NCBI RefSeq assembly: GCF_007858475.1 | Contig: NZ_VIGX01000006.1 | Location: 186,001-250,000, forward strand | Length of the DNA stretch: 64,000 bases | From: Tsukamurella conjunctivitidis | Lineage (GTDB): Bacteria > Actinomycetota > Actinomycetes > Mycobacteriales > Mycobacteriaceae | Direction of reading: 5' to 3' | Shown here: positions 1 to 64,000 of the stretch, piece by piece | Numbering within the stretch: the stretch's first letter is position 1 | Layout of the letters: each line of letters starts with the position of its first letter | Position numbers and translations under genes: made by a program | Notes under the pieces: model-generated | What the model was told of the DNA's origin: nothing | Database searches by the model: none | What the model saw: the letters and a program-made list of their open reading frames with translations, nothing else

Positions 1-232
1 TGAAGCCGCAGAGCATGAGGACGACGCCCACGGTGCCGGCGATCACCGCCAGCGCGCCGCTGCCGAAGGCGACCTCGGCCAGGACACGCCCGACCTCCTT
101 CGGGTAGCGCCGCAACGACTGCGGGATGAAGCCGATCGACCGCGCGTAGAAGGACATCTGCTCACCGGCACCGTCGAGCACCTTGAGCGGGGCCGCGGCG
201 GCCCGGCGGGCCCTATTGGTGAAGTTCGTCAT
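1..232 (-). CDS. YrbE-family (MlaE/DUF140) permease, second subunit, N-terminal part
   Basis: Partial gene: the first 77 codons are present and the rest lies beyond position 1. YrbE proteins are the inner-membrane permeases of Mce lipid importers; each mce operon normally begins yrbEA-yrbEB followed by mceA-F. The visible N-terminus has an amphipathic lead-in ending in RSIGFIPQSLRRYPKEV and then a hydrophobic segment from about residue 57, as in the family. The ATG at 232-230 follows the TAG of the upstream permease by 3 bases, so the two are translationally coupled. The mce genes themselves are expected just outside the window. Which lipid is imported cannot be told. Confidence 0.85.
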   Translation of the reverse strand, partial: MTNFTNRARRAAAAPLKVLDGAGEQMSFYARSIGFIPQSLRRYPKEVGRVLAEVAFGSGALAVIAGTVGVVLMLCGF

Positions 233-235
233 GGT

Positions 236-1039
236 CTACGAGCCCTTCGCCGGGACGATCTGCAGGTACACCGCGGTGAGGATGATGTTCGCGAAGAACA
301 GCAGCAGGAAGGTGATCACCACGGACTGGTTCACGGCGTCGCCGACGCCCTTCGGGCCACTGCCCGGGTTGAGGCCCTTGTAGGCGGCCACGACGCCGGC
401 GATGAGGCCGAAGACGAGCGCCTTGAGCTCCCCGACCAGCAGATCCGGAAGCTGGGCCAGCGCGGAGAAGGAGGCGAGGTAGGCACCCGGGGTGCCGTGC
501 TGCAGGACCACGTTGAAGAAGTAGCCGCCCACGACGCCGACCACCGAGACCAGTCCGTTGAGGAAGGCACTCACGAGCATCATCCCGAGGACCCGGGGTA
601 CGACCAGGCGATGCACGGGGTCGATACCGAGCACCTCCATCGCCGCGATCTCCTCGCGGACGGTGCGTGCGCCGAGGTCGGCGCACACCGCGCTGCCGGC
701 GGCGCCGGCCACGAGGAGGGCAGTGACCACCGGCGCGCCCTGCTGGACGACGGCGAGGACGCTCGCGGCACCGGTGAAGCTCTCGGCGCCCAGCTGGCCG
801 ATGAGCGAACCGGTCTGCAGGGAGACGATCGCGCCGAAGGGGACGGCCACCAGCGCCGTCGGCAGGATGGTCACGCTCGCGATGAACCAGGACTGCTCGA
901 TGAACTCGCGGAACTGGAAGGGGCGCCGGAAGGTGTTGCGGACGATGCTCGCGAACAGCTGGAAGATCATGCCCACCTGGGTGAGCGCGGAGACGCTGCC
1001 CTGCGCGACCTTGGTGACGCCGGATTGAATGATCGACAC
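236..1039 (-). CDS. YrbE-family (MlaE/DUF140) permease, first subunit of an mce operon
   Basis: A 267-residue integral membrane protein, the usual length for YrbE-A proteins. It forms the membrane channel of an Mce lipid transporter with the next subunit and an MceG-type ATPase. Hydrophobic segments lie near residues 50-75, 95-120, 150-175, 205-220 and 240-262. The cytoplasmic loop EEIAAMEVLGIDP, about residues 129-141, is the conserved coupling helix of MlaE/YrbE permeases that contacts the ATPase. It is first in its operon; the leader upstream to about position 1400 is non-coding on this strand. Start: first ATG of the frame giving the normal family N-terminus, though no strong ribosome site is visible. 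Confidence 0.88.
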   Translation of the reverse strand: MSIIQSGVTKVAQGSVSALTQVGMIFQLFASIVRNTFRRPFQFREFIEQSWFIASVTILPTALVAVPFGAIVSLQTGSLIGQLGAESFTGAASVLAVVQQGAPVVTALLVAGAAGSAVCADLGARTVREEIAAMEVLGIDPVHRLVVPRVLGMMLVSAFLNGLVSVVGVVGGYFFNVVLQHGTPGAYLASFSALAQLPDLLVGELKALVFGLIAGVVAAYKGLNPGSGPKGVGDAVNQSVVITFLLLFFANIILTAVYLQIVPAKGS

Positions 1040-1494
1040 GGGCCCTCACACTGCTAGCTGCACGGAAGTATCCCGGGGAGCCGAGACCGCCGTGCCCCGA
1101 ACCTCCTCGGAGCAGGGGTAGATTAGCTCCTGCCCATGCCGAACCACACGTTCGTTCTGTGATGGGATCCCGAACTGCGCGGGGCCGGCCGGAGGTGGAG
1201 CGGGCGGCACCGCGGGGCTGTGATGGTGCACTCGCCGGCGGCCTCCGCTCTCGCCGCGCCGGGATCCGCTCGCCGGTTCCCCTCTGACCTGCTGGATCAT
1301 GCGGCGTGATCGCACCGTTCGTGGCGGGCGTCGACGGCCGGCGGCGGCGCGCCCCCGACGGTGCTGCCGGCCCTCGGCGCGCGTGCCGCGATGTGCTCGA
1401 CGTCACAATGGATCTTTACGTGTGAGTAAGATCATTGCCGAAGCCTGTGCCGGCGCCGATGTTTGAACCGTTCGCGGGGCGGCTACCCGAAGGT
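1040..1494. other. Intergenic region between the mce operon and the stress island
   Basis: About 450 bases without a supportable gene. It separates the leftward mce operon from the rightward flavodoxin-like gene and must hold both promoters. The only signal I can place is the SigF/SigB-type promoter at 1461-1486. Open frames here have shadow-type arginine/proline-rich composition and no recognisable domain. Confidence 0.6.
1461..1486 (+). promoter_or_regulatory. SigF/SigB-type promoter (GTTT-N16-GGCTAC), one mismatch
   Basis: GTTT at 1461-1464 and GGCTAC at 1481-1486 with a 16-base spacer match the actinobacterial SigF/SigB pattern except for one base in the -10. The -10 ends 8 bases before the ATG at 1495, so the transcript would be nearly leaderless. 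This is the weakest of nine such sites in the island. Confidence 0.5.
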
Positions 1495-2100
1495 ATGACT
1501 TCAGCACTCGCGATCATCTGCACTCTCACACCCTCGCCGTCCGCGTCGAGCAGTGAAGTCCTCGCCCGGCAGGTTCTGGAGGAGCTCGACCGACACGGCG
1601 TCTCCGGTGAGGCCGTCCGCGCGGTGGACCACGACATCAGGCCCGGGGTGCAGCGCGACATGGGTGAGGGCGATCAGTGGCCGGAGGTGCTCGAGCGGGT
1701 TCGCGCGGCCGACATCGTGCTCCTCGCCACGCCCACCTGGCTCGGGCACATGTCCAGCGTCGCCCAGCGGGTTCTCGAGCGACTCGATGCGGAGCTGTCC
1801 GAGACCGACGACGAGGGGCGCCCCGCCATGCTCGGCAAGGTGGCGATGTGCGCCGTCGTCGGCAACGAGGACGGGGCGCACAAGATCATCGCGGACGTGT
1901 TCGGCGCGCTGGGCGATATCGGCTTCACCGTGCCCGCGCAGGGTGCCACGTACTGGAACGACGAGGCGATGGGCGGCCGCGATTACAAGGATCTCGAACG
2001 TACCCCGGACGCGGTCGCCACGACCACGGCCAACGCGGCACGCAACGCGGCGCACCTCGCCGCTCTCGTGAGTCGCTCGCCCTACCCGCCGTACCGCTGA
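1495..2100 (+). CDS. Flavodoxin-like NAD(P)H-dependent FMN reductase family protein
   Basis: A 201-residue protein with a flavodoxin-like fold. It opens with MTSALAIICTLTPSPSASSS, a strand and phosphate-loop arrangement for FMN, has TPTWLGHMSS at about residues 77-86 (flavin-ring loop), and later CAVVGNEDG. Members reduce quinones, azo compounds or flavins; the substrate is unknown. An in-frame ATG lies 60 bases upstream, but 1495 is preferred because the fold begins there, GAAGG lies just upstream, and a SigF-type -10 lies 8 bases before it. It is followed at 66 bases by Dps, which has no clear promoter of its own and may be reached by read-through. Confidence 0.75.
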   Translation: MTSALAIICTLTPSPSASSSEVLARQVLEELDRHGVSGEAVRAVDHDIRPGVQRDMGEGDQWPEVLERVRAADIVLLATPTWLGHMSSVAQRVLERLDAELSETDDEGRPAMLGKVAMCAVVGNEDGAHKIIADVFGALGDIGFTVPAQGATYWNDEAMGGRDYKDLERTPDAVATTTANAARNAAHLAALVSRSPYPPYR

Positions 2101-2122
2101 GGCATCAGGCGGATCGGAAACA

Positions 2123-2144
2123 CCCACCGCCGATCTTCGGTGGG
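2123..2144 (+). terminator. Stem-loop between flavodoxin-like gene and dps
   Basis: A 7-base inverted repeat (CCCACCG / CGGTGGG) with an 8-base loop lies between the two genes. There is no T-tract, so it may be a weak terminator, an attenuator or a processing site in a two-gene transcript. Confidence 0.4.
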
Positions 2145-2166
2145 ACGACGGAAAGGAAGCACACCG

Positions 2167-2700
2167 ATGACCACATTCGACGAGAACGTCCCCGCCACTG
2201 TCGAGTTCAGCGTTCCGGGCCTCGTCGCAGCCGACGCCGATGAGCTCGTCGGCCTCCTGCAGGACCGTCTGACCGCGCTGGTGGACCTGGCGCTGACCCT
2301 CAAACACGTGCATTGGAACGTGGTCGGACCGCATTTCATCGCCGCTCACCACATGGTGGACGACCACGTCGGGACGGTGCGCCGCATGGTGGACGAGACG
2401 GCCGAACGGATCGCCGCGCTGGGGGGCGTCCCTCGCGGCACTCCCGGCGCCGTGGTCACCCAACGGAATTGGGACGACTACCCGGTGGACAGGGCCGATA
2501 CCGTCGCTCACATGACCGCGCTCGACGCGGTCTACGTCGGTGTGATCGAGTCGTACCGGGCCGCCGTCTCCGCGAGCGCGGATCGCGACCCCATGACCCA
2601 GGACATGCTGATCGACCACTGCCGTGCGCTGGAACAGCTGCACTGGATGGTGCGTGCGCATCTCGAAGGCGAGAACGGAGAGATCGGCCGCACGCCGTAA
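2167..2700 (+). CDS. dps: Dps-family ferritin-like DNA-protecting protein
   Basis: A 177-residue Dps/MrgA-type mini-ferritin. Dps forms a 12-mer that oxidises Fe(II) with peroxide, stores iron and can coat DNA. The ferroxidase signature is present: KHVHWNVVGPHF at about residues 50-61, H and D in AHHMVDDHVG, and the E of VDETAERIAALGG. The start at 2167 has GAAAGGAAG 7 bases upstream; an in-frame ATG at 2140 lies in the stem-loop and would add nine unlikely residues. A strong stem-loop follows at 2716-2747. It sits in the SigF-type stress island, as Dps often does in actinobacteria. Confidence 0.93.
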   Translation: MTTFDENVPATVEFSVPGLVAADADELVGLLQDRLTALVDLALTLKHVHWNVVGPHFIAAHHMVDDHVGTVRRMVDETAERIAALGGVPRGTPGAVVTQRNWDDYPVDRADTVAHMTALDAVYVGVIESYRAAVSASADRDPMTQDMLIDHCRALEQLHWMVRAHLEGENGEIGRTP

Positions 2701-2715
2701 CGGTGCAGCGGAGCG

Positions 2716-2747
2716 CACCGCCCCGGGGAGATCTCCCCGGGGCGGTG
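2716..2747. terminator. Bidirectional terminator between dps and the CDGSH gene
   Basis: A 14-base perfect inverted repeat (CACCGCCCCGGGGA / TCCCCGGGGCGGTG) with a 4-base loop lies between the 3' ends of dps and the convergent CDGSH gene. It is a typical high-GC terminator without a T-run and can serve both directions. Confidence 0.8.
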
Positions 2748-2801
2748 TCCGTTCCGCGCGCAGTGCGCGTGCGCCGGAAGCGGATGGTCGGCCGGCGCGA
2801 A

Positions 2802-3059
2802 TCACGTCGTTCCCGGTCCGCTCGCCGCCGGTCCGCGTGAGCGTCGCCTACGGTGACTGCTGTCGCACAGCGGCGGGATCCGGGAGCCGCCGCAGGCGCA
2901 CAGCGCGACGACGAAGCGGTCGCAGGTCCGCGGTGTGCCGTCGGCGCCGAGAACCTCGACCGGGCCCTCGACCAGGATGGGCCCGCCGGGAACGACGCGC
3001 ACGCGGCGGCGGCGCTCTGCGGTCGTGCGGGGCTCTCCATCGGACTGCGCGGCGGTCAT
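2802..3059 (-). CDS. CDGSH iron-sulfur domain protein
   Basis: A small 85-residue protein with a CDGSH motif: C-A-C-G-G-S followed by IPPLCDSSH, giving the three cysteines and one histidine that ligate a [2Fe-2S] cluster in mitoNEET-type proteins. The N-terminal half reads PGGPILVEGPVEVL, which is usual before the motif in bacterial members. These proteins are thought to act in iron, cluster or redox handling. It starts with ATG overlapping the TGA of the upstream methyltransferase (ATGA), so the two are co-translated from the SigF-type promoter at 3902-3927. A basic Arg/Ser-rich tail follows the motif. Confidence 0.85.
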   Translation of the reverse strand: MTAAQSDGEPRTTAERRRRVRVVPGGPILVEGPVEVLGADGTPRTCDRFVVALCACGGSRIPPLCDSSHRRRRSRGPAASGPGTT

Positions 3060-3832
3060 GAGGCACCGACCGGGCGGTGTGCGCGGACGACGACGATCTC
3101 CTCGAGGCGGCAGTCGGGGGGAATCGCGCCGGCGCGGCGCAGCAGGTCGCGCCGCGCCAGCAGCACGGGGCCGAAGGGTATCGCCCGGCGGCGTACCACG
3201 TCGGCGACGAATCCCGATTCGCGCAAGACGGCGAGGGTTCGATCGCAGCCCGCGAAGGCGGACTGCACGATCAACGCGGTACCGGTCGGCGACAGGAGGT
3301 CATCGAACCGGCCGCAGACCACATCGAGTACGGCACGGCCGTCGGGGCCGGCGTTCCAGGCCTCGACGGGGCCCTCCGCGGCTCCCCGGAGATTCTCCGC
3401 CCCGACGGGCGTCGGCACGTACGGGGGGTTACAGGTGATGACGTCGAAGGCGAGCGTCGAGCTGAACTCGGCCACATCGGCGAGGTGCACGTCGACGTCG
3501 ACTCCCGCACCGGTGCTGACCGCTCGCGCCGCGCGTACCGCGGCGGGCGATGAGTCGATCGCGGTGACGTGCGCGCCGCGCGCCGCGGCCTCCACGGCCA
3601 CGACCCCGGTGCCCGTGCAGAGGTCGAGCACGCGTGAACCCCGGACGGGGAGATCTCCCAGCGCCTCCATGAGGAGGAGGGTGTCGGCCTGGGGTAGGTA
3701 GACGTCGTCCGGCCCGGCGGCGGACCCGACTGCTTCCACTGGGCCGCTCCGCGGTATCCCGGGGCCGAAGGCACGTGGTGTACCGTCCCCGCCCCGGTCC
3801 GTTACGAGTACCGAACGGGTACTGCTCGACAT
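3056..3832 (-). CDS. HemK/PrmC-like class I methyltransferase
   Basis: A 258-residue SAM-dependent methyltransferase. The SAM-binding motif is VLDLCTGTGVVAVEAA (about residues 68-83), and TCNPPYVPTP (about 133-142) is the NPPY motif of N-methyltransferases that modify Gln/Asn or bases, as in PrmC/HemK. The PrmC N-terminal helical domain is absent, so this is an archaeal/eukaryotic-like HemK2 type rather than the release-factor enzyme; its target is unknown. Start chosen at 3832 because GGAAGGAG lies 6 bases upstream; an ATG 51 bases further up lacks such a site. It is coupled to a CDGSH gene and transcribed away from the metal oxidase at 4010 from back-to-back stress promoters. Confidence 0.8.
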   Translation of the reverse strand: MSSSTRSVLVTDRGGDGTPRAFGPGIPRSGPVEAVGSAAGPDDVYLPQADTLLLMEALGDLPVRGSRVLDLCTGTGVVAVEAAARGAHVTAIDSSPAAVRAARAVSTGAGVDVDVHLADVAEFSSTLAFDVITCNPPYVPTPVGAENLRGAAEGPVEAWNAGPDGRAVLDVVCGRFDDLLSPTGTALIVQSAFAGCDRTLAVLRESGFVADVVRRRAIPFGPVLLARRDLLRRAGAIPPDCRLEEIVVVRAHRPVGAS

Positions 3833-3901
3833 CGTCTCTCCTTCCGCCGGCGCGGTCGACGTCGAGCGCACCGGATGCTGCACTGCGGCTGACGATGCGG
3901 T

Positions 3902-3927
3902 CTACCCGCTGCCGTGCCCCGGTAAAC
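3902..3927 (-). promoter_or_regulatory. SigF/SigB-type promoter for the methyltransferase-CDGSH operon
   Basis: On the minus strand GTTT (3927-3924) and GGGTAG (3907-3902) are separated by 16 bases, matching GTTT-N15/16-GGGTA. The predicted leader to the ATG at 3832 is about 60 bases. It is back-to-back with the promoter at 3944-3970. Confidence 0.75.
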
Positions 3928-3943
3928 GCCGCACGCGTCCTGC

Positions 3944-3970
3944 GGTTTCGAGGAGGACCGAAGCGGGTAC
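3944..3970 (+). promoter_or_regulatory. SigF/SigB-type promoter for the haem-oxygenase-fold oxidase
   Basis: GGTTTC at 3944-3949, a 15-base spacer and GGGTAC at 3965-3970 are a full match to the SigF/SigB consensus. The ATG of the downstream gene is at 4010, giving a leader of about 33 bases. Confidence 0.8.
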
Positions 3971-4009
3971 CGGAACCGGGACGACGTCGACAGGAAGTGA
4001 TGGTGGAAC

Positions 4010-5026
4010 ATGACGCGGATCGCCGAGTCCGTGCGCAGCGGGCACGCGGTGCCGTTGCCCTCTGCGCGAGGGACGATCTCGCAGTGGGTGATCAACGCCC
4101 TGGAATCCGGCGACCCGGCTTCGGCGTCGGCGCCCGACATGACCGGGGTCGACGCCTGGTCCGACGATGCACAGCTGGCGCTCTTCATCTGCCAGGAGAT
4201 GCACTACCGCGGGTGGCGCGGGATCGACCCGGCCCTGGAATGGGATCCGTCGATCATCGCCGCCCGAGTGGCTCTCGAGAACGTCCTTCTCGCGGCGGTC
4301 GACCGGGAACTGGAGCCCCACTCCACGGCAGTATCCGCGGCCGACGCGCTCGAGGGACTGGCGCGCGACAGTCTGCGAGCCGGCGGCGCCGTGGAGCGTC
4401 TCCGGGGCGCCGCCGACGGGACTCGCTTCCGCGACTACTTCGCCGCTCGGTCGCTCTATCACCTCAAGGAGGCGGATCCCCACGCCTGGGTCATTCCCCG
4501 GCTCGCGCCGGCATCCAAGGCGCCGTTCGTGGCGGTCGAGTTCGACGAGTACGGTGCCGGTCGCGGCGAGGACGTCCACCAGTGCCTGTACGCGGACCTA
4601 CTCGAGGCGATGGGGATGGACCACGGCTATCTGGACTACCTGGACCGCGCACCGGCCGCGGCGATCGCTCCGGTGACGCTGATGAGCGCGTTCGGTCTCC
4701 GCCGTGCGGAAATGGGCGCTGCGATCGGGCATTTCGCGGCCACCGAGGTCACGTCGCCGCCGGGGTCCGCGCGCATGGTGGCGGCACTCGAGCGGATAGG
4801 AGCGCCGGAGCCGGCGATCCGGTTCTACCGTGAGCACGTGGAGGCCGACGCCGTGCATGAACTCGTGATGCGGCACGACGTCGTCGGCGCCATGATCGCC
4901 GCCGATCCGTGCAGCGAGCGCGACATCGTTCGTGGTATCGCAGCCTGGCGGTTGGCCGAGGACCGCCTCGACGACGCACTGCTCACCGCGTGGCGTGACG
5001 GGAAGACCCTCGTACGCGATCTGTGA
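4010..5026 (+). CDS. Haem-oxygenase-like iron-containing redox enzyme (HDO family)
   Basis: A 338-residue member of the iron-containing redox enzyme family (Haem_oxygenas_2, Pfam PF14518), whose studied relatives are diiron oxidases or oxygenases of the haem-oxygenase fold such as UndA, SznF and BesC. Likely metal ligands are E180 with H190, H241 with E246, and H276, D280 and H283 (EHVEADAVHE), the usual order for the fold. Residues 61-75 (CQEMHYRGWRGIDPA) are also typical. AGGAAG lies upstream, with a SigF-type promoter at 3944. It is divergent from a HemK-like methyltransferase and CDGSH operon and overlaps the next gene by one base. The substrate is unknown. Confidence 0.8.
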   Translation: MTRIAESVRSGHAVPLPSARGTISQWVINALESGDPASASAPDMTGVDAWSDDAQLALFICQEMHYRGWRGIDPALEWDPSIIAARVALENVLLAAVDRELEPHSTAVSAADALEGLARDSLRAGGAVERLRGAADGTRFRDYFAARSLYHLKEADPHAWVIPRLAPASKAPFVAVEFDEYGAGRGEDVHQCLYADLLEAMGMDHGYLDYLDRAPAAAIAPVTLMSAFGLRRAEMGAAIGHFAATEVTSPPGSARMVAALERIGAPEPAIRFYREHVEADAVHELVMRHDVVGAMIAADPCSERDIVRGIAAWRLAEDRLDDALLTAWRDGKTLVRDL

Positions 5027-5769
5027 TGAACATCGTCGTCTACATCCCCCTGATCGTCATTCCGCTGTTCGCCCTCGCCGTCGCGTGGAAACAGCTCACG
5101 TTGTCGCAAACCACCACGGGCGGTTACGGGCTGACCATCGGCGCGCGGCGCATCGAGCGGGTGCCCGGTGTGACGGCGGTCGGCGTCGCTCGTGACGACC
5201 AGTGGAACGCCGTCGAGTTCCGGATCGTCGCGCGCGGCCCGGGCACGTGGTACGACGTGGTCGGGACGGTGCTCCGGAGCGACGGACAGGACGTGGTGGT
5301 GGATCGCGTGCCGCGGCTGGACAACACGGCCGAGGCCGTCACTGCGACGATGCAGATACGCACCCGTGACCTGGATACCAGTTGGTTCGTGGTCGATTGG
5401 CTCGCACCTCGGGGTGCGGGGATCCGCAGAGAGGCCTATCGGATCCGCGTTCGCGGGACCGGCACCAGCCCGTCGCACGCTCGGAAGCGCGCGCTCCCGT
5501 CGCACGCGGCGGTCGCCCCGCTTCTCGACGATGAAGCGTTCGCGGTCCCGGATCTCGAGGAATGGCGCTGGGATCGCACCTGGAAGGCCCGCTACTGGCT
5601 GTGGTCCCTGCTCCCCGTTCGGTGGGAGCACATGCAGGCGGCGAGCGGGTGGACCGGACGTCTCGGTCGCCGATGGCTCCAGGCGGGCAGGTGGGAACCG
5701 GTGCATCCGCGGGAACCGGTACGGACCGGGTGGATGCCGGGGGTACCCGGCGGTGGAAGTGGCCGGTAG
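5026..5769 (+). CDS. Hypothetical protein with one N-terminal membrane segment
   Basis: A 247-residue protein I do not recognise. Residues 4-22 (VVYIPLIVIPLFALAVAWK) form one hydrophobic helix that could be a membrane anchor. The remainder is polar, with many Trp and Arg residues and a proline/glycine-rich end. Translation is coupled to the preceding oxidase: TGA at 5024-5026 overlaps the ATG at 5026 (a GTG at 5023 is an alternative). Being third from a stress promoter, it may be a membrane-bound partner of the oxidase, but nothing in the sequence shows this. Its end overlaps no gene; a new SigF-type promoter follows at 5784. Confidence 0.65.
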   Translation: MNIVVYIPLIVIPLFALAVAWKQLTLSQTTTGGYGLTIGARRIERVPGVTAVGVARDDQWNAVEFRIVARGPGTWYDVVGTVLRSDGQDVVVDRVPRLDNTAEAVTATMQIRTRDLDTSWFVVDWLAPRGAGIRREAYRIRVRGTGTSPSHARKRALPSHAAVAPLLDDEAFAVPDLEEWRWDRTWKARYWLWSLLPVRWEHMQAASGWTGRLGRRWLQAGRWEPVHPREPVRTGWMPGVPGGGSGR

Positions 5770-5783
5770 GTCCCGCCGAGCGT

Positions 5784-5809
5784 GTTTCGCTGCGTCCCGG
5801 AACGGGTAC
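5784..5809 (+). promoter_or_regulatory. SigF/SigB-type promoter for the DUF6098-type gene
   Basis: GTTT at 5784-5787, a 16-base spacer and GGGTAC at 5804-5809. It lies in the short gap after the upstream reading frame ends and about 50 bases before the GTG at 5860, so it is placed to drive that gene separately. Confidence 0.72.
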
Positions 5810-5859
5810 GGGCCGGATCGAGTCGGTGTTCGGGTCCTCGAACACGGAGGGGAGCGCTG

Positions 5860-6354
5860 GTGAGGGACGAGGTGCGAGGCGGAGGCCCGGACGAGGAGCC
5901 ACTGTTCGCCTGGCGAGGTGAGGAGCGCGAAGTCCCGGTCATCGGCGAGCTCGCGGCCCTGGTCCACGAGGTCGACGCACGACGCGTCCTGTACGTCCGC
6001 TACTCCGAGGGACCCGACGCCGATCGCCGGAACGGCCCGAGCCGGGACTACGAGGCCGAGTACGTCCTCCCCGGCCTGTCCGTCGCCACGCTCACACCGG
6101 AGCCGTGGTGGTCCCTTGAGACGCGGACCTGGGTGGTCCGTCGTGTCTGCACGTATCGCGAACTCGACGTCGCCGACAGGTACGCCTGGGTCCTGACGGG
6201 ACGGCAGGTCGGACGGGGACCGGACCACGAGCCCTTGGTGCGCTCCGTCAGCCCGGTCGGGCGGCTGACCCGAGCACTGATCGCCGAGGCGGCGACGGAG
6301 TACCGGCGACGCTTCGCGGCCGGGCGGGACTCGCGCGAGCAGATGCGTCGATGA
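5860..6354 (+). CDS. DUF6098-like hypothetical protein
   Basis: A 164-residue soluble protein resembling the DUF6098 family: RVLYVRYSEGPDAD, SRDYEAEYVLPGLSVATL, PEPWW and GRQVGRGPDHEPLV occur in the order I recall for that family. No catalytic motif is evident and function is unknown. The GTG at 5860 is chosen because GGAGGGGAG lies immediately upstream and the family similarity begins shortly after; an upstream ATG in frame would overlap the promoter at 5784-5809. The gene converges on the DUF6328-type gene with a gap of 10 bases. Confidence 0.7.
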   Translation: MRDEVRGGGPDEEPLFAWRGEEREVPVIGELAALVHEVDARRVLYVRYSEGPDADRRNGPSRDYEAEYVLPGLSVATLTPEPWWSLETRTWVVRRVCTYRELDVADRYAWVLTGRQVGRGPDHEPLVRSVSPVGRLTRALIAEAATEYRRRFAAGRDSREQMRR

Positions 6355-6364
6355 CGAGCCCGGC

Positions 6365-7096
6365 TCAACGCTCGGCCGGCGCCCCGGGACCGTGGCCGTA
6401 ACGCCGGAACAGGTGCCGGGGTAGCCACCACCAGAAGAAGCCCGCGCACGCGCCGCCGGCGATCGCTGCCATCGCGCCGATCAGCATCGACGTGGACCCC
6501 ACAGCAACGACGAGCGCCGCGGCTCCGGTGAGTGCGAGGCCCACGGCGCAGGTGCCGAGCAGCACCAGACGGTGCGTCGCGGTGACCACGACGGACAGAT
6601 TGTGTGTCCGGAACAGCATCCGGTGGAGCGCGATCGGTGTGAGGAAGACGATGACGGCGGCGAGCGACGCGGTCATGGTCAGGTAGTAGAGCACCCTGCA
6701 AGGAGTGCTCAGCGTCGCGAAGCGCGGCTGGAACGGCAGCACGAGGAGGTAGCCGGAGAGCAACTGCACACTCATCTGGAGCACTCGTACCTCCTGCAAC
6801 AGCGAGGTCCAGTTGCGGTCCAGTCGCTCCGTGGGGGTCTCGTTGCGCGCACGCAGGTTCCACGGCTGGTCCCGGTACGGCGAACCGGGATCGAAGTGCA
6901 CCGCTTCGGCGAGCTCGTCGCCGGGACCGTGCGCCGACGACGAGTCGCCTCCGTCGATCGCCCCATCGCCGCCGTGTGCGGCGCGCGGAGGGGAATCGAG
7001 TTCCTCGGCTCGGCGGCCCGTGCGATGGTCCCGCGGGTCCACAGGAACACGCTCAACCGGGGAGGGTTTCGCCGCCGATGGGTGCGAGGGTCTCAC
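6365..7096 (-). CDS. DUF6328-like membrane protein
   Basis: Up to 243 residues. After a low-complexity polar N-terminus of about 80 residues comes NETPTERLDRNWTSLLQEVRVLQMSVQLLSGYLLVLPFQ (split here as a short quotation of the start NETPTERLDRNW and the end LLVLPFQ), which is the opening of the DUF6328 family, and then four hydrophobic segments at about residues 104-122, 133-153, 173-190 and 196-220. Such genes are sometimes annotated as sodium:proton antiporter-like, without firm evidence. The ATG at 7096 lies 44 bases inside the upstream dehydrogenase gene; a GTG at 7042 just after that gene is a plausible alternative. Probably co-transcribed with it from the promoter at 7935-7960. Confidence 0.72.
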   Translation of the reverse strand: MRPSHPSAAKPSPVERVPVDPRDHRTGRRAEELDSPPRAAHGGDGAIDGGDSSSAHGPGDELAEAVHFDPGSPYRDQPWNLRARNETPTERLDRNWTSLLQEVRVLQMSVQLLSGYLLVLPFQPRFATLSTPCRVLYYLTMTASLAAVIVFLTPIALHRMLFRTHNLSVVVTATHRLVLLGTCAVGLALTGAAALVVAVGSTSMLIGAMAAIAGGACAGFFWWWLPRHLFRRYGHGPGAPAER

Positions 7097-7892
7097 CGGA
7101 GTAGTACGACGACATGGTGGTCGAGGCGAAGAAGACGTAGGACGGCGCGATCTCGTCGGGATCCGCCGCTCGTCCGTACGGCGCCTGCTCGCCGAAGTCC
7201 GCCACCGTCTCCTCGTCGAAGGTCGCGGGAATCAGTGGAGTCCACACCGGGCCGGGGGCGACGCAATTGACGCGGATGCCCCGGTCGACGAGGGATTGCG
7301 CCATCGCGTAGGTGAACGCGAGCACGGCCCCCTTCGTGGCGGAGTAGTCGATGAGGTGGCGATTGCCCCGGAGTCCGTTGATGGAGGCGGTGTTGATGAT
7401 GCACGAGCCCGACGCCAGACGGGGGAGCGCGGCGCGGGTCACGTGGAAGAAGCTGTCGATGTTGACCGCGAACGTGCGACGCCACTGCTCGGGCGTGATG
7501 TCGGTGAGATCGTCCGCCGGCTGCTGGGTACCCACGTTGTTGACGATGATGGAGAGCGCGCCCAGTTCGGAGTGGGCGCGCTCGACCACGTCGCGGCAGT
7601 GTGCGGCGTCCCCGAGATCACCCGCGTACCGCACGCACCGGCGGCCCTCGCGCTCGATGAGGTCGACGGTCCGGGCGGCGTCGTCCCCCTCTTCGAGGTA
7701 GGCGATGGCCACGTCCGCGCCCTCCTTCGCGAACGCGATCGCCGTCGCGCGGCCGATCCCGGAGTCACCGCCGGTGATGAGCGCCTTCTTACCCTTCAAC
7801 AGGCCACGGCCGTGGTACTCGCGCATCTCGTCGCGGGGCTGATCCTTCATCTCGGCCGTATCGCCGGGGTACCGGATGGTCTGGCTTCGCAC
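7053..7892 (-). CDS. Short-chain dehydrogenase, general stress protein 39 type
   Basis: A 279-residue classical SDR oxidoreductase. The N-terminal extension reads RYPGDTAEMKDQPRDE, typical of the YdaD/YhxC (GSP39) subgroup; then LKGKKALITGGDSGIGRATAIAFAKEG holds the TGGxxGIG nucleotide loop (about residues 39-47), NNVGTQQP follows, and S...YSATKG supplies the catalytic Tyr and Lys (about 199-203). The substrate is unknown; this subgroup is stress-induced in Bacillus. The GTG at 7892 has GAAGGAGGAG upstream. A SigF-type promoter at 7935-7960 lies back-to-back with that of the ChaB gene. Confidence 0.88.
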   Translation of the reverse strand: MRSQTIRYPGDTAEMKDQPRDEMREYHGRGLLKGKKALITGGDSGIGRATAIAFAKEGADVAIAYLEEGDDAARTVDLIEREGRRCVRYAGDLGDAAHCRDVVERAHSELGALSIIVNNVGTQQPADDLTDITPEQWRRTFAVNIDSFFHVTRAALPRLASGSCIINTASINGLRGNRHLIDYSATKGAVLAFTYAMAQSLVDRGIRVNCVAPGPVWTPLIPATFDEETVADFGEQAPYGRAADPDEIAPSYVFFASTTMSSYYSGETLAPIGGETLPG

Positions 7893-7934
7893 GTTCTCCT
7901 CCTTCGACGGTGGCGGTCGCTCGCCGTGGCTCGG

Positions 7935-7960
7935 CTACCCGCCCGCGTCCGCCGGCAAAC
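7935..7960 (-). promoter_or_regulatory. SigF/SigB-type promoter for the SDR gene
   Basis: On the minus strand GTTT (7960-7957), a 16-base spacer and GGGTAG (7940-7935). The GTG of the dehydrogenase is at 7892. Only 11 bases separate it from the -35 of the opposite promoter at 7972. Confidence 0.78.
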
Positions 7961-7971
7961 CCCCGCGCCGG

Positions 7972-7997
7972 GTTTGCCACGACGGGGCGCGGGGTAC
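7972..7997 (+). promoter_or_regulatory. SigF/SigB-type promoter for the ChaB-family gene
   Basis: GTTT at 7972-7975 (within GGTTTG), a 16-base spacer and GGGTAC at 7992-7997. The start codon at 8042 follows with GGAAGGAG between. It is one of two back-to-back promoter pairs in the island. Confidence 0.78.
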
Positions 7998-8041
7998 CCG
8001 GCCGTTGACAGTGCCGAAACGACGCGGAAGGAGACGGATCG

Positions 8042-8452
8042 ATGCCGAAGACCACAGAACAGGGTTCGGCCGATGAGGACGAACTCCCGGGTACCCTGCA
8101 GCGCTCGAGCGCGAAGGCCCAGCGGACGTTCGCCAAGGCCCACGACTCCGCACTGGAGGAGTACGGGGACGAGGAGCGGGCGCATCGCGTCGCCTATGCG
8201 GCCCTCAAGCACAGCTACGAGCGGGTCGGCGACCGGTGGGAGCGCAAGCCCGGCGGGAAGCGCGGCACATCCGAACGGCCGGGACAGCGCCGGGGCGGCC
8301 CGACGCACGAGGGTGTCGATGTGAACGCGACGAAGGAACACCTCCTCGACGTCGCCAGGCGCTTGGACATCCACGGACGCTCCACGATGCGGAAGGCGGA
8401 ACTCATCGATGCGATCGAAGACGCCAACGAACGAGCGAGGAGCAGCGACTGA
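8042..8452 (+). CDS. ChaB-family protein with C-terminal Rho-N/SAP-like domain
   Basis: A 136-residue protein. Residues 12-68 resemble ChaB (ELPGTLQRSSAKAQRTFAKA, then GDEERAHRVAYAALKHSYER), a small fold first linked to cation transport regulation but now usually treated as of unknown function. Residues 95-130 (NATKEHLLDVARRLDIHGRSTMRKAELIDAIE) look like a Rho N-terminal/SAP-type nucleic-acid-binding helix-loop-helix. This pairing is common in actinobacterial stress islands. ATG at 8042 has a strong GGAAGGAG site and a SigF-type promoter at 7972. A stem-loop separates it from the anti-sigma gene. Confidence 0.82.
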   Translation: MPKTTEQGSADEDELPGTLQRSSAKAQRTFAKAHDSALEEYGDEERAHRVAYAALKHSYERVGDRWERKPGGKRGTSERPGQRRGGPTHEGVDVNATKEHLLDVARRLDIHGRSTMRKAELIDAIEDANERARSSD

Positions 8453-8522
8453 TGGTCGCCGCGGCGGTCGGGGGCGGCGGTGCGGATCGCCGGCTCCGTC
8501 CCGCGTTTCGCTGTACAGGGGA

Positions 8523-8552
8523 GGGCGCCCCGTGTTAGCACGGAAGGCGCCC
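8523..8552 (+). terminator. Stem-loop between the ChaB gene and the anti-sigma/sigma operon
   Basis: GGGCGCC (8523-8529) pairs with GGCGCCC (8546-8552), with an inner CCGTG/CACGG stem around a TTAG loop. It is followed by CTTCG rather than a T-run. It could end the ChaB transcript or partly attenuate read-through into the anti-sigma gene, for which I find no good promoter. Confidence 0.55.
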
Positions 8553-8570
8553 TTCGATGAACGGAGTCTC

Positions 8571-8981
8571 ATGGCGTACACGGCACGGACCGCACCGGCC
8601 CATCCCGTCGATCTGAGCGTTCCGGCCGACCTCTCGTACCTGCCGGTGGTGCGTGCGGTACCGGAGGCGCTCGCCATCATGCTCGACCTCGACATCGACA
8701 TCGTGTCCGACCTCGGGCTCGCGATCGACCAGATCTGCACCGAGCTGATCGCCGATGCCCAGCAGGGCGCGAACGTCGAACTCCGGATCGAGCTCGCCGC
8801 GGCGGACCTCACGACGACGGTCACGGCGCGCACCCGCAGCGACCGCGCGCCGGACCGATCCGGGTTCGGCTGGCGAGTCCTGAATACGCTCACCGAGGGG
8901 CTCGAGGTCGAACGTGCACCGGCGCCGGGCGGTGGATGGTCGACGAGCGTGTCGTTCCGCTCGGGTCGGGGTGCCGTGTAG
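8571..8981 (+). CDS. RsbW/UsfX-like anti-sigma factor
   Basis: A 136-residue GHKL-type protein of the RsbW/UsfX/SpoIIAB class that would bind and hold the adjacent SigF-type sigma factor. The fold is recognisable from the strand pattern and DLGLAIDQICTELIADA (about residues 46-62), which is the N-box helix. The Asn normally seen there (as in E..TNA) is not present, and no clear G1/G2 glycine boxes are visible, so ATP binding and kinase activity may be weak or lost. The ATG at 8571 has CGGAG upstream. The stop codon overlaps the GTG of the sigma gene by one base, the classic coupled pair. Length is close to UsfX. Confidence 0.85.
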   Translation: MAYTARTAPAHPVDLSVPADLSYLPVVRAVPEALAIMLDLDIDIVSDLGLAIDQICTELIADAQQGANVELRIELAAADLTTTVTARTRSDRAPDRSGFGWRVLNTLTEGLEVERAPAPGGGWSTSVSFRSGRGAV

Positions 8982-9757
8982 TGCCGCCGCAATCTCGGGA
9001 GCCGCGGCACTCGAGCGAGGACTACTCCGACGTGGCGGAGATCCTCCGATCGGCGCGTCGTCAGGGCGGGACACGCGCCGCCGCCACCAGGGATGATGTG
9101 ATCACCCGGTGCCTGCCCCTCGCGGAGAACCTGGCGCGGAGGTTCTCCGGCCGAGGTGAGCCCCACGACGACCTGGTGCAGGTCGCCCGCGTCGGTCTGG
9201 TCAACGCGGTGGACCGCTTCGATCCGGACAAGGGCACCGATTTCTTGTCTTTCGCGGTGCCCACTATGTTGGGTGGCCTGCGGCGCCACTTCCGAGACAC
9301 CGGCTGGGCGACCCGCGTGCCGCGGCGCATGCAGGAATTGCACCTGCGCATGAACTCCGCGATCGCCGAGACGGCACAGGGGCTCGGGCGGACACCGACC
9401 TACCGCGAGCTCGCGGAGCGCTTGGACGTGAGTGTGGACGACGTCCGAGAGGCGGCACGTGCGGGGAACGGCTACCGAGCGAGGTCGATCGACCAGCCCG
9501 TCGGTGACGACGAGCGGTCCGCACCGGTGGACAGGATCGGCGAGAACGACCCGGGGTTCGAGCTCGTCGAGGAGTTCGCGTCGCTACGCCCCGCGGTCGA
9601 GCGGCTCGATGAACGCGAGCGTGCCGTTCTCGCGCTGCGGTTCTACCGGTCGATGACGCAGACCGAGATCGCGGCACAGCTGGGCATCTCGCAGATGCAC
9701 GTGTCGAGGATCCTGTCCAGGGCGCTCGGCAGCCTCCGGTCGCACGTCGCCGAGTAG
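8981..9757 (+). CDS. sigF: SigF/SigB-type RNA polymerase sigma factor (group 3)
   Basis: A 258-residue stress sigma factor, near the length of mycobacterial SigF. Region 2 is at about residues 38-105 (RCLPLAENLARRFSGRGEPHDDLVQVA, then VNAVDRFDPDKGTDFLSFAVPTMLGGLRRHFRDTGW), region 3 at about 106-185 (VPRRMQELHLRMN) and region 4 at about 200-258, ending in the helix-turn-helix TQTEIAAQLGISQMHVSRILSRALGSLR. The GTG at 8981 overlaps the anti-sigma stop (TAGTG), and an STAS antagonist follows 156 bases later. Nine matching GTTT-N15/16-GGGTA promoters surround it, so it very likely directs this island. Confidence 0.93.
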   Translation: MPPQSREPRHSSEDYSDVAEILRSARRQGGTRAAATRDDVITRCLPLAENLARRFSGRGEPHDDLVQVARVGLVNAVDRFDPDKGTDFLSFAVPTMLGGLRRHFRDTGWATRVPRRMQELHLRMNSAIAETAQGLGRTPTYRELAERLDVSVDDVREAARAGNGYRARSIDQPVGDDERSAPVDRIGENDPGFELVEEFASLRPAVERLDERERAVLALRFYRSMTQTEIAAQLGISQMHVSRILSRALGSLRSHVAE

Positions 9758-9913
9758 CGAATCACTCATGTCGAACCGCGAACATTCAGCGGTGTAGTCG
9801 TTTTCGATCTCCAACGACTCGGCTGTGCCTGTACAGCACGGTGTGCCTGTGGTACGAACGAAGGAGGTTGAGTGCCGCAGCCGGAACATCACGATCTGTT
9901 GCTGGAGGCTCCC

Positions 9914-10243
9914 ATGTCACTGTCTGTCATCGAACATCCCGACGCTCTCCGGAAGGGCGGGTCGCGGGCTCCGTCGCGGCTCTGCACCGAGGTGGTCCCG
10001 GAGGGGGACCTCGACGCCTTCACTCTGCCCGTGCTCGTCCGCGCCGTCGACGAGGCCGTGCGGACGAGCGCCAGGGTGGAGCTCGACCTGTCCGGGGTCG
10101 ACTTCATGAGCATCGCCGCCGCCGCGTACGTGTGGCAGCGAGTGGCCTCTCCCGGTGCCCCGACCGTGGAGATCAGCGCCGCGAGCGACGCTGCATCCCG
10201 CTCGCTCGTCGTCACCGGCTTCGGCGGCATCGCCGACGTTTGA
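9914..10243 (+). CDS. STAS-domain anti-sigma factor antagonist
   Basis: A 109-residue STAS protein of the RsbV/SpoIIAA class. In this class the unphosphorylated antagonist binds the anti-sigma factor and frees the sigma factor. The core reads TEVVPEGDLDAFTLPVLVRAVDEA and VELDLSGVDFMSIAAAAYV, where S66 stands at the site normally phosphorylated. ATG at 9914 has GGAGG 5 bases upstream; a GTG at 9872 with its own AAGGAGG is an equally well-supplied alternative adding 14 residues. No SigF-type promoter is seen upstream, so it may be constitutively or differently expressed and set the switch for the sigma factor just before it. Confidence 0.85.
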   Translation: MSLSVIEHPDALRKGGSRAPSRLCTEVVPEGDLDAFTLPVLVRAVDEAVRTSARVELDLSGVDFMSIAAAAYVWQRVASPGAPTVEISAASDAASRSLVVTGFGGIADV

Positions 10244-10262
10244 CGTCGCTCTTCCGGGGTAG
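10238..10262 (+). promoter_or_regulatory. SigF/SigB-type promoter for the hemerythrin-catalase genes
   Basis: GTTT at 10238-10241, a 15-base spacer and GGGTAG at 10257-10262. It overlaps the 3' end of the STAS gene and leads into the GTG at 10318. The genes from 10318 to 14109 lie closely spaced behind it. Confidence 0.75.
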
Positions 10263-10317
10263 ACCTCTGCTGCAGCACCGCCGCGAGCGGACCGACGAGA
10301 CAGAGAGGACGAGCACC

Positions 10318-10884
10318 GTGACGTTCATCAATCCGTACACCTTCATCGATGAGCTGGCCTTCCAACACCAGCGGATCCTGCAACTCTTCGATCGCGTCCT
10401 CGCCAGCGACGCGGAGGACCGTGACGAGGCCTTCCTCGAACTGCGACGGCTTCTGGCCGTGCACGAGGCGGCCGAGGAGATCATCGTGCACCCGAAGGCG
10501 CGCGCGGTGATCGCGGCCGGCGGCACCGTGGTGGACGAGCGGCTCGGCGAGGAGCGCGCCGCCAAGCGGCTGCTCGCCGAGCTCGAGGATCTCGACCTCC
10601 GGTCCGCCGAGTTCGACGCCAAGATCGAAGCCCTGCGCGCCGCGGTCGAACGACACGTCGAGCGCGAGGAGCGGGAGGAGTTCATCGCTCTGCGTAACGA
10701 GATCGACGACGACGAGGCGGCGCGGATGGCGGATGCGGTGCAGGCCATCGAGGCGATCGCGCCGACGCGCCCGCACCCCGCCATCGAGTCCGCACCGGCG
10801 AACCTCCTCGTCGGGCCGTTCGCCGCCATGCTGGACCGAGCCCGTGACGTGATCTCCGACCGGATGCGGCAGGGGGCCCACTGA
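10318..10884 (+). CDS. Hemerythrin HHE-domain protein
   Basis: A 188-residue helical protein with an HHE/hemerythrin cation-binding domain in its first 130 residues. Candidate diiron ligands are H17 (FQHQRILQLFD), H46 and E50 (VHEAAEEIIVH), H54, and H/E residues of ERHVEREEREEF. Members carry oxygen or NO, sense redox, or act in peroxide handling. The last 45 residues are a tail of unknown role. GTG at 10318 has GAGAGGA upstream, and a SigF-type promoter at 10238 precedes it. The stop overlaps the next ATG (TGATG), so it is coupled to a small membrane protein. Confidence 0.85.
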   Translation: MTFINPYTFIDELAFQHQRILQLFDRVLASDAEDRDEAFLELRRLLAVHEAAEEIIVHPKARAVIAAGGTVVDERLGEERAAKRLLAELEDLDLRSAEFDAKIEALRAAVERHVEREEREEFIALRNEIDDDEAARMADAVQAIEAIAPTRPHPAIESAPANLLVGPFAAMLDRARDVISDRMRQGAH

Positions 10885-11192
10885 TGCAGCGCATCGCACG
10901 GCAATGGGGTGGAACAGGTTTCGTCGGCGTGCTCGTGGGCATCGGCGTCCTCGCGATCGGGATCAGCGCGACGGCCATCGGCACGCCCTGGGCGTGGGCC
11001 GCTGTCGGCATCGGGATCCTCCTGATCGTCGTGGGCGGCGCGGCAATGACGGCGGTCTCGCTCAGTCGCAGGAGGAACGCATGGGACGACCGCGGACAGC
11101 GCGACCCGGTCCTCGGGGAGGAACTCACACCCGCCGAGGAACGTCAGTACTTCCGGCGATACCGCCGGCGCGGCGGGCGTGGCCGAGGGTGA
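10884..11192 (+). CDS. Small membrane protein with two hydrophobic segments
   Basis: A 102-residue protein. Residues 12-34 and 38-60 are two glycine- and isoleucine-rich membrane helices, followed by a charged, arginine-rich tail containing DPVLGEELTPAEERQYFRRYRRR. I do not recognise the family. The ATG overlaps the hemerythrin stop by one base, and catalase follows 40 bases later, so it belongs to the peroxide-stress transcript. The sequence gives no catalytic clue; a small stress-envelope protein is the most that can be inferred. Confidence 0.7.
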   Translation: MQRIARQWGGTGFVGVLVGIGVLAIGISATAIGTPWAWAAVGIGILLIVVGGAAMTAVSLSRRRNAWDDRGQRDPVLGEELTPAEERQYFRRYRRRGGRGRG

Positions 11193-11232
11193 CGGCGGAC
11201 CAACCGACGACGAATCAGCCTAGGAGGCGAAC

Positions 11233-13323
11233 ATGGCAGACGAGCAGATCGAGGCGGTCACGGCGGTGGGGCAGGGCGGGGAGCCTCACCAAGTCGCGGC
11301 CGAGGCGCTGACGACCTCCCAGGGAGCGCCGGTGCCGGACAATCAGAACTCCCTGAGAGCGGGGGAGCGCGGGCCGACGCTGCTGGAGGATTTCGTCCTC
11401 CGCGACAAGATCTTCCGATTCGACCACGAACGCATCCCGGAACGCGTGGTCCACGCCCGCGGATACGGCGCGCACGGCGTCTTCGAGTGCACCCGGTCGC
11501 TCACCGGTGTGACGGTGGCAGATCTCTTCGGCGCAGTGGGAAGGCGCACCGAGGTCTTCGTCCGCTTCTCGACCGTCGCCGGCCGTGCAGGATCGTTCGA
11601 CCTGGCACGCGACGTCCGCGGTTTCGCGGTCAAGTTCTACACCCGCGAGGGGAACTGGGACCTCGTGGGCAACAACATCCCCGTCTTCTTCATCCAGGAC
11701 GCGATGAAGTTCCCGGACCTGGTGCATGCGGTCAAGGAGGATCCCGACCGCGGCTTCCCCCAGGCCCAGTCCGCGCACGACACCTATTGGGACTTCGTCT
11801 CGTGCCTTCCCGAATCGACCCATATGACCCTGTGGCAGATGTCGGACCGAGCGATTCCGCGCTCCTTCCGATTCATGGAGGGGTTCGGTGTGCACACCTT
11901 CCGGTTCCTCGCGGAGGACGGTGCGTCCACGTACGTGAAGTTCCACTGGAAGCCGGTGCTCGGTTGCCAATCCGTCGTGTGGGACGAGGCGGTCAAGATC
12001 AACGGCGCCGATCCCGACTTCCATCGCCGAGACCTGTGGAACGCGATCTCCTCGGGCGAGTATCCGCAGTGGGACCTGGCCGTGCAGCTGTTCGACCAAG
12101 CGACGGCGGACGCTCTCCCCTTCGACGTACTCGATCCCACCAAGATCGTTCCTGAGGAGACGGTGCCGCTGCAGGTGGTCGGTCGCCTCACGCTGGACCG
12201 GACCGTGGACAACGACTTCGCCGAGACGGAGCAGGTCGCGTTCTGCACGCAGAACATCGTCCCGGGCATCGGCTTCACCGACGATCCGCTGTTGCAGGGA
12301 CGGAACTTCTCGTACCTCGACACCCAACTGTCCCGACTGGGCGGGCCCAACTTCACGCAACTGCCGGTGAACAGTGCCCGATGCCCGATGGCCTTCTTCC
12401 ACCAGGACGGACACATGCAACACGACGTACCGTCCGGCCAGATCAATTACGAGCCGAACTCGAGCGATCACGGCGGTCCGCGCGAACGGACCGGCGCGAA
12501 GGCGCTCACCACGTTCGCCGAGCCGGTGACCGGAACGAAGACCCGATTGCGTCCGGACTCCTTCGCCGATCATTACAGCCAGGCCAAGATGTTCTGGGAC
12601 AGCCAGACCGCCGTGGAGCAGGACCACATCGTCGCCGCTTACGTCTTCGAACTGAGCAAGGTGGGGGAACCTGCGATCAGGACGAGGATGGTCTCGAATC
12701 TGATGAACGTGGACGACGGTCTCGCCTCTCGTGTCGCCGCGGGGCTCGGCATGCCGTTGCCGGCGCCCTCCCCGGCCGCGGTACCGGTGCGGACCGACAT
12801 CCCTCGATCACCAGCCGTCAGCATGATGCGCAATGCGCCAAGGACATTCGCCGGGCGAACGGTGGGCGCGCTGGTGACCGACGGGGTCGAGCGCTCGCTC
12901 GTCGACGCACTGCGGAGCCACGCCGCCGACGCCGGAGCCTCGGTGGTGATCGTCGCGCCGAGGGTGGGGGGCGTGGTCGCCGACGACGGCGGGAGCCTCG
13001 GCGCCGATGCTCAGTTGGCGGGCGCCCCGTCGGTCCTGTTCGACGCGGCGGCGATCCTGACCTCAGCCGCCGGAGCCGAGGAACTCGCGGCGGACCCGGC
13101 GGCGCGGGACTTCATCACCGACGCCTTCCATCACAGCAAGTTCGTCGCGATCGGGGAGCACTGCGGGCCGCTGCTGCGCCGCACCGGGCTCGTCGACAGT
13201 GTCGACGACGGGTGCTTCCCGCTCGACTCCGAGCGGGTCGCTGCGGATTTCATCGAGGCCTGTGCGGACCTGCGGTACTGGCCGCGCACCGCCATCGGCG
13301 GCCACAACCCACCGAAGGAGTGA
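11233..13323 (+). CDS. katE: Large-subunit (clade 2) haem catalase, HPII/KatE type
   Basis: A 696-residue monofunctional catalase (2 H2O2 to 2 H2O + O2), cytoplasmic. Catalytic H74 (RVVHARGYG), distal N147 ([11 protein letters not shown]) and proximal haem ligand Y361 ([15 protein letters not shown]) keep the spacing of E. coli HPII. Residues about 550-690 form the extra C-terminal flavodoxin-like domain found only in large-subunit catalases ([15 protein letters not shown] to the end). ATG has CTAGGAGG upstream. The gene lies behind the hemerythrin and small membrane genes and probably shares their SigF-type promoter; two small genes follow directly. Confidence 0.96.
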
Positions 13324-13327
13324 TCCG

Positions 13328-13576
13328 ATGACACCGGAACCCGACGACCACGCGGGCGCGGACGGGCCCGTCGAGGATCAGTCCGCGAGTGTGTCCGCCG
13401 ACGCGGAAGCCCTCGACGAGGACCTCCTCGAGCACGACCCGTGGGCCACGGCGATCGATCCTCCCGACGGTTGGGCGGAGAGTGATCGGCGCGGAGTGAC
13501 GGGGCCCGAGCAACGAGAAGGCCCTTCGCTCGACGAGCGACTGGCGCAGGAGGAGCCGGACGAGGACGGCCTGTGA
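13328..13576 (+). CDS. Small acidic DUF5709-like protein
   Basis: An 82-residue, very acidic protein ending EQREGPSLDERLAQEEPDEDGL. That tail, and the WxxAIDPPDGW segment before it, resemble the DUF5709 family of actinobacteria, which has no known function. The ATG at 13328 has GAAGGAG 7 bases upstream and lies 4 bases after the catalase stop; the stop overlaps the next gene's GTG. It is likely disordered and is placed as part of the catalase transcript. Confidence 0.75.
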   Translation: MTPEPDDHAGADGPVEDQSASVSADAEALDEDLLEHDPWATAIDPPDGWAESDRRGVTGPEQREGPSLDERLAQEEPDEDGL

Positions 13577-14109
13577 TCTCGGTCCGAGCCCGATGTGTGG
13601 CCGCGTCCCTCCGGGCCCGGCGGAGCAAGACGTTCTACCGTGACCCGGAGATCATGGTCGCGAGCCTCGCGGCCCGACAGCGCATGTCGTCGGCTATGCC
13701 GCCGTGGTGGATCCGCCGGGGCGTCGAGGTCAGATCGGCGGTGGTGGACGGCACCCCGTGCGTCAGCATCACGCCGCCGACGCGGGGCGGAACCACCTTG
13801 GAGATCGTGGACGACGATGGTGAGTACGTCATCGACGAGACGGGCACCGGGGTCACGCGTTCCACTACTGAATGGTTCGGGTTCCACCGTGATGACGTGA
13901 CGTCCGCGCGGGGGGAGACCCGAACATTGCGGCGCTTCCGTCGCGAGGACTGGGACGTCGAGGTGCGTACCCGCACGGTCCTCACGAGTACCGTGCGCGC
14001 CTTCGTCGTGACAGCCGAGCTCGACGCCTACGAGAGCGACGGGGACCGCGGGCCGCGCCGGGTGTTCGCCGATAGCTGGCACCGGGAGATCCCTCGGGAC
14101 GAGGTCTGA
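13573..14109 (+). CDS. Hypothetical protein; possible alpha/beta-hydrolase remnant or fusion
   Basis: A 178-residue protein I cannot place with confidence. Residues 1-65 (RRSKTFYRDPEIMVASLAARQRM, then MPPWWIRRGVEVRSAVVDGTPCVSITP, quoted in parts) look like the N-terminal lead-in of steryl-acetyl-hydrolase-type esterases. Residues 75-178, ending VFADSWHREIPRDEV, look more like the last strand-rich domain of CocE/NonD-type hydrolases. The core that would carry the Ser-Asp-His triad is absent, and no GxSxG is present. The GTG start overlaps the previous stop (GTGA). It is last before a strong terminator. Either a non-catalytic protein or a deletion product; both similarities are from memory. Confidence 0.55.
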   Translation: MISVRARCVAASLRARRSKTFYRDPEIMVASLAARQRMSSAMPPWWIRRGVEVRSAVVDGTPCVSITPPTRGGTTLEIVDDDGEYVIDETGTGVTRSTTEWFGFHRDDVTSARGETRTLRRFRREDWDVEVRTRTVLTSTVRAFVVTAELDAYESDGDRGPRRVFADSWHREIPRDEV

Positions 14110-14124
14110 TCATCGGAGACCCGG

Positions 14125-14172
14125 CAGCACGGCATCGGAAGGCGCGCGAGGTGGCCCTCCGATGCCGTGCTG
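14125..14172. terminator. Bidirectional terminator after the catalase gene group
   Basis: A long inverted repeat (CAGCACGGCATCGGA... / ...TCCGATGCCGTGCTG) with a short loop and a small bulge lies between convergent genes ending at 14109 and 14188, followed by TTGT on the plus strand. Confidence 0.85.
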
Positions 14173-14187
14173 TTGTCGCTGTGCTTC

Positions 14188-14649
14188 TCATGAGGATTCC
14201 CGGCGTTCCACGCCGATGGCTTCGCGGAGCTGCCGGCGCACCGCCTCCGACGGCTCCTGATCGAGAGTCGCCTCGATCAGGGCGTTGAGTTTCTGCTGGG
14301 TCGCCGCGTCCGCCCGGGTCGACTGGTTCTGCACCAGGGCCACCAGGAGGAACGTGATGATCGTGGTGGCGGTGTTGATCACCAGTTGCCAGGTGTCGAC
14401 ATCGCGCAGAACGAGGATCGACGGGGCCCAGATCAGCACCAACAGCACGCAGAAGCTGAAGAACCACGCCTGCGAGACCCAGCGGCCAGTGAGATCGGCG
14501 AAGCGATCGAAGATCGACAGGTGTGAGTCGACCGAGCCGGGGAGAAGCGGGGGACGGTGGCTGCTCGCGTGTTCGCGGTCAGACGCAGCGGACGGCGGGA
14601 CCCCATCGGGCCCCGCCGTCGCCGGTTCCTCACGCGGAGTGCGCGTCAC
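14188..14649 (-). CDS. Low-affinity iron permease family membrane protein
   Basis: A 153-residue protein resembling the low-affinity iron permease family (Pfam PF04120). After a polar 38-residue N-terminus it has SHLSIFDRFADLTGRWVSQ, then two membrane helices at about residues 60-80 and 87-106, and the helix QNQSTRADAATQQKLNALIEA; this pattern recurs in bacterial members, whose transport role has not been firmly shown. The ATG overlaps the stop of the upstream KGG gene (ATGA), so it is expressed from the stress promoter at 14909-14933. Confidence 0.8.
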   Translation of the reverse strand: MTRTPREEPATAGPDGVPPSAASDREHASSHRPPLLPGSVDSHLSIFDRFADLTGRWVSQAWFFSFCVLLVLIWAPSILVLRDVDTWQLVINTATTIITFLLVALVQNQSTRADAATQQKLNALIEATLDQEPSEAVRRQLREAIGVERRESS

Positions 14650-14846
14650 CGGCCGGAGTGGCTGTGCTCGCCACCGCGTGCCTTGGCCTCCTCGGGCTGC
14701 GCCTCGGCGCCCTTGCGGCCGGCCTCGTGCGGGTCCGCGCCCTCCGACGAACCGAACTGGCCGGGGCTCGCCTCGCCGCCCTTACGGGCCTGCTCCTCCG
14801 TGTCGGAGCGGTTGCCGAACTGTCCGGGGTTGTTGGGGTCTGCCAT
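14646..14846 (-). CDS. KGG-repeat stress-induced protein (GsiB/con-10 type)
   Basis: A 66-residue hydrophilic protein built of two imperfect repeats: NPGQFGNRSDTEEQARKGGE and SPGQFGSSEGADPHEAGRKG. The R/K-K/G-G motif is that of stress-induced KGG proteins such as Bacillus GsiB and fungal con-10, thought to protect during desiccation or osmotic stress. It is probably disordered and cytoplasmic. AGGAGG lies upstream and a perfect SigF-type promoter at 14909-14933, which fits GsiB being a classic SigB-regulated gene. Confidence 0.85.
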   Translation of the reverse strand: MADPNNPGQFGNRSDTEEQARKGGEASPGQFGSSEGADPHEAGRKGAEAQPEEAKARGGEHSHSGR

Positions 14847-14908
14847 GGTGCATACCTCCTGGTAGTGGTTCTGTGGGAAGGGGATTCGTGTTCATCCCCG
14901 GTGATGGG

Positions 14909-14933
14909 ATACCCGGCGCGCAGTGTTTCAAAC
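14909..14933 (-). promoter_or_regulatory. SigF/SigB-type promoter for the KGG gene
   Basis: On the minus strand GTTT (14933-14930), a 15-base spacer and GGGTAT (14914-14909), the complete consensus. The start codon is at 14846, giving a leader of about 55 bases. The site overlaps the end of the upstream Cys-rich gene region by a few tens of bases only. Confidence 0.8.
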
Positions 14934-14950
14934 CCAGGCGGAGGGATTGT

Positions 14951-15193
14951 TCACGTCGTCGACGCCCGGTCCGTGAGCGTGTGGTGCCCACGATCACGGG
15001 CGCAGTGGGCACAGCAGTACACGGTCTCATCGACCTGGACGCCGTGCCCGATGATCCGGCACCCGCACCGTGCGCAGGAGGGGGCGAACGAAGTGATCGC
15101 GCACTCGAGGCTGTCGAAATGCCGGGTCTCGTCACCGCGCGTCATCGTGAACATGTCGTCGTACTCGTTGCCGCAGGTGTCGCACGTCGTCAT
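14951..15193 (-). CDS. Small cysteine-rich, probable zinc-binding protein
   Basis: An 80-residue protein with nine cysteines (positions 4, 7, 31, 40, 43, 45, 60, 61, 64) and several histidines. CDTCGNEYDD at the N-terminus, CARCGCRIIGHGV in the middle and YCCAHCARDRGHH near the end suggest one or two zinc ribbons. I recall similar unnamed proteins in actinobacteria, but no function. ATG at 15193 has GGAG 7 bases upstream. It lies 10 bases after the CBS gene and so is second in that SigF-promoted transcript; a metal-storage or redox-sensing role is only inference. Confidence 0.75.
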   Translation of the reverse strand: MTTCDTCGNEYDDMFTMTRGDETRHFDSLECAITSFAPSCARCGCRIIGHGVQVDETVYCCAHCARDRGHHTLTDRASTT

Positions 15194-15203
15194 CGTCCTG
15201 CTC

Positions 15204-15620
15204 CTAATCGAAGGACACGGCGGCGACGAGGTCGCCGACCCGCTGATCGGGGAGTGCTCGGGCGATGTCCGCCTGCGCGATGATCCCGACGAGGGTGTGT
15301 CCGTCGATGACGGGTACTCGGCGTACCTGGTGGTCCGCCATCGTCGAGAGGAGTTCCGTGGTGTCGTCGTCCGCACCGATCGTGACCGCTTCGCCCTGCG
15401 CGAGCTCGCCGGCGCGCACACTTGCAGGATCGTGCCCGCGTGCGACCACCTTGGTCACGATGTCGCGGTCCGTGATCATGCCCTTCAGGCGGCCGTCCTC
15501 GCCGCAGATCGGCAGTGCGCCGACGTGCAGTTCGCTCATGCGCCGTGCCGCGTCGGCCGCCGTATCCGTGCTGCCGATGCATTCGACGCTCGGCTGCATG
15601 ATGTCTCGTGCTCGAGTCAT
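15204..15620 (-). CDS. CBS-pair domain protein
   Basis: A 138-residue stand-alone Bateman module: CBS1 at about residues 1-65 (ARDIMQPSVECIG, then VGALPICGEDGRLKGMITDRDI) and CBS2 at about 70-130 (ELAQGEAVTIGADDDTTELLSTMADHQVRRVPVIDG, then LVGIIAQADI). Such modules bind adenine nucleotides and regulate partners; single CBS-pair proteins are common in actinobacterial dormancy and stress regulons. The start at 15620 has GGAAGGAG upstream; longer frames have no such site. A SigF-type promoter lies at 15677-15702. Confidence 0.88.
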   Translation of the reverse strand: MTRARDIMQPSVECIGSTDTAADAARRMSELHVGALPICGEDGRLKGMITDRDIVTKVVARGHDPASVRAGELAQGEAVTIGADDDTTELLSTMADHQVRRVPVIDGHTLVGIIAQADIARALPDQRVGDLVAAVSFD

Positions 15621-15676
15621 GTCTACTCTCCTTCCGTTCCGTTCCGGTCCGAGCCCCGGTGGCCCGCGGCACGGGC

Positions 15677-15702
15677 CTACCCCGCAGCTCGGCGCGGCAA
15701 AC
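15677..15702 (-). promoter_or_regulatory. SigF/SigB-type promoter for the CBS-domain gene
   Basis: On the minus strand GTTT (15702-15699), a 16-base spacer and GGGTAG (15682-15677), with the ATG at 15620 and a GGAAGGAG site in between. Confidence 0.78.
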
Positions 15703-15729
15703 ACCGGAGAGGGCCCTTCGCGCCCGCGG

Positions 15730-16386
15730 TCAGTGGACCCGGCGGTGGGCGGTGAGGAGGAGATGGTCGAAGCGCTCCCGGGCACTGCGGGAGAGCAGCG
15801 GCTCTTGCGCGGCGAAATCGTCGACGAGCTGCGCGGCGAGCAGTCGTAATTTGACGTTCGTCTCCTGGGAGCGCCAGCGCAGGATGTCGAAGGCTCGGTC
15901 GGCGGAGACGCCGTAGACGAACATCAGCACGCCTTTGGCGCGGTCGATGTCCTCACGGGCCGCGATCATGTCGGGCACGGTCTCCGCGAGTGACTGGCGG
16001 ATCTCCGACCGGACGGTGTCGGTGATGTCGATGTAGTAACCCTCGGTGCCGATCACGGCGCCGTCCTCCGACTCCATGCGGTCAGCGATCACGATGATGT
16101 GGTGCACCGTTCCGGCGGTGTCGATGATGCGGTGCCGGCTGCTGAAGGGCTCTCCGGAATCCATCGTGCGGCGCACCTGCTCGCGCACCGCCGGGGCATC
16201 ATCGGGGTGCTTGTGGGACAGGATCAGGTCGGTCGTCGGGACGACCTCGCCCGGCGCGTAGCCGTGCATCGCCGCGACCTCGTCGGACCAGTACCAGCGC
16301 TCCTCGTCGAAAGTGAGGCGGAAGCTCCCGAAGGATTGTGGAGCCCCGCCCACCGCATCGAGTGCCTCGTGGCGAGGGGATTGCAT
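15730..16386 (-). CDS. PAS-ANTAR domain RNA-binding regulator
   Basis: A 218-residue two-domain protein. Residues 15-130 form a PAS_3-type sensor (FGSFRLTFDEERWYWSDEV, then FSSRHRIIDTAGTVHHIIV). Residues about 145-205 form an ANTAR helix bundle (AREDIDRAKGVLMFVYGVSAD, then AFDILRWRSQETNVKLRLLAAQLV). ANTAR proteins bind paired hexaloop RNA hairpins and prevent termination; the PAS domain probably senses a small ligand or redox state. Its RNA targets are not evident here. Start at 16386 gives the usual short N-terminus; no promoter of SigF type was found upstream. Confidence 0.88.
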   Translation of the reverse strand: MQSPRHEALDAVGGAPQSFGSFRLTFDEERWYWSDEVAAMHGYAPGEVVPTTDLILSHKHPDDAPAVREQVRRTMDSGEPFSSRHRIIDTAGTVHHIIVIADRMESEDGAVIGTEGYYIDITDTVRSEIRQSLAETVPDMIAAREDIDRAKGVLMFVYGVSADRAFDILRWRSQETNVKLRLLAAQLVDDFAAQEPLLSRSARERFDHLLLTAHRRVH

Positions 16387-16544
16387 GTGCTGATCATACG
16401 GCGAAATTCTCTCCCCACCAGCCCTATTCGGTCTCGCAGAGCGAAAGCGGAGTGAACCCCTGTTGCGATTCGTGCCAGCCCCGTCCCGCTGCCGGACGTC
16501 GCGATGTGCTTCGCGCAAGGTCTGAGAACGCCTCTCGTCAACAT

Positions 16545-16571
16545 CTAGCACTCGTGCGAAGAGAGTGCTAA
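16545..16571. promoter_or_regulatory. CIRCE operator (HrcA binding site)
   Basis: CTAGCACTC, 9 bases, GAGTGCTAA. Seventeen of the 18 arm positions match the HrcA operator TTAGCACTC-N9-GAGTGCTAA. It lies 74 bases before the Hsp20 start codon, where HrcA binding would block transcription. Confidence 0.93.
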
Positions 16572-16644
16572 AACTAGTACTGCACAGTTGAAGAGTCGCT
16601 CGTCAGAGTGGCGGGCGGCCTGGAGTTCACGGGAGGTGTTTGCT

Positions 16645-17136
16645 GTGCTGAGGTTCGACCCATTCTCCGAGTTGGATGCTGTGGCCCAGGGCCTGTTGAC
16701 TGCGAACCGGGAAACCGGATCGCCGCGCTCGCCGCGGTTCATGCCGATGGACCTCTACCAGGTGGACGACCACTACGTCCTCACAGCCGACCTACCGGGC
16801 GCGGACCCCGGCTCCATCGACGTCGACGTCGAGAACGGTGTCCTCACTCTCACGGGCCGGCGGACGGCGATGCCCGATTCCGGGGTGAGGTGGCTGGCCA
16901 GTGAGCGCTTCTCCGGCGTCTACCGCCGGCAGCTCACCCTCGGCGACAGCATCGACACCGCTGGGATCGCCGCGCGCTATGACAACGGTGTTCTCACGGT
17001 GACGATTCCGATCGCCGAGCGCGCGAAACCCCGCCGGATCGTCGTCGAGCAGGGCTCCGACGAACCGCAGTGCGAACAACTCGCCGTCGAGTCCAGTGCG
17101 GCCGACGACGACGCACGCGTCGACGTAGCCGGATAG
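16645..17136 (+). CDS. Hsp20 / alpha-crystallin small heat-shock protein
   Basis: A 163-residue small heat-shock protein that would form oligomers and hold unfolding proteins. It starts VLRFDPFSELDAVAQGLL, the usual N-terminus; the alpha-crystallin domain runs about residues 33-130 (PMDLYQVDDHYVLTADLPGA, GVLTLTGRR, RRQLTLGDSIDTAGIAARYDNGVLTVTIPIAE). The conserved A-x-x-x-N-G-V-L motif reads ARYDNGVLTV. The C-terminal tail is acidic. GTG at 16645 has GGGAGG 8 bases upstream. Unlike its neighbours it has a CIRCE element, so control by HrcA heat-shock repressor is expected. Confidence 0.93.
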   Translation: MLRFDPFSELDAVAQGLLTANRETGSPRSPRFMPMDLYQVDDHYVLTADLPGADPGSIDVDVENGVLTLTGRRTAMPDSGVRWLASERFSGVYRRQLTLGDSIDTAGIAARYDNGVLTVTIPIAERAKPRRIVVEQGSDEPQCEQLAVESSAADDDARVDVAG

Positions 17137-17201
17137 TTCCGGAGTGGTGGCGGGCGGGCGCGACCGGCTCGCCACCACCCGACCGTGATCGGAGGGCGGA
17201 C

Positions 17202-17378
17202 ATGCAACAGAGCAACGATCCCCGTATCCGGGACCTGGGAATCGGCGTGCCCCACGCGGACCCGGCGGATCTCGCCGAGCAGGCGCGCAGCGTCGACCTC
17301 GACGCCGTGGTCGAGGACTACCCCTGGGTCCGCCGCGACGAGGTGCTGACCATCGACGGTCGGCGGTTCTTCATCTAG
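17202..17378 (+). CDS. Short hypothetical protein downstream of Hsp20
   Basis: A 58-residue protein starting MQQSNDPRIRDLGIGVPHAD and ending VLTIDGRRFFI. No domain is recognised. ATG at 17202 is preceded by GGAGGG at a good distance, and a terminator-like stem-loop follows at 17412. It lies 65 bases after Hsp20 and may share its transcript. Confidence 0.55.
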   Translation: MQQSNDPRIRDLGIGVPHADPADLAEQARSVDLDAVVEDYPWVRRDEVLTIDGRRFFI

Positions 17379-17411
17379 ACGACGTCCCGCGGCACACAGG
17401 CCACGCTGCGA

Positions 17412-17453
17412 GGGTCGGGGGCCCCTTGACGGGCTGGTCGGAGCCCCCGACCC
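17412..17453 (+). terminator. Terminator after the Hsp20 transcript
   Basis: GGGTCGGGGGC (17412-17422) pairs with GCCCCCGACCC (17443-17453), an 11-base perfect stem with a 20-base loop, 33 bases beyond the small downstream gene. Confidence 0.8.
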
Positions 17454-17505
17454 GATTCCCTCGTGTTTCCGACCGGCCCCTGGAGTCCATGAGGAAGAAG
17501 ACGTC

Positions 17506-17850
17506 ATGAGATCTCTGCATCGGCTCACCACGACGATCGAGGCCGAACACCCGATCCCCACCGCCGACGGCGCCCGCGTCATCGGCACGGTGGAGGTCGT
17601 CAGCGAGTGCGCTCCGTCCGGCCGGGCTGAAATGCGCTGTCGCGCCGTGGGCGACGACACCTGGCATCCCGTCGCGGGAGGCAGCGCCGACCTGCGGGAT
17701 CCGGCGGACCTCCCGTTCCATCATTCGGCGACCCTGTCCCGGCTGCTGACTCACCTGCCCCCGCCCGCCCAGGCCGATCCCGACGCCGCGTTCTACTTCT
17801 GCGACGACCTCGACGCGCCACCGCCAGCGGCGGCGCAGCTCGCCTCCTGA
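17506..17850 (+). CDS. Hypothetical protein
   Basis: A 114-residue soluble protein with no recognised domain. It has a strand-rich N-terminal half (TTTIEAEHPIPTADGARVIG) and a proline-rich end. GAGGAAG lies just before the ATG. It converges on the SRPBCC gene with a 13-base gap. Its place at the end of the stress island is the only hint of a role. Confidence 0.6.
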   Translation: MRSLHRLTTTIEAEHPIPTADGARVIGTVEVVSECAPSGRAEMRCRAVGDDTWHPVAGGSADLRDPADLPFHHSATLSRLLTHLPPPAQADPDAAFYFCDDLDAPPPAAAQLAS

Positions 17851-17863
17851 TCGGGACGGGTGG

Positions 17864-18346
17864 TCACCGGTCGGTGGCCTCGACGGCCGACCGGATGCCG
17901 GCGAGAGTGCGCTCCATGCCCTCGAGCAGGAGGGCCGTGAACGCCTCCTGCCCGCCGAGGTGGCTCTCGGTGAGGTCGAGTGAGAACTGCGAGATCCCGT
18001 CCGGCGCCTCCCGGCGCTGCGTCAGGACGGTGCCGTCGCCCTCGGATTCGAGCGTGAACGACCAGATCGTGTAGTTCTCCTCGATGCGGAAGGCGATCGC
18101 GTGCGCGGGCTCGTGTCGTACGACCTCGCCGTGCGTGACCCATTCGAGTTCTCCCAGGTGGTTGAGGTTGGTGAAGCGCGTGCCCAGGCGGACGTCGGCC
18201 GCGGGCGCGCGCAGCCTGACGGAGGCCACCTGGGGGCTCCACTCGGGCATGCGCCGCACATCGCCCACCGCCTCCCAGACGGTGGCCGGCGGGGCGGCGA
18301 TGGTCACCGTGCGCTCCAGGAGCGGTGCGAAAGCGTTGTCGGACAT
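17864..18346 (-). CDS. SRPBCC-family (START-like) protein
   Basis: A 160-residue SRPBCC/polyketide-cyclase-like protein with a hydrophobic pocket for a small ligand. The opening ERTVTIAAPPATVWEAVGDVRRMPEWSPQVASVRL is the family hallmark (quoted as ERTVTIAAPPATVWEAVGDV plus PEWSPQV), and the long C-terminal helix GMERTLAGIRSAVE closes the pocket. The ligand is unknown. It is divergent from a TetR regulator with a perfect 18-base palindrome between them, so it is probably that regulator's target. Confidence 0.82.
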   Translation of the reverse strand: MSDNAFAPLLERTVTIAAPPATVWEAVGDVRRMPEWSPQVASVRLRAPAADVRLGTRFTNLNHLGELEWVTHGEVVRHEPAHAIAFRIEENYTIWSFTLESEGDGTVLTQRREAPDGISQFSLDLTESHLGGQEAFTALLLEGMERTLAGIRSAVEATDR

Positions 18347-18361
18347 GGCCCTCCCAATCAG

Positions 18362-18379
18362 TACGACCGATCGGTCGTA
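18362..18379. promoter_or_regulatory. Probable TetR operator
   Basis: An 18-base perfect palindrome (TACGACCGATCGGTCGTA) lies 16 bases upstream of the SRPBCC start codon and 69 bases before the TetR gene. Its symmetry and place between divergent genes fit a TetR operator controlling both. Confidence 0.8.
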
Positions 18380-18447
18380 AACATGGCTCGACGGTACTCC
18401 GTCCGCCGCGCCCCGTCCAGAGCGATCGCGTGGCTACAGTTGAACCC

Positions 18448-19062
18448 ATGACCACACCGGCGACCGCCGACCGCCGGCGGGCGCGCGGCGACGCCACCCG
18501 GCGCCGCGTCGCGCGGGCCGCCGCCGACCTGGCGACCGTCCACGGCCTGGACACGATCACCGTGGGTGGCCTGGCCGCCGCGACCGGCGTCAGCAAGAGC
18601 GGCATCCTCACCGTCTTCCCGACGCGCGAGGCGATCCAGGTCGCCGCCGTCGCGGAGGCGCGCCGTGTCTACATCGACGTGGTGATCCGGCCCGCGCTGG
18701 CGGTGTCGCCCGGCGCCGACAGGCTGCACGCCCTCCTCGACGCGTGGGTCGGGTACCTCCGCGCCGAGACCTTTCCGGGTGGCTGCTTCGTGACGGCCAC
18801 CGCGACGGAGTACGGCCACCGGACAGGCGCGGTCGCCGAAGCGGTCCGGAACCTGAAGCGGGAATGGCTCGATCTCCTCGAGTCCGAGTTCGCGGCTGAG
18901 GGGGCCGCCGACCCCGCGGCGGCCGCGTTCCGGCTGGACGCCTACCTCGCAGCGGCGAACACCCGACGCGAACTCTTCGGCGACGACGCCGAACTCGACC
19001 GCGCCCGTGCGTTGGCCGCGGAGGTCATCGACGCCGCCGGTGGGCGTCACATCGGCGCGTAG
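18448..19062 (+). CDS. TetR-family transcriptional regulator
   Basis: A 204-residue TetR/AcrR repressor. The N-terminal helix-turn-helix is at about residues 17-62 (RRRVARAAADLATVHGLDTI, then LAAATGVSKSGILTVFPTREAIQVAAV). The C-terminal half resembles the TetR_C group with GGCFVTATATEYGHRTGAVAEAV, which often binds small hydrophobic ligands. The start at 18448 lies 7 bases after a TACAGT -10 box, so the mRNA is probably leaderless. It is divergent from the SRPBCC gene with a palindromic operator, suggesting autoregulation. The 3' end overlaps the convergent gene by 16 bases. Confidence 0.88.
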   Translation: MTTPATADRRRARGDATRRRVARAAADLATVHGLDTITVGGLAAATGVSKSGILTVFPTREAIQVAAVAEARRVYIDVVIRPALAVSPGADRLHALLDAWVGYLRAETFPGGCFVTATATEYGHRTGAVAEAVRNLKREWLDLLESEFAAEGAADPAAAAFRLDAYLAAANTRRELFGDDAELDRARALAAEVIDAAGGRHIGA

Positions 19063-19424
19063 CCGTCCTTGTCGCCGAAGCAGAAATCGCAGGTGTCGTC
19101 GTTCTCGCTGCCGTAGTCCGCGAACGCGGCGATCGGGGCGATCGCGGCGTGCGCGACGGCGGGTTCCACCTGCGGTCCTCGGCCCTTACTCAGCTGGTCG
19201 AGCCGTGCGAGGCTCGCGTCGAACGGGGAGGAGCCGCGGCCCGGCGTGGCATCGGCGACCGCTGTCCCGTCGACGAACACCGTGTACAGATCGTGTTCGG
19301 GGAAGCCATGATTGACCCGCAGGACCCACCAAGCGTCGTCGACGACGGCGGCGTACGGGAAGTACCGCAACCCCGTGTGGCGCCACGCGGGCCGCGTGGC
19401 GCGCACCTCATCGAGCCCGATCAT
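19047..19424 (-). CDS. Hypothetical protein with C-terminal CxxC motif
   Basis: A 125-residue protein with no recognised domain, containing RYFPYAAVVDDAWWVLRVNHGFPEHDLYTVFVDG (given in part as RYFPYAAVVDDAWWVLRVN) and, near the end, DTCDFCFGDKDGY, a CxxC that could bind a metal. Similar unnamed proteins occur in actinobacteria to my recollection. It overlaps the 3' end of the TetR gene by 16 bases and lies just after the Lon-domain gene in the same direction, so the two may be co-transcribed. Confidence 0.6.
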   Translation of the reverse strand: MIGLDEVRATRPAWRHTGLRYFPYAAVVDDAWWVLRVNHGFPEHDLYTVFVDGTAVADATPGRGSSPFDASLARLDQLSKGRGPQVEPAVAHAAIAPIAAFADYGSENDDTCDFCFGDKDGYAPM

Positions 19425-19460
19425 CCGCCGGGGAGGGGGTCGTGGGGCATGGGACTGCTC

Positions 19461-20078
19461 CTACTGCAACCGGAAACGCAGCGTCGCGAGTAGGTCGTCG
19501 AGCGCGTCGCCCAGCACGCGAACGCGGTCGGCGGGGCCGGCCGCTGCCAGCGCGCGATGCCGGTCGGCATCCGAGAGCGGCAGCGCACGCGCGAGGTAGT
19601 AGCTGCGTTCGACCGGATCCTCCGGGAGCGTCAACTTCGGCCATGCCCGCGGCTTGACGCCCTCGGCGCGCGCGAGCCGCGCCGCCAGCCTTTCGGCCTC
19701 GCCGCGCTTGCTCAACAGCGGGATCAGGTCCACGGCGCGTTGCACCTCGTCCGGCCAGAGGTCGGCCTCCGCGAGGGGATAGGGATCGTCGGGCAGCCAC
19801 CGCGCGACCCGCACTCGTTCGACGCCCCGGCAGAGCAGCGTGAACTCGCCGCCGGCGCGGCGCACGTACCGGTCGATGAGCGCCACGGTGCCGACGTCCG
19901 TGCGCACGTCGCCGCCGCCCACCTCGCTGCCGCGCTCGATGAGCACCACCCCGAACCGGCCGTCCGTCGCGAGACACTGCTCCACCATCCGGCGGTACCG
20001 AGGTTCGAAGACGCGCAGCGGCAGCTCCTCGCCCGGGAGGAGGACGGCACCGAGCGGGAACATCGGCAGTTCGGTCAC
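19461..20078 (-). CDS. Lon-substrate-binding (LAN) domain protein
   Basis: A 205-residue protein made of the N-terminal substrate-binding domain of Lon protease without ATPase or protease parts. The hallmark LPMFPLGAVLLPGEELPLRVFEPRYRRMVEQCL (seen as PMFPLGAVLLPGEELPLRVF and EPRYRRMVE) is at residues 4-36, followed by FGVVLIERGSEVGG. Stand-alone LAN proteins are common in actinobacteria and have no settled function. The start is GTG at 20078, 37 bases from the divergent MDMPI gene. Frames extending further upstream are not supported by family length. Confidence 0.87.
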   Translation of the reverse strand: MTELPMFPLGAVLLPGEELPLRVFEPRYRRMVEQCLATDGRFGVVLIERGSEVGGGDVRTDVGTVALIDRYVRRAGGEFTLLCRGVERVRVARWLPDDPYPLAEADLWPDEVQRAVDLIPLLSKRGEAERLAARLARAEGVKPRAWPKLTLPEDPVERSYYLARALPLSDADRHRALAAAGPADRVRVLGDALDDLLATLRFRLQ

Positions 20079-20115
20079 CGCTACAGCATGCACCGTCCGC
20101 GGTATCGTCACCGGC

Positions 20116-20865
20116 ATGACCGCCCCGAACGAGTGGCTCGCGGCCCTGGAGCGCGACGGCGGCGCGATCGCGGCGACGTCCCCGGAGCACCTGGACCTCG
20201 ACGTTCCGACGTGTCCCGGATGGACCGTGCGCGACCTCGTCGTGCACCTCGGGGGAGTGCATCGCTGGGCCGCGACCTTCCTCGCCGAGGGGCCCGACTC
20301 GACCACCCGGTTGGCCCCGATCGAGGACGACGCGCCCTCCGGTGCGGCCGTGACGGCCTGGTACCGCGACCGGCTCGACGGGCTCCTGCGGGAACTGCGA
20401 CGGCACGGCGCCGAGGAGCCGGCCCGTGCCTTCAACGGCCGCGTGACCGCCGCCTTCTGGATGCGCCGCCAGGCCCTCGAGACCGCAGTGCACAGGTGGG
20501 ATGCCGAGAACGCGTGGGACGCAGCGGTCCCGGTCGAGTCCGTCCTCGCCGGTGACGGGATCGAGGAGTGGGCACAGGTCTTCGCCGGACGGTTCCTCTC
20601 CCGAGGCCCCGGCCTACCGGACGAACTCGTCGGGCGGACCATCCACCTGCACGGCACCGATCGCGACGACGCGGAGTGGACTCTGGCGCTCGACCGGCAG
20701 GCCGTCGCCGTCGGGCGCGGGCACGCGAAGGGCGATGCCGCGCTCCGGGGCGCCACGTCCGACTTGTACCTCGCGCTCTGGCGCCGCGTCCCGGTGACCC
20801 GGCTCGAGACCTTCGGTGACGGCACCGTCGTCCCGCGGTTGCTGGACGCGGTGCAGGTGACGTGA
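20116..20865 (+). CDS. MDMPI-domain (mycothiol-dependent) enzyme, copy 1
   Basis: A 249-residue maleylpyruvate-isomerase family protein, a DinB-like bundle that uses mycothiol and a metal. Key positions are H in VRDLVVHLGGVHRWA (about residues 40-55) and the E/H pair in RRQALETAVHRWDAE (about 117-131); these give the three-histidine metal site. The C-terminal ~100 residues are the MDMPI_C domain ending LYLALWRR. The reaction is unknown. ATG follows a TATCGT -10 box by 7 bases (leaderless). It resembles the gene at 21621 throughout, so the two are paralogues on either side of a secreted-protein gene. Confidence 0.85.
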   Translation: MTAPNEWLAALERDGGAIAATSPEHLDLDVPTCPGWTVRDLVVHLGGVHRWAATFLAEGPDSTTRLAPIEDDAPSGAAVTAWYRDRLDGLLRELRRHGAEEPARAFNGRVTAAFWMRRQALETAVHRWDAENAWDAAVPVESVLAGDGIEEWAQVFAGRFLSRGPGLPDELVGRTIHLHGTDRDDAEWTLALDRQAVAVGRGHAKGDAALRGATSDLYLALWRRVPVTRLETFGDGTVVPRLLDAVQVT

Positions 20866-20881
20866 CTGCGCCCGGCCGCCG

Positions 20882-21502
20882 CTAACGCACCTGGAGGGCG
20901 CGGATCACCGCGTCGACTTTGCCGCGCGCGTCGGTGTTGGTCTTGTTCGCGCCACCGAGGAAGTACGACGTCGGGGTCGTATCGAGAACGATGATCGTGA
21001 ACCAGTCCGACTCCGGGGCGCCTCCGGCTCCCCGCGGGGTATTCGCGTTGAGGTCGAGCCGCGTGCCCTTCACGCCGTCGATGACGACGGGCCGGGCCCG
21101 TCGATCGGTGGTGGTGCGCTGCGCCTGTCCGGACCGGTCCGGGAAGCGGCAGAGCGAGAACGCGAGCGCCATGGACGTGGTGTCGTGGCTGCCGGGGCTG
21201 ACCCGGAGTCGCCCGACCTCGACGAGGTTCATCACGTTGCCGCCCGGCGAGTACCGGGCCGCGGCGGTCGTCGCCGCACCGGCGGAGTAGCCGGTGTCGA
21301 GGTCCCATCCGCCGACCAGTGCTGCGGGGAAGGTCAGGGGAGCGGTGCCGAAGAGACCACCGGCGGTCGACGGCGCACCGACATCGGGCGACTGGCTGCA
21401 GGTGACGGTGTTCGGCTCGGCCTGCGCCGTCGGCGGCATGAGCGCAGCGAGTGCGGCAGTGGTGGCGGCGACCGCCGCGACGGTGACGTTCCGGAATCCC
21501 AT
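20882..21502 (-). CDS. Secreted protein of unknown function
   Basis: A 206-residue exported protein. Residues 1-28 are a Sec signal peptide (short basic start, then VAAVAATTAALAALM) with a likely cut after AQA. The mature part begins EPNTVTCSQSPD, has two cysteines (one near the start, one in SLCRFPDRSG) that could form a disulfide, and ends NTDARGKVDAVIRALQVR. I do not recognise the family with confidence; the end resembles LpqN/LpqT-type actinobacterial exported proteins. ATG at 21502 has GGGGAGAA upstream. It lies between two MDMPI genes on the opposite strand. Confidence 0.72.
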   Translation of the reverse strand: MGFRNVTVAAVAATTAALAALMPPTAQAEPNTVTCSQSPDVGAPSTAGGLFGTAPLTFPAALVGGWDLDTGYSAGAATTAAARYSPGGNVMNLVEVGRLRVSPGSHDTTSMALAFSLCRFPDRSGQAQRTTTDRRARPVVIDGVKGTRLDLNANTPRGAGGAPESDWFTIIVLDTTPTSYFLGGANKTNTDARGKVDAVIRALQVR

Positions 21503-21620
21503 TTCTCCCCAATCCTCAATACTGCATGATGTGTTGGAAATTAACATTGAGTGGGGAATCGGGCGGGACGAATCCGCATCGCGCAGCGCGACCGGCCTCC
21601 GGGTTCGTAGGGTCGTGGCC

Positions 21621-22361
21621 ATGACGAAGCAGCTCTGGCTCGACTCCATCGCCGCCGACGGCGCCCGCATCGCCGCCATCGCCCCCGCCTCCCTCGGTCT
21701 GCCCGTGCCCAGCTGCCCGGGGTGGACGGTGCGCGACGGTGTCGTCCACACCGCCGGCGCCCACCGCTGGGCCACCGCCTTCCTGCAAGCGGGCGCGGAC
21801 TCGAAGGAGCGGTTCGTCCCCGATGTCTCGGACGTGCCCGACGGCGACGCCGTGCTGCAGTGGTACGCGGGGGTCAATGCCGCGCTGCTCGACGAGCTGC
21901 GGCGGCACGAGCCCGACGAGCCCGCTCGCGCCTTCATCGGCCGTACCGTCGCCGCGTTCTGGATGCGGCGGATGACGCAGGAGGTCTCCATCCACCGCTG
22001 GGACCTGCAGAACTCACTGCCGGGCGGCGCCGAAGCCCTTCCCGCCTGGACCGCGGCCGACGGCATCACGGAGCTGACGCAGATGCAGATCCCGTTGATC
22101 GTCGGCAAGAAGGGGCTGCCCGACGCTCTGGTGGGGAAGGTCATCGTGATCGAGGCGACCGACACGGGCGACCGGTGGACGCTGCGCCTGCGCGCCGACG
22201 GCATCGACGTGCTCGATGAGTCCGTGCCCGCCGATGTGACGCTGCGCGGCGCCGCATCGGACCTGGACCTGGTGCTGTGGCGGCGGACCGAGCCCGGCAC
22301 CGTCGACCTGGTGGGGGACCGGACCGTACTCGACGGGCTGCTCGATGTCGTGATCATCTGA
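21621..22361 (+). CDS. MDMPI-domain (mycothiol-dependent) enzyme, copy 2
   Basis: A 246-residue paralogue of the gene at 20116. The same landmarks are present: CPGWTVRDGVVHTAGAHRWA, AFWMRRMTQEVSIHRWDLQN with the metal-site His and Glu, and an MDMPI_C end with LDLVLWRR. The family includes maleylpyruvate isomerases and mycothiol transferases; no specific substrate can be read off. ATG follows a TAGGGT box by 7 bases, a leaderless arrangement. The gap to nrdF is 114 bases. Confidence 0.85.
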   Translation: MTKQLWLDSIAADGARIAAIAPASLGLPVPSCPGWTVRDGVVHTAGAHRWATAFLQAGADSKERFVPDVSDVPDGDAVLQWYAGVNAALLDELRRHEPDEPARAFIGRTVAAFWMRRMTQEVSIHRWDLQNSLPGGAEALPAWTAADGITELTQMQIPLIVGKKGLPDALVGKVIVIEATDTGDRWTLRLRADGIDVLDESVPADVTLRGAASDLDLVLWRRTEPGTVDLVGDRTVLDGLLDVVII

Positions 22362-22469
22362 CGCCGACACGCCGAACTGGCCCGATGGCACTAGGTCTTG
22401 CGTTCCTCGGTCTTGTCGGCCCCAAGGGGTAGTGTCATGGGCGTTGAAATCCAGCTCCGCGAAAACTGA

Positions 22470-23480
<1,011 letters not shown>

Positions 23481-23515
23481 CGGAGTTCGTCGCGAAGCAG
23501 CAGCCCACCATCGGT

Positions 23516-24013
23516 GTGCTGCTGCTTCACTTCGTCGTGGCCCCGATCTTCGGCGTCATCGGCCTGGCGATGATCGTCTCGCCCGAGTCGGAGTGGCGCA
23601 GCCTCGTACCGATACCGGTAGTAGGGCTCGTCGCAGTTCTGCTCGGAGCCGGATCGCTCGTCTTCGGAATCGTCGCGCTGACGGTGCGCCGCACGGTGCT
23701 CGTCGTCGATAGTCGCGGAATCCGCTCACCCAGAGGCGGGTTCGACTTCGATTGGCAGGGCGCCGATGCGGTGCACGTCGGCTGTTACCGCGGCGGCCGA
23801 TTCGGCCCCACCCTGTACGTGCTCGGCGTCGCGGGGCGTCCGATCCGGACTGGGCGACGGTTGCCTCTGTCCGGATTCAACGCCGCCCTCATGGGTTTGC
23901 CGCCGGAGGCCCGTGCGCATCGCGTCACCTGGCAGATCGGCACGCGCCCGTCGTTCGACGAGGCGATCCGAGCCGTCCGAGTGGCCTCGCCCGAAACACC
24001 CATCGCACCATGA
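23516..24013 (+). CDS. Small membrane protein with PH-like cytosolic part
   Basis: About 165 residues. Two membrane helices at residues 1-22 and 33-58 are followed by a soluble part with LVVDSRGIRSPRGGFDFDWQG, which looks like a bacterial PH-type fold. No function is known. The start is uncertain: no ATG is available near the nrdF stop, and the GTG at 23516 is the first plausible start codon after it, without a clear ribosome site. The stop overlaps the next ATG (ATGA), so the two membrane genes are coupled, probably as part of the nrdF transcript. Confidence 0.6.
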   Translation: MLLLHFVVAPIFGVIGLAMIVSPESEWRSLVPIPVVGLVAVLLGAGSLVFGIVALTVRRTVLVVDSRGIRSPRGGFDFDWQGADAVHVGCYRGGRFGPTLYVLGVAGRPIRTGRRLPLSGFNAALMGLPPEARAHRVTWQIGTRPSFDEAIRAVRVASPETPIAP

Positions 24014-24708
24014 GCGCGACCCAGCAGGACGCGGTGTTCGGAGTGGTGCGGCGCCCGGAAGTAGTGGTCGGCCTCGCGCTGGCTCTGGCTCTGGTGTTCG
24101 GGTTCCTCATGGCACCACGGCAGATCGTGGGCACGGGATTCGCCGCACGCGCCGGCGAGGAGTTCCCGCGGTACATCGTGGACGGGCGTGCCGAATTCAC
24201 GCCGGGCCTCGCATCGCTCGTCGACGACTGGCAGTGGTACCACGTGATCAAGGCGGTCTTCGCGGCTCTGCTCGTCGCGCTCGCGCTGTACCTGGGACAC
24301 CGTGCGCTGGCATTGATTCCGACGGTTCTCCTCATCGCGAACGTCCAGGGTTCGGTGGCGCCGCTCTCGTCGGCGTTTTCGCTGCTCGGCGATCGGGTCT
24401 CGGAGTCCGACGGACCGCTGGCGGAGGCGCTGTCGTCGATGCGCCGGCAGTTGCGCGGTGCGAGATCGCCGGCGGTCCAAGAACTCGTCGATGACTTCGC
24501 GCGCTACCACCTCGCCGTCGTGATCATGGCGGCGGTGTTGACCGTCGTGCTGGTGGCGTTCGCCGTCCGCGCCTGGCGGCAGGATCGTCGACGGTGGGCG
24601 GTGGCGACGCTGGTGGGCGCCATCGTCGCCGGGGTCGTCACGGCCGCGAACGTCACGAACACTCTCGATCCCATCCGCGGGCTGCTCGACTTCCTTGGCG
24701 GTTCCTAG
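24010..24708 (+). CDS. Hypothetical membrane protein with four hydrophobic segments
   Basis: A 232-residue protein with predicted helices at about residues 18-36, 80-98, 100-118, 171-190 and 198-216, and an extracytoplasmic loop between the first two. No family recognised. It starts with ATG overlapping the stop of the previous membrane gene. A strong stem-loop begins at its stop codon. Confidence 0.65.
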   Translation: MSATQQDAVFGVVRRPEVVVGLALALALVFGFLMAPRQIVGTGFAARAGEEFPRYIVDGRAEFTPGLASLVDDWQWYHVIKAVFAALLVALALYLGHRALALIPTVLLIANVQGSVAPLSSAFSLLGDRVSESDGPLAEALSSMRRQLRGARSPAVQELVDDFARYHLAVVIMAAVLTVVLVAFAVRAWRQDRRRWAVATLVGAIVAGVVTAANVTNTLDPIRGLLDFLGGS

Positions 24709-24752
24709 CGGTTTCGGCGATCGCTTCCTGGGACTTCTGCGCCGAAACCGCT
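24707..24752 (+). terminator. Terminator after the nrdF-membrane gene group
   Basis: A 13-base perfect stem (AGCGGTTTCGGCG / CGCCGAAACCGCT) with a 20-base loop begins within the stop codon of the preceding gene. Confidence 0.82.
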
Positions 24753-24789
24753 GGGGACTGGGATGCTGAACGGGACGAGCGGAGAAGAA

Positions 24790-25029
24790 ATGCTGGAGAT
24801 CCGGCCCAACTGTGAATGCTGCGGGCGCGACATCGCGCCGGACTCGCGCGAGGCGTTCATCTGTACCTTCGAGTGCACCTGGTGCGGGGACTGCAACGAC
24901 GAGAAGCTGCACGGCACGTGCCCGAACTGCGGCGGAGAGCTGGTTCGCCGCCCCGTCCGGCCCGCGTCCCTGCTCGAAGCCCACCCCGCCTCGACGGTCC
25001 GCATCGTCAGCGACTCCTGCCGGGCGTGA
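24790..25029 (+). CDS. DUF1272 cysteine-rich protein
   Basis: A 79-residue protein of the DUF1272 family: LEIRPNCECCGRDIAPDSREAFICTFECTWCGDC followed by CPNCGGELVRRP (the first part as NCECCGRDI and CTFECTWCGDC). Eight cysteines in CxxC pairs point to two zinc sites. Function is unknown. ATG at 24790 has GGAGAAGAA immediately before; an ATG 27 bases upstream is in frame but would add residues not seen in the family. Flanked by terminators on both sides, so it is a single-gene unit. Confidence 0.85.
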   Translation: MLEIRPNCECCGRDIAPDSREAFICTFECTWCGDCNDEKLHGTCPNCGGELVRRPVRPASLLEAHPASTVRIVSDSCRA

Positions 25030-25041
25030 CCCACGGCGATC

Positions 25042-25095
25042 GAACACCGTTTCGGTCGGTGAAAGACCAGGTCACGGTGAGCAGAAACGGTGTTC
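25042..25095. terminator. Bidirectional terminator between DUF1272 and LigD-type genes
   Basis: A 12-base perfect inverted repeat (GAACACCGTTTC / GAAACGGTGTTC) with a 30-base loop lies between convergent genes; the second arm touches the stop codon of the polymerase gene. Confidence 0.7.
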
Positions 25096-26041
25096 AATCG
25101 GCGAGGGGGAGATCGTCGCGGTCGGCCCACTCGACGAGGGTGTCGAGGGAGTGGGCGACGTCGTCGATCTCCGCGTGCAGATCGCCGAGCTCGGTGAAGC
25201 GCCCGGGCAGGGTGCGGATCGTGAAATCGTCGGGGTGTACGTCCGGCACCTCGTCCCACGTGATCGGGGCGGAGGCGGTGGCGATCGGGGTGCCGCGCAG
25301 CGAGTACGCGCACGCGATGGTGTGATCGCGCGCGTTCTGGTTGTAGTCGAGGAAGACCGCCGCCGGGTCGCGGTCCTTGCGCCACCACACCGTCGTGACG
25401 TCCGACGGTGCCCGGCGCTCCACTTCGCGGGCGAAGGCGAGGGCGCACCGTCGGACCTCCGAGAAGGTCCAGCGGGGCTCGATCCGCACGTACACGTGCA
25501 GCCCGGACCCGCCCGAGGTCTTCGGAAAGCCGCGGATGCCCAACTCGTCCAGGACCTCCCGCACGACGCCCGCCACCCGCTGCACCCGCTCCCACGAGCA
25601 GTCGGGCATCGGATCGAGATCGATGCGCCACTCGTCGGGATGCTCGACGTCACCGGCGCGGCAGTTCCACGGGTGGAACTCGACCGTCGACATCTGCGCC
25701 GCCCAGATCACCGAGCCGAGCTCGGTGACCACCACCTCGTCGGCCGTCCGACCGAAACGGGGGAAGTAGATCTCCACCGTCTCGAGCCAGTCCGGGGCGC
25801 CCGCGGGGATCCGCTTCTGGTGGACCTTCGGCCCGTCGACGCCCTTCGGATACCGGTGCAGCATCGTCGGGCGATCGCGCAGCGCCCGGACGATCCCCGG
25901 GCCCACGGCCTCGTAGTACCGCACGACATCGAGCTTCGTCGCACCGATCCTCGGGTAGTAGACGCGCTCCGGGCTGGAGACGCGCACCACGTGCTCGCCG
26001 ACGGTGAGTTCGATCGGCGCGCCGTGCTCGGAGGAGGCCAC
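25094..26041 (-). CDS. Stand-alone LigD-type polymerase (primase-polymerase) domain
   Basis: A 315-residue archaeo-eukaryotic primase-like polymerase as found in bacterial NHEJ ligase D. Catalytic carboxylates D141 and D143 (EWRIDLDPMP) and D232 (VFLDYNQNARDHT) bind metal, and TSGGSGLHVYVRIEP (about 175-189, H182) contacts the nucleotide. It prefers ribonucleotides in known relatives and fills broken ends. No ligase, nuclease or Ku gene is adjacent; mycobacteria have such lone PolDom proteins as well as full LigD. GTG at 26041 lies 6 bases after a TAACCT box (leaderless). Confidence 0.92.
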   Translation of the reverse strand: MASSEHGAPIELTVGEHVVRVSSPERVYYPRIGATKLDVVRYYEAVGPGIVRALRDRPTMLHRYPKGVDGPKVHQKRIPAGAPDWLETVEIYFPRFGRTADEVVVTELGSVIWAAQMSTVEFHPWNCRAGDVEHPDEWRIDLDPMPDCSWERVQRVAGVVREVLDELGIRGFPKTSGGSGLHVYVRIEPRWTFSEVRRCALAFAREVERRAPSDVTTVWWRKDRDPAAVFLDYNQNARDHTIACAYSLRGTPIATASAPITWDEVPDVHPDDFTIRTLPGRFTELGDLHAEIDDVAHSLDTLVEWADRDDLPLAD

Positions 26042-26050
26042 GGGACGAGG

Positions 26051-27574
26051 TTACGCGCCGAGGATCCTGCTCAGCGGCCGCTTGCGCTTACCCGAAGGCC
26101 GTCCCTTCACGACTCCGGCGACGACGTCCTCGGCGAACTTCTCGACCGTCTCCTGCGAGTCGGTCTTGTTCGTGCCGATGAAGCCGTTGGGGCCGCGCTT
26201 GATCCAGCCCGTGACGTACACGCCGGGGAGCGGCGCACCGTCGTCCCCGAGGACCCGGCCTGCCTCGTTCGGCAGCACCGCGCGGCGGTCGTCGAAGGGC
26301 AGGCCCGGGACCGGGACGCCCCGGTAGCCGACGGAGGTGAGCACCATCCCGACCGGCAGGTCGATGGCCTCGCCGGTCACGGTGTGCTTCGCGTGCAGGA
26401 TCAGGCCGTCGTCGGTCGCCTCGATGGACTCCGGCGTGGTGAGGAAACGCAGGCGGATGCGGCGCGGCGCGTCCGACTGGGTCTCCAGCGACTCGAGGAG
26501 CTGCAGCTTGTGCCCGATCAGCTCGGAATCGCTGCCGGCGACGAGCGTCTCGGCCACATCGGGGTCCGGATGGACGATGACCGTCCGCTCGTCGGCGAGG
26601 CCCAGCGCCTCGGGGAGGGTGAAGGCGGCGTGCTCGGGGCCGCGGCGCGCGACGATCACGACCTCCTCGACCTTCGACTCGCGCAGCGCGGCGAGCGCGG
26701 CGGGGGAGATCGTGGTGCCCTCGAGCTCCTCCGGCGCCGCCGTGAGGATGCGGGCGGCGTCGAGCGCGACGTTGCCGTTGCCGATGATGACGATCCGGTC
26801 GTGCGTGAGGTCGACGGCGTCGCCCTTGTGCTCGGGATGGCCGTTGTACCAGGCGACGAAGTCGGTCGCGCTGCGCACGTTCGGCAGGTCCTCGCCGCTG
26901 ATGCCGAGCTTCTTGTCGGTGCTCGCACCGACGGCGACGACGATCGCGTCATGACGGGTGCGCAGCTCTTCCAGGCTCACGTCGCCGCCCACCTCGGTGT
27001 TCAGGTGGATACGGAAGTTCGGATCGGCGGCGACCTTGTCGAACAGGCCCGAGACCTTGCGGGTGCGGGTGTGATCGGGCGCGACGCCGAAGCGGGCCAG
27101 GCCGTACGGGGTGGACAGCTTCTCGTACACGTCGACGGTGACGCCGGGGTAGCGGAGCAGCTCGTCGGCCGCGTACATCGCGGCCGGGCCGCTGCCGATC
27201 ACGCCCACGCTGATGACGGTGCCGGACTCGATCGGGAGGATCTTCGGCGGGACCGTGTGCGCCATCGGCGGCCGGCTGCGCTCCTGCGGGTTGGGTCCGC
27301 CGAGCGACGAGTTCGCCGGGTCCGCGGCGGCGAGCGAGCGGTTCAGCTCGATGTAGACCTTGTGCTCCTCGGGCAGGCGGTGCGCCGGCCCGATCGCGTC
27401 GACGGGGCACGCCGTCACGCAGGCGCCGCAGTCGACGCACGTCGTGGGGTCCACGTACAGCATCTCGGCCGTCGCGAAGCCCGGCTCGTCGGGCGTCGGG
27501 TGGATGCAGTTGACGGGGCACGCGAAGGTGCACGACGCGTCGCTACAGCAGGACTGGGTGATGACGTGGGGCAT
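26051..27574 (-). CDS. Ferredoxin-NADP+ reductase with N-terminal ferredoxin domain (FprB type)
   Basis: A 507-residue fusion. Residues 1-85 are a 2[4Fe-4S]/7Fe-type ferredoxin: SCCSDASCTFACPVNC and CVDCGACVTACPVDA supply the cluster cysteines. Residues 118-507 form an adrenodoxin-reductase-like flavoprotein: VGVIGSGPAAMYAADELL binds FAD, IIGNGNVALDAARIL binds NADPH, and GWIKRGPNGFIGTNKTDSQETV closes the FAD site. It moves electrons between NADPH and ferredoxins, for example for P450s. It lies 9 bases downstream-strand of the polymerase gene and after an AurF-like oxygenase, for which it could be an electron donor. Confidence 0.93.
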   Translation of the reverse strand: MPHVITQSCCSDASCTFACPVNCIHPTPDEPGFATAEMLYVDPTTCVDCGACVTACPVDAIGPAHRLPEEHKVYIELNRSLAAADPANSSLGGPNPQERSRPPMAHTVPPKILPIESGTVISVGVIGSGPAAMYAADELLRYPGVTVDVYEKLSTPYGLARFGVAPDHTRTRKVSGLFDKVAADPNFRIHLNTEVGGDVSLEELRTRHDAIVVAVGASTDKKLGISGEDLPNVRSATDFVAWYNGHPEHKGDAVDLTHDRIVIIGNGNVALDAARILTAAPEELEGTTISPAALAALRESKVEEVVIVARRGPEHAAFTLPEALGLADERTVIVHPDPDVAETLVAGSDSELIGHKLQLLESLETQSDAPRRIRLRFLTTPESIEATDDGLILHAKHTVTGEAIDLPVGMVLTSVGYRGVPVPGLPFDDRRAVLPNEAGRVLGDDGAPLPGVYVTGWIKRGPNGFIGTNKTDSQETVEKFAEDVVAGVVKGRPSGKRKRPLSRILGA

Positions 27575-27667
27575 GAGGAATCTCCTCCGGTGGGTGCCGT
27601 AGCCGGGCCGGGATACGGGTCCGGCTCGGCGGGTGACCGCCGAGCCGGATTTCGGGGTGGTTCGAGA

Positions 27668-28687
27668 CTACTGCGCGGCGTACGACGGCTCGCTGCGGAA
27701 CCGCGAGGTACGTCCGTGGATGCCCAGGGCGCGCCACAGCAGGCGGGAGACCGGGTTCATCAGGTTCGTGCGCTCCGCCAGCAGGCGGACGTCGCCGAAG
27801 ATCTCCTGACGCATGGCCTTCGACTCCGGCGAGCGCCAGAAGATGTCCTTCTTCACCGACCGCGGGATGTCGAAGGTGTCCCAGAACTGCTTCGGCGGGA
27901 CCATGATCGCGCCGAGCAGGATCCGCATCACCAGCGGCATCGCCAGCGAGAGCAGGAAGCGCGGGATCGGGCCACGCGTCGGCACCTTGTGCTCCAGCAG
28001 CTGGTGCGCGAACGAGATGTGGCGGGCCTCCTCGGCCACGTGGATCTGCATGACCGAGGTCATCGCCGGGTGCTGCGTATCGGCCGAGCGCAGGAACTGC
28101 TTCTGCAGGTGGTCGATCGGCTCCTCGCCGGCGAGCACACCCATGTAGAAGATGTTCGGGAAGGTGGTGGCCGCGAGCGGGATGATCGGCGACAGCCGCC
28201 GGAACCACCAGGCGCCGCCGGGCACGTCCATGCCCACGCGGTTGACGAACTCCTGGAACATCAGCGTGTGCTGGCACTCCTCCTTCGCCTCGTGCGTGGC
28301 GTAGCGGAACTCGGGGGAGTTGTTCGGCTGCACGGCGGTGTACTGCATGATCCCGCGGATCAGGATCGACTCGAACTGCAGGCCGACCTTGGCGACGTTG
28401 GCCTGGCGCCACATGCCGATCTCGATCTGCTTGGCCAGCGGCTGCGCCTGGTACCAGGGGTGGCGGCCGATCGGATCGAAGCGCGGGTTGCAGACCCAGC
28501 GCGGGTCGTCGGGGACGATCGCCAGCTCGGGGGAGTCCCAGTCGATGTCGACGTAGGGATCGAAGTTGCGGCGGACCGAGGCCTCGGAGAGGTCGTTCAG
28601 CGTCTGCTCGTACTCGGCCTGGCCGGGGAACGAGCGACCGCGCATGCGGGCCATGTGGGTCACCCGGGGCATGTTCAGCAGGGCCAT
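27668..28687 (-). CDS. AurF-like diiron oxygenase
   Basis: A 339-residue ferritin-like diiron protein of the AurF (p-aminobenzoate N-oxygenase) family. Two ExxH motifs supply ligands: EEAKEECQHTLMFQE region (E and H at about residues 132-139) and HVAEEARHISFAHQLLEH (about 213-230), with further Glu residues before each. The reaction is unknown; mycobacterial relatives are membrane-linked oxygenases. The next gene on the strand is a ferredoxin-fused reductase 93 bases away, a plausible redox partner. Upstream are two overlapping palindromes in an AT-rich leader, suggesting regulation. Confidence 0.85.
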   Translation of the reverse strand: MALLNMPRVTHMARMRGRSFPGQAEYEQTLNDLSEASVRRNFDPYVDIDWDSPELAIVPDDPRWVCNPRFDPIGRHPWYQAQPLAKQIEIGMWRQANVAKVGLQFESILIRGIMQYTAVQPNNSPEFRYATHEAKEECQHTLMFQEFVNRVGMDVPGGAWWFRRLSPIIPLAATTFPNIFYMGVLAGEEPIDHLQKQFLRSADTQHPAMTSVMQIHVAEEARHISFAHQLLEHKVPTRGPIPRFLLSLAMPLVMRILLGAIMVPPKQFWDTFDIPRSVKKDIFWRSPESKAMRQEIFGDVRLLAERTNLMNPVSRLLWRALGIHGRTSRFRSEPSYAAQ

Positions 28688-28745
28688 GATGGATCCTTTC
28701 CTGGCACCCTCGTCCGGCTCGTACCTGGTGTTTCTTCCGTGACCC

Positions 28746-28771
28746 TGTGGGAAATCCCACAGACGTCTGTG
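28746..28771. promoter_or_regulatory. Two overlapping palindromes, probable operators of the AurF-like gene
   Basis: TGTGGGAAATCCCACA (28746-28761, arms of 7 around AA) and CACAGACGTCTGTG (28758-28771, perfect 14-base palindrome) overlap by four bases, 59-84 bases upstream of the oxygenase start. The AT-rich promoter region lies just beyond them. The binding protein is unknown and not encoded next door. Confidence 0.6.
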
Positions 28772-29032
28772 CTGGTAGAAGCCGTGTATGAGATTGAATC
28801 GATGTCAGACTATCACTTCAAACAAGCATGAATGAAGGGTCTTCCGCCCGGAATCCGTGAACAGGTGTACACCGAGCGCTGGGCCAGCGGTTTTAGCGGC
28901 TCGATGTGAGGGGCGTCACGGAGGAACGTTCGCGTTCCGGTGCTGGTACAGCGCGTCCACGGGCGCGTTCACCGCACACCCGTTCCCGGGCGTGGGCGCG
29001 GCGGCGGGCGCCCCGGCGGGCAGCGGGAGGCG

Positions 29033-29051
29033 CCGGTCGGCGGGCGACCGG
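29033..29051 (-). terminator. Possible terminator of the FecB-like gene
   Basis: CCGGTCG (29033-29039) and CGACCGG (29045-29051) form a 7-base stem with a 5-base loop, 20 bases after the stop codon of the lipoprotein gene. No T-tract. Confidence 0.45.
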
Positions 29052-29070
29052 TCGTGGGGCGGTCGAGGAG

Positions 29071-30015
29071 TTAGGAGGACGCCTTGATGGTGTTGCTCAC
29101 GTCGTGCAGGACGACACCGGCGGCGACGGGGCCGCCGGCCGAGAACCATGCGGAGTCCTGGACCAGGAGCTGCCGCTTGGCGACCACCGCGCGCAGCTGC
29201 TTCCACGGCTTCGACATCATCACGGCCATGCCGTGCTCGCGGCCCTTGTCGCCCTCGTAGCCGACGTAGATCAGGTCGCCCTCAGCGGCCGAGACGTCGT
29301 CATCGGACATCTCCACGGCCTCCGGCTTACGTTGGGGCTCGGGCCGCACCACCTTGAGGTCCGCGAGGACCTGCGCGGCGAGCGGCGACGAGCCGAGGGC
29401 CCACGCCTTGCCGTCGGCGGTGAACCGCACCAGCGAGACGGTGTTGTGCACCGCGTCGATCTTCACGGACTTCTCCGCCGCGTCGCGCTGGTACTCGTCG
29501 AGGACTGCGCGGGCCTCGGCGGGCATCCGCACCGCGTCGGCCAGGGCGAGGAAGCTGCGCCGCCAGTCCGCCGACGGTGCCGGCACGATCACGGCCCGGC
29601 CGGCCCGACGGTTCGCCTCGGCGGACTGCGCGGTTCCGACGGTCACGTCGGCCTGCGCGCCGCCGGTGAGCTTCGGGGCCTTCGCGAGAGTCGTGCCGAG
29701 GTAGACGGGTACGTCCCCGGCGACCGCCTTCACCCGGTTCTGCAGCCCGAGGGCGCACAGCCCGTCGAGGAGCGCAGGGTCGGCGACGGCGATCGCGGCC
29801 GGCGCGGCGGTGCCGGTGACGGGCGCGGCGCAGGCCTCGTCGGGCTTGCGGTCGAGTCCGATGATGTTCGCCGACGCGAGGCGCGTGGTCGTGGTGGAGA
29901 TCGAGGCGAAGGGCTGCTGGATCGGTTCCGAGCCGCCGCACGCGCTGAGGGCGGTGCCGGCGACGACGGTGAGTGCGATCACGGCACTCGCCCTGATAGT
30001 TCCGACCCTGTTCAC
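29071..30015 (-). CDS. fecB: FecB-like iron-siderophore-binding lipoprotein
   Basis: A 314-residue periplasmic-binding-type lipoprotein. Residues 1-25 are a signal peptide ending in the lipobox LSAC, with Cys26 to be lipidated. The mature part has the two-lobe helical-backbone pattern of class III binding proteins (PALLDGLCALGLQNRVKAVAG, then VDAVHNTVSLVRFTADGKAWALG given in part). By order it corresponds to M. tuberculosis fecB (Rv3044), opposite to ctaD. It should bind ferric chelates or haem at the membrane. GTG at 30015 is preceded by GAGG; an upstream GTG five codons earlier is possible. Confidence 0.87.
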   Translation of the reverse strand: MNRVGTIRASAVIALTVVAGTALSACGGSEPIQQPFASISTTTTRLASANIIGLDRKPDEACAAPVTGTAAPAAIAVADPALLDGLCALGLQNRVKAVAGDVPVYLGTTLAKAPKLTGGAQADVTVGTAQSAEANRRAGRAVIVPAPSADWRRSFLALADAVRMPAEARAVLDEYQRDAAEKSVKIDAVHNTVSLVRFTADGKAWALGSSPLAAQVLADLKVVRPEPQRKPEAVEMSDDDVSAAEGDLIYVGYEGDKGREHGMAVMMSKPWKQLRAVVAKRQLLVQDSAWFSAGGPVAAGVVLHDVSNTIKASS

Positions 30016-30260
30016 GACGACTGTCCTCACCTGTAGTTCCGGCCGTGCGCCACGGTAGCAGTAGCGGCCCTTCCGGCCGGCTCCGCGACGCGAGTACGAC
30101 GCAGAGTAGGACCGCGAGGACAAGCCCGGGGGCGAGGGGCTACGCTTACCCCACAAGGGTGGCGTCCGCCGTGAGCGAACACCGCCCGAAAGACCTGATT
30201 GAAGAGGCCTGAAGCCGGTACCGACAGCCGCGGTGCAGGTGGCCCAGGGCAGGAGGATTT

Positions 30261-31997
30261 GTGACCGCGCAAGCGCATCGTCCGGCAGTCGAGGTGACCG
30301 CCGCACGTCCGTACCCGCAGCGGACCGGGCCCAAGGGGTCGTTCATCTACAAGCTGGTGACGACGACCGATCACAAGACGCTGGGCATCATGTACATCGT
30401 CACGTGCTTCGCGTTCTTCCTCATCGGTGGCCTGATGGCGCTCCTGATGCGCGCCGAGCTCGCCAACCCGGGGCTGCAGTTCCTCTCCACCGAGCAGTTC
30501 AACCAGCTGTTCACGATGCACGGCACCGTGATGCTGCTGCTGTACGCGACGCCGATCGTCATCGGCTTCGCCAACTTCGTGCTGCCGCTGCAGATCGGCG
30601 CGCCCGACGTCGCCTTCCCGCGCCTGAACGCCTTCGGTTACTGGCTGTTCGTCTTCGGCGCCCTGATGGTGATCGCCGGCTTCATCACGCCCGGTGGCGC
30701 GGCCGACTTCGGCTGGACCGCGTACACCCCGCTGACCGACGCCCTCCACTCGCCCGGACCCGGTGCGGACCTGTGGATCATGGGCCTCGCGGTCGGTGGT
30801 CTCGGCACCATCCTCGGTGCCGTCAACATGGTCACCACCGTGATCTGCATGCGTGCGCCCGGCATGACGATGTTCCGCATGCCGATCTTCACCTGGAACA
30901 TCCTGGTGACCTCGCTGCTGATCCTGCTCGCCTTCCCGCTGCTGACCGCCGCGCTCATGGGCCTCGAGGTCGACCGCCAGTTCGGCGCCCACATCTACGA
31001 CCCCGCCAACGGCGGCGTCATCCTGTGGCAGCACCTGTTCTGGTTCTTCGGCCACCCCGAGGTCTACATCATCGCGCTGCCCTTCTTCGGCATCGTTTCG
31101 GAGATCTTCCCGGTCTTCAGCCGCAAGCCGATCTTCGGCTACAGCGGCCTGGTCCTCGCGACGCTGGCGATTGCGGCCCTCTCGGTCGCGGTGTGGGCGC
31201 ACCACATGTACGCCACCGGCGCGGTGCTGCTGCCCTTCTTCAGCTTCATGACCTTCTTGATCGCCGTGCCCACAGGCGTGAAGTTCTTCAACTGGATCCT
31301 CACGATGTGGAGAGGTCACATAACGTTCGAGTCGCCGATGCTGTTCTCGATCGGCTTCATCGTGACCTTCCTCTTCGGTGGCCTGACCGGTGTGCTGCTC
31401 GCCTCGCCGCCGCTCGACTTCGCGGTGTCCGACACCTACTTCGTCGTCGCGCACTTCCACTACGTGCTGTTCGGCACCATCGTCTTCGCGACCTACGCCG
31501 GTATCTACTTCTGGTTCCCGAAGATGACGGGCCGCATGCTCGACGAGGGCCTGGGCCGCTGGCACTTCTGGCTCACCTTCATCGGCTTCCACATGACCTT
31601 CCTGGTCCAGCACTGGGTCGGCGCCGAGGGCATGCCGCGTCGGTACGCCGACTACCTCGACACGGACGGCTTCACCACGCTGAACCAGATCTCGACGGTC
31701 GGCGCGTTCATCCTGGGCGCCTCGACGCTGCCCTTCGTGTGGAACGTCTTCAAGAGCTACCGCTACGGCGAGGTCGTCACGGTCGACGACCCGTGGGGCT
31801 TCGGCAACAGCCTCGAGTGGGCCACCAGCTGCCCGCCGCCGCGCCACAACTTCACCGAGCTGCCGCGCATCCGCTCCGAGCGTCCCGCGTTCGAGCTGCA
31901 CTACCCGCACATGGTCGAGCGCATGCGCACCGAGGCCCACTCGGGTCCGGGTGTGGGTGACAAGCACTCGCAGGAGCGCGGCGACGCGAAGGTGTGA
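30261..31997 (+). CDS. ctaD: Cytochrome c oxidase subunit I
   Basis: A 578-residue haem-copper oxidase catalytic subunit with 12 membrane helices. H in [14 protein letters not shown] (low-spin haem), [17 protein letters not shown] (CuB His and the cross-linked Tyr), AHHMYATGA (two CuB His) and [11 protein letters not shown] (haem a3 and haem a His) are all present, as is the K-channel Lys-containing segment. It reduces O2 in the aa3 branch with the bc1 complex. GTG at 30261 has AGGAGG upstream. It is divergent from fecB, as in M. tuberculosis, and followed by a terminator and serB. Confidence 0.98.
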
Positions 31998-33314
<1,317 letters not shown>

Positions 33315-33336
33315 GCCCGCTCGCGAGCTGCGCCGG

Positions 33337-35475
33337 TCAGACCTGCTGGAAGGCCAGCACCGTCGGGCCGGACACCGCGACTTCGGCGCGCGACGGATAG
33401 AGCGTACGGTCCTGCGCGGGCTCGCCGGTCGGCAGCGTGGTGTCGACGATGAGCTCCCAGTCGTGGGTGCACGACTCGGGGCCGCCCAGCACGACGGTGG
33501 CCTCGCCGCCCGCGTGCCACACGATGAGCGCGTCCTTCTCCGCGACGGCGCTGTCGCGGCCCGGTGCGCGCACGTCGGAACCGTCGACCCAGGCCTGCAA
33601 CGTGCGCACCTCCGGCGACTGCCACGCCTCGCCGGACATCTCGGCCCCGTCGGCGCCGAACCACGCGAGGTCGGGTTCGCCGTCGCGGGTGGCGCGGCCG
33701 TCGAAGAACTCGTGCTGTCGGAGCACCGGCGCCGCCCGGCGTACCGCGGCGACGCGGGCCACGAAGGCCGTCAGGTCGGCGTCCGCGGCGTCCCAGTCCA
33801 CGGCGAAGGCATCGGCCGCGGGGGTGCCCTCCGGCACGCAGTAGGCGTTGTTGTTGCCGTACTGGGTGTGCCCCAGCTCGTCGCCGGCGAGCAGCATCGG
33901 CGTGCCCGTGGAGAGCAGCAGCGTGGCCAGGAGCGCCCGGACGTGCGCCCCGCGCGCGGCGAGGATCGCGGGGTCCGTGGTGCCGCCCTCGAAGCCGTGG
34001 TTCACCGAGTGGTTGTTGTCCGTGCCGTCCCGGTTGTTCTCGCCGTTGGCCTCGTTGTGCTTGCGCTCGTAACTGACGAGGTCGCGGGCGGTGAAGCCGT
34101 CGTGGGCGGTGACGAAGTTGATCGACGAGAAGGGCGTGCGGCCCTGCGCTCCGAAGAGGTCCTGGCTGCCGGACACCCGCGAGGCGAGGGCGCCGACGGT
34201 CGCGCCGCCGGCGAAGAAGTCGCGGACCGTGTCGCGATAGCGGTCGTTCCACTCCGCCCACACCGGCGTGAAGCCGCCCACCCGGTAACCCTCGCCCGTC
34301 GCGTCCCAGGGCTCGGCGATGAGCTTGCGCGTACACAGGATCGGGTCGGCCGCGATGGCCGTCAGCAGCGGAGCGCGGTGGTCGAACGGGATCACCGGGC
34401 CCTGGGGACCGGTCCCCGTGCGGCCGCGGCCGAGGACGCTCGCGAGGTCGAACCGGAAGCCGTCGACCCCGAACTCGCCCGCGAAGTACCGCAGGCTGTC
34501 GAGCACCATGCGCACCGACGCCGGCGAAGCGCAGTCGACCGTGTTGCCGCAGCCCGTGTAGTCCAGGTCCTCGCCGTCCTCGAGCAGGTAGTAGCCGGGC
34601 GCGTCGAGCCCGCGCCAGGAGAGCGACGGCCCGGCCACGGACTCCTCGGCGGTGTGGTTGTAGACCACGTCCATGAGGACCTCGATGCCCGCGGAGTGCA
34701 GCGCGGAGACCAGCGCCGCGAACTCCTCGACCTCGCGGCCCGGCCGCGCCGCGTACCGGGGGTCCGGAGCGAAGTACGCCCCCGTCGAGTACCCCCAGTG
34801 ATTGCGCATCCCGCGATCGCGCACCCCGGGCTCGGTGAGACACGCCTGCACCGGCAGGAGTTCGACCGCGGTGACGCCGATGCGCCGCAGGTGGTCGAGC
34901 ACCGCGGGCTGCGCCAGGCCCGCGTAGGTGCCCCGGAGTTCTTCGGGGACACCCGGATGCCGCGCGGTGTAGGAGCCGACGTGCACCTCGCAGATCACCG
35001 TCCGGTCCCACGGGACACCCGGCCCGGGCTCCGGTGCCGGTGGCGCCCCCGTGACCACGCACAGAGGGATGTCGCCGAGTGAATCGGTCTCCGACGGTCC
35101 GCCGTCCTCGCCGTAGGGCAGGAGGGCCGCGCCGTCGCCGAGGGCCCCGTCGATCCGGCGGGCGTACGGGTCGATGAGCGCCTTGTGCTCGTTGAACCTC
35201 AGCCCGGTATCGGGCTCCCACGGGCCGGCGGCGCGGAGGCAGTACCGTGCGCCCTCGCCTATACCCGCGACGAAGCCGTGGTGGACTCCAGCGGTCTGGG
35301 CGGGCAGGCGGAGACGCTGCTCGCGGCGCACGCCGGCATCGTCGGTCTCGACCAGGCACACCCAGACGTCGGTGGCGCGCGGGGCGTGCACGGCGAAGTT
35401 CACGCCGCCGGGCCGGGGGACGGCGCCGAGGGGGTGCGCGGCGCCGGGAGTGGGGGAGCGGTGGTCTGTGGACAC
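33337..35475 (-). CDS. glgX: Glycogen debranching enzyme GlgX
   Basis: A 712-residue GH13 isoamylase-type enzyme that hydrolyses alpha-1,6 branches of phosphorylase-trimmed glycogen. Residues 8-100 are the N-terminal CBM48 domain (RPGGVNFAVHAPRATDVWVC). The catalytic barrel has DVVYNHT, GVDGFRFDLAS (nucleophile Asp), LIAEPWD (acid Glu) and VTAHDGFT (transition-state Asp). Starts: a GTG at 35475 lies 7 bases after CAGGAT, mirroring the ABC gene opposite; an ATG at 35484 is the alternative. It interrupts the conserved serB-to-ABC-ATPase order and sits opposite to that transcript, suggesting a local insertion. Confidence 0.94.
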   Translation of the reverse strand: MSTDHRSPTPGAAHPLGAVPRPGGVNFAVHAPRATDVWVCLVETDDAGVRREQRLRLPAQTAGVHHGFVAGIGEGARYCLRAAGPWEPDTGLRFNEHKALIDPYARRIDGALGDGAALLPYGEDGGPSETDSLGDIPLCVVTGAPPAPEPGPGVPWDRTVICEVHVGSYTARHPGVPEELRGTYAGLAQPAVLDHLRRIGVTAVELLPVQACLTEPGVRDRGMRNHWGYSTGAYFAPDPRYAARPGREVEEFAALVSALHSAGIEVLMDVVYNHTAEESVAGPSLSWRGLDAPGYYLLEDGEDLDYTGCGNTVDCASPASVRMVLDSLRYFAGEFGVDGFRFDLASVLGRGRTGTGPQGPVIPFDHRAPLLTAIAADPILCTRKLIAEPWDATGEGYRVGGFTPVWAEWNDRYRDTVRDFFAGGATVGALASRVSGSQDLFGAQGRTPFSSINFVTAHDGFTARDLVSYERKHNEANGENNRDGTDNNHSVNHGFEGGTTDPAILAARGAHVRALLATLLLSTGTPMLLAGDELGHTQYGNNNAYCVPEGTPAADAFAVDWDAADADLTAFVARVAAVRRAAPVLRQHEFFDGRATRDGEPDLAWFGADGAEMSGEAWQSPEVRTLQAWVDGSDVRAPGRDSAVAEKDALIVWHAGGEATVVLGGPESCTHDWELIVDTTLPTGEPAQDRTLYPSRAEVAVSGPTVLAFQQV

Positions 35476-35480
35476 GGGGA

Positions 35481-35520
35481 CCATCCTGCCAACCGCGGCC
35501 GGTCCCGTGCGGCAGGATGG
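35481..35520. promoter_or_regulatory. Inverted repeat holding two divergent -10 boxes
   Basis: CCATCCTGCC (35481-35490) and GGCAGGATGG (35511-35520) are perfect 10-base inverted copies. Each contains CAGGAT facing outward, ending 6-7 bases before the GTG of glgX (35475) and of the ABC ATPase (35525). The best reading is a pair of mirrored leaderless promoters in only 49 bases of intergenic DNA. Confidence 0.6.
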
Positions 35521-35524
35521 GGAT

Positions 35525-36394
35525 GTGTCCGATCCCGCCGCCGCCAGCGCGCCCGCCCCAGACCCCGCCGACGAGCCCGACCAGGATCTGCTGATCGATT
35601 TCCGCGGGGTGAGCCTGCGGCGCGACGGCCGAACCCTGGTGGGCCCCATCGATTGGCGGGTCGAGCTGGACGAGCGCTGGGTCGTCATCGGCCCCAACGG
35701 GGCGGGTAAGACCTCGCTCATGCGGCTCGCCTCGGCGCAGGACTTCCCGAGCGCGGGCACCGCCCACATCCTGGGCGAGGTGCTCGGGAAGACGGTGGTG
35801 CAGGACCTCACCGCGCGGATCGGCGTGTGCTCGGCGGCGCTGGCCTCGCGGGTGCCGGACGACGAGCTGGTGACCGATCTCGTGGTCTCCGCCGGGTACG
35901 CCGTGCTCGGACGCTGGCGCGAGCGGTACGACGAGGTGGACATCGGGCGTGCCGTCGACGTGCTCGAGTCGATGGGCGCCGAGCACCTGGCGAACCGCCG
36001 GTTCGGCACCCTGTCCGAGGGGGAGCGCAAGCGGGTGCTCATCGCCCGGGCGCTCATGACCGACCCGGAGCTCATGCTGCTCGACGAGCCCGCCGCCGGA
36101 CTCGACCTCGGCGGCCGTGAGGAGCTGGTGGCCCGGCTCGACACCCTCGCGCAGGACCCCGACGCGCCCGCCACCGTGCTCGTGACGCACCACGTCGAAG
36201 AGGTGCCGCCGGGCTTCACGCACGCGCTCATGCTCAAGGAGGGCGGCGTCGTGGCGCAGGGCCTCATCGGCGACGTGCTCACCGCCGAGGTCCTCTCGGA
36301 GACCTTCAGCCAGCGCATCCTGCTCGACGAGGTCGACGGCCGGTTCTTCGCCCGACGGGCCTCCCGCCCCGGACGCCGGAGGTTGCAGGCATGA
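35525..36394 (+). CDS. ABC transporter ATP-binding protein
   Basis: A 289-residue single ABC ATPase. Walker A is GPNGAGKTSL (about residues 58-67), the signature is LSEGERKRV, Walker B is LMLLDEPAAGLDL, and the H-loop is VTHHVEE. No permease gene is nearby; ModF/ABC-F-like single-domain relatives with the same place exist in mycobacteria (Rv3041c). The transported substrate, if any, is unknown. The first 20 residues are Ala/Pro/Asp-rich. GTG at 35525 appears leaderless; the stop overlaps the NUDIX ATG (ATGA). Confidence 0.88.
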   Translation: MSDPAAASAPAPDPADEPDQDLLIDFRGVSLRRDGRTLVGPIDWRVELDERWVVIGPNGAGKTSLMRLASAQDFPSAGTAHILGEVLGKTVVQDLTARIGVCSAALASRVPDDELVTDLVVSAGYAVLGRWRERYDEVDIGRAVDVLESMGAEHLANRRFGTLSEGERKRVLIARALMTDPELMLLDEPAAGLDLGGREELVARLDTLAQDPDAPATVLVTHHVEEVPPGFTHALMLKEGGVVAQGLIGDVLTAEVLSETFSQRILLDEVDGRFFARRASRPGRRRLQA

Positions 36395-37101
36395 GCGGCG
36401 GCGAGTCGGCGGAGGCCCGCCGGGCGGAGGGCGCTGGGGAACCGCCGGGCGACGGGGGCGGTGCGGCCTCGCCGGCGGCCGGCCGCGGCGAAGGCGCTCA
36501 TCACCCGCGCTCGCTCCCGGACGTCCCGATCCGGCCCGCGGCGACGGTGCTCCTGCTGCGCACGGCGCCGGAGGGCCTGGAGGTCTTCGTGCAGATCCGC
36601 GCGAGTGGCATGGAGTTCGCGCCCGACGTGACGGTCTTCCCGGGCGGCGGCATCGAGCCGTCGGACGGCGACGACCTGCGCGTCACCGCGTCGCGGGAGA
36701 CGCACGAGGAGTGCGGCGTCCGCGTGGACCCCGACGACCTCGTACCGCTCTCGCGCTGGGTGACCCCGCCCGGCCGGCCGCGCCGTTACGACACGATGTT
36801 CTACCTGGCGCCGCTGCCCGCTGGGCAGGAGGCGACGTGCGTGACCACCGAGGCGGTCTCGGCGGGCTGGTACCGGCCGCAGGCGGTGATCGACGCCTGG
36901 CTCGCCGGCCGCAGCAAGCTCATGGCACCCACCTACTCCCAGCTGTTCCAGCTGCTGCCCTTCGACACCGTCGAGGACGTGCTGGGATGGGCCGCGGAGG
37001 CCGCGGACCTCACGCCGGTCGCGATCGTCGACGGCATGACGCGCGAGGAGCGACGGTTCCCGGGCTGGGCCGAGTACGCCGCGGGCTCGACGATCTACTG
37101 A
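36391..37101 (+). CDS. NUDIX hydrolase
   Basis: A 236-residue NUDIX protein resembling Rv3040c and the mitochondrial/peroxisomal coenzyme A-type NUDT group. The first 45 residues are a disordered Gly/Ala/Glu-rich tail. The NUDIX box is GGGIEPSDGDDLRVTASRET followed by HEECGV, with the REtxEEcG core intact though the loop after the glycines is longer than standard. FVQIRASGMEFAPDVTVFPGG precedes it. The substrate is some nucleoside-diphosphate-linked compound. It is coupled to the ABC ATPase by a 4-base overlap, which is also true of the synteny partner genes. Confidence 0.85.
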   Translation: MSGGESAEARRAEGAGEPPGDGGGAASPAAGRGEGAHHPRSLPDVPIRPAATVLLLRTAPEGLEVFVQIRASGMEFAPDVTVFPGGGIEPSDGDDLRVTASRETHEECGVRVDPDDLVPLSRWVTPPGRPRRYDTMFYLAPLPAGQEATCVTTEAVSAGWYRPQAVIDAWLAGRSKLMAPTYSQLFQLLPFDTVEDVLGWAAEAADLTPVAIVDGMTREERRFPGWAEYAAGSTIY

Positions 37102-37183
37102 CCGGGCACGGCCCGAAGCCGTGCAGCGTGGATTTACGTGGACGTCCAACTAAATTTTCCGGCACCCGGTAGCCTCTGGGGTC

Positions 37184-37972
37184 ATGACTGAATTCGTGAC
37201 CCTCGAGACCTCCGACGAGCACCCCGGTATCGGCACGATCCGCCTGAACCGGCCGCCGATGAACGCGATCAACTCGCAGGTGCAGAACGAGCTCCTCGAG
37301 CTCGCGGCCGAGGTGAACCGCCGCGACGACATCAAGGCCGTCGTCGTCTACGGCGGACCGAAGGTCTTCGCGGCCGGCGCCGACATCAAGGAGATGCAGG
37401 CGATGGGCTACACGGACATGAGCGAGGCCATCGCCCTCCTTCAGAGCGGCCTCTCGGCGATCGCGTCGATCACCAAGCCGACCGTCGCCGCCGTCACCGG
37501 CTACGCCCTCGGCGGCGGTCTCGAGGTGGCACTCGGTGCCGATCGCCGCATCGTCGGCGACAACGCCAAGGTGGGGGTCCCGGAGATCCTGCTCGGCGTG
37601 ATCCCCGGCGGCGGCGGCACCCAGCGCCTCGCGCGCCTCGTGGGCCCGGCCAAGGCGAAGGACATGGTCTTCACCGGCCGCTTCGTCGGCGCCGAGGAGG
37701 CCCTGCAGATCGGCCTCGTCGACGAGGTCGTCGCCCCCGACGAGGTCTACAACGCCGCCCTGACGTGGGCGAAGCAGTTCACGGGCGCCGCCTCGCAGGC
37801 GCTGCGCGCCGCCAAGCAGGCGATCGACCAGGGCCTCGACACCGACCTGAACACGGGCCTCGCCATCGAGCGGCACCTCTTCGCCGGGCTGTTCGCCACC
37901 GAGGACCGCACCATCGGCATGACCTCGTTCGTCGAGAACGGCCCCGGCAAGGCGAAGTTCGTCGGTAAGTAG
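37184..37972 (+). CDS. Enoyl-CoA hydratase/isomerase family protein
   Basis: A 262-residue crotonase that would hydrate 2-enoyl-CoA in fatty-acid beta-oxidation. The oxyanion-hole segments are GGPKVFAAGADIKEMQ (about residues 58-73) and ALGGGLEVALGADRR (about 108-122); E at VPEILLGVIPGGGGTQRL is a catalytic Glu and a second acid position in the same loop is occupied by G/P as in some isomerases. By position it matches echA17 (Rv3039c). The ATG follows TAGCCT by 8 bases (leaderless). Confidence 0.93.
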   Translation: MTEFVTLETSDEHPGIGTIRLNRPPMNAINSQVQNELLELAAEVNRRDDIKAVVVYGGPKVFAAGADIKEMQAMGYTDMSEAIALLQSGLSAIASITKPTVAAVTGYALGGGLEVALGADRRIVGDNAKVGVPEILLGVIPGGGGTQRLARLVGPAKAKDMVFTGRFVGAEEALQIGLVDEVVAPDEVYNAALTWAKQFTGAASQALRAAKQAIDQGLDTDLNTGLAIERHLFAGLFATEDRTIGMTSFVENGPGKAKFVGK

Positions 37973-38084
37973 CCCGGCGGGGTCCGCGGCGGCCGGAGGC
38001 GGCAGAACCTGTTCTCATCACGCGGGTTGGCGGTGATCTGACCGGGCGGTAACCTGACGGGAACAATCTTCTCGAAAGGCCTTC

Positions 38085-39047
38085 ATGACCGACCAGCAGC
38101 CGGCCCCCAACCCGCACGCCACGGCGGACGAGGTTGAGGCCGCATTCTCCGACACGAAGCTCGCCCAGGTGCTCTACCACGACTGGGAGGCCGAGACGTA
38201 CGACGAGAAGTGGCACATCAGCTTCGACGAGCGGTGCATCGACTACGCCCGCGACCGCTTCGAGGCCGCCACCGGCGGGCAGAACGAGAAGCCCTACGGG
38301 CGCGCCCTGGAGCTGGGCTGCGGCACCGGTTTCTTCCTGCTCAACCTCATGTCGGCGGGGGTCGCGGAGACCGGCTCGGTCACGGACCTCTCGCCCGGCA
38401 TGGTGAAGGTCGCGCTGCGCAACGGTGAGGCGCTCGGACACACCGTCGACGGGCGCGTCGCCGACGCGGAGACCATCCCGTACGAGGACAACACCTTCGA
38501 CCTGGTCGTCGGTCACGCCGTGCTGCACCACATCCCCGATGTGGAGCAGTCGCTGCGCGAGGTGCTGCGCGTGCTCAAGCCGGGTGGCCGGTTCGTCTTC
38601 GCGGGCGAGCCCACCACGATCGGCGATTTCTACGCACGCTGGCTGGGGCGGATCACCTGGGGTATCACCACCAACGCGACGAAGCTCCCCTTCCTCGCGG
38701 ACTGGCGCCGCCCGCAGGCCGAGTTGGACGAGTCCTCGCGCGCCGCGGCGCTCGAGGCCGTGGTCGACATCCACACGTTCGACCCGGACGAGATGGAGGC
38801 GATGGCCGCCCGCGCCGGTGCCGTGGAGGTCGAGGCCACGACCGACGAGTTCACCGCCGCCTTCCTCGGCTGGCCCGTGCGCACCTTCGAGGCGGCCGTG
38901 CCGCCCGAGAAGCTGGGCTTCGGCTGGGCCGGATTCGCGTTCGGCGGTTGGAAGAAGCTCTCGGCGCTCGACGAGAACGTGCTGCGTCGTGTCGTGCCGC
39001 GCAAGTTCTTCTACAACCTGGCCATCACGGGCATCAAGCCCGAGTAG
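38085..39047 (+). CDS. Class I SAM-dependent methyltransferase
   Basis: A 320-residue methyltransferase of the Methyltransf_11/25 type. Motif I is ALELGCGTGFFLLNLMSAG (about residues 69-87), GRVADAETIPYEDNTFDLVVGHAVLHHI (part) gives motifs II-III, and LRVLKPGGRFVFAGEP is motif IV. The target is unknown. It corresponds by position to Rv3038c. GAAAGG lies 7 bases before the ATG, with a TAACCT -10 box further up. The next gene begins 16 bases later. Confidence 0.9.
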   Translation: MTDQQPAPNPHATADEVEAAFSDTKLAQVLYHDWEAETYDEKWHISFDERCIDYARDRFEAATGGQNEKPYGRALELGCGTGFFLLNLMSAGVAETGSVTDLSPGMVKVALRNGEALGHTVDGRVADAETIPYEDNTFDLVVGHAVLHHIPDVEQSLREVLRVLKPGGRFVFAGEPTTIGDFYARWLGRITWGITTNATKLPFLADWRRPQAELDESSRAAALEAVVDIHTFDPDEMEAMAARAGAVEVEATTDEFTAAFLGWPVRTFEAAVPPEKLGFGWAGFAFGGWKKLSALDENVLRRVVPRKFFYNLAITGIKPE

Positions 39048-39063
39048 TCCGGGCGGGGCGGGT

Positions 39064-40218
39064 TTGGACGGGGCGGATCTCGCCTATCTCCGCACGGCCG
39101 ACGGCGCCGCAGCCGTGGCCGCGGCGGACCGTCTTGCGCTCACGGACGCCTCGCTCCTCGCGGACGTCGGTGCGGTGCGCGGTATCGCCGGCGCTCATGC
39201 GCCCGCGGTGATCGAACAGGTGCGGGCCCGCCGGCGTGCGGTCGCCAAGCTGGGCGACGTCGAGGGTTGGCTGCTCACCGACGAGGCGGTGCAGCAGGCG
39301 ACCCCGTCGGCGGTCGCGGAGCACCGTGCCCGCCGGCTCGCGTGGCTGTCCGTGCACGACGTGACCTGCTCGATCGGTGCGGAACTGCGTGCCCTGGTGC
39401 AGGTGTGCCCGCGCGTGGTCGGCAGCGACCTCGACCCACTGCGGGCGCGCATGGCCGCGCACAACGTGCCGCGCGCGATGGTCCACGTCGCCGATGCGCT
39501 GACCCCGACATCCACCGCGGACGTCGTGATCGCCGATCCCGCGCGCCGGACCGGTGGCCGGCGTATCGTCGATCCCGAGCAGTGCTCGCCCGCGCTCTCG
39601 TCCCTGCGTGCCGCGTACGCGGGGCGCTCCCTCGCGGTGAAGACGGCGCCCGGCATCGATTACGACGGCCTGCGCCGCAAGGGCTTCGACGGCGAGGTCG
39701 AGATCGTCTCCCTCGACGGCGGCGTCCGCGAGGCCTGCCTGTGGTCCGGCCCCGTCGCCGTCCCCGGTCTCACCCGGGCGACGGTGCTGCGCGGCTCCGG
39801 TGCGCGGGGGTACGAGGTCTTCTCGACCGACCCGCACGACGTCGACCCGGAGCCGGCCGGCAAGTACCTCGTCGAGCCCGACGGTGCCGTCATCCGCGCG
39901 GGTCTCGTCCGGCACTACGCGGCGCGGCACGGACTGTGGCAGCTCGATCCGCGCATCGCCTACCTCACCGGGGACGCGGTGCCGACCGGAGAGCGGGGCT
40001 TCGAGATCCTCGATTCCGCGAAGTTCTCGGAGAAGACGTTGCGCGCCGAGCTGCGCGTGCGCGACGTCGGTTCCGTCGAGATCCTCACCCGCGGCGCGGG
40101 AGTCGACCCCGACGTGCTGCGCAGGAAGCTGAAACTGCAGGGCTCCCAGCCGATGACCGTCGTGATCACGCGGATCGGCCGCGAGGTCGTCGCCTTCCTC
40201 ACCCGACCGACGCGCTAG
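39064..40218 (+). CDS. Methyltransferase with THUMP-like domain
   Basis: A 384-residue protein matching the actinobacterial SAM-dependent methyltransferase with THUMP-like domain (Rv3037c type). It has an N-terminal helical part, a Rossmann segment VCPRVVGSDLDPLRARMAAHNVPRAMVHVADAL (part) and VVIADPARRTGGRRIVDPE, where DPAR is the catalytic-type motif, and a C-terminal THUMP-like RNA-binding fold ending VAFLTRPTR. RNA, probably rRNA or tRNA, is the likely substrate by analogy only. The start is TTG at 39064, 16 bases after the previous stop, since the family N-terminus (DGADLAYLRTADG) begins here. Confidence 0.85.
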   Translation: MDGADLAYLRTADGAAAVAAADRLALTDASLLADVGAVRGIAGAHAPAVIEQVRARRRAVAKLGDVEGWLLTDEAVQQATPSAVAEHRARRLAWLSVHDVTCSIGAELRALVQVCPRVVGSDLDPLRARMAAHNVPRAMVHVADALTPTSTADVVIADPARRTGGRRIVDPEQCSPALSSLRAAYAGRSLAVKTAPGIDYDGLRRKGFDGEVEIVSLDGGVREACLWSGPVAVPGLTRATVLRGSGARGYEVFSTDPHDVDPEPAGKYLVEPDGAVIRAGLVRHYAARHGLWQLDPRIAYLTGDAVPTGERGFEILDSAKFSEKTLRAELRVRDVGSVEILTRGAGVDPDVLRRKLKLQGSQPMTVVITRIGREVVAFLTRPTR

Positions 40219-40222
40219 CGCG

Positions 40223-41047
40223 TCAGAGGACGCGCAGCTGCGGGAATGCGAGCATGTCGTCGAAGATGTTCATCGCCACGGGGTCCACGGTCACGGTGGC
40301 GGCGTCGCCGGTGAACAGGCCGAGGATCTGCTTCTCCAGCGCCTCCGAGGCGTCGTTCTCGTCGGCCGCCTGCTCCACCAGCCGGTAGCCGAGCGTCGAG
40401 TGGAAGGTGTACGTCTCGAACCCCTTCGGCGACATCTGCAGGAGATCCTGCATGCGCTGCCGGAAGTCGCGGAGGGAGCGTTCCGTGGCCGCGTCGACGC
40501 TCGCGAGTTTCACGCCGAGCCCCTTCGACAGGGGCTGCACGAGGCCGTCGACGCGCATCGTGACCGAGCGGGGCGCGGCGATGGTCGCACGGGTCACGGC
40601 ATCGAGGACTGCCAGATGCGCGGCCTGCATGTCCTTGCCCGCCAACCACACCGGCCAGTCGGGCGTGCCGATCTGGCTCTGGTTCACGCCCTCGAACACC
40701 GTCATGTGCATGCTGTTGTGCGGCAGCAGGGCGAAGTGGTCGCGGAAGCGGGACTGGCGGACCAGCCGCTGGGCCCGATTCTCGGCGCGGAAGAAGGCCG
40801 AGTCCTGCGGGATGGGACTGACGAAGGTGTTGCCGGTGAACCGCTGGGCGTTGCCCTCGATGTCCCACTTCTTGCCGGGGCCCGCGGCGAGCGGGGTGCG
40901 TCCGTCGACGGGGTAGGGCGCGGTGGATGTCTCGGCGGCGGTGGAATCCCGGCTGCCGCAGCCTGCGAGCGCGGCGCCGGTGCCCACGACGAGCAGTCCG
41001 GCCAGTGCCGCGCGACGGTCGATCCCTCTACTGCCCGATGCGTTCAT
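40223..41047 (-). CDS. DUF1868-like secreted lipoprotein with 2H-phosphoesterase motifs
   Basis: A 274-residue exported lipoprotein: basic GIDRRAALAGLLVVGTG start and lipobox LAGC (Cys about residue 30). The mature part resembles DUF1868 of the 2H phosphoesterase/RNA-ligase-like fold: HNSMHMTVFEG and FETYTFHSTLGYR give the two HxT motifs that form the active site in that superfamily. Known relatives hydrolyse cyclic phosphodiesters or are untested. Export of such an enzyme is unusual. It converges on the THUMP-like gene with a 4-base gap and is the first gene of the non-syntenic insert. Confidence 0.8.
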   Translation of the reverse strand: MNASGSRGIDRRAALAGLLVVGTGAALAGCGSRDSTAAETSTAPYPVDGRTPLAAGPGKKWDIEGNAQRFTGNTFVSPIPQDSAFFRAENRAQRLVRQSRFRDHFALLPHNSMHMTVFEGVNQSQIGTPDWPVWLAGKDMQAAHLAVLDAVTRATIAAPRSVTMRVDGLVQPLSKGLGVKLASVDAATERSLRDFRQRMQDLLQMSPKGFETYTFHSTLGYRLVEQAADENDASEALEKQILGLFTGDAATVTVDPVAMNIFDDMLAFPQLRVL

Positions 41048-41197
41048 GCGATCGCACACTACGGTGCGGCGGCGAACACTCGACGGCCGTTGCGTGAAAT
41101 CTCGGCGGTGCGCCGACCCGCGCACGCCGACCCGCGCGGGCGTCACACGCGCGTCATCGCGGGCCTGTGCGTCCACGGCCCGTGACACGATGGGCCC

Positions 41198-42349
41198 ATG
41201 CAGGAATCGCGCCGGTCCGATGTCGAGATGTTCCACGTCATGGACGTGCTGGCTGCGGCGGCGCGGCGCCGGGAGACCCACGGCGACGTGATCTCGCTGG
41301 CCGCGGGCCAGCCCAGTGCGGGGGCGCCGAAGCCGGTGCTCGCCGCCGCGCACGCGGCGCTGGACGCCGGGCCGCTCGGCTACACCGAGTCGATGGGCAT
41401 CGCGCCGCTGCGCGAGACGATCGCGGCGCACTACGGCAGGGCCTACGGACTGGACGTCCCGCCGGAGGCCGTGGCCGTGACCACCGGCTCGTCGGGTGCC
41501 TTCACTCTCGTCTTCCTCGCCGCTTTCGACGCGGGAGACACCGTGGTCATGGCGCGGCCCGGCTACCCCGCGTACCGGAACACGCTGAAGGCGTTGGGCT
41601 GCGAGGTCGCGGAGCTCGACTGCGGCGCCGACACCCGCTTCCAGCCGACCGTCGCGATGCTGGAGGCGCTCGACACCCCGCCGAAGGGGCTCATCGTCGC
41701 GAGCCCGGCGAACCCGACCGGGACGATCCTGGCACCATCGGAGCTCGCGGCCCTGGCGCGCTGGTGCGAGGCGCACGGCACGCTGCTCATCTCCGACGAG
41801 ATCTATCACGGAGTGAGCTACGGCCGGCCCACGTCGTGCGCGTGGGAGACCTCGCGCGAGCAGGTGGTGATGGGCTCGGTGTCGAAGTACTTCGCCATGA
41901 CCGGCTGGCGGCTCGGCTGGATGCTGTTGCCGGAGTACCTGCGACGCCCCGTCGAGCGGCTCACCGCGAACATGACGATCTGCCCGCCGGCCATCAGCCA
42001 GTACGCGGCGGTCGCCGCATTCTCCGACGAGGCGCGGGTGGAGCTGGACGCGCACGTCGCCGGGTACGCACGCAACCGCGAAGTGGTTCTCGCTGGCCTG
42101 CGGGAACTGGGCGTCACCGAGGTCGCGCCGCCCGACGGGGCCTTCTACGCCTATGCCGACATCGGCCACCTCGCCGACGACTCGCTCGCCTGGTGCGCGC
42201 GCGTCCTCGACGAGACGGGCGTCGCGATCACCCCGGGCTTGGACTTCGACACCGTGCGCGGCCGGCGGACCATCCGGCTCAGCTTCGCCGGTGCGACCGC
42301 CGAGATCGAGGAGGCGTTGCACCGCCTGCAGCCCGTGTTCCGACACTGA
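41198..42349 (+). CDS. Class I/II PLP-dependent aminotransferase
   Basis: A 383-residue fold-type I aminotransferase. GYTESMGIAPLRETIAAHYG, ASPANPTGTIL (substrate/PLP binding), SDEIYHGVSYG with the PLP-ring Asp, and SVSKYFAMTGWRLGW with the PLP lysine are all present, and RTIRLSFAG near the end gives the carboxylate-binding Arg. Relatives use aspartate, alanine, valine or aromatic amino acids; the substrate is not evident. ATG follows CACGAT by 6 bases (leaderless). It is not obviously linked to the next regulator gene, 35 bases away. Confidence 0.92.
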   Translation: MQESRRSDVEMFHVMDVLAAAARRRETHGDVISLAAGQPSAGAPKPVLAAAHAALDAGPLGYTESMGIAPLRETIAAHYGRAYGLDVPPEAVAVTTGSSGAFTLVFLAAFDAGDTVVMARPGYPAYRNTLKALGCEVAELDCGADTRFQPTVAMLEALDTPPKGLIVASPANPTGTILAPSELAALARWCEAHGTLLISDEIYHGVSYGRPTSCAWETSREQVVMGSVSKYFAMTGWRLGWMLLPEYLRRPVERLTANMTICPPAISQYAAVAAFSDEARVELDAHVAGYARNREVVLAGLRELGVTEVAPPDGAFYAYADIGHLADDSLAWCARVLDETGVAITPGLDFDTVRGRRTIRLSFAGATAEIEEALHRLQPVFRH

Positions 42350-42384
42350 GTGTCATATCCGGTGATCCATGTCACACTGTGGGG

Positions 42385-43992
42385 GTGGAGACCTCCCCGC
42401 ACCGCCCGGTGATTGCGGCTTCGTGGCTGCGCTCGGACCGCGCGGGCCTGCGCCCCGATGCGCACCCGGACCCCGAGATCGGCGCCATCGAGGCAGCGGA
42501 CACGCTGCTCGACGCCGCGCGTCCGGTCCTCGCCCGGGCCGCCACCGCGCTCAGCGGATCCAATACGGCGCTGCTCCTCGTGGATCACCGCTCCCGTCTG
42601 GTCTCCCGCGTGACGGCCGACCTGACGCTGGAACGTCGCCTCGAGGGCCTGGGCGCCATCGCCGGCGCGGCGTTCGGTGAGGGGGAGATGGGCACCACGG
42701 CGCTCGGCACGCCGCTCGAGGTGCGCGGCGACGTGGCGATCAACGGCGCCGAGCACTACCTCGAGCAGTTCCGCACGCTGAGCTGCTTCGGACGCCCGAT
42801 CATCCACCCCGCGACGCGACGCCTCGCCGGCGTCATCTGCATGGCGGAGATCGCGGACCGCATCAACCCGCTCTCGATCCCGCTGGTCCGCGGCCTCGTC
42901 GACGACATCTCGGGGCGGTTGCTCGACCGCTCCCACGCTTCGCACCGCGCGGTCATCTCCGCCTACCAGCGCGCGGCGCGCCGCCGGGACGTCGCCGTCG
43001 CCGCGATCGGCGACGACCTCCAGCTCACCAACGCCGCCGCCGCGCAGCTGCTGGCCCCCGGCGACTTCGGCACGCTCCGCCTGTTGCTCGCCGACGGCGC
43101 GCCGCGCACGGCCGTGCTCACGCTCGTCTCGGGCGTCGTCGCCGACGTCGCGGTCAGCAGGCCCGACGGCGCGCCGCACGCCGCGGTCTTCCGGCTCCAT
43201 CCGCGCCCCGACGGGCCGTCCGCGCCGGTCATCGCCCCGCGGCCCGCGACGGCGCCGACCGTCGCCGTGAGCGGTGAGCCCGGCACCGGCCGGAGCACCC
43301 GCGCCCTGACCTGCGTCGCCGAGGACGCGCACACCGTCCTCGACGTCGCGGGCGCGATCCTCGCGGGCCGCGAGCCCGACGTTCCCGCGCTGCTCCGCGC
43401 GTGCTGCGAGGCGGGCAGGGGCCTCGTCGTCGACGGGGCGGACCTCCTCGACGAGCGCTCCGCGCGGCTGCTGCACGCCGCCGTCGCCGCGCCGGCGGGC
43501 CCCGGGGTGTCCGTCGTGGTCGTGACCGGACCTGCGGAGTCGCTGTCGCCCGCGGTCGGCGCGCTGGTCGCATGCTGCCGGCGACGGATCGTGCTCCCGC
43601 CGCTGCGGGAGCGGGCCACGGAGATCGCGTCGCTCGGGCACGGCATCGTCGCTGCGGTGGACCCGCGCCTGGAGCTCGGCGCCGACGCCGCGGACGCCCT
43701 GCTCTCGCAGGAGTGGCCGGGCAACCTCTCCGAGCTGTCGATGGTGCTCACCGAGGCGGCGGGCGCCGTCCTCGCGCGGGGCGGGCGCACCGTCGCCGCC
43801 GCGGACCTGCCGGCCGAGTACCGTGGCTCGACCCGCGCCGCCCGGCTGCGAGGGATGGAGCAGGCGGAGCGCCAGGCGATCCTCGCGGCCCTCGCGGCCG
43901 CCGACGGCAACAAGAGCCGTGCGGCCACTGCGCTCGGCATCAGCCGCACCACCCTGTACGCCCGCATCCGGGCGCTCGGCATCCGGGGCTGA
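42385..43992 (+). CDS. GAF/AAA+-remnant/Fis-type transcriptional activator (AcoR/MimR-like)
   Basis: A 535-residue regulator. Residues 60-190 are a GAF sensor (GEGEMGTTALGTPLEVRGDVAINGAEHYLEQF in part; SCFGRPIIHPATRRLAGVICM). Residues 285-460 are a shortened AAA+ domain with GEPGTGRST (Walker A-like) and GLVVDGADLLDE (Walker B-like) but no GAFTGA loop for sigma-54. The C-terminus (AILAALAAADGNKSRAATALGISRTTLYARIRALG) is a Fis-type helix-turn-helix. Relatives in actinobacteria control alcohol, acetoin or alkane genes. GTG at 42385 follows CACACT by 6 bases. It precedes an ALDH-ADH operon, its likely target. Confidence 0.88.
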   Translation: METSPHRPVIAASWLRSDRAGLRPDAHPDPEIGAIEAADTLLDAARPVLARAATALSGSNTALLLVDHRSRLVSRVTADLTLERRLEGLGAIAGAAFGEGEMGTTALGTPLEVRGDVAINGAEHYLEQFRTLSCFGRPIIHPATRRLAGVICMAEIADRINPLSIPLVRGLVDDISGRLLDRSHASHRAVISAYQRAARRRDVAVAAIGDDLQLTNAAAAQLLAPGDFGTLRLLLADGAPRTAVLTLVSGVVADVAVSRPDGAPHAAVFRLHPRPDGPSAPVIAPRPATAPTVAVSGEPGTGRSTRALTCVAEDAHTVLDVAGAILAGREPDVPALLRACCEAGRGLVVDGADLLDERSARLLHAAVAAPAGPGVSVVVVTGPAESLSPAVGALVACCRRRIVLPPLRERATEIASLGHGIVAAVDPRLELGADAADALLSQEWPGNLSELSMVLTEAAGAVLARGGRTVAAADLPAEYRGSTRAARLRGMEQAERQAILAALAAADGNKSRAATALGISRTTLYARIRALGIRG

Positions 43993-44156
43993 CGGGCCGT
44001 TCCCGCAGGTCGGCCGGGGTTCGCGGCCGGCCACGTGCGGTGACCGTCCACCCGGAGTGTCCAGTTTCCGAACACGGCCGGTCGCTCGCTCCGTGCGAGA
44101 ACTGAAGGTGACGCCACGTGGCGTGCATCACACCCTCGGTTCGCAAGGAGAATCCG

Positions 44157-45653
44157 ATGACCACCATCGCCGTGCCCGATCTGCTTCCCGCCGTCGCCGA
44201 TTTCGTCTCCCGGGATCGGAGGATGCTCATCGGCGGGCAGTGGGTCGACGCCCTGTCCGGCCGCACCTTCGACACCCACGACCCGGCGACCGGGCAGGTG
44301 ATCACCCGGGTCGCGCACGGCGAGGCCCCCGACGTCGACCGCGCCGTCGCCGCCGCCCGCGCCGCGTACGAGGGCCCGTGGTCGCGGATGAAGCCGAACG
44401 AGCGGGAGCGCCTGATCTGGAAGGTCGGCGACATCCTCTCCGAGCGCGCGGAGATCTTCGGACAGCTCGAGGCCCTCGACAACGGCAAGTCGGTCGCCAT
44501 CGCCACCGGCGTCGACGTGGGCTGGTCGGCCGACGTCTGGCGTTACAACGCGGGCCTGGTCACCAAGATCCGTGGCGCGGCGGTCACCCCGTCGATGCCC
44601 TTCGCCCCCGACGGCCAGTTCCACGCCTACACGCGACGCGAGTCGCTCGGCGTGTGCGGACAGATCGTGCCGTGGAACTTCCCCATCCTGATGGCCACGT
44701 GGAAGCTGGCGCCCGCCCTCGCCGCCGGGAACACCGTGGTGCTCAAGCCCGCCGAGCAGACGCCGCTCACGGCGCTCCTGCTGGGCGAGGTCTTCGAGGA
44801 GGCGGGCTTCCCGCCGGGCGTGGTGAACATCGTCCCCGGCTTCGGCGACGCCGGTGCCGCGCTGTCGGGCCACCCCGACGTCGACAAGGTGGCCTTCACC
44901 GGTTCGACCGAGGTGGGCAAGAAGATCGTCTCCGCCGCCACCGGCAACCTCAAGAAGGTCTCGCTGGAGCTGGGCGGCAAGAGCCCCAACATCGTCTTCG
45001 CTGACGCCGATCTGGAGGCCGCCGTCGCCGGCTCGGTCGCCGCGTGGACCTTCAACCACGGCCAGTGCTGCGTCGCCGGCACCCGCATGTTCGTGCAGCG
45101 GTCCATCTTCGACGAGTTCACGCAGGCCGTCGCCGATGCCGCGGCCGCCGCCAAGATCGGCCCCGGACTGGACCCCACCACCGAGCTCGGCCCGCTCGTC
45201 TCGCAGGAGCAGTTCGACCGCGTCAACGGCTACATCCAGCAGGGGCTGGCCGACGGTGCCCGGGCGCTGACGGGCGGCAAGCGCTGGGGCGACGAGGGCT
45301 ACTTCATCGAGCCCACCGTGTTCGTGGACGTCGAGCCGGGCTTCTCCATCGTCGAGGAGGAGATCTTCGGCCCCGTCGTCGCGGCCCTGCCCTTCGACGA
45401 CGAGGACGACGTGGTGCGCGCCGCCAACGACTCGATCTACGGTCTCGCCGCGGGCATTTGGACCAAGGACGTCTCCAAGGCGCACCGCACCGCGGCCGCC
45501 GTCAAGGCCGGTTCCGTGTGGGTCAACCAGTACAACGGCTTCGACACCGCGCTGCCCTTCGGCGGCTTCAAGCAGTCCGGCTGGGGCCGCGAGCTCGGCG
45601 ACTCCGCGATCGACCTCTACACCCAGACCAAGTCCGTCAACATCGCGCTCTGA
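44157..45653 (+). CDS. NAD-dependent aldehyde dehydrogenase
   Basis: A 498-residue ALDH that oxidises an aldehyde to its acid. PWNFPILMATWKLAPALAAG and FTGSTEVGKKI bind NAD, LELGGKSPNIV holds the general-base Glu, and FNHGQCCVAGTRMFV holds the catalytic Cys. LPFGGFKQSGWGRE near the end is the normal family close. ATG at 44157 has AAGGAG 6 bases upstream. It is followed at 17 bases by an alcohol dehydrogenase and preceded by the GAF/Fis regulator, giving an alcohol to acid route. The 164-base leader includes GTGTCCAGTTTCCGAACAC at about 44058, a possible regulator site. Confidence 0.94.
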   Translation: MTTIAVPDLLPAVADFVSRDRRMLIGGQWVDALSGRTFDTHDPATGQVITRVAHGEAPDVDRAVAAARAAYEGPWSRMKPNERERLIWKVGDILSERAEIFGQLEALDNGKSVAIATGVDVGWSADVWRYNAGLVTKIRGAAVTPSMPFAPDGQFHAYTRRESLGVCGQIVPWNFPILMATWKLAPALAAGNTVVLKPAEQTPLTALLLGEVFEEAGFPPGVVNIVPGFGDAGAALSGHPDVDKVAFTGSTEVGKKIVSAATGNLKKVSLELGGKSPNIVFADADLEAAVAGSVAAWTFNHGQCCVAGTRMFVQRSIFDEFTQAVADAAAAAKIGPGLDPTTELGPLVSQEQFDRVNGYIQQGLADGARALTGGKRWGDEGYFIEPTVFVDVEPGFSIVEEEIFGPVVAALPFDDEDDVVRAANDSIYGLAAGIWTKDVSKAHRTAAAVKAGSVWVNQYNGFDTALPFGGFKQSGWGRELGDSAIDLYTQTKSVNIAL

Positions 45654-45670
45654 CGCGGAAGGGAACCATC

Positions 45671-46780
45671 ATGAAGACCAAAGCCGCCGTGCTGCTCGAG
45701 GCCGGGAAGCCCTTCGAGATCATGGAACTCGAGCTCGACGGTCCCGGGCCCGGCGAGGTGCTCATCAAGTACACCGCCGCCGGCCTGTGCCACTCCGACC
45801 TGCATCTGACCGACGGCGACCTCCCGCCGCGCTATCCCATCGTCGGCGGCCACGAGGGCTCCGGGATCATCGAGGAGGTCGGCCCCGGCGTCACCAAGGT
45901 CAAGCCCGGCGACCACGTGGTGTGCAGCTTCATCCCGAACTGCGGCACCTGCCGGTACTGCTCCACGGGCCGCCAGAACCTCTGCGACCTCGGCGCCACC
46001 ATTCTCGAGGGATCCATGCCCGACGGGACCTTCCGGTTCCATGGCGGCGGACAGGATTTCGGCGCCATGTGCATGCTCGGCACCTTCGCCGAGCGCGCGA
46101 CGATCAGCCAGCACTCGGTGGTCAAGATCGACGACTGGCTCCCGCTGGAGACGGCCGTCCTGGTGGGCTGCGGCGTCCCGTCGGGCTGGGGGACCGCGGT
46201 GTCGGCCGGCGGCCTGCGCCCCGGCGACACCGCGGTGATCTACGGCATCGGCGGCCTCGGCATCAACGCCGTGCAGGGCGCCGTGTCGGCGGGCTGCAAG
46301 TACGTGGTGGTCGTCGACCCGGTGGCGCTCAAGCGGGACACTGCGCTGAAGTTCGGTGCGACCCACGCCTTCGCGACCGCCGAGGAGGCGCAGGAGAAGG
46401 TCACCGAGCTGACCTGGGGCCAGGGCGCGGATGCCGCCCTGATCCTCGTGGGCACCGTCGACGAGAAGGTGGTCCAGGACGCGACGGCGGCGATCGGCAA
46501 GGGCGGCAAGGTCGTGATCACGGGCCTCGCCGATCCGGAGAAGCTCACCGTGCACGTCTCCGGCACCGATCTCACGTTGAACCAGAAGACGATCATGGGC
46601 ACGCTGTTCGGATCGATGAACCCGCAGTACGACATCGTCCGGCTGCTGCGCCTCTACGACGCGGGGGAGCTCAAGCTCGACGAGCTGATCACGACCCGGT
46701 ACTCGCTCGAGGACGTGAACCAGGGCTACGCGGACCTGCGGGAGGGCAAGAACATCCGCGGCGTGATCATCCACGACTGA
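45671..46780 (+). CDS. Zinc-dependent NDMA-type alcohol dehydrogenase
   Basis: A 369-residue medium-chain alcohol dehydrogenase. Catalytic zinc ligands are Cys and His in GLCHSDLHLTDG and GGHEGSG, and structural-zinc cysteines are in CGTCRYCSTGRQNLC. YGIGGLGINAVQGA is the NAD-binding loop. Length and the RFHGGGQDFGAMCMLGTFAE segment fit the actinobacterial NDMA-dependent group, in which NAD(H) stays bound and an external acceptor is used. Follows the aldehyde dehydrogenase in one operon and ends at a strong terminator. Confidence 0.93.
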   Translation: MKTKAAVLLEAGKPFEIMELELDGPGPGEVLIKYTAAGLCHSDLHLTDGDLPPRYPIVGGHEGSGIIEEVGPGVTKVKPGDHVVCSFIPNCGTCRYCSTGRQNLCDLGATILEGSMPDGTFRFHGGGQDFGAMCMLGTFAERATISQHSVVKIDDWLPLETAVLVGCGVPSGWGTAVSAGGLRPGDTAVIYGIGGLGINAVQGAVSAGCKYVVVVDPVALKRDTALKFGATHAFATAEEAQEKVTELTWGQGADAALILVGTVDEKVVQDATAAIGKGGKVVITGLADPEKLTVHVSGTDLTLNQKTIMGTLFGSMNPQYDIVRLLRLYDAGELKLDELITTRYSLEDVNQGYADLREGKNIRGVIIHD

Positions 46781-46792
46781 TCGGAACGCGGA

Positions 46793-46824
46793 CGACGGCC
46801 CCGGGCGGATGCCCGGGGCCGTCG
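46793..46824. terminator. Bidirectional terminator after the alcohol dehydrogenase
   Basis: A 14-base perfect stem (CGACGGCCCCGGGC / GCCCGGGGCCGTCG) with a GGAT loop, 12 bases beyond the stop codon, between convergent genes. Confidence 0.88.
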
Positions 46825-46844
46825 CGGTGTGCACGGGGTTGGGC

Positions 46845-47795
46845 TCAGGCCAGCGCGCGGCGGAAGGCGGCGATGGCGAGGTCGAAACCGGCCTGGGCGC
46901 CGTGGGTCTCGCGCAGCGCGTTGAGCATCATGAAGTCGTGGATGACCCCGCCGATCCGGACGGCGGTCACCTCGTTGCCGGCCTCGCGGAGCTTGGTGGC
47001 GTAGGCCTCGCCGGCGTCGCGCAGCACGTCGGCCTCCGCGGTGATGACGGTGGCGGGCGGCAGGCCCGCGAGCTGCTCGACGGTGGCGTTCAGCGGTGAG
47101 GCGAAGATCTCGGCGCGCTGCGCCGCGTCGGTCGTGTACTGGTCCCAGAACCACTGCATGGCGTCGCGGCGCAGGAAGTAGCCCTCGGCGAACTCGCGGT
47201 ACGAGGTGGTGTCGAAGTCGGTGTCCACCACCGGGTACAGCAGGACCTGGGCGGCCAGCGTCACGTCGCCACGTGCCTTGGCCTGGAGGGCGAGCACGGC
47301 CGCCATGTCGCCGCCGACGGAGTCGCCGGAGACGGCGACGCGGGTGCCGTCGAGGTTCTTCTCGGCACCGGAGTTCACGACCCACTGCGCGACGGCGTAA
47401 TTCTGTTCGATCGCGATCGGGTAGCGCGCCTCGGGGGAGAGGTCGTACTCGGGGAAGACGACGGCCGCGCCGGTGCCGACGGCGAACTCGCGGACCAGGC
47501 GGTCGTGTGTGTGGGCGTTGCCGAAGACCCAGCCGGCGCCGTGGATGTAGAGGATCACGGGCAGGACGCCGGTGGCGCCCTTCGGGCGGACGATGCGGGT
47601 GCGGACCTCGCCGGTGGGGCCGCCGGGCACGGTGATCCACTCCTCGTCGACCTCGGGGAACGTGACGCCCTCGCCGGACTGCACCTCGTCGACGGTCTTC
47701 CGGCCCTCGACGGGGCCCAGGTCGAACAGGTAGGGCGGGTTGGCTGTGGCGTCGGAGAAGGCCTGGGCGGCGGGCTCGAGGATGGTCTTGCTCAT
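46845..47795 (-). CDS. Alpha/beta hydrolase, hormone-sensitive-lipase family esterase
   Basis: A 316-residue esterase. The oxyanion motif is HGAGW (about residues 85-89), the nucleophile is the Ser of VAVSGDSVGGDMA, the acid is Asp in ITAEADVLRD, and the base is His in GVIHDFMMLN. These are the marks of the HSL/type IV family, which cuts short acyl esters. It is divergent from a TetR gene with two operator-like palindromes between. ATG has AAGGAG upstream. Confidence 0.93.
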   Translation of the reverse strand: MSKTILEPAAQAFSDATANPPYLFDLGPVEGRKTVDEVQSGEGVTFPEVDEEWITVPGGPTGEVRTRIVRPKGATGVLPVILYIHGAGWVFGNAHTHDRLVREFAVGTGAAVVFPEYDLSPEARYPIAIEQNYAVAQWVVNSGAEKNLDGTRVAVSGDSVGGDMAAVLALQAKARGDVTLAAQVLLYPVVDTDFDTTSYREFAEGYFLRRDAMQWFWDQYTTDAAQRAEIFASPLNATVEQLAGLPPATVITAEADVLRDAGEAYATKLREAGNEVTAVRIGGVIHDFMMLNALRETHGAQAGFDLAIAAFRRALA

Positions 47796-47819
47796 GATCT
47801 GCTCCTTGTCGACTTCGCG

Positions 47820-47835
47820 GAGAACGTTCGTTCTC
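47820..47835. promoter_or_regulatory. TetR operator-like site, proximal to the esterase
   Basis: GAGAACGTTCGTTCTC: 6-base arms GAGAAC/GTTCTC around GTTC, 25 bases upstream of the esterase start. It is near-identical to the site at 47855-47870. Confidence 0.7.
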
Positions 47836-47854
47836 GCGCTGAGTGCTAGAGTAG

Positions 47855-47870
47855 GGGAACGATCGTTCTC
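47855..47870. promoter_or_regulatory. TetR operator-like site, proximal to the regulator
   Basis: GGGAACGATCGTTCTC with a perfect 12-base core palindrome GAACGATCGTTC. Its centre is 35 bases (about 3.3 helical turns) from the other copy and 21 bases before the TetR start codon, which fits paired operators controlling both divergent genes. Confidence 0.75.
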
Positions 47871-47890
47871 TCGTCAAGGGGTTGTAGAAG

Positions 47891-48445
47891 ATGGATGCGG
47901 ATCGGCAGCGCGCCGCCGTGCTGGCGGCGGCGGAGAAGCTGTTCTACGGCAAGGGGATCCAGGCCGTGGGCATGGACGAGATCCGGACTTCCGCCGGTGT
48001 CTCGCTCAAGGCGATCTACAAGCTCTTCCCGTCGAAGGACGCCCTCGTCGCCGAGGTGTTGACGATCCGCGACCGCCGCTGGACCGAGGGGCTGCACAAG
48101 TACGTCGACCGGGCGGAGAGTTCCGAGGGGAAGGTGCTCGCCGTCTTCGACTGGCTGGACGAGATGTTCGCCGAGAACGACTTCCGCGGCTGTTCGTTCA
48201 TCAACAGCTATGGCGAGCTCGGCGCCACGTCACCGACGGTCGCGGAGGCCGCGCAGCACAACAAGTCCTGCTATCAGGACGAGCTGACGTCGCTCGTCGC
48301 CGAGGCCGGGCTGCCGGAGCGCGTCGCGATCCAGATCGGCCTCCTCACCGAGGGGGCGCTCACCACCGCCGCCATCCTCGGTCCCGACGGCGTCGTCGAC
48401 GGCGCCCGACAGGCCGCGCGCGTGCTGATGAACGCCCAGCGCTGA
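47891..48445 (+). CDS. TetR-family transcriptional regulator
   Basis: A 184-residue TetR repressor. Helix-turn-helix at about residues 9-50 (RAAVLAAAEKLFYGKGIQAV, then RTSAGVSLKAIYKLFPSKDALVAEVL). The C-terminal domain has NDFRGCSFINSYGELGATSP, found in TetR_C groups that bind hydrophobic ligands. It probably represses itself and the divergent esterase through the two operators between. It converges with map at 25 bases. Confidence 0.92.
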   Translation: MDADRQRAAVLAAAEKLFYGKGIQAVGMDEIRTSAGVSLKAIYKLFPSKDALVAEVLTIRDRRWTEGLHKYVDRAESSEGKVLAVFDWLDEMFAENDFRGCSFINSYGELGATSPTVAEAAQHNKSCYQDELTSLVAEAGLPERVAIQIGLLTEGALTTAAILGPDGVVDGARQAARVLMNAQR

Positions 48446-48469
48446 GTCTGCCGTCGTCCGAGCTCCCGC

Positions 48470-49237
48470 CTACGCCGGCGCGGTGAGGACCAGCGGACCG
48501 TCCTCCGTGATGGCGACCGTGTGCTCGCTGTGTGCCGCACGGGAACCGTCGGCGGAGCGCAGCGTCCAGCCGTCGGGGTCGAAGGTGATCTGGTCGGTCG
48601 TGGCACAGAACCAGGGCTCCAGCGCGAGGGTCGTCCCGGTGCGCAGCAGCATGCCCTTGCGGGCCTTGCCGGTGTTCGGCACGTGCGGGTCCTCGTGCAT
48701 CGTCCGGCCCAGACCGTGCCCGCCGAACTGGGTGTTCACCGGGTAGCCGTACCGCTTGGCCGTCTCGCCGATCACGGACGACACGGTGCCGAGCTTGTTC
48801 CCGGGCCGCATCTCGTCGATCGCCGCGTCGAGCGCGACGCGGGTGCACTCGATGAGGCGCGAGTCCTCCTCGCGCGCGGTGCCGACGCTGACGCTCCGCG
48901 CGGCGTCGGCCACCCAGCCGTCGATCGACACCGCGATGTCCACGGTCAGCAGATCGCCGTCCGTGAAGACGTAGTCGTGCGGGAGGCCGTGCAGGCAGGC
49001 GTCGTTGACCGACAGGCAGGTCACGTTGCGGAACGGGCCGCTGCCGAAGGACGGCGCGTAGTCCCAGTAGCAGGACACGGCGCCCCGGTCCTCGATCATC
49101 GTCCGCGCGCGGTACTCGAGCTCCATGAGGTTCATCCCGGGCTCGGCCATCGTGGTGAGCTCCTCGAGGAGCTCGGCGATGAAGATGCCGGTCGTGCGCA
49201 TCTTCGCGATCTCGGCGGGGGTCTTGAGCTCCATCAT
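48470..49237 (-). CDS. map: Type I methionine aminopeptidase
   Basis: A 255-residue metal-dependent aminopeptidase that removes the initiator methionine. Ligands are in GDLLTVDIAVSIDGWVAD (two Asp), HGLGRTMHEDPHV (His), LALEPWF (Glu) and SEHTVAI (Glu); the conserved His is in CLHGLPHD. It lacks the N-terminal SH3-binding extension, so it is the short type; actinobacteria often have more than one map gene. A palindrome abuts the start codon, and an XRE regulator lies just upstream in the same direction. Confidence 0.96.
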   Translation of the reverse strand: MMELKTPAEIAKMRTTGIFIAELLEELTTMAEPGMNLMELEYRARTMIEDRGAVSCYWDYAPSFGSGPFRNVTCLSVNDACLHGLPHDYVFTDGDLLTVDIAVSIDGWVADAARSVSVGTAREEDSRLIECTRVALDAAIDEMRPGNKLGTVSSVIGETAKRYGYPVNTQFGGHGLGRTMHEDPHVPNTGKARKGMLLRTGTTLALEPWFCATTDQITFDPDGWTLRSADGSRAAHSEHTVAITEDGPLVLTAPA

Positions 49238-49252
49238 GGTATTAAAATACCA
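49237..49252. promoter_or_regulatory. AT-rich palindrome between XRE gene and map
   Basis: TGGTATTAAAATACCA (7-base arms around AA) fills most of the 19-base gap and shares its first base with the map start codon. In a region above 65% G+C such an AT-rich palindrome stands out; it may be an operator for the XRE protein, a -10 region, or a translation-controlling hairpin. Confidence 0.55.
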
Positions 49253-49256
49253 CGCA

Positions 49257-49523
49257 CTAGCCGGTGCGGCGCAGACGCTCCGCGTCGAGGTACTGCGCAG
49301 CCAGGGCGTCGAGGGGTTCGTCCAGGACCGCCGCCAGCGCGACGACGGTGCCGAACGCGGGCGTCGCCATCCGGCCGGTCTCGATCTTGCGCAGCGTCTC
49401 CGGGGAGATCCCGGCCGCGCGGGCCACCTCGTCGGGCCGGCGATCCCCCCGGGCCGTGCGCAGCCGCGCCCCCAGACGCCGCCCTGCGGCGATCTGTTCG
49501 GGGGTGAGGGGCTGCCGGACCAT
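49257..49523 (-). CDS. XRE-family helix-turn-helix regulator
   Basis: An 88-residue protein consisting mainly of one lambda-Cro-like domain: RRLGARLRTARGDRRPDEVA, then RAAGISPETLRKIETGRMATP, which is the XRE recognition helix region. It probably binds DNA as a dimer. ATG follows TAAGCT by 6 bases (leaderless). Its place directly before map, with a palindrome between, suggests control of map expression; this is inference. Confidence 0.85.
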   Translation of the reverse strand: MVRQPLTPEQIAAGRRLGARLRTARGDRRPDEVARAAGISPETLRKIETGRMATPAFGTVVALAAVLDEPLDALAAQYLDAERLRRTG

Positions 49524-49540
49524 GCGTCCAGCTTAGCCGG

Positions 49541-50503
49541 TCAGATCGCCACCATCCGGGTCGCGGCCGACGCGCTGCGCCGGCCCCGGATCGCGATGAG
49601 CTCGCGGGCGTGCGCATCGAGCGCCACGTCGCCGGGCAGGCGCGGCATCCACGGTCGCACCGCCGTGGCGTCGCCGTCGGCGTCGAGCGCCGCCAGCACG
49701 TGCAGGGCGTGCGCCGCGGGCTGCGGATCGCGCTCGTGCGGCCAGCACGTGGCGAGGTGCACCGAGACGTGCATCGTCTGCCTGCCGGTGTGCAGGAGCC
49801 GGGCGGAGACCTCGATGACCTGGCCGATCTGCACCGGGCGGTAGAACCGCACTCCGCCCACGTAGACGGTGACGGCCTCGCCGCCGCTCCAGCCCGCAGC
49901 GCAGAGATAGGCGGCGTCGTCCATCCACCCCATGACGCGGCCGCCGTGCGCCTTACCGCCCCAGTTGATGTCGGTGGGGGCCGCGAGGAAGCGGGTGGTG
50001 CGCCGCTCCGCCTCGGTCGGCCGGGTGTAGTCCGCCCCGCCCATCGCCGCCGCGATCCGTTGCCGCACGTCGGCGCGGGCCTCGGCCTCCTCGGCGGCGC
50101 GCACGTCCTCCGCGAGGACGGGCTGCCACTGCCGTACGGGCGTCGGCTTCCCGGCCTCGTCGACGGCGACGAACACCAGGAGACACGTGCTGGCGACGGT
50201 GAAGGTGCCCACCCGCGGATCGGCGGAGGCGACCTCGCACCGGATGTGCATGCTGCTGCGGCCGGTGAGGACGAGCGTCGCGCGGACCTCGACGACGTCG
50301 CCGGACGCGATGTCGCGGCCGAAGCCGATGTTGCCGACGTAGGCGGTCACGGAGTAGCCGCCCGACCAGGCGGCCGCGCAGGCGTACGCCGCCTTGTCGA
50401 TCCACTCCAGGATGCGGCCGCCGCGCACGCCGCCGCCGAGCGTCGCGACGTCGGTGGGGGCGGCGAGGAACCGCAGCGTGATCCGGCGATCGGTGATGGG
50501 CAT
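49541..50503 (-). CDS. Acyl-CoA thioesterase with tandem hotdog domains
   Basis: A 320-residue protein made of two hotdog domains (residues about 5-140 and 165-300), each with the same marks: RFLAAPTDVATLGGGVRGGRILEWIDKAAY (part) and RFLAAPTDINWGGKAHGGRVMGWMDDAAY (part), then VTAYVGNIGF/VTVYVGGVRFYRP. The Asp in each WxD..AY is the expected catalytic acid. It would hydrolyse acyl-CoA; chain length unknown. ATG at 50503 has AAGGAG 9 bases upstream. A 150-base gap separates it from the hydroxyquinol operon, so it may be independent. Confidence 0.87.
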   Translation of the reverse strand: MPITDRRITLRFLAAPTDVATLGGGVRGGRILEWIDKAAYACAAAWSGGYSVTAYVGNIGFGRDIASGDVVEVRATLVLTGRSSMHIRCEVASADPRVGTFTVASTCLLVFVAVDEAGKPTPVRQWQPVLAEDVRAAEEAEARADVRQRIAAAMGGADYTRPTEAERRTTRFLAAPTDINWGGKAHGGRVMGWMDDAAYLCAAGWSGGEAVTVYVGGVRFYRPVQIGQVIEVSARLLHTGRQTMHVSVHLATCWPHERDPQPAAHALHVLAALDADGDATAVRPWMPRLPGDVALDAHARELIAIRGRRSASAATRMVAI

Positions 50504-50653
50504 CGGGCTGGGCTCCTTCGCGAGCGGTGAACGGATCGCCCCATCGTGGGCGGGCCCGCGAACGCACTCGGCGCCGGGGGAGGGCGATGAGGAATCGGTG
50601 ATCGGGCGGTAACCGGGCCGGGTGTCCGTGCGTAACACCGCCGGCGGTGCGGG

Positions 50654-51553
50654 TCAGGCGGTCGGAGCGGTCCGCGCCAGGACGACGTCGAACCGGGCGC
50701 GCGACCACGGTCGGCCTCCGAGGTCGTGCGCGGCAGGCACCGGTGCGCCCTCGGGCTGCGGCTCGAAGCGCTTGATCAGGGAGTCCTTGACGCCGAAGAC
50801 GCTGTCGCCGACCACCAGCTGTTCGTCGCCCTCGACGAAGATGTGGGTCACGAGGGTGCGGTACCCGGGGGCGGAGACCATGAAGTGCAGGTGCGCGGCG
50901 CGCATGGGAGAGCGTCCGGTCGCCGCGAGCATCCGGCCGACCGGACCGTCCGCGGGGATGGGGTAGGGCGTGGGCGTCAGCCCCCAGAAGCCGTAGGAGC
51001 CGTCCTCGCGCGCCGCGAGCCGGGCCCGCGCGGCGGTGCGCTCGTCGTCGTACTGCACGTCGTAGAAGCCGTCTTCGTCCGCCTCCCAGACCTCGATGCG
51101 GGCGCCGGGGACCGGCGCACCGTCGGTCCCGGTGACGGTTCCCTCGACCCAGCAGGGCTCGCCCGCCGCGCCGCCGGCGATGTCGCCGCCGAACGGGATC
51201 GACGGGGCGTCGTCGACGAAGAAGGGGCCGAAGACCGTGGCCTCGGTGGCGTCGCCGTCGAGCTCGTTGTTGACGGTGACCGTCTGCATGGACGCGCCGA
51301 GCACGTCGGAGAGCAGGATGAACTCGTGCCGGCGGTCGTCGGTGATGTGGCCGCACGCGGTGAGGAAGTCGATCGCCGCGGACCATTCCTCCTCGGTGAG
51401 GCGGACCTCGCGGATGAACGAGTGCAGGTGCCGCACCAGCGATTCCAGCACCGTCTTCAGGCGCGGGTCCTCGGTGCGGGCGAAGGATTGCAGGACCCTC
51501 TCGACCAGGGCCTCTTCCGCGGCGGCCTGGTCGGTCGTCGTTGTCTCGTGCAC
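50654..51553 (-). CDS. Hydroxyquinol 1,2-dioxygenase
   Basis: A 299-residue Fe(III) intradiol dioxygenase that cleaves 1,2,4-trihydroxybenzene to maleylacetate. Ligands Y164 ([10 protein letters not shown]), Y197 (TPYPIPADG), H221 and H223 (RAAHLHFMV) fall at the same numbers as I recall for Nocardioides simplex hydroxyquinol dioxygenase. The N-terminal helical dimerisation domain is present ([19 protein letters not shown]). GTG at 51553 has GGAG upstream and lies 8 bases after the maleylacetate reductase stop. It is last in a four-gene operon. Catechol dioxygenase is the less likely alternative given the reductase next to it. Confidence 0.93.
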
Positions 51554-51561
51554 AGGGGCTC

Positions 51562-52617
51562 CTAGGCGGGCTCGGGCGTGGCACCGGACCACGCGTCGGA
51601 CAGGATGCGGTCGAGGTCGGCCGCGGTCACCGGGCGGGGGTTGCCGGCCGGGACCAGCGGCAGGATCGCCTCGACGGCGGGGGCGATGTCGGCCTCGGTC
51701 ATGCCGAGGTCGCGCAGGGACCGGGGTGCGCGCACCTCGTCGTACAGCGAGTTCAGGCCCGCGACGGCGGTGGCGGCGTCGAAGGCCGTCGCCAGCCGGG
51801 CCTCCGCCTCCGGTGCGGCGGGCGCGTTGAAGGCGAGGACGTGGGGGAGCACCGCGGTGTGCGTCTGCGCGTGCGGAAGGTCGAAGGCGCCGCCGAGGAC
51901 GTGGCAGATCTTGTGGTGCAGGCCCGATCCGGCGGAGGAGAAGGCGGTCGCGGCGAGGTAGGCGGCGTAGAGCACCTGCTCGCGCCCGGCGAGATCCGAC
52001 GGGTCCGCGGCGACGGCCGGCAGTCCCACGCGCAGCGCCCGGGCGGATTCCGCCGCGAGCACTCGGTCGATCGGATCGGCCCGCGGGCCCCACATCGCGT
52101 CGACACTGTGCGCGAGCGCGTTCAGCGCCGAGGCGATGCCGATGTCCGGGGGCAGGCCCAGGGTGAGGTCGGCGTCGTAGAGGATCGCGCGGGGCGCGAC
52201 CCGCGGGTCGACGCCCGTGGTCTTGACGCCGTTCTCGGTCAGCCCCCACATCGACGTCGCCTCGGATCCGGAGTACGTGGTCGGGACGGCGACGATCGGG
52301 ATCGAGGTGGTGAGGGCGATCGCCTTCGCGAGACCGATCGCCGAGCCGCCACCGAAGCACAGCAGCAGATCGGCGCGCGCCTCCGCCGCGGCCGCGCGGC
52401 CGCGCTCGGCGACCTCGACGGGCACGTGCATCGCCACGTCGTGGTGGCGGAGCGCGACGGGGAGGTCCGCGGTGATCCGCGCGGCCCGGTCCGCCTCGCG
52501 CGGCGTGCAGATCAGCATGATCCGCTCGGCGCCGGCGGTGACATCGGCGAGCGCGGTGCGGGCCGCCCCCGACCCGAATCGGACCGTCTGGGTGAGGCTG
52601 TCGTGGGTGAAGTTCAT
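51562..52617 (-). CDS. Maleylacetate reductase
   Basis: A 351-residue iron-alcohol-dehydrogenase-fold enzyme that reduces maleylacetate to 3-oxoadipate with NAD(P)[16 protein letters not shown] is the dinucleotide loop, [15 protein letters not shown] is typical of the subfamily, and [12 protein letters not shown] and [27 protein letters not shown] (part) carry the His residues that replace metal ligands. It overlaps the hydrolase gene by 4 bases (ATGA) and precedes the dioxygenase, in the usual order for hydroxyquinol pathways. Confidence 0.94.
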
Positions 52618-53669
52618 GCGCGGACCCCTCCGAGTCGTTCGGCGAACCAGTCCGCGGCCACCGCGTTCCGTTCGTCGGCGTGGTTGTAGATGGTGTGTTC
52701 TCCGTCGTCCCAGATCCGCAGTGTCGCATCGTCGGCGGCGTCGAGGAAGGGCTGTTGATCGGCCAGGTCCACCAGCGGGTCGGCGCCGCCATGCAGGACG
52801 AGCAGCGGGCACGGGATGGTTTCCGTCGCCGGGTCGAAGCGCAGGCGCGCGAAGTTCGCGGTGACGGCGGCGTCGTCGGTCGATCCCAGCATGGCCTTGG
52901 CCTGTTCGGCGAAGGTCCGGAAGTCGAGCAGGCGCGGCGCGGCGAAGGCGCCGTTGACGCAGCACGCGGCGACGCCGGGACGCCGGGCAGCGGTGAGCGC
53001 GGCGAACAGGCCCCCGACGCTGTTGCCCCACACGCCGACCGGCCCGTCCGGCGTCGCGAGATCGACGAAGGCGCCGAACGCGGCGGCGACGTCCACGTCG
53101 AGGTGCACGCCGTGGACCAGCCGCGCGTCGCCCTGCCCGGGGCCCTCCGCGAGGATCACGGCGAGCCCGCGGGCGAGCAGCGCATCGGCGTAGCGCAGGT
53201 AGGTGGCGCCCCAGCCGCTCTGGCCGCCGAAGACTACGACGGTGCCGCGCGGCGAGGTCGGCCGCAGGTGCCAGCCGGTCAGGGCGCCCGCGCCGAAGGC
53301 CGGCTCCACGCGGCGCATCGGGACCGGCGAGTGCGCGGCGGCGCCCGCCACGGCCCCGTCGAACCGCGCGTAGAGCGCGCGCTTGCGGTCGGTGTCGAAG
53401 TTGAAGGCCATCTGCGCGAACAGGAAGCAGGCCGCGGCCGCGCGGTGGCTCTCGTACGCGGTGGCCGTCCGGCCCGCGTCGGCGGCGGCCTCGGCCTCGG
53501 CCGTCCGGGCCGCGCCGAGCTCCTCGGCGACCTCGTCCCACGCCCGGCCGGCGTCGGTGCCCGCCCGCAGCGCGAGGACGTCGTCGTAGCGCATCCCGGC
53601 GTCGAGCAGGCGCGTCACGCCCATCGCCCGCCAGTGGGCGTCGTTGGCTGCGGTCACGTCGGCGCTCAT
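52614..53669 (-). CDS. FrsA/DHPON-hydrolase-like alpha/beta hydrolase
   Basis: A 351-residue alpha/beta hydrolase with a helical N-terminal half (about 1-120) and a core with nucleophile S217 ([13 protein letters not shown]), acid D297 ([12 protein letters not shown]) and base H325 ([11 protein letters not shown]). This layout matches 2,6-dihydroxypseudooxynicotine hydrolase of nicotine-degrading Arthrobacter, which cuts a C-C bond between a dihydroxylated ring and a ketone carbon. Here, between a ring hydroxylase and hydroxyquinol enzymes, it could release resorcinol from an acyl-resorcinol. Overlaps both neighbours by 4 bases. An ester hydrolase role is the alternative. Confidence 0.85.
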
Positions 53670-55270
53670 CGGGCGACCGCCACGGCCGGTGCGGCGCTCA
53701 GCTTCACCCGGAGGTTGTCCACCAGCCGCGGCAGGTCGGCGAGGCCGCCGGCGCCGTACAGGTGGAAGTCGGGACGGGCGAGGAAGGCCTCGGTGCCGGT
53801 GGCCGCGAAATACGCGGCGTAGGTGCCGTCCTCGTCGACGATCGAGTGCGGATGCCCCGGCTCCAGGGTGACGACGGTGCCGCCGAGCTCGGCCAGGAAC
53901 GCCAGGCGATCCGGCCCCAGGATCTCCGTCGCGTCGCCGGTGGAGACCAGGGTGAAGCCCCACGGGTGCAGGTCGTCGAACCGTCCCGAGCGCTCGCCCC
54001 GGCGCACCACGCCCTGCGGCGCCAGCGTGCCGGCGAAGCCCCTTGGGACCCCCGACTCGTCGGTGTCGATCACGCCGGCGGCGATCGTCGGAAACGGGGG
54101 CAGGGGCGGCACCTCGCCGCGCTGGAAGGCGGCGTCGCGCGCCGCGGCGGCCACCGGATCCTTGAGGTTCGCCACGCGCCCCAGCTCCACGGCGCAGGCC
54201 TGGATGACCTCGACGTGCGGCCGGCGCTCGGCCTCGTAGGTGTCCAGCAGCGCGTCGCCGGCCCTGCCGGACAGCACCAGGTCGAGCTTCCAGGCGAGCG
54301 TGATCCCGTCGCGCATACCCGAACACGCGCCCTGCCCCATGTACGGCGGCATCGTGTGCGCGGCGTCGCCGGCCAGGAACACCCGGCCCGCGCGCCAGGT
54401 GTCGGCGATGCACGCGGAGAACGTGTAGACGATGTGGCGCAGGATCGTCAGGTCCTCGGGACCCAGGTCGTGCTGCGACCGGAGCCAGCGCCAGGCGAAC
54501 TCCTCGGTGGCCATCTCGTCGGCGTCGTCCTCGGGGCGGACGGCGACCTCGAACCGCTGGCGGCTCCGCCCGATAGGCATGAACATGTGGGGCTGGTGCG
54601 GATCGCAGAACTGCCGGGCGGTGTCGAATCGATCACCCAGGGGGCGAGTGCATTCCGTGTCGATGTTGAGCCAGCGGTCGTCGACGTGCAGATCGGTGCG
54701 GCCGATCCCGAGGATGTGGCGGACCATGCTGCCCGCGCCGTCGGCGCCGACGACGTACTTCGCGGTCAGCGTGCGCTCGGGGGCATCGGCCCATTGCGCG
54801 TCCCGGTCGCGCGACCAAGGGCGCACCGTCAGCTCGACGTGGTCGTCCGACTGCTCCATGCCGACCAGGATGGTGCCCTGATGCACGTCGAGGTCGGGGC
54901 GCGTGCGGTTGCGATCGTCGATCGAGCACTCGATGTGCGGCTGGTACATCGAGTAGTGGGCCGCGAAGCCGCTGGACTCGCCCGACCAGTCGACGGCGAT
55001 CAGCAGGTCCTCGGCGTGGTTGCGCCATTCGTAGACGGCGGCGGGAGCGGCATCGCGCAGCGCCTCGTCGACGTCGCCCGCGGCCTGGATGATGCGTGCG
55101 GTCTCGCCGTCGATGTGGGTGAGCCGCGGCATGCCGTAGAGGCTCGGCCAGCGTTCGATCACCACCACGCGGTGCCCGGCGCGCGCCAGCATGGACGAGA
55201 GGACGAGGCCCGTCGGGCCGTAGCCGACGACGGCGACGTCGTAGTCAGTGGTTGTCGATTCGGTGTTCAC
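53666..55270 (-). CDS. FAD-dependent aromatic hydroxylase (MhpA/resorcinol hydroxylase type)
   Basis: A 534-residue class A flavoprotein monooxygenase. DVAVVGYGPTGLVLSSMLARAG (part) is the FAD GxGxxG loop, VVGADGAGSMVRHIL is the DG motif for NADPH/FAD, and GRVFLAGDAAHTMPPYMGQG is the GD motif closing the FAD site. The C-terminal ~130 residues are the thioredoxin-like domain of the PheA/MhpA group. With hydroxyquinol enzymes downstream the best guess is ortho-hydroxylation of resorcinol or a resorcinol derivative. GTG at 55270 has GAAGGAG upstream. First gene of the operon; divergent from an AraC regulator. Confidence 0.9.
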   Translation of the reverse strand: MNTESTTTDYDVAVVGYGPTGLVLSSMLARAGHRVVVIERWPSLYGMPRLTHIDGETARIIQAAGDVDEALRDAAPAAVYEWRNHAEDLLIAVDWSGESSGFAAHYSMYQPHIECSIDDRNRTRPDLDVHQGTILVGMEQSDDHVELTVRPWSRDRDAQWADAPERTLTAKYVVGADGAGSMVRHILGIGRTDLHVDDRWLNIDTECTRPLGDRFDTARQFCDPHQPHMFMPIGRSRQRFEVAVRPEDDADEMATEEFAWRWLRSQHDLGPEDLTILRHIVYTFSACIADTWRAGRVFLAGDAAHTMPPYMGQGACSGMRDGITLAWKLDLVLSGRAGDALLDTYEAERRPHVEVIQACAVELGRVANLKDPVAAAARDAAFQRGEVPPLPPFPTIAAGVIDTDESGVPRGFAGTLAPQGVVRRGERSGRFDDLHPWGFTLVSTGDATEILGPDRLAFLAELGGTVVTLEPGHPHSIVDEDGTYAAYFAATGTEAFLARPDFHLYGAGGLADLPRLVDNLRVKLSAAPAVAVAR

Positions 55271-55397
55271 GGCTCTCCTTCATCGCGGGACTGGGGCGAT
55301 GCATGCACGCTACGAAGCTGTGATCGGTGCCACTATCCGCGCGGCGACAGCGCTATCCGATTCCCGCCGGGAAGTGGTGACATGGATCGCAGTTCCG

Positions 55398-55417
55398 CCG
55401 CAGCTGCGGTGTAACCT
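55398..55417. promoter_or_regulatory. Palindrome and -10 box between AraC gene and hydroxyquinol operon
   Basis: CCGCAGCTGCGG (55398-55409) is a perfect 12-base palindrome directly before TAACCT (55412-55417), a good -10 for the AraC gene. It is placed where the regulator could repress itself and act on the divergent operon, whose start codon is 128 bases away. Confidence 0.5.
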
Positions 55418-55467
55418 GCAGGTGGGAGCGCTTTCGAGGCGGTCCGGCGAGTGTGGAGGCGATGCCG

Positions 55468-56493
55468 ATGTGGGGTGGGATAGAGCCCGGTGGCGGGGCG
55501 ACGCCTGCGCCGCTCGGCCGGTTCGACAGCCTCCGCACCGCCGACGTCGACGCCTTCCGCAGCGCCGCCGGCGGTCTGCTCAGCACGCACTCGATCGCGG
55601 TGCCCCGCGGCGCCACCACCCTGTTCGACGGTGCGGTCCGCTCCGCGACGGTCGCCGACCTCGGCGTGGTCTACCTGGAGCAAGGCGCGCCGATCGACGT
55701 CGACATCCTCGACCGGATCGACTACTACGACCTGATGATCGCCGTGGCCGGGTCCAATCGCCTCGAACTCGTCGGAGCGGGCGGAGGCGCGGTGATCGAG
55801 GGCGGAGTCGCCGCCGTCCTCTCGCCCGCGATGCGGGCCCGGATGCGGATGGACGGCGCCTACCGCCAGTTGCATCTGCGGCTCGAACGCGCCGCCGTAC
55901 ACGAGCGCATGGAGGCCCTCGTCGGCCGGCCCGTCGGCGGCCCCGTGGTCTTCGACGTGGGGATGGACCTCGCCGCGCCGGGGCTCCGCAGCTGGTCGGG
56001 CGCGCTGCGCTCGTTGCTGCGCGATCTCGACGACGAGGCCGGGCTCGCGGCCGATCCCGCGATGGCGCGGCACTGGCGGGACCTGCTCATCACCGGTCTG
56101 CTCGTTTCCCACCGGCACAACCACTCGGCACTGGTGCACGAGCGCGACGAGGACCGGGTGCATCCGCGGACCTTCCAGCGCGCGCTCGACCACATCGAGG
56201 CGCGGCTGCGCGGCCCGCTGTCGGTGCCAGACGTGGCCGCCCACGTCGGCATCAGCGTGCGTTCCCTACAACGCGCCTTCCAGGACCGGCTCGAGACCTC
56301 GCCCAGCGCGTACATCCTGGGGGAGCGGCTCGACCGGGTTCGCGCGGAACTACTGGCGCCGGATTCCGCGCGCACCGTGACGGATACGGCCTTCGACTGG
56401 GGGTTCACCCACCCCTCGCGGTTCTCCTCCCTGTACCGGCGCCGGTTCGGTGAGACGCCCTCGCAGAGCCGGGCCCGCGCCGCCGGTCGGTGA
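55468..56493 (+). CDS. AraC-family transcriptional regulator
   Basis: A 341-residue regulator. Residues 1-220 are a cupin-like sensor of the AraC_binding_2 (PF14525) type (FRSAAGGLLSTHSIAVPRGA). Residues about 235-335 hold the two helix-turn-helices: LSVPDVAAHVGISVRSLQRAFQDRLETSPSAYI (part) and VTDTAFDWGFTHPSRFSSLYRRRFGETPSQ (part). The start ATG at 55468 has GGAGG 8 bases upstream; a GTG at 55453 is an alternative. Divergent from the hydroxyquinol operon and probably its activator, with a ring-derived compound as inducer. Confidence 0.88.
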   Translation: MWGGIEPGGGATPAPLGRFDSLRTADVDAFRSAAGGLLSTHSIAVPRGATTLFDGAVRSATVADLGVVYLEQGAPIDVDILDRIDYYDLMIAVAGSNRLELVGAGGGAVIEGGVAAVLSPAMRARMRMDGAYRQLHLRLERAAVHERMEALVGRPVGGPVVFDVGMDLAAPGLRSWSGALRSLLRDLDDEAGLAADPAMARHWRDLLITGLLVSHRHNHSALVHERDEDRVHPRTFQRALDHIEARLRGPLSVPDVAAHVGISVRSLQRAFQDRLETSPSAYILGERLDRVRAELLAPDSARTVTDTAFDWGFTHPSRFSSLYRRRFGETPSQSRARAAGR

Positions 56494-56498
56494 CCGGC
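56482..56498. terminator. Stem-loop between convergent AraC and LysR genes
   Basis: GCCGGTC (56482-56488) pairs with GACCGGC (56492-56498) around GGT, covering the AraC stop codon. The two genes converge 15 bases apart, so it may serve both. Confidence 0.5.
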
Positions 56499-56508
56499 CG
56501 GGCCGGGC

Positions 56509-57399
56509 TCAGGTCGCGGCGGTGAGGTCGGCGATGACCTCCGTGACGCGCTCGAGGTGGCGATCGGTCCGGTCCGTCACGTGCGCGACAGCCAGCTCGA
56601 CGCCGCCGCCGGCTCCGCCGAGCGGCCGGTAGGTCAGGCCGTCGAGCCGCAGCGCCGTGATCGGTTCGGGCGCCACCGCGATGCCCAGCCCGGCGGCGAC
56701 GAGCGTCGCGAGCGTCGATGTCTCGCCGACCTCGTGGCGGATCATCGGCGCCACGCCGCCCTCGCGGAGCAGCGCCACGACCCGGTCGTACATCGCCGAA
56801 CGCCGGCCCGCGCTGTGGACGATGAACGGCGCCCCGGCGAGGTCCGCGACCCGCAGCCGGTCCCGGCGAGCCAGGGGATGATCGGTCGGCAGGGCGACGA
56901 CCCACGGCTCGCGGCGCAGCACCCGTACCGTCAGCGACGGGTCGGCGACCGGCGGGCGCAGCAGCGCGATGTCGATGGCGCCCCTGCGCAGCGCCTCGAC
57001 CTGGTCCGGCACGAGCATCTCGCCACGGAAGGCGAAGTCGATGCCGGGCAACTCGTCCTCGAGCCGGCGGGCCAGCGGCGGCAACAGGCTGTACGTCGCC
57101 GTGCCGACGCAGCCGATGGTCAGGTGCCCCGTCGCGCCCGCCGCGACACGTCGCGCGTGCTCGGCGGCGTCGTCGACCGCGGCGAGAATGGTGCGCGCCC
57201 GCTCCAGGTAGGCCCGCCCGGCGTCGGTCAGCTCGACCCGGCGGGTGGTGCGGTGCAGCAGTTGGACCCCCAGATCGTCTTCGAGTTGGCGGATCTGTTG
57301 GGACAGCGGCGGCTGCGCCATGTGCAGCCGCTGCGCCGCGCGGCCGAAGTGCCGTTCCTCGGCGACCGCGACGAAGTACCGCAGCTGGCGAAGATTCAT
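56509..57399 (-). CDS. LysR-family transcriptional regulator (BenM/CatR/PcaQ-like)
   Basis: A 296-residue LTTR. Residues 1-60 are the winged helix-turn-helix (MNLRQLRYFVAVAEERHFGRAAQRLHMAQPPLSQQIRQLE in part), close to the BenM/CatM/ClcR signature for aromatic-degradation regulators. Residues 90-296 form the periplasmic-binding-like effector domain (GHLTIGCVGTATYSLLPPLARR, part). It is divergent from the 3-oxoadipate operon with an AT-rich inverted repeat between, and probably activates it on a pathway intermediate. Confidence 0.92.
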   Translation of the reverse strand: MNLRQLRYFVAVAEERHFGRAAQRLHMAQPPLSQQIRQLEDDLGVQLLHRTTRRVELTDAGRAYLERARTILAAVDDAAEHARRVAAGATGHLTIGCVGTATYSLLPPLARRLEDELPGIDFAFRGEMLVPDQVEALRRGAIDIALLRPPVADPSLTVRVLRREPWVVALPTDHPLARRDRLRVADLAGAPFIVHSAGRRSAMYDRVVALLREGGVAPMIRHEVGETSTLATLVAAGLGIAVAPEPITALRLDGLTYRPLGGAGGGVELAVAHVTDRTDRHLERVTEVIADLTAAT

Positions 57400-57427
57400 A
57401 TTGCTAGAATATCAATTGGGCATTATT

Positions 57428-57445
57428 CAGGTACTTCAGTATCTG
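57428..57445. promoter_or_regulatory. Probable LysR-regulator binding site
   Basis: CAGGTACTTCAGTATCTG: 7-base arms (one mismatch) around TTCA, in a 71-base AT-rich gap between the LysR gene and the thiolase. TACCGT at 57458-57463, 7 bases before the thiolase ATG, is a likely -10. Confidence 0.6.
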
Positions 57446-57470
57446 GATTGTTCGCCCTACCGTCGTTCGT

Positions 57471-58655
57471 ATGGATGCATACGTCTACTCCGCCGCACGC
57501 ACGCCGTTCGGGCGCTTCTCGGGTGCGCTCGCCGGCGTCCGGCCCGACGACCTGGCCGCCACCGCGATCCGCGCCGTCCTCGACCGCACTCCCGCGCTCG
57601 GTGCGGGCACGGCCGTCGACGAGGTCGTGTGGGGGAACGCCAACGGGGCCGGCGAGGACAACCGCAACGTCGGCCGGATGGCGGGACTTCTCGCGGGGAT
57701 TCCGGTCAGCGTCCCCGCGACCACGGTCAACCGCCTGTGCGGCTCCGGACTCGACGCGGCGATGATGGGCAGCCGCGCGATCGAGACCGGCGATGCCGAG
57801 GTGGTGCTCAGCGGCGGCGTCGAGTCCATGACCCGAGCGCCGTGGGTCCTGCCGAAGAACACCAAGCCCTTTCCCGCCGGCGACGTCACTGCGGTCTCGA
57901 CGACCCTCGGCTGGCGGCTGGTCAACCCCGCCATGCCCGTCGAGTGGACCGTCAGCCTCGGTGAGGCCAACGAACAACTCGGCGAGAAGTTCTCCGTCTC
58001 CCGCGCGCGGCAGGACGAGTTCGCGGCGCTCTCGCACCGTCGGGCCCACACGGCGTGGGAGGAGGGCTTTTACGACGACCTCGTGGTCCCCGTCGACGGG
58101 CTCGAGCGCGACGAGAACGTCCGGCCCGGATCGACCGCCGAGAAGCTGAGCGAGCTGAGGCCCGCGTTCCGGCCCGACGGGACGATCACCGCCGGCAACG
58201 CCAGCCCGCTCAGCGACGGCGCCGCCGCGGTGCTGCTGGGATCGGACCGCGCCGCGGCGACGATCGGGCGCGACCCCCTCGCGCGGATCGCGGGCCGCGG
58301 CGCAGCGGCCCTGGAGCCGCAGCTGTTCGGCTACGCGCCGGTCGATGCGGCGAACCGGGCTCTCGCCCGCGCCGGGATCAGCTGGGGCGACGTCGGGGTC
58401 GTCGAACTCAACGAGGCCTTCGCGGTGCAGTCCCTGGTGTGCATCGACGCCTGGGGGATCGACTCCGCGATCGTCAACCCGTACGGCGGCGCCATCGCGC
58501 TCGGACACCCGCTCGGAGCGTCCGGCGGGCGCCTGCTCGGCACCCTCGCGAAGGCCCTGCGGCGGCGTCGCGAGCGGTACGGCGTCGCGGCGATCTGCAT
58601 CGGCGTGGGGCAGGGCCTCGCCGTCGTCCTGGAGAACACGGAGGTCGGGGCATGA
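57471..58655 (+). CDS. pcaF: 3-oxoadipyl-CoA thiolase
   Basis: A 394-residue thiolase that splits 3-oxoadipyl-CoA to acetyl-CoA and succinyl-CoA. Catalytic C90 (TTVNRLCGSGLDAAMMG), the His of NPYGGAIALGHPLGASGGR, and the second Cys in CIGVGQGLAVVLE are present. The family assignment to PcaF rather than a fatty-acid thiolase rests on fused context: the two CoA-transferase subunits follow with 4-base overlaps, and a hydroxyquinol operon lies nearby. ATG at 57471 appears leaderless. Confidence 0.92.
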   Translation: MDAYVYSAARTPFGRFSGALAGVRPDDLAATAIRAVLDRTPALGAGTAVDEVVWGNANGAGEDNRNVGRMAGLLAGIPVSVPATTVNRLCGSGLDAAMMGSRAIETGDAEVVLSGGVESMTRAPWVLPKNTKPFPAGDVTAVSTTLGWRLVNPAMPVEWTVSLGEANEQLGEKFSVSRARQDEFAALSHRRAHTAWEEGFYDDLVVPVDGLERDENVRPGSTAEKLSELRPAFRPDGTITAGNASPLSDGAAAVLLGSDRAAATIGRDPLARIAGRGAAALEPQLFGYAPVDAANRALARAGISWGDVGVVELNEAFAVQSLVCIDAWGIDSAIVNPYGGAIALGHPLGASGGRLLGTLAKALRRRRERYGVAAICIGVGQGLAVVLENTEVGA

Positions 58656-59347
58656 GCAGGGCAGTGGTGCACGAGGGCGTCGACGACGCGGTCGCCGGCA
58701 TCGAGGACGGATCGACGGTCCTGATCGGCGGCTTCGGGTTGGCGGGCATGCCCTTCGACCTCATCGACGCCCTCATCCGGCAGGGCGCCACCGACCTCAC
58801 TGTGGTGTCCAACAACGCGGGCAACGGCGACGTCGGTGTCGCCGCCCTGCTCGCGGCGGGCCGCGTCCGCAAGGTGGTGTGCTCCTTCCCCCGGCAGAGC
58901 GACTCGTACGTCTTCGACGGGCTCTACCGTGCGGGGAAGATCGACCTCGAGGTCGTTCCCCAGGGCAACCTCGCCGAACGCATGCGCGCCGCGGGCGCGG
59001 GCATCGGCGGCTTCTACTGCCCGACGGCCGTCGGTACGCTCCTCGCCGAGGGCAAGGAGTCGCGCGAGATCGACGGCCGGACGTACCTGCTCGAGTACCC
59101 GATCCGCGGCGACTACGCGCTGATCGCGGCGCATCGCTCCGATCCCTGGGGCAATCTCGTCTACCGCAAGACCGCCCGCAACTTCGGGCCGGTCATGGCG
59201 ACGGCCGCGGCGACCACGATCGTCCAGGTCGACGAGGTCGTGCCGCTCGGCGCGATGGACCCGGAGGCGGTCGTGACGCCGTCGATCTTCGTCGACCGGA
59301 TCGTCGCCGTCGACGCCCGGCACTACACCGTGGAGGGAGCACGATGA
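58652..59347 (+). CDS. pcaI: 3-oxoadipate (3-oxoacid) CoA-transferase subunit A
   Basis: A 231-residue family I CoA-transferase alpha subunit. GSTVLIGGFGLAGMPFDLIDA holds the glycine-rich CoA loop, and SNNAGNGDVGVAALLAAGRVRKVVCS, PQGNLAERMRAAGAGIGGFYCPTAVGT and FGPVMATAAATTIVQVDEVV (all given in part) are usual. It moves CoA from succinyl-CoA to 3-oxoadipate with subunit B. ATGA overlaps join it to the thiolase before and subunit B after. Confidence 0.93.
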   Translation: MSRAVVHEGVDDAVAGIEDGSTVLIGGFGLAGMPFDLIDALIRQGATDLTVVSNNAGNGDVGVAALLAAGRVRKVVCSFPRQSDSYVFDGLYRAGKIDLEVVPQGNLAERMRAAGAGIGGFYCPTAVGTLLAEGKESREIDGRTYLLEYPIRGDYALIAAHRSDPWGNLVYRKTARNFGPVMATAAATTIVQVDEVVPLGAMDPEAVVTPSIFVDRIVAVDARHYTVEGAR

Positions 59348-59979
59348 GCGCGCAACGCCTGACGATGGAGGAACTTGCGGCCCGCATCGCCCGCGACATC
59401 CCGAAGGGCGCCTACGTCAACCTCGGGATCGGGCAGCCGACGAAGGTCGCGGACCACCTTCCACCGGAGCGGGAGGTCGTGCTCCACACCGAGAACGGGA
59501 TGCTGGGTATGGGGCCCACCGCCACCGGGGACCTCGTCGACCCGGACCTCACGAACGCCGGCAAGGTCCCCGTCACGGAGCTCCCGGGGGCCGCGTACTT
59601 CCACCACGCCGACTCCTTCGCGATGATGCGCGGCGGCCACATCGACGTCTGCGTGCTCGGCGCCTACCAGGTCTCCGAGCACGGGGACCTCGCCAACTGG
59701 CACACCGGGCGCGAGGGCGACATCCCCGCCGTCGGCGGCGCGATGGACCTCGCCATCGGTGCGAAGCAGGTGTACGTGATGATGTCGCTGCTGAACAAGT
59801 CCGGTGAGCCCAAGCTCGTGCCGGCCTGCACCTATCCGCTCACCGGGCTCGGCTGCGTGAACCGGGTCTACACCGACGTGGCGGTCTTCGAGACCGGGCC
59901 CGACGGGGTCCGGGTGCTCGAGACCTTCGGCATCGGGACCGACGAGCTCCGGGATCTCCTGCCCGTCGCCCTGCGGTGA
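59344..59979 (+). CDS. pcaJ: 3-oxoadipate (3-oxoacid) CoA-transferase subunit B
   Basis: A 211-residue beta subunit. The catalytic Glu is E50 (VVLHTENGMLGMGP), the residue that carries CoA in family I transferases. GAYVNLGIGQPTKVADHL, FHHADSFAMMRGGHIDVCVLGA and CTYPLTGLGCVNRVYTD are family landmarks. Acetoacetate CoA-transferases are close relatives, so 3-oxoadipate is chosen by context. Last gene of the operon, followed by a terminator. Confidence 0.93.
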   Translation: MSAQRLTMEELAARIARDIPKGAYVNLGIGQPTKVADHLPPEREVVLHTENGMLGMGPTATGDLVDPDLTNAGKVPVTELPGAAYFHHADSFAMMRGGHIDVCVLGAYQVSEHGDLANWHTGREGDIPAVGGAMDLAIGAKQVYVMMSLLNKSGEPKLVPACTYPLTGLGCVNRVYTDVAVFETGPDGVRVLETFGIGTDELRDLLPVALR

Positions 59980-59984
59980 CGCCG

Positions 59985-60025
59985 CGCGCCCGGGCATCGT
60001 CCGTCCTCGAACGGTGCCCGGCGCG
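59985..60025. terminator. Terminator after the pcaFIJ operon
   Basis: CGCGCCCGGGCA (59985-59996) pairs with TGCCCGGCGCG (60015-60025) with one bulged base, between convergent genes. Confidence 0.75.
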
Positions 60026-61357
60026 TCAGTTCTTGGCGACGCTGTCGCCGGTGCGGCGGCCGGACGTGAAGGCGAAGACCGTGCCGTCGTTCCCGACCGT
60101 GACCAGCTCGCCGTCGGGCCCGATCGAGACGCCCGAGGCGGACGTGACCGAGTCCGGCAGGTCGAAGGTGCGCAGCGTGGTGCCGGTGTCCGTGCGGAAC
60201 TCGATGAGCTGCGACTGCACCGCCGCCCACGACCGGATCACCGCGTAGCCGACACCGCCGCGGATCTGCGTCACGGGGGAGACCATCGCGACGTCCGTCC
60301 GCTTGAAGACCTCCCGCACGCTCGAGCCCTCGTCCTTGAGCGCGATGAACGAGGCGCGGTGCAGGCCGGGCGCGGCGGGGATGATCGTCCCGTCGGGCGA
60401 GACCGACGGGGGCAGCGTGCTCTGGTACCCGAGATCGTGCGTCCACTTGGTGGCGCCGGTCTTCGCGTCGAGCGCGGCCAGCTTCTCGCCCCGCAGGTTC
60501 ACGTACAGGGTGGAGCGGTCCGACGACAGCGCGGGAGAGCCGATCGCGCCGTCCGGGAGGTCCGTGCGCTCCCAGGCGTACCGCAGGTCGTGCCGGCTGC
60601 CGCCGTTCTTGTCGTAGTCGACCGCCATCACCTTCGACGGTGCGCCCTTCGACCCGACGACCACGAAGGCGCGCTCGGCCTCCGTGTCGACGGCGGGCGG
60701 GCCGGAGACGGGGCAGCCGGGGCCGTTCGTCGCGCAGTCCTCGAGGCCGGCGCCGTTGGCGTTCGCCGAGACCTGCGGGAACAGCCCGATCGCGGCGCCC
60801 GCGGCGACCCCGTCGTGCGTGTCCACGAGCACCATCTGGCCGAGGTGCGTCACGCCGAGCACGGTGTTGTCCCCGGCGAGTTTGATCCACAGCGGCGTGC
60901 CCGCGGTGGGGTAGCGCCAGCGCACCTGGTTGTCGGCGTTGAAGCTGTACAGCCAACCGGGGATGCCGAGGTACGTGTAGTCGAACTGGTCCACCAGGGG
61001 GGCCTGCAGGTCGGCGCCCGCGGCGTCGCGCCGGCAGTAGGTCTTGCGGCCCACGGTGAGCTCGAGGTTGAAGGTGCTGCAGCCGGTCTCGGTACGAGCG
61101 GTCACCGAGACGACACCGCGGTTGGAGATCGCGGGCGCCACGGTGTTCGGTCCGACGAGGTCGCGGTTCCAGGCCGGGACGAGGGAGGGGGCGGCGTCCT
61201 TCTCCGCGTACGAGTTGTTGCGGGAGTCGCCGTACATGCCGGGCCAGGCGGCGGAGTCGTCGGCGTACACCCAGGTGTCGTCCGGCGTGCACGAGACCAG
61301 CACCGCGGCGGCGGCCACGGTCGCGCCCAGTGTGAGCGCGCGCCTACCCAACCGCAT
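60026..61357 (-). CDS. PQQ-propeller-like lipoprotein
   Basis: A 443-residue exported lipoprotein: positively charged start, hydrophobic run and lipobox LVSC with Cys23. The rest has beta-propeller repeats of the PQQ type (KLAALDAKTGATKWTHDLG; WAAVQSQLIEFRTDTGTT; GDNTVLGVTHLGQMVLVDTHDG), but no PQQ enzyme motifs, so it is probably a binding or scaffold protein. By position and orientation it matches Rv3035. The start at 61357 has GAGGGAGA upstream. It resumes the conserved order after the catabolic insert. Confidence 0.82.
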   Translation of the reverse strand: MRLGRRALTLGATVAAAAVLVSCTPDDTWVYADDSAAWPGMYGDSRNNSYAEKDAAPSLVPAWNRDLVGPNTVAPAISNRGVVSVTARTETGCSTFNLELTVGRKTYCRRDAAGADLQAPLVDQFDYTYLGIPGWLYSFNADNQVRWRYPTAGTPLWIKLAGDNTVLGVTHLGQMVLVDTHDGVAAGAAIGLFPQVSANANGAGLEDCATNGPGCPVSGPPAVDTEAERAFVVVGSKGAPSKVMAVDYDKNGGSRHDLRYAWERTDLPDGAIGSPALSSDRSTLYVNLRGEKLAALDAKTGATKWTHDLGYQSTLPPSVSPDGTIIPAAPGLHRASFIALKDEGSSVREVFKRTDVAMVSPVTQIRGGVGYAVIRSWAAVQSQLIEFRTDTGTTLRTFDLPDSVTSASGVSIGPDGELVTVGNDGTVFAFTSGRRTGDSVAKN

Positions 61358-61456
61358 GTGTCTCCCTCGACTCTTCACTACCGACGATCGCCCCACAGAC
61401 TAGCGCGGCGACCGTACCGGACCGGCGGGGCGCACCCGCCGGATAGGCTCCCCTGC

Positions 61457-62212
61457 ATGACGAGCATGTGGAACGCCCCGTACCGATCGCGGTGGCGGCA
61501 CGCGCGGCAGGCCGATCAGCAGGCGCGATTCCTGACGCCCGCGTCGCTGCGCTGGATCCTCAAGAACAAGGCCTACACGCCCTGGTACCTGGTGCGGTAC
61601 CTCCGCCTCCTGAAGTTCCGGCTGGCGAATCCGCACATCGTGCTCAAGGGCATGGTCTTCCTCGGCAAGAACGTCGAGATCCACGCGACGCCCGGCCTCG
61701 GCCGCATGGAGATCGGCCGCTGGGTGCACATCGGTGATTCGAACAAGATCCGCTGCCACGAGGGCTCGCTGCGCATCGGCGACAAGTCGGTCTTCGGCCG
61801 CGACAACGTGGTCAACTGCTACCTCGACATCGAGTTCGGGCCGGCGTCCCTCGTCGCCGACTGGTGCTACATCTGCGACTTCGACCACAAGATGGACGAC
61901 ATCCACATCCCCATCAAGGACCAGGGCATCGTCAAGGGCCCCGTCCGCATCGGCGGCGACACCTGGGTGGGCACCAAGGTCACGGTCACCCGCAACACCA
62001 TCATCGGGCACGGCACCGTGCTCGGCGCGCACGCGGTGGTGCGGGGCGAGATCCCGCCCTACTCGATCGCCGTCGGCTCGCCCGCGAAGGTGGTCAAGAA
62101 CCGCAAGGACATGTGGGACGCGAACATCGCCGAGCGCGCCGAGCTCGAGCGGGCCCTCGCCGACATCGAGCGCAAGAAGGCCGACGCCCGCGGCCTACCG
62201 GGGAACGGCTGA
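61457..62212 (+). CDS. Left-handed-beta-helix (hexapeptide) acyltransferase
   Basis: A 251-residue acyltransferase. From about residue 65 there are hexapeptide repeats typical of LpxA-like enzymes (KNVEIHATPGLGRMEIGRWVHIGD, GSLRIGDKSVFGRDNVVNCY, GPVRIGGDTWVGTKVTVTRNTIIG, GTVLGAHAVVRG; each shown in part), with His residues in the central turns. The fold acylates sugars or amines. By place it matches Rv3034c, next to the glycosyltransferase Rv3032, which makes methylglucose lipopolysaccharide and glycogen, so it may acylate that polymer. ATG follows TAGGCT by 7 bases (leaderless). Confidence 0.88.
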   Translation: MTSMWNAPYRSRWRHARQADQQARFLTPASLRWILKNKAYTPWYLVRYLRLLKFRLANPHIVLKGMVFLGKNVEIHATPGLGRMEIGRWVHIGDSNKIRCHEGSLRIGDKSVFGRDNVVNCYLDIEFGPASLVADWCYICDFDHKMDDIHIPIKDQGIVKGPVRIGGDTWVGTKVTVTRNTIIGHGTVLGAHAVVRGEIPPYSIAVGSPAKVVKNRKDMWDANIAERAELERALADIERKKADARGLPGNG

Positions 62213-62413
62213 CGCCGCACGAGGTCGGCGAGGAGCCCCGCACGGAAGTCGCGCACTCGAGGGAGTCGTCCACGAAGTGGTGCCGGCAGTCGGCGGGGCG
62301 CTGCAGGAAGGTGATCGCCGCGCGCACAGGGCGGGGCGCGGCCCTTCGCCGACTGGGCGCGCGACCGCCGAGCGGAGTTCGACATCCGCTAGGTGTGCCT
62401 GGAGCCCGTGGCG
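62213..62413. other. Intergenic region between convergent genes
   Basis: About 200 bases between the acyltransferase and GNAT genes. No supportable gene, promoter or perfect stem-loop seen. A short minus-strand frame (containing RAAITFLQRPADCRHHFVDD) has an unusual, less arginine-rich composition and could be a decayed gene, but it has no start with a ribosome site. Confidence 0.4.
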
Positions 62414-62941
62414 CTAGAGCACGTAGAACGGACGGGCGTAGTGGAACTCGCCGCGCAGATCCGGCGTGTACGCGCCGAGCGTGCGCACCATGAACGAGTC
62501 GCCCGACCATTCCGCGACGTCGGGCACGACGCCGACCTCGGAGCCGGGGACGAAGCCGAAGCGCGGGTAGAAGTCCTTGTGGCCGAGCAGCGCCACGAGC
62601 CGCTCGCCGAGGGCGTCGGCGGCGCCGAGGGCGGCGAGGATCAGCGCCGAGCCGGTGCCCTTGGCCTGCTGCTCGGACCGCACCCCGAGGGGGCCCGCCG
62701 CGAGCACCGGGGTGTCGCCGACGGTGGCGCGGGTGAGGCAGACGTGGCCGATCACGGTGCCGTCGTCGTCCTCCGCGACGAAGGAGAGCTCGTCGATCCA
62801 CGACCCGCTCAGGCGCAGCGCCTCGACCAGGACGACCTCGAGCGGTTCCGTGCGTCCGGGCGGCGTCATCGGGGCGAACGCGCTCCGGTGCACATCGGCG
62901 ACCGCGGCGTGATCCGCCGGCGTCTCGTTCCGGATCAGCAC
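62414..62941 (-). CDS. GNAT-family N-acetyltransferase
   Basis: A 175-residue GNAT fold: IRNETPADHAAVADVHRSAF at the start, LSFVAEDDDGTVIGHVCLTR, then AAGPLGVRSEQQAKGTGSALILAAL (part), where QxxGxG/A binds acetyl-CoA, and HKDFYPRFGFVPGSEVGV, a YjhQ-like end. The acceptor is unknown. GTG at 62941 has GGAG 8 bases upstream; an ATG 90 bases further up would add a basic, proline-rich extension not seen in the family. Confidence 0.85.
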   Translation of the reverse strand: MLIRNETPADHAAVADVHRSAFAPMTPPGRTEPLEVVLVEALRLSGSWIDELSFVAEDDDGTVIGHVCLTRATVGDTPVLAAGPLGVRSEQQAKGTGSALILAALGAADALGERLVALLGHKDFYPRFGFVPGSEVGVVPDVAEWSGDSFMVRTLGAYTPDLRGEFHYARPFYVL

Positions 62942-63057
62942 GCCCGGCGCTCCGCGAGGTCGGCGGGAAGGGCGTGCAACGGGCTTGCGGTCATGAATCG
63001 ACGGTGCCACAGGATTCACGATCATGCACATCGCGCAGGTCGTGGGGCCGGGCGCGT

Positions 63058-64000
63058 TCAGACCGGGTTGGTGGGGTCCCGCTCGGGGAGCGGCCGCTCA
63101 TCGATGACGCGGCGCCCGAGCGGGGTGCGTGGGCGACGTTTCGCGGCCAGGTACACCTGCGCCGTCTCGTGGGCCACGGCCTCCCAACTGAGCTCCTCCA
63201 CCTCGGCGCGCGCCGCGGCGGCCCAGCGGTACGACGACGCGGGGTCGTCGAGCAGGGCCCGGATCGCCGCCGTCAGGCCCGGCACGTCGGCCGGCTCGAC
63301 CGACAGGCCGGTCTCGCCGGTGCGGATGAAGTCGGCGAGGCCGCCGGCCGTGGTGGCGATGACGGGAATGCCCGTCGCGGCGCCCTCGAGCGCGACGATG
63401 CCGAAGGGCTCGTAGCGCGACGGGATCACGAGGGCATCGGCCGAGTGCAGCTGGGCGACGAGCTCCTCGTGGTCCAGCGCGCCCGTGAACTCGACGGCCC
63501 GCAGGACCCGGTGCTCCCGCGCGACCTCGCGCAGCCACGCGGCCTGCGTGCCGTCGCCGGCCACCGTCAGCGTGGTTCCCGGGTGCGTGCGGCGCACCCG
63601 GGCGAGCGCGGCGATCAGATCCTGCACGCCCTTCTCGTACTCGAGCCGGCCGACGTACAGGAGGCGGGGTGCGCCGCGCCGCGCCGCGGTGCGGGAGCGA
63701 TCCCGGTACGGCCAGGCGGTGGCGTCGATGCCGTTCGCGATGGTGTGCAACTGCGCGAGGCCGGGACCGAAGAGGCGGTTCACCTCGTCGGACATGGAAC
63801 GGGAGCAGGTGATCACCGCGTCCGCCTCGTTCGCGAGCCACCACTCGGTGGAGTGCACCTGGCGGTTCACCGGCCCCGAGACCCAGCCGCTGTGCCGTCC
63901 GGCCTCGGTGGCGTGGATGGTCGCGACCAGGGGCGCGTCGAAGGCCTCCGCGAGCCCGACGGCGGCGTGCGCCGCCAGCCAGTCGTGGGCGTGCACCACG
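63058..64000 (-). CDS. GT4-family glycosyltransferase, C-terminal part
   Basis: Partial: the N-terminus lies beyond position 64000. The visible 314 residues include the end of the N-terminal Rossmann domain (VHAHDWLAAHAAVGLAEAF, ATIHATEAGRHSGW) and a full C-terminal nucleotide-sugar-binding domain (RLLYVGRLEYEKGVQDLIAAL, SRYEPFGIVALEGAATGIPVIAT, in part) with the EX7E motif E...E of GT4. By order and orientation it matches Rv3032, the alpha-1,4-glucosyltransferase of methylglucose lipopolysaccharide and glycogen synthesis. The GT4 glycogen synthase type is the alternative. Confidence 0.9.
   Translation of the reverse strand, partial: VVHAHDWLAAHAAVGLAEAFDAPLVATIHATEAGRHSGWVSGPVNRQVHSTEWWLANEADAVITCSRSMSDEVNRLFGPGLAQLHTIANGIDATAWPYRDRSRTAARRGAPRLLYVGRLEYEKGVQDLIAALARVRRTHPGTTLTVAGDGTQAAWLREVAREHRVLRAVEFTGALDHEELVAQLHSADALVIPSRYEPFGIVALEGAATGIPVIATTAGGLADFIRTGETGLSVEPADVPGLTAAIRALLDDPASSYRWAAAARAEVEELSWEAVAHETAQVYLAAKRRPRTPLGRRVIDERPLPERDPTNPV

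Follow-up and report, generated by a model that had tools for sequence, protein, structure and literature searches.

The window, a 64,000-nucleotide stretch of the Tsukamurella conjunctivitidis genome (contig NZ_VIGX01000006.1; the source strain's assembly totals 5.07 Mb in 343 contigs), carries a catabolic cassette on its minus strand. An FAD-dependent hydroxylase gene (FAD) is followed by genes for an alpha/beta hydrolase (HYD), a maleylacetate reductase (MAR) and a hydroxyquinol 1,2-dioxygenase (HQD), and then by a double-hotdog thioesterase gene. The frames overlap by 4 bases at both the FAD/hydrolase and the hydrolase/MAR junctions, and 8 bases separate MAR from HQD. The hydrolase resembles 2,6-dihydroxypseudooxynicotine hydrolase (DHPONH). 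The genes and features are as follows.

49541..50503, minus strand: double-hotdog acyl-CoA thioesterase, possible cassette member (Pfam 4HBT, two stretches)
50654..51553, minus strand: hydroxyquinol 1,2-dioxygenase, GTG start (1tmx match, iron ligands)
51562..52617, minus strand: maleylacetate reductase (3iv7, 3w5s and 3hl0 matches)
52614..53669, minus strand: DHPONH-like alpha/beta hydrolase, proposed C-C hydrolase (triad S217-D297-H325)
53666..55270, minus strand: FAD-dependent phenol hydroxylase of the MhpA-type subfamily, first cassette gene (NF004829, Pfam FAD_binding_3)
55271..55452, no strand: intergenic AraC/FAD region, likely control region by its position
55453..56493, plus strand: AraC-type regulator, divergent from the FAD gene (AraC_binding_2 and HTH_18)
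56509..57399, minus strand: LysR-type regulator, divergent from the thiolase gene (HTH_1 and LysR_substrate)
57471..58655, plus strand: 3-oxoadipyl-CoA thiolase-like gene, pcaF type (best NCBIfam models, under their cut-offs)
58652..59347, plus strand: 3-oxoacid CoA-transferase subunit A, pcaI type (TIGR02429)
59344..59979, plus strand: 3-oxoacid CoA-transferase subunit B, pcaJ type (TIGR02428)

All nine reading frames listed in the preliminary description are present at, or very near, the positions that it assigned to them, and Pfam domains bear out its division into two operons, each with its own divergent regulator. AraC genes of a similar kind adjoin the FAD gene in many actinobacterial loci. 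Inspection of the putative intergenic control region found several imperfect repeats, none of them convincing.

We assigned the enzymes by homology. The HQD aligns over its full length with 1tmx, a solved hydroxyquinol 1,2-dioxygenase (E-value 4e-142), and the iron ligands Y164, Y197, H221 and H223, correctly placed by the preliminary description in GTG-start numbering, are kept in all 37 aligned HQDs (the window and 36 homologue loci). The MAR matches 3iv7 (2e-121) and the solved maleylacetate reductases 3w5s (1e-69) and 3hl0 (8.5e-67). No NCBIfam model naming HQD or MAR scored above its cut-off. The FAD enzyme scores 526.7 bits against the MhpA-type subfamily model NF004829 (cut-off 390) and falls below the cut-offs of four further MhpA models (NF004827, NF004828, NF004830 and NF004831). 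Subunits A and B of the CoA-transferase pass TIGR02429 (pcaI/scoA; 354.3 bits, cut-off 128.5) and TIGR02428 (pcaJ/scoB; 261.5 bits, cut-off 243.55), respectively. The thiolase's top models are those for 3-oxoadipyl-CoA thiolase, yet it stays below their cut-offs (437.6 of 605 and 430.8 of 597) and passes at just one level, that of a general acetyl-CoA C-acyltransferase. Taken enzyme by enzyme, these homologies support the predicted complete hydroxyquinol route.

Elsewhere in the genome, there is no second CoA-transferase B copy at an E-value of 1e-15, there are nine thiolase paralogues at 1e-30, the closest 41% identical, and two further intradiol dioxygenase matches accompany the HQD. With a single CoA-transferase B copy and thiolase paralogues of at most 41% identity, the pcaIJF-like operon is probably shared with other 3-oxoadipate routes. 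Within the genus, the hydrolases of three Tsukamurella records share 86-93% identity with the window enzyme, and the hydrolase, FAD gene and HQD occur at 82% identity or more in 4 of 16 genomes (its own, G001, G002 and G010), the HQD of G010 carrying a stop (TAG). Eleven of these 16 genomes were searched for the CoA-transferase: the four cassette genomes hold it at 88-100% and three others at 69-76%, while four have no match at an E-value of 1e-20. Because the same four genomes combine the cassette with a close CoA-transferase, the pca-like operon seems to travel with the cassette within the genus.

The hydrolase is the component that sets this gene set apart. Its Ser-Asp-His triad, whose positions S217, D297 and H325 had been given correctly, is invariant in all 34 aligned homologues and aligns with that of DHPONH from Arthrobacter nicotinovorans (2jbw). 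The likeness to DHPONH suggested earlier holds at every level: DHPONH is the top match by sequence, by profile and by fold over the full length, with the same alpha/beta hydrolase core and N-terminal helical domain, although the two proteins are only 25% identical and have different gene partners. The next-best fold matches are AntI and Ayg1/Wdyg1, biosynthetic hydrolases that shorten polyketides and are 16-18% identical to the window hydrolase; FrsA, SMU_737 and AbyA5 also match. Since DHPONH removes an acyl group from an electron-rich dihydroxy ring, we infer an aryl ketone as the substrate, and the enzyme is a predicted C-C hydrolase of the ring-ketone bond.

The fold family also has members without aryl-ketone hydrolase activity, and triad and fold do not fix which bond is broken; the core fold is also that of feruloyl and cinnamoyl esterases. 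The hydrolase could thus be an accessory esterase, or act on an unrelated ring substituent (a lactone, amide or ester), in a resorcinol or hydroquinone operon with broad ester uptake. We consider this quite improbable, as the match to DHPONH extends over the full length, including the helical domain, and the hydrolase is strictly paired with a single clade of flavin hydroxylases. The flavoenzyme itself raises another alternative. Its profile matches phenol 2-monooxygenase 8r2u (3.4e-37) and, almost as well, the flavin Baeyer-Villiger monooxygenase 23lo (1.4e-34). If it inserted oxygen between ring and acyl group, the hydrolase would split the resulting aryl ester to give hydroxyquinol, and the two enzymes would equally form a pair; we regard this mechanism as improbable.

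The gene set would most likely remove the side chain of a hydroxylated aromatic ketone and use the ring for energy. In the reading that we prefer, which we judge as apt to be right as wrong, the operon is inducible and serves the breakdown of a dihydroxybenzene that bears an acyl group, for instance a 2,4-dihydroxyphenyl ketone, and the hydroxylase-hydrolase pair delivers hydroxyquinol (1,2,4-trihydroxybenzene) before ring cleavage. The FAD enzyme would add one hydroxyl to the acylated ring, and the DHPONH-like hydrolase would release the acyl substituent in the form of a carboxylic acid. Hydroxylation probably comes first, so that hydrolysis of a trihydroxyphenyl ketone would yield hydroxyquinol directly; the reverse order, that of the preliminary description, in which resorcinol is released and then hydroxylated, would be nearly as likely. 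The hydroxyquinol ring would next be opened to maleylacetate by a generic HQD, MAR would reduce maleylacetate to 3-oxoadipate, and the pcaIJF-like operon would convert 3-oxoadipate to succinyl-CoA and acetyl-CoA.

The pair of FAD enzyme and hydrolase turns up again in numerous unrelated bacteria, beyond what chance would produce. A search of 84,980 genomes with the hydrolase returned 46 loci in Actinomycetota and Pseudomonadota, with the FAD gene paired to the hydrolase in 43 and an HQD nearby in 32. Adding four plasmid loci and three other genomic loci gave a set of 53, where the FAD gene lies beside the hydrolase in 50, HQD in 36 and MAR in 32. The FAD gene is always on the hydrolase's strand, with a median gap of 77.5 bases between the aligned parts and a maximum of 902 (L082, with another gene in between). 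Three loci have no full FAD gene: it is split over two frames in L009, the contig of L037 begins 184 bases before the hydrolase, and L041 has a truncated remnant, its genome holding no other FAD homologue at an E-value of 1e-60. An FAD homologue adjoins the hydrolase in all eight plasmid records that contain it.

The ring-cleavage genes are less tightly associated. An HQD homologue was found at an E-value of 1e-30 in eight of nine genomes searched, some matches being weak or partial, and none was found in G095, the genome of L040, which has the FAD-hydrolase pair. Near the pair in L036, L038 and L040, aldehyde dehydrogenase and FAA-hydrolase-type genes take the place of HQD and MAR by Pfam, the FAA-type frames of L038 and L040 being assigned by blastp cluster only. 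HQD and MAR often lie elsewhere in the genome, and we therefore set aside their co-occurrence with the pair as proof of step order. Neither FAD nor hydrolase occurs in 23 generic HQD/MAR loci, a weak negative control because their flanks extend just about 1.5 to 4 kb and because the L118 gene is the same as that of L096, whose genome has the pair. Fifty flanking frames of related loci, from mechanical calling and including 12 without a Pfam match, encode transporters, porins, kdp genes, aldehyde dehydrogenases and FAA hydrolases, with no pointer to one particular acyl group.

We found that the hydroxylase and hydrolase are inherited as one unit, while HQD and MAR are exchanged. Forcing the cassette HQDs into a single clade was rejected (37 versus 19 rows, 56 in all; lnL 688.6 lower, AU p = 6e-6), as was a single clade of cassette MARs (33 versus 18 rows, 51 in all; lnL 602.2 lower, p = 3e-58). 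The HQD tree requires at least 6 changes between cassette and other HQDs, or 8 when L118 and L124, both left out of the 56-row tree, are included; L124 is annotated as a catechol 1,2-dioxygenase. Cassette HQDs interleave with those of other pathways, for example the gamma-resorcylate cluster L131. For the 47 core cassette FADs, in contrast, a single clade is not rejected and fits better than the free tree (p = 0.638), in a test that omits four distant FADs falling elsewhere (L080, L082, L094 and L096). In Actinomycetota, one and the same FAD-hydrolase type is accompanied by two HQD/MAR lineages that differ in gene order (MAR-HQD or HQD-MAR).

Evolutionary distances give the same contrast, clearly within Actinomycetota and weakly over all loci. 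Across 31 loci and the window, the correlation is 0.89 for FAD-HYD, 0.82 for HQD-MAR and 0.75-0.81 for the cross pairs; in 16 actinobacterial sets, the values are 0.81, 0.93 and 0.49 to 0.64 (four cross pairs). These correlations owe part of their strength to MAR and HQD being neighbours on the DNA. A direct example of HQD/MAR exchange is the Sinomonas locus L011. Its FAD groups with those of L012, L018, L020, L047 and L048 in a clade with support 94; the same grouping is not rejected by the hydrolase data (p = 0.375) but is by those for HQD (2e-78) and MAR (0.0017). These p-values are descriptive because the set was chosen after viewing the FAD tree.

Trees and distances thus support the earlier suggestion that the hydrolase would act upstream of ring cleavage. 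HQD and MAR would be expected to be inherited with the pair if they had to handle a ring that is still acylated; as they are not, delivery of plain hydroxyquinol is the simplest account. The exchange does not prove the order, since promiscuous HQD and MAR enzymes could be swapped while taking acylated substrates. In the corresponding alternative, the FAD enzyme forms a 2,4,5-trihydroxyphenyl ketone, HQD and MAR act with the acyl group attached, and the hydrolase finally splits a 4-acyl-3-oxoadipate, a beta-diketone, into 3-oxoadipate and a carboxylic acid. Hydrolase, MAR and HQD do share one operon here, and the same enzyme types and order are said to degrade benzophenone-3 in Rhodococcus sp. 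S2-17. We nevertheless hold this order to be unlikely: the exchange of HQD and MAR is independent of the FAD-hydrolase pair, the pair occurs without adjoining HQD and MAR and once without HQD in the genome, and a plain hydroxyquinol dioxygenase (1tmx) is a close match to the HQD of the window.

The Rhodococcus system bears on both questions. The benzophenone-3 cluster of S2-17 (R. oxybenzonivorans) reportedly encodes a flavin oxidoreductase, HQD, MAR and alpha/beta hydrolase, as the window does, together with a complex of P450, ferredoxin and reductase. Baek and colleagues are said to have proposed in 2022 that BP-1, an acyl-resorcinol, is converted to a trihydroxybenzophenone, followed by ring cleavage, reduction and the action of the alpha/beta hydrolase on 4-benzoyl-3-oxoadipate, which places the hydrolase after ring cleavage, unlike our preferred model. 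This reported work is the best support for an acyl-resorcinol as the probable substrate and also the main rival for the order of steps. Five of 28 Rhodococcus genomes have a hydrolase match at an E-value of 1e-15, two of them at 67-69% identity. A single P450 query (from L092) gave no match at 1e-6 in the window or 54 hydrolase loci, a search that a different P450 could escape, and a reductase query gave one weak match in the same set (29.5%, L041); L127 was a positive in this P450/reductase search.

The preliminary description had called the pathway possibly new, a claim weakened by the reported S2-17 route and by a published isoflavone cluster that likewise has an FAD hydroxylase alongside a DHPONH-like hydrolase. 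In the ifc cluster of Variovorax sp. V35, that hydrolase is 25% identical to DHPONH, and its knockout left daidzein degradation unchanged (PMC11069340), which would count against the deacylation-first model. Unlike the window, the ifc cluster uses an extradiol-type ring opening, and sections 16, 17 and 19 of the paper describe no HQD or MAR (PMC11069340). The gamma-resorcylate and resorcinol clusters (tsd and gra; for example L131, which is R. leguminosarum pRL9b4) share MAR, HQD and the hydroxyquinol intermediate with the window. They employ a decarboxylase and a two-component flavin monooxygenase where the window has the hydrolase and a single-component FAD hydroxylase; the decarboxylase that the preliminary description ascribed to the matching place in known clusters is indeed seen in one gamma-resorcylate cluster (L131), and none was found among the genes identified from 49541 to 59979. 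No published description of this cassette was found among the matches listed for openly licensed PMC full text, a set that mostly excludes subscription journals.

More generally, we tentatively propose, at somewhat less than even confidence, that the flavin hydroxylase and DHPONH-like hydrolase form a widespread, previously unnamed module that strips the acyl group from dihydroxyaryl ketones, giving hydroxyquinol ahead of ring cleavage, has spread between Actinomycetota and Pseudomonadota, and has been plugged repeatedly into a host HQD/MAR pair. We know of no earlier aerobic step on a benzenoid ring that parallels the C-C hydrolase reaction of nicotine breakdown; if the proposal is true, the module would be the first, and it would correct the order proposed for acyl-resorcinols. 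It would also predict the way in which acylated resorcinols, including plant ketones and UV-filter pollutants, are broken down by numerous bacteria of soil and plants, and would provide a gene-pair signature for finding degraders. Whether the acyl group is removed before or after ring opening is now narrowed to a two-enzyme question.

The thioesterase gene (49541-50503), absent from the preliminary description, adjoins the cassette here and in several relatives. It was not found in L006 or the remaining loci searched, and lies beside the cassette in L004, L005, L007, L010, L014 and L095 (the last from the same genome as L004). In L007, it is 81% identical and directly follows the hydrolase. 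The predicted thioesterase may act on the liberated acyl portion in the form of its CoA ester.

Adjoining the cassette, downstream of the hydroxyquinol 1,2-dioxygenase (HQD) gene, lies the following gene:

49541-50503, minus strand, double-hotdog acyl-CoA thioesterase gene

Cassette-adjoining copies of this gene were found in two other Tsukamurella records (loci L004 and L005, 95-96% identical), in Gordonia rhizosphera (L007, 81%) and in two Antrihabitans (L010 and L014, 50-51%). On a Herbiconiux plasmid (L082:9570-13056), a gene annotated as acyl-CoA thioesterase II separates the FAD-dependent hydroxylase gene from the DHPONH-like hydrolase gene.

At a Burkholderia locus, HQD, maleylacetate reductase (MAR) and the hydrolase are kept, and the hydroxylase gene is a truncated remnant only (L041:7600-8010); at E 1e-60, this genome contains no other hydroxylase homologue. 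The Rhodococcus koreensis locus (L009:6374-9968), where the hydroxylase is spread over two frames and MAR and HQD are only partial, looks decayed.

A Rhodococcus plasmid (L080:10320-18531) carries a distant hydroxylase-hydrolase pair (35% and 39%) beside genes for an amidohydrolase, a CoA transferase and an enzyme of the citryl-CoA lyase type; this pair perhaps feeds a downstream route of another kind. Two further Rhodococcus plasmids group MAR, HQD, P450, ferredoxin and reductase genes, with neither hydroxylase nor hydrolase within the sequence analysed there (L092:2097-8072 and L127:4001-9041), a layout of interest beside the benzophenone-3 degradation cluster of Rhodococcus sp. S2-17.
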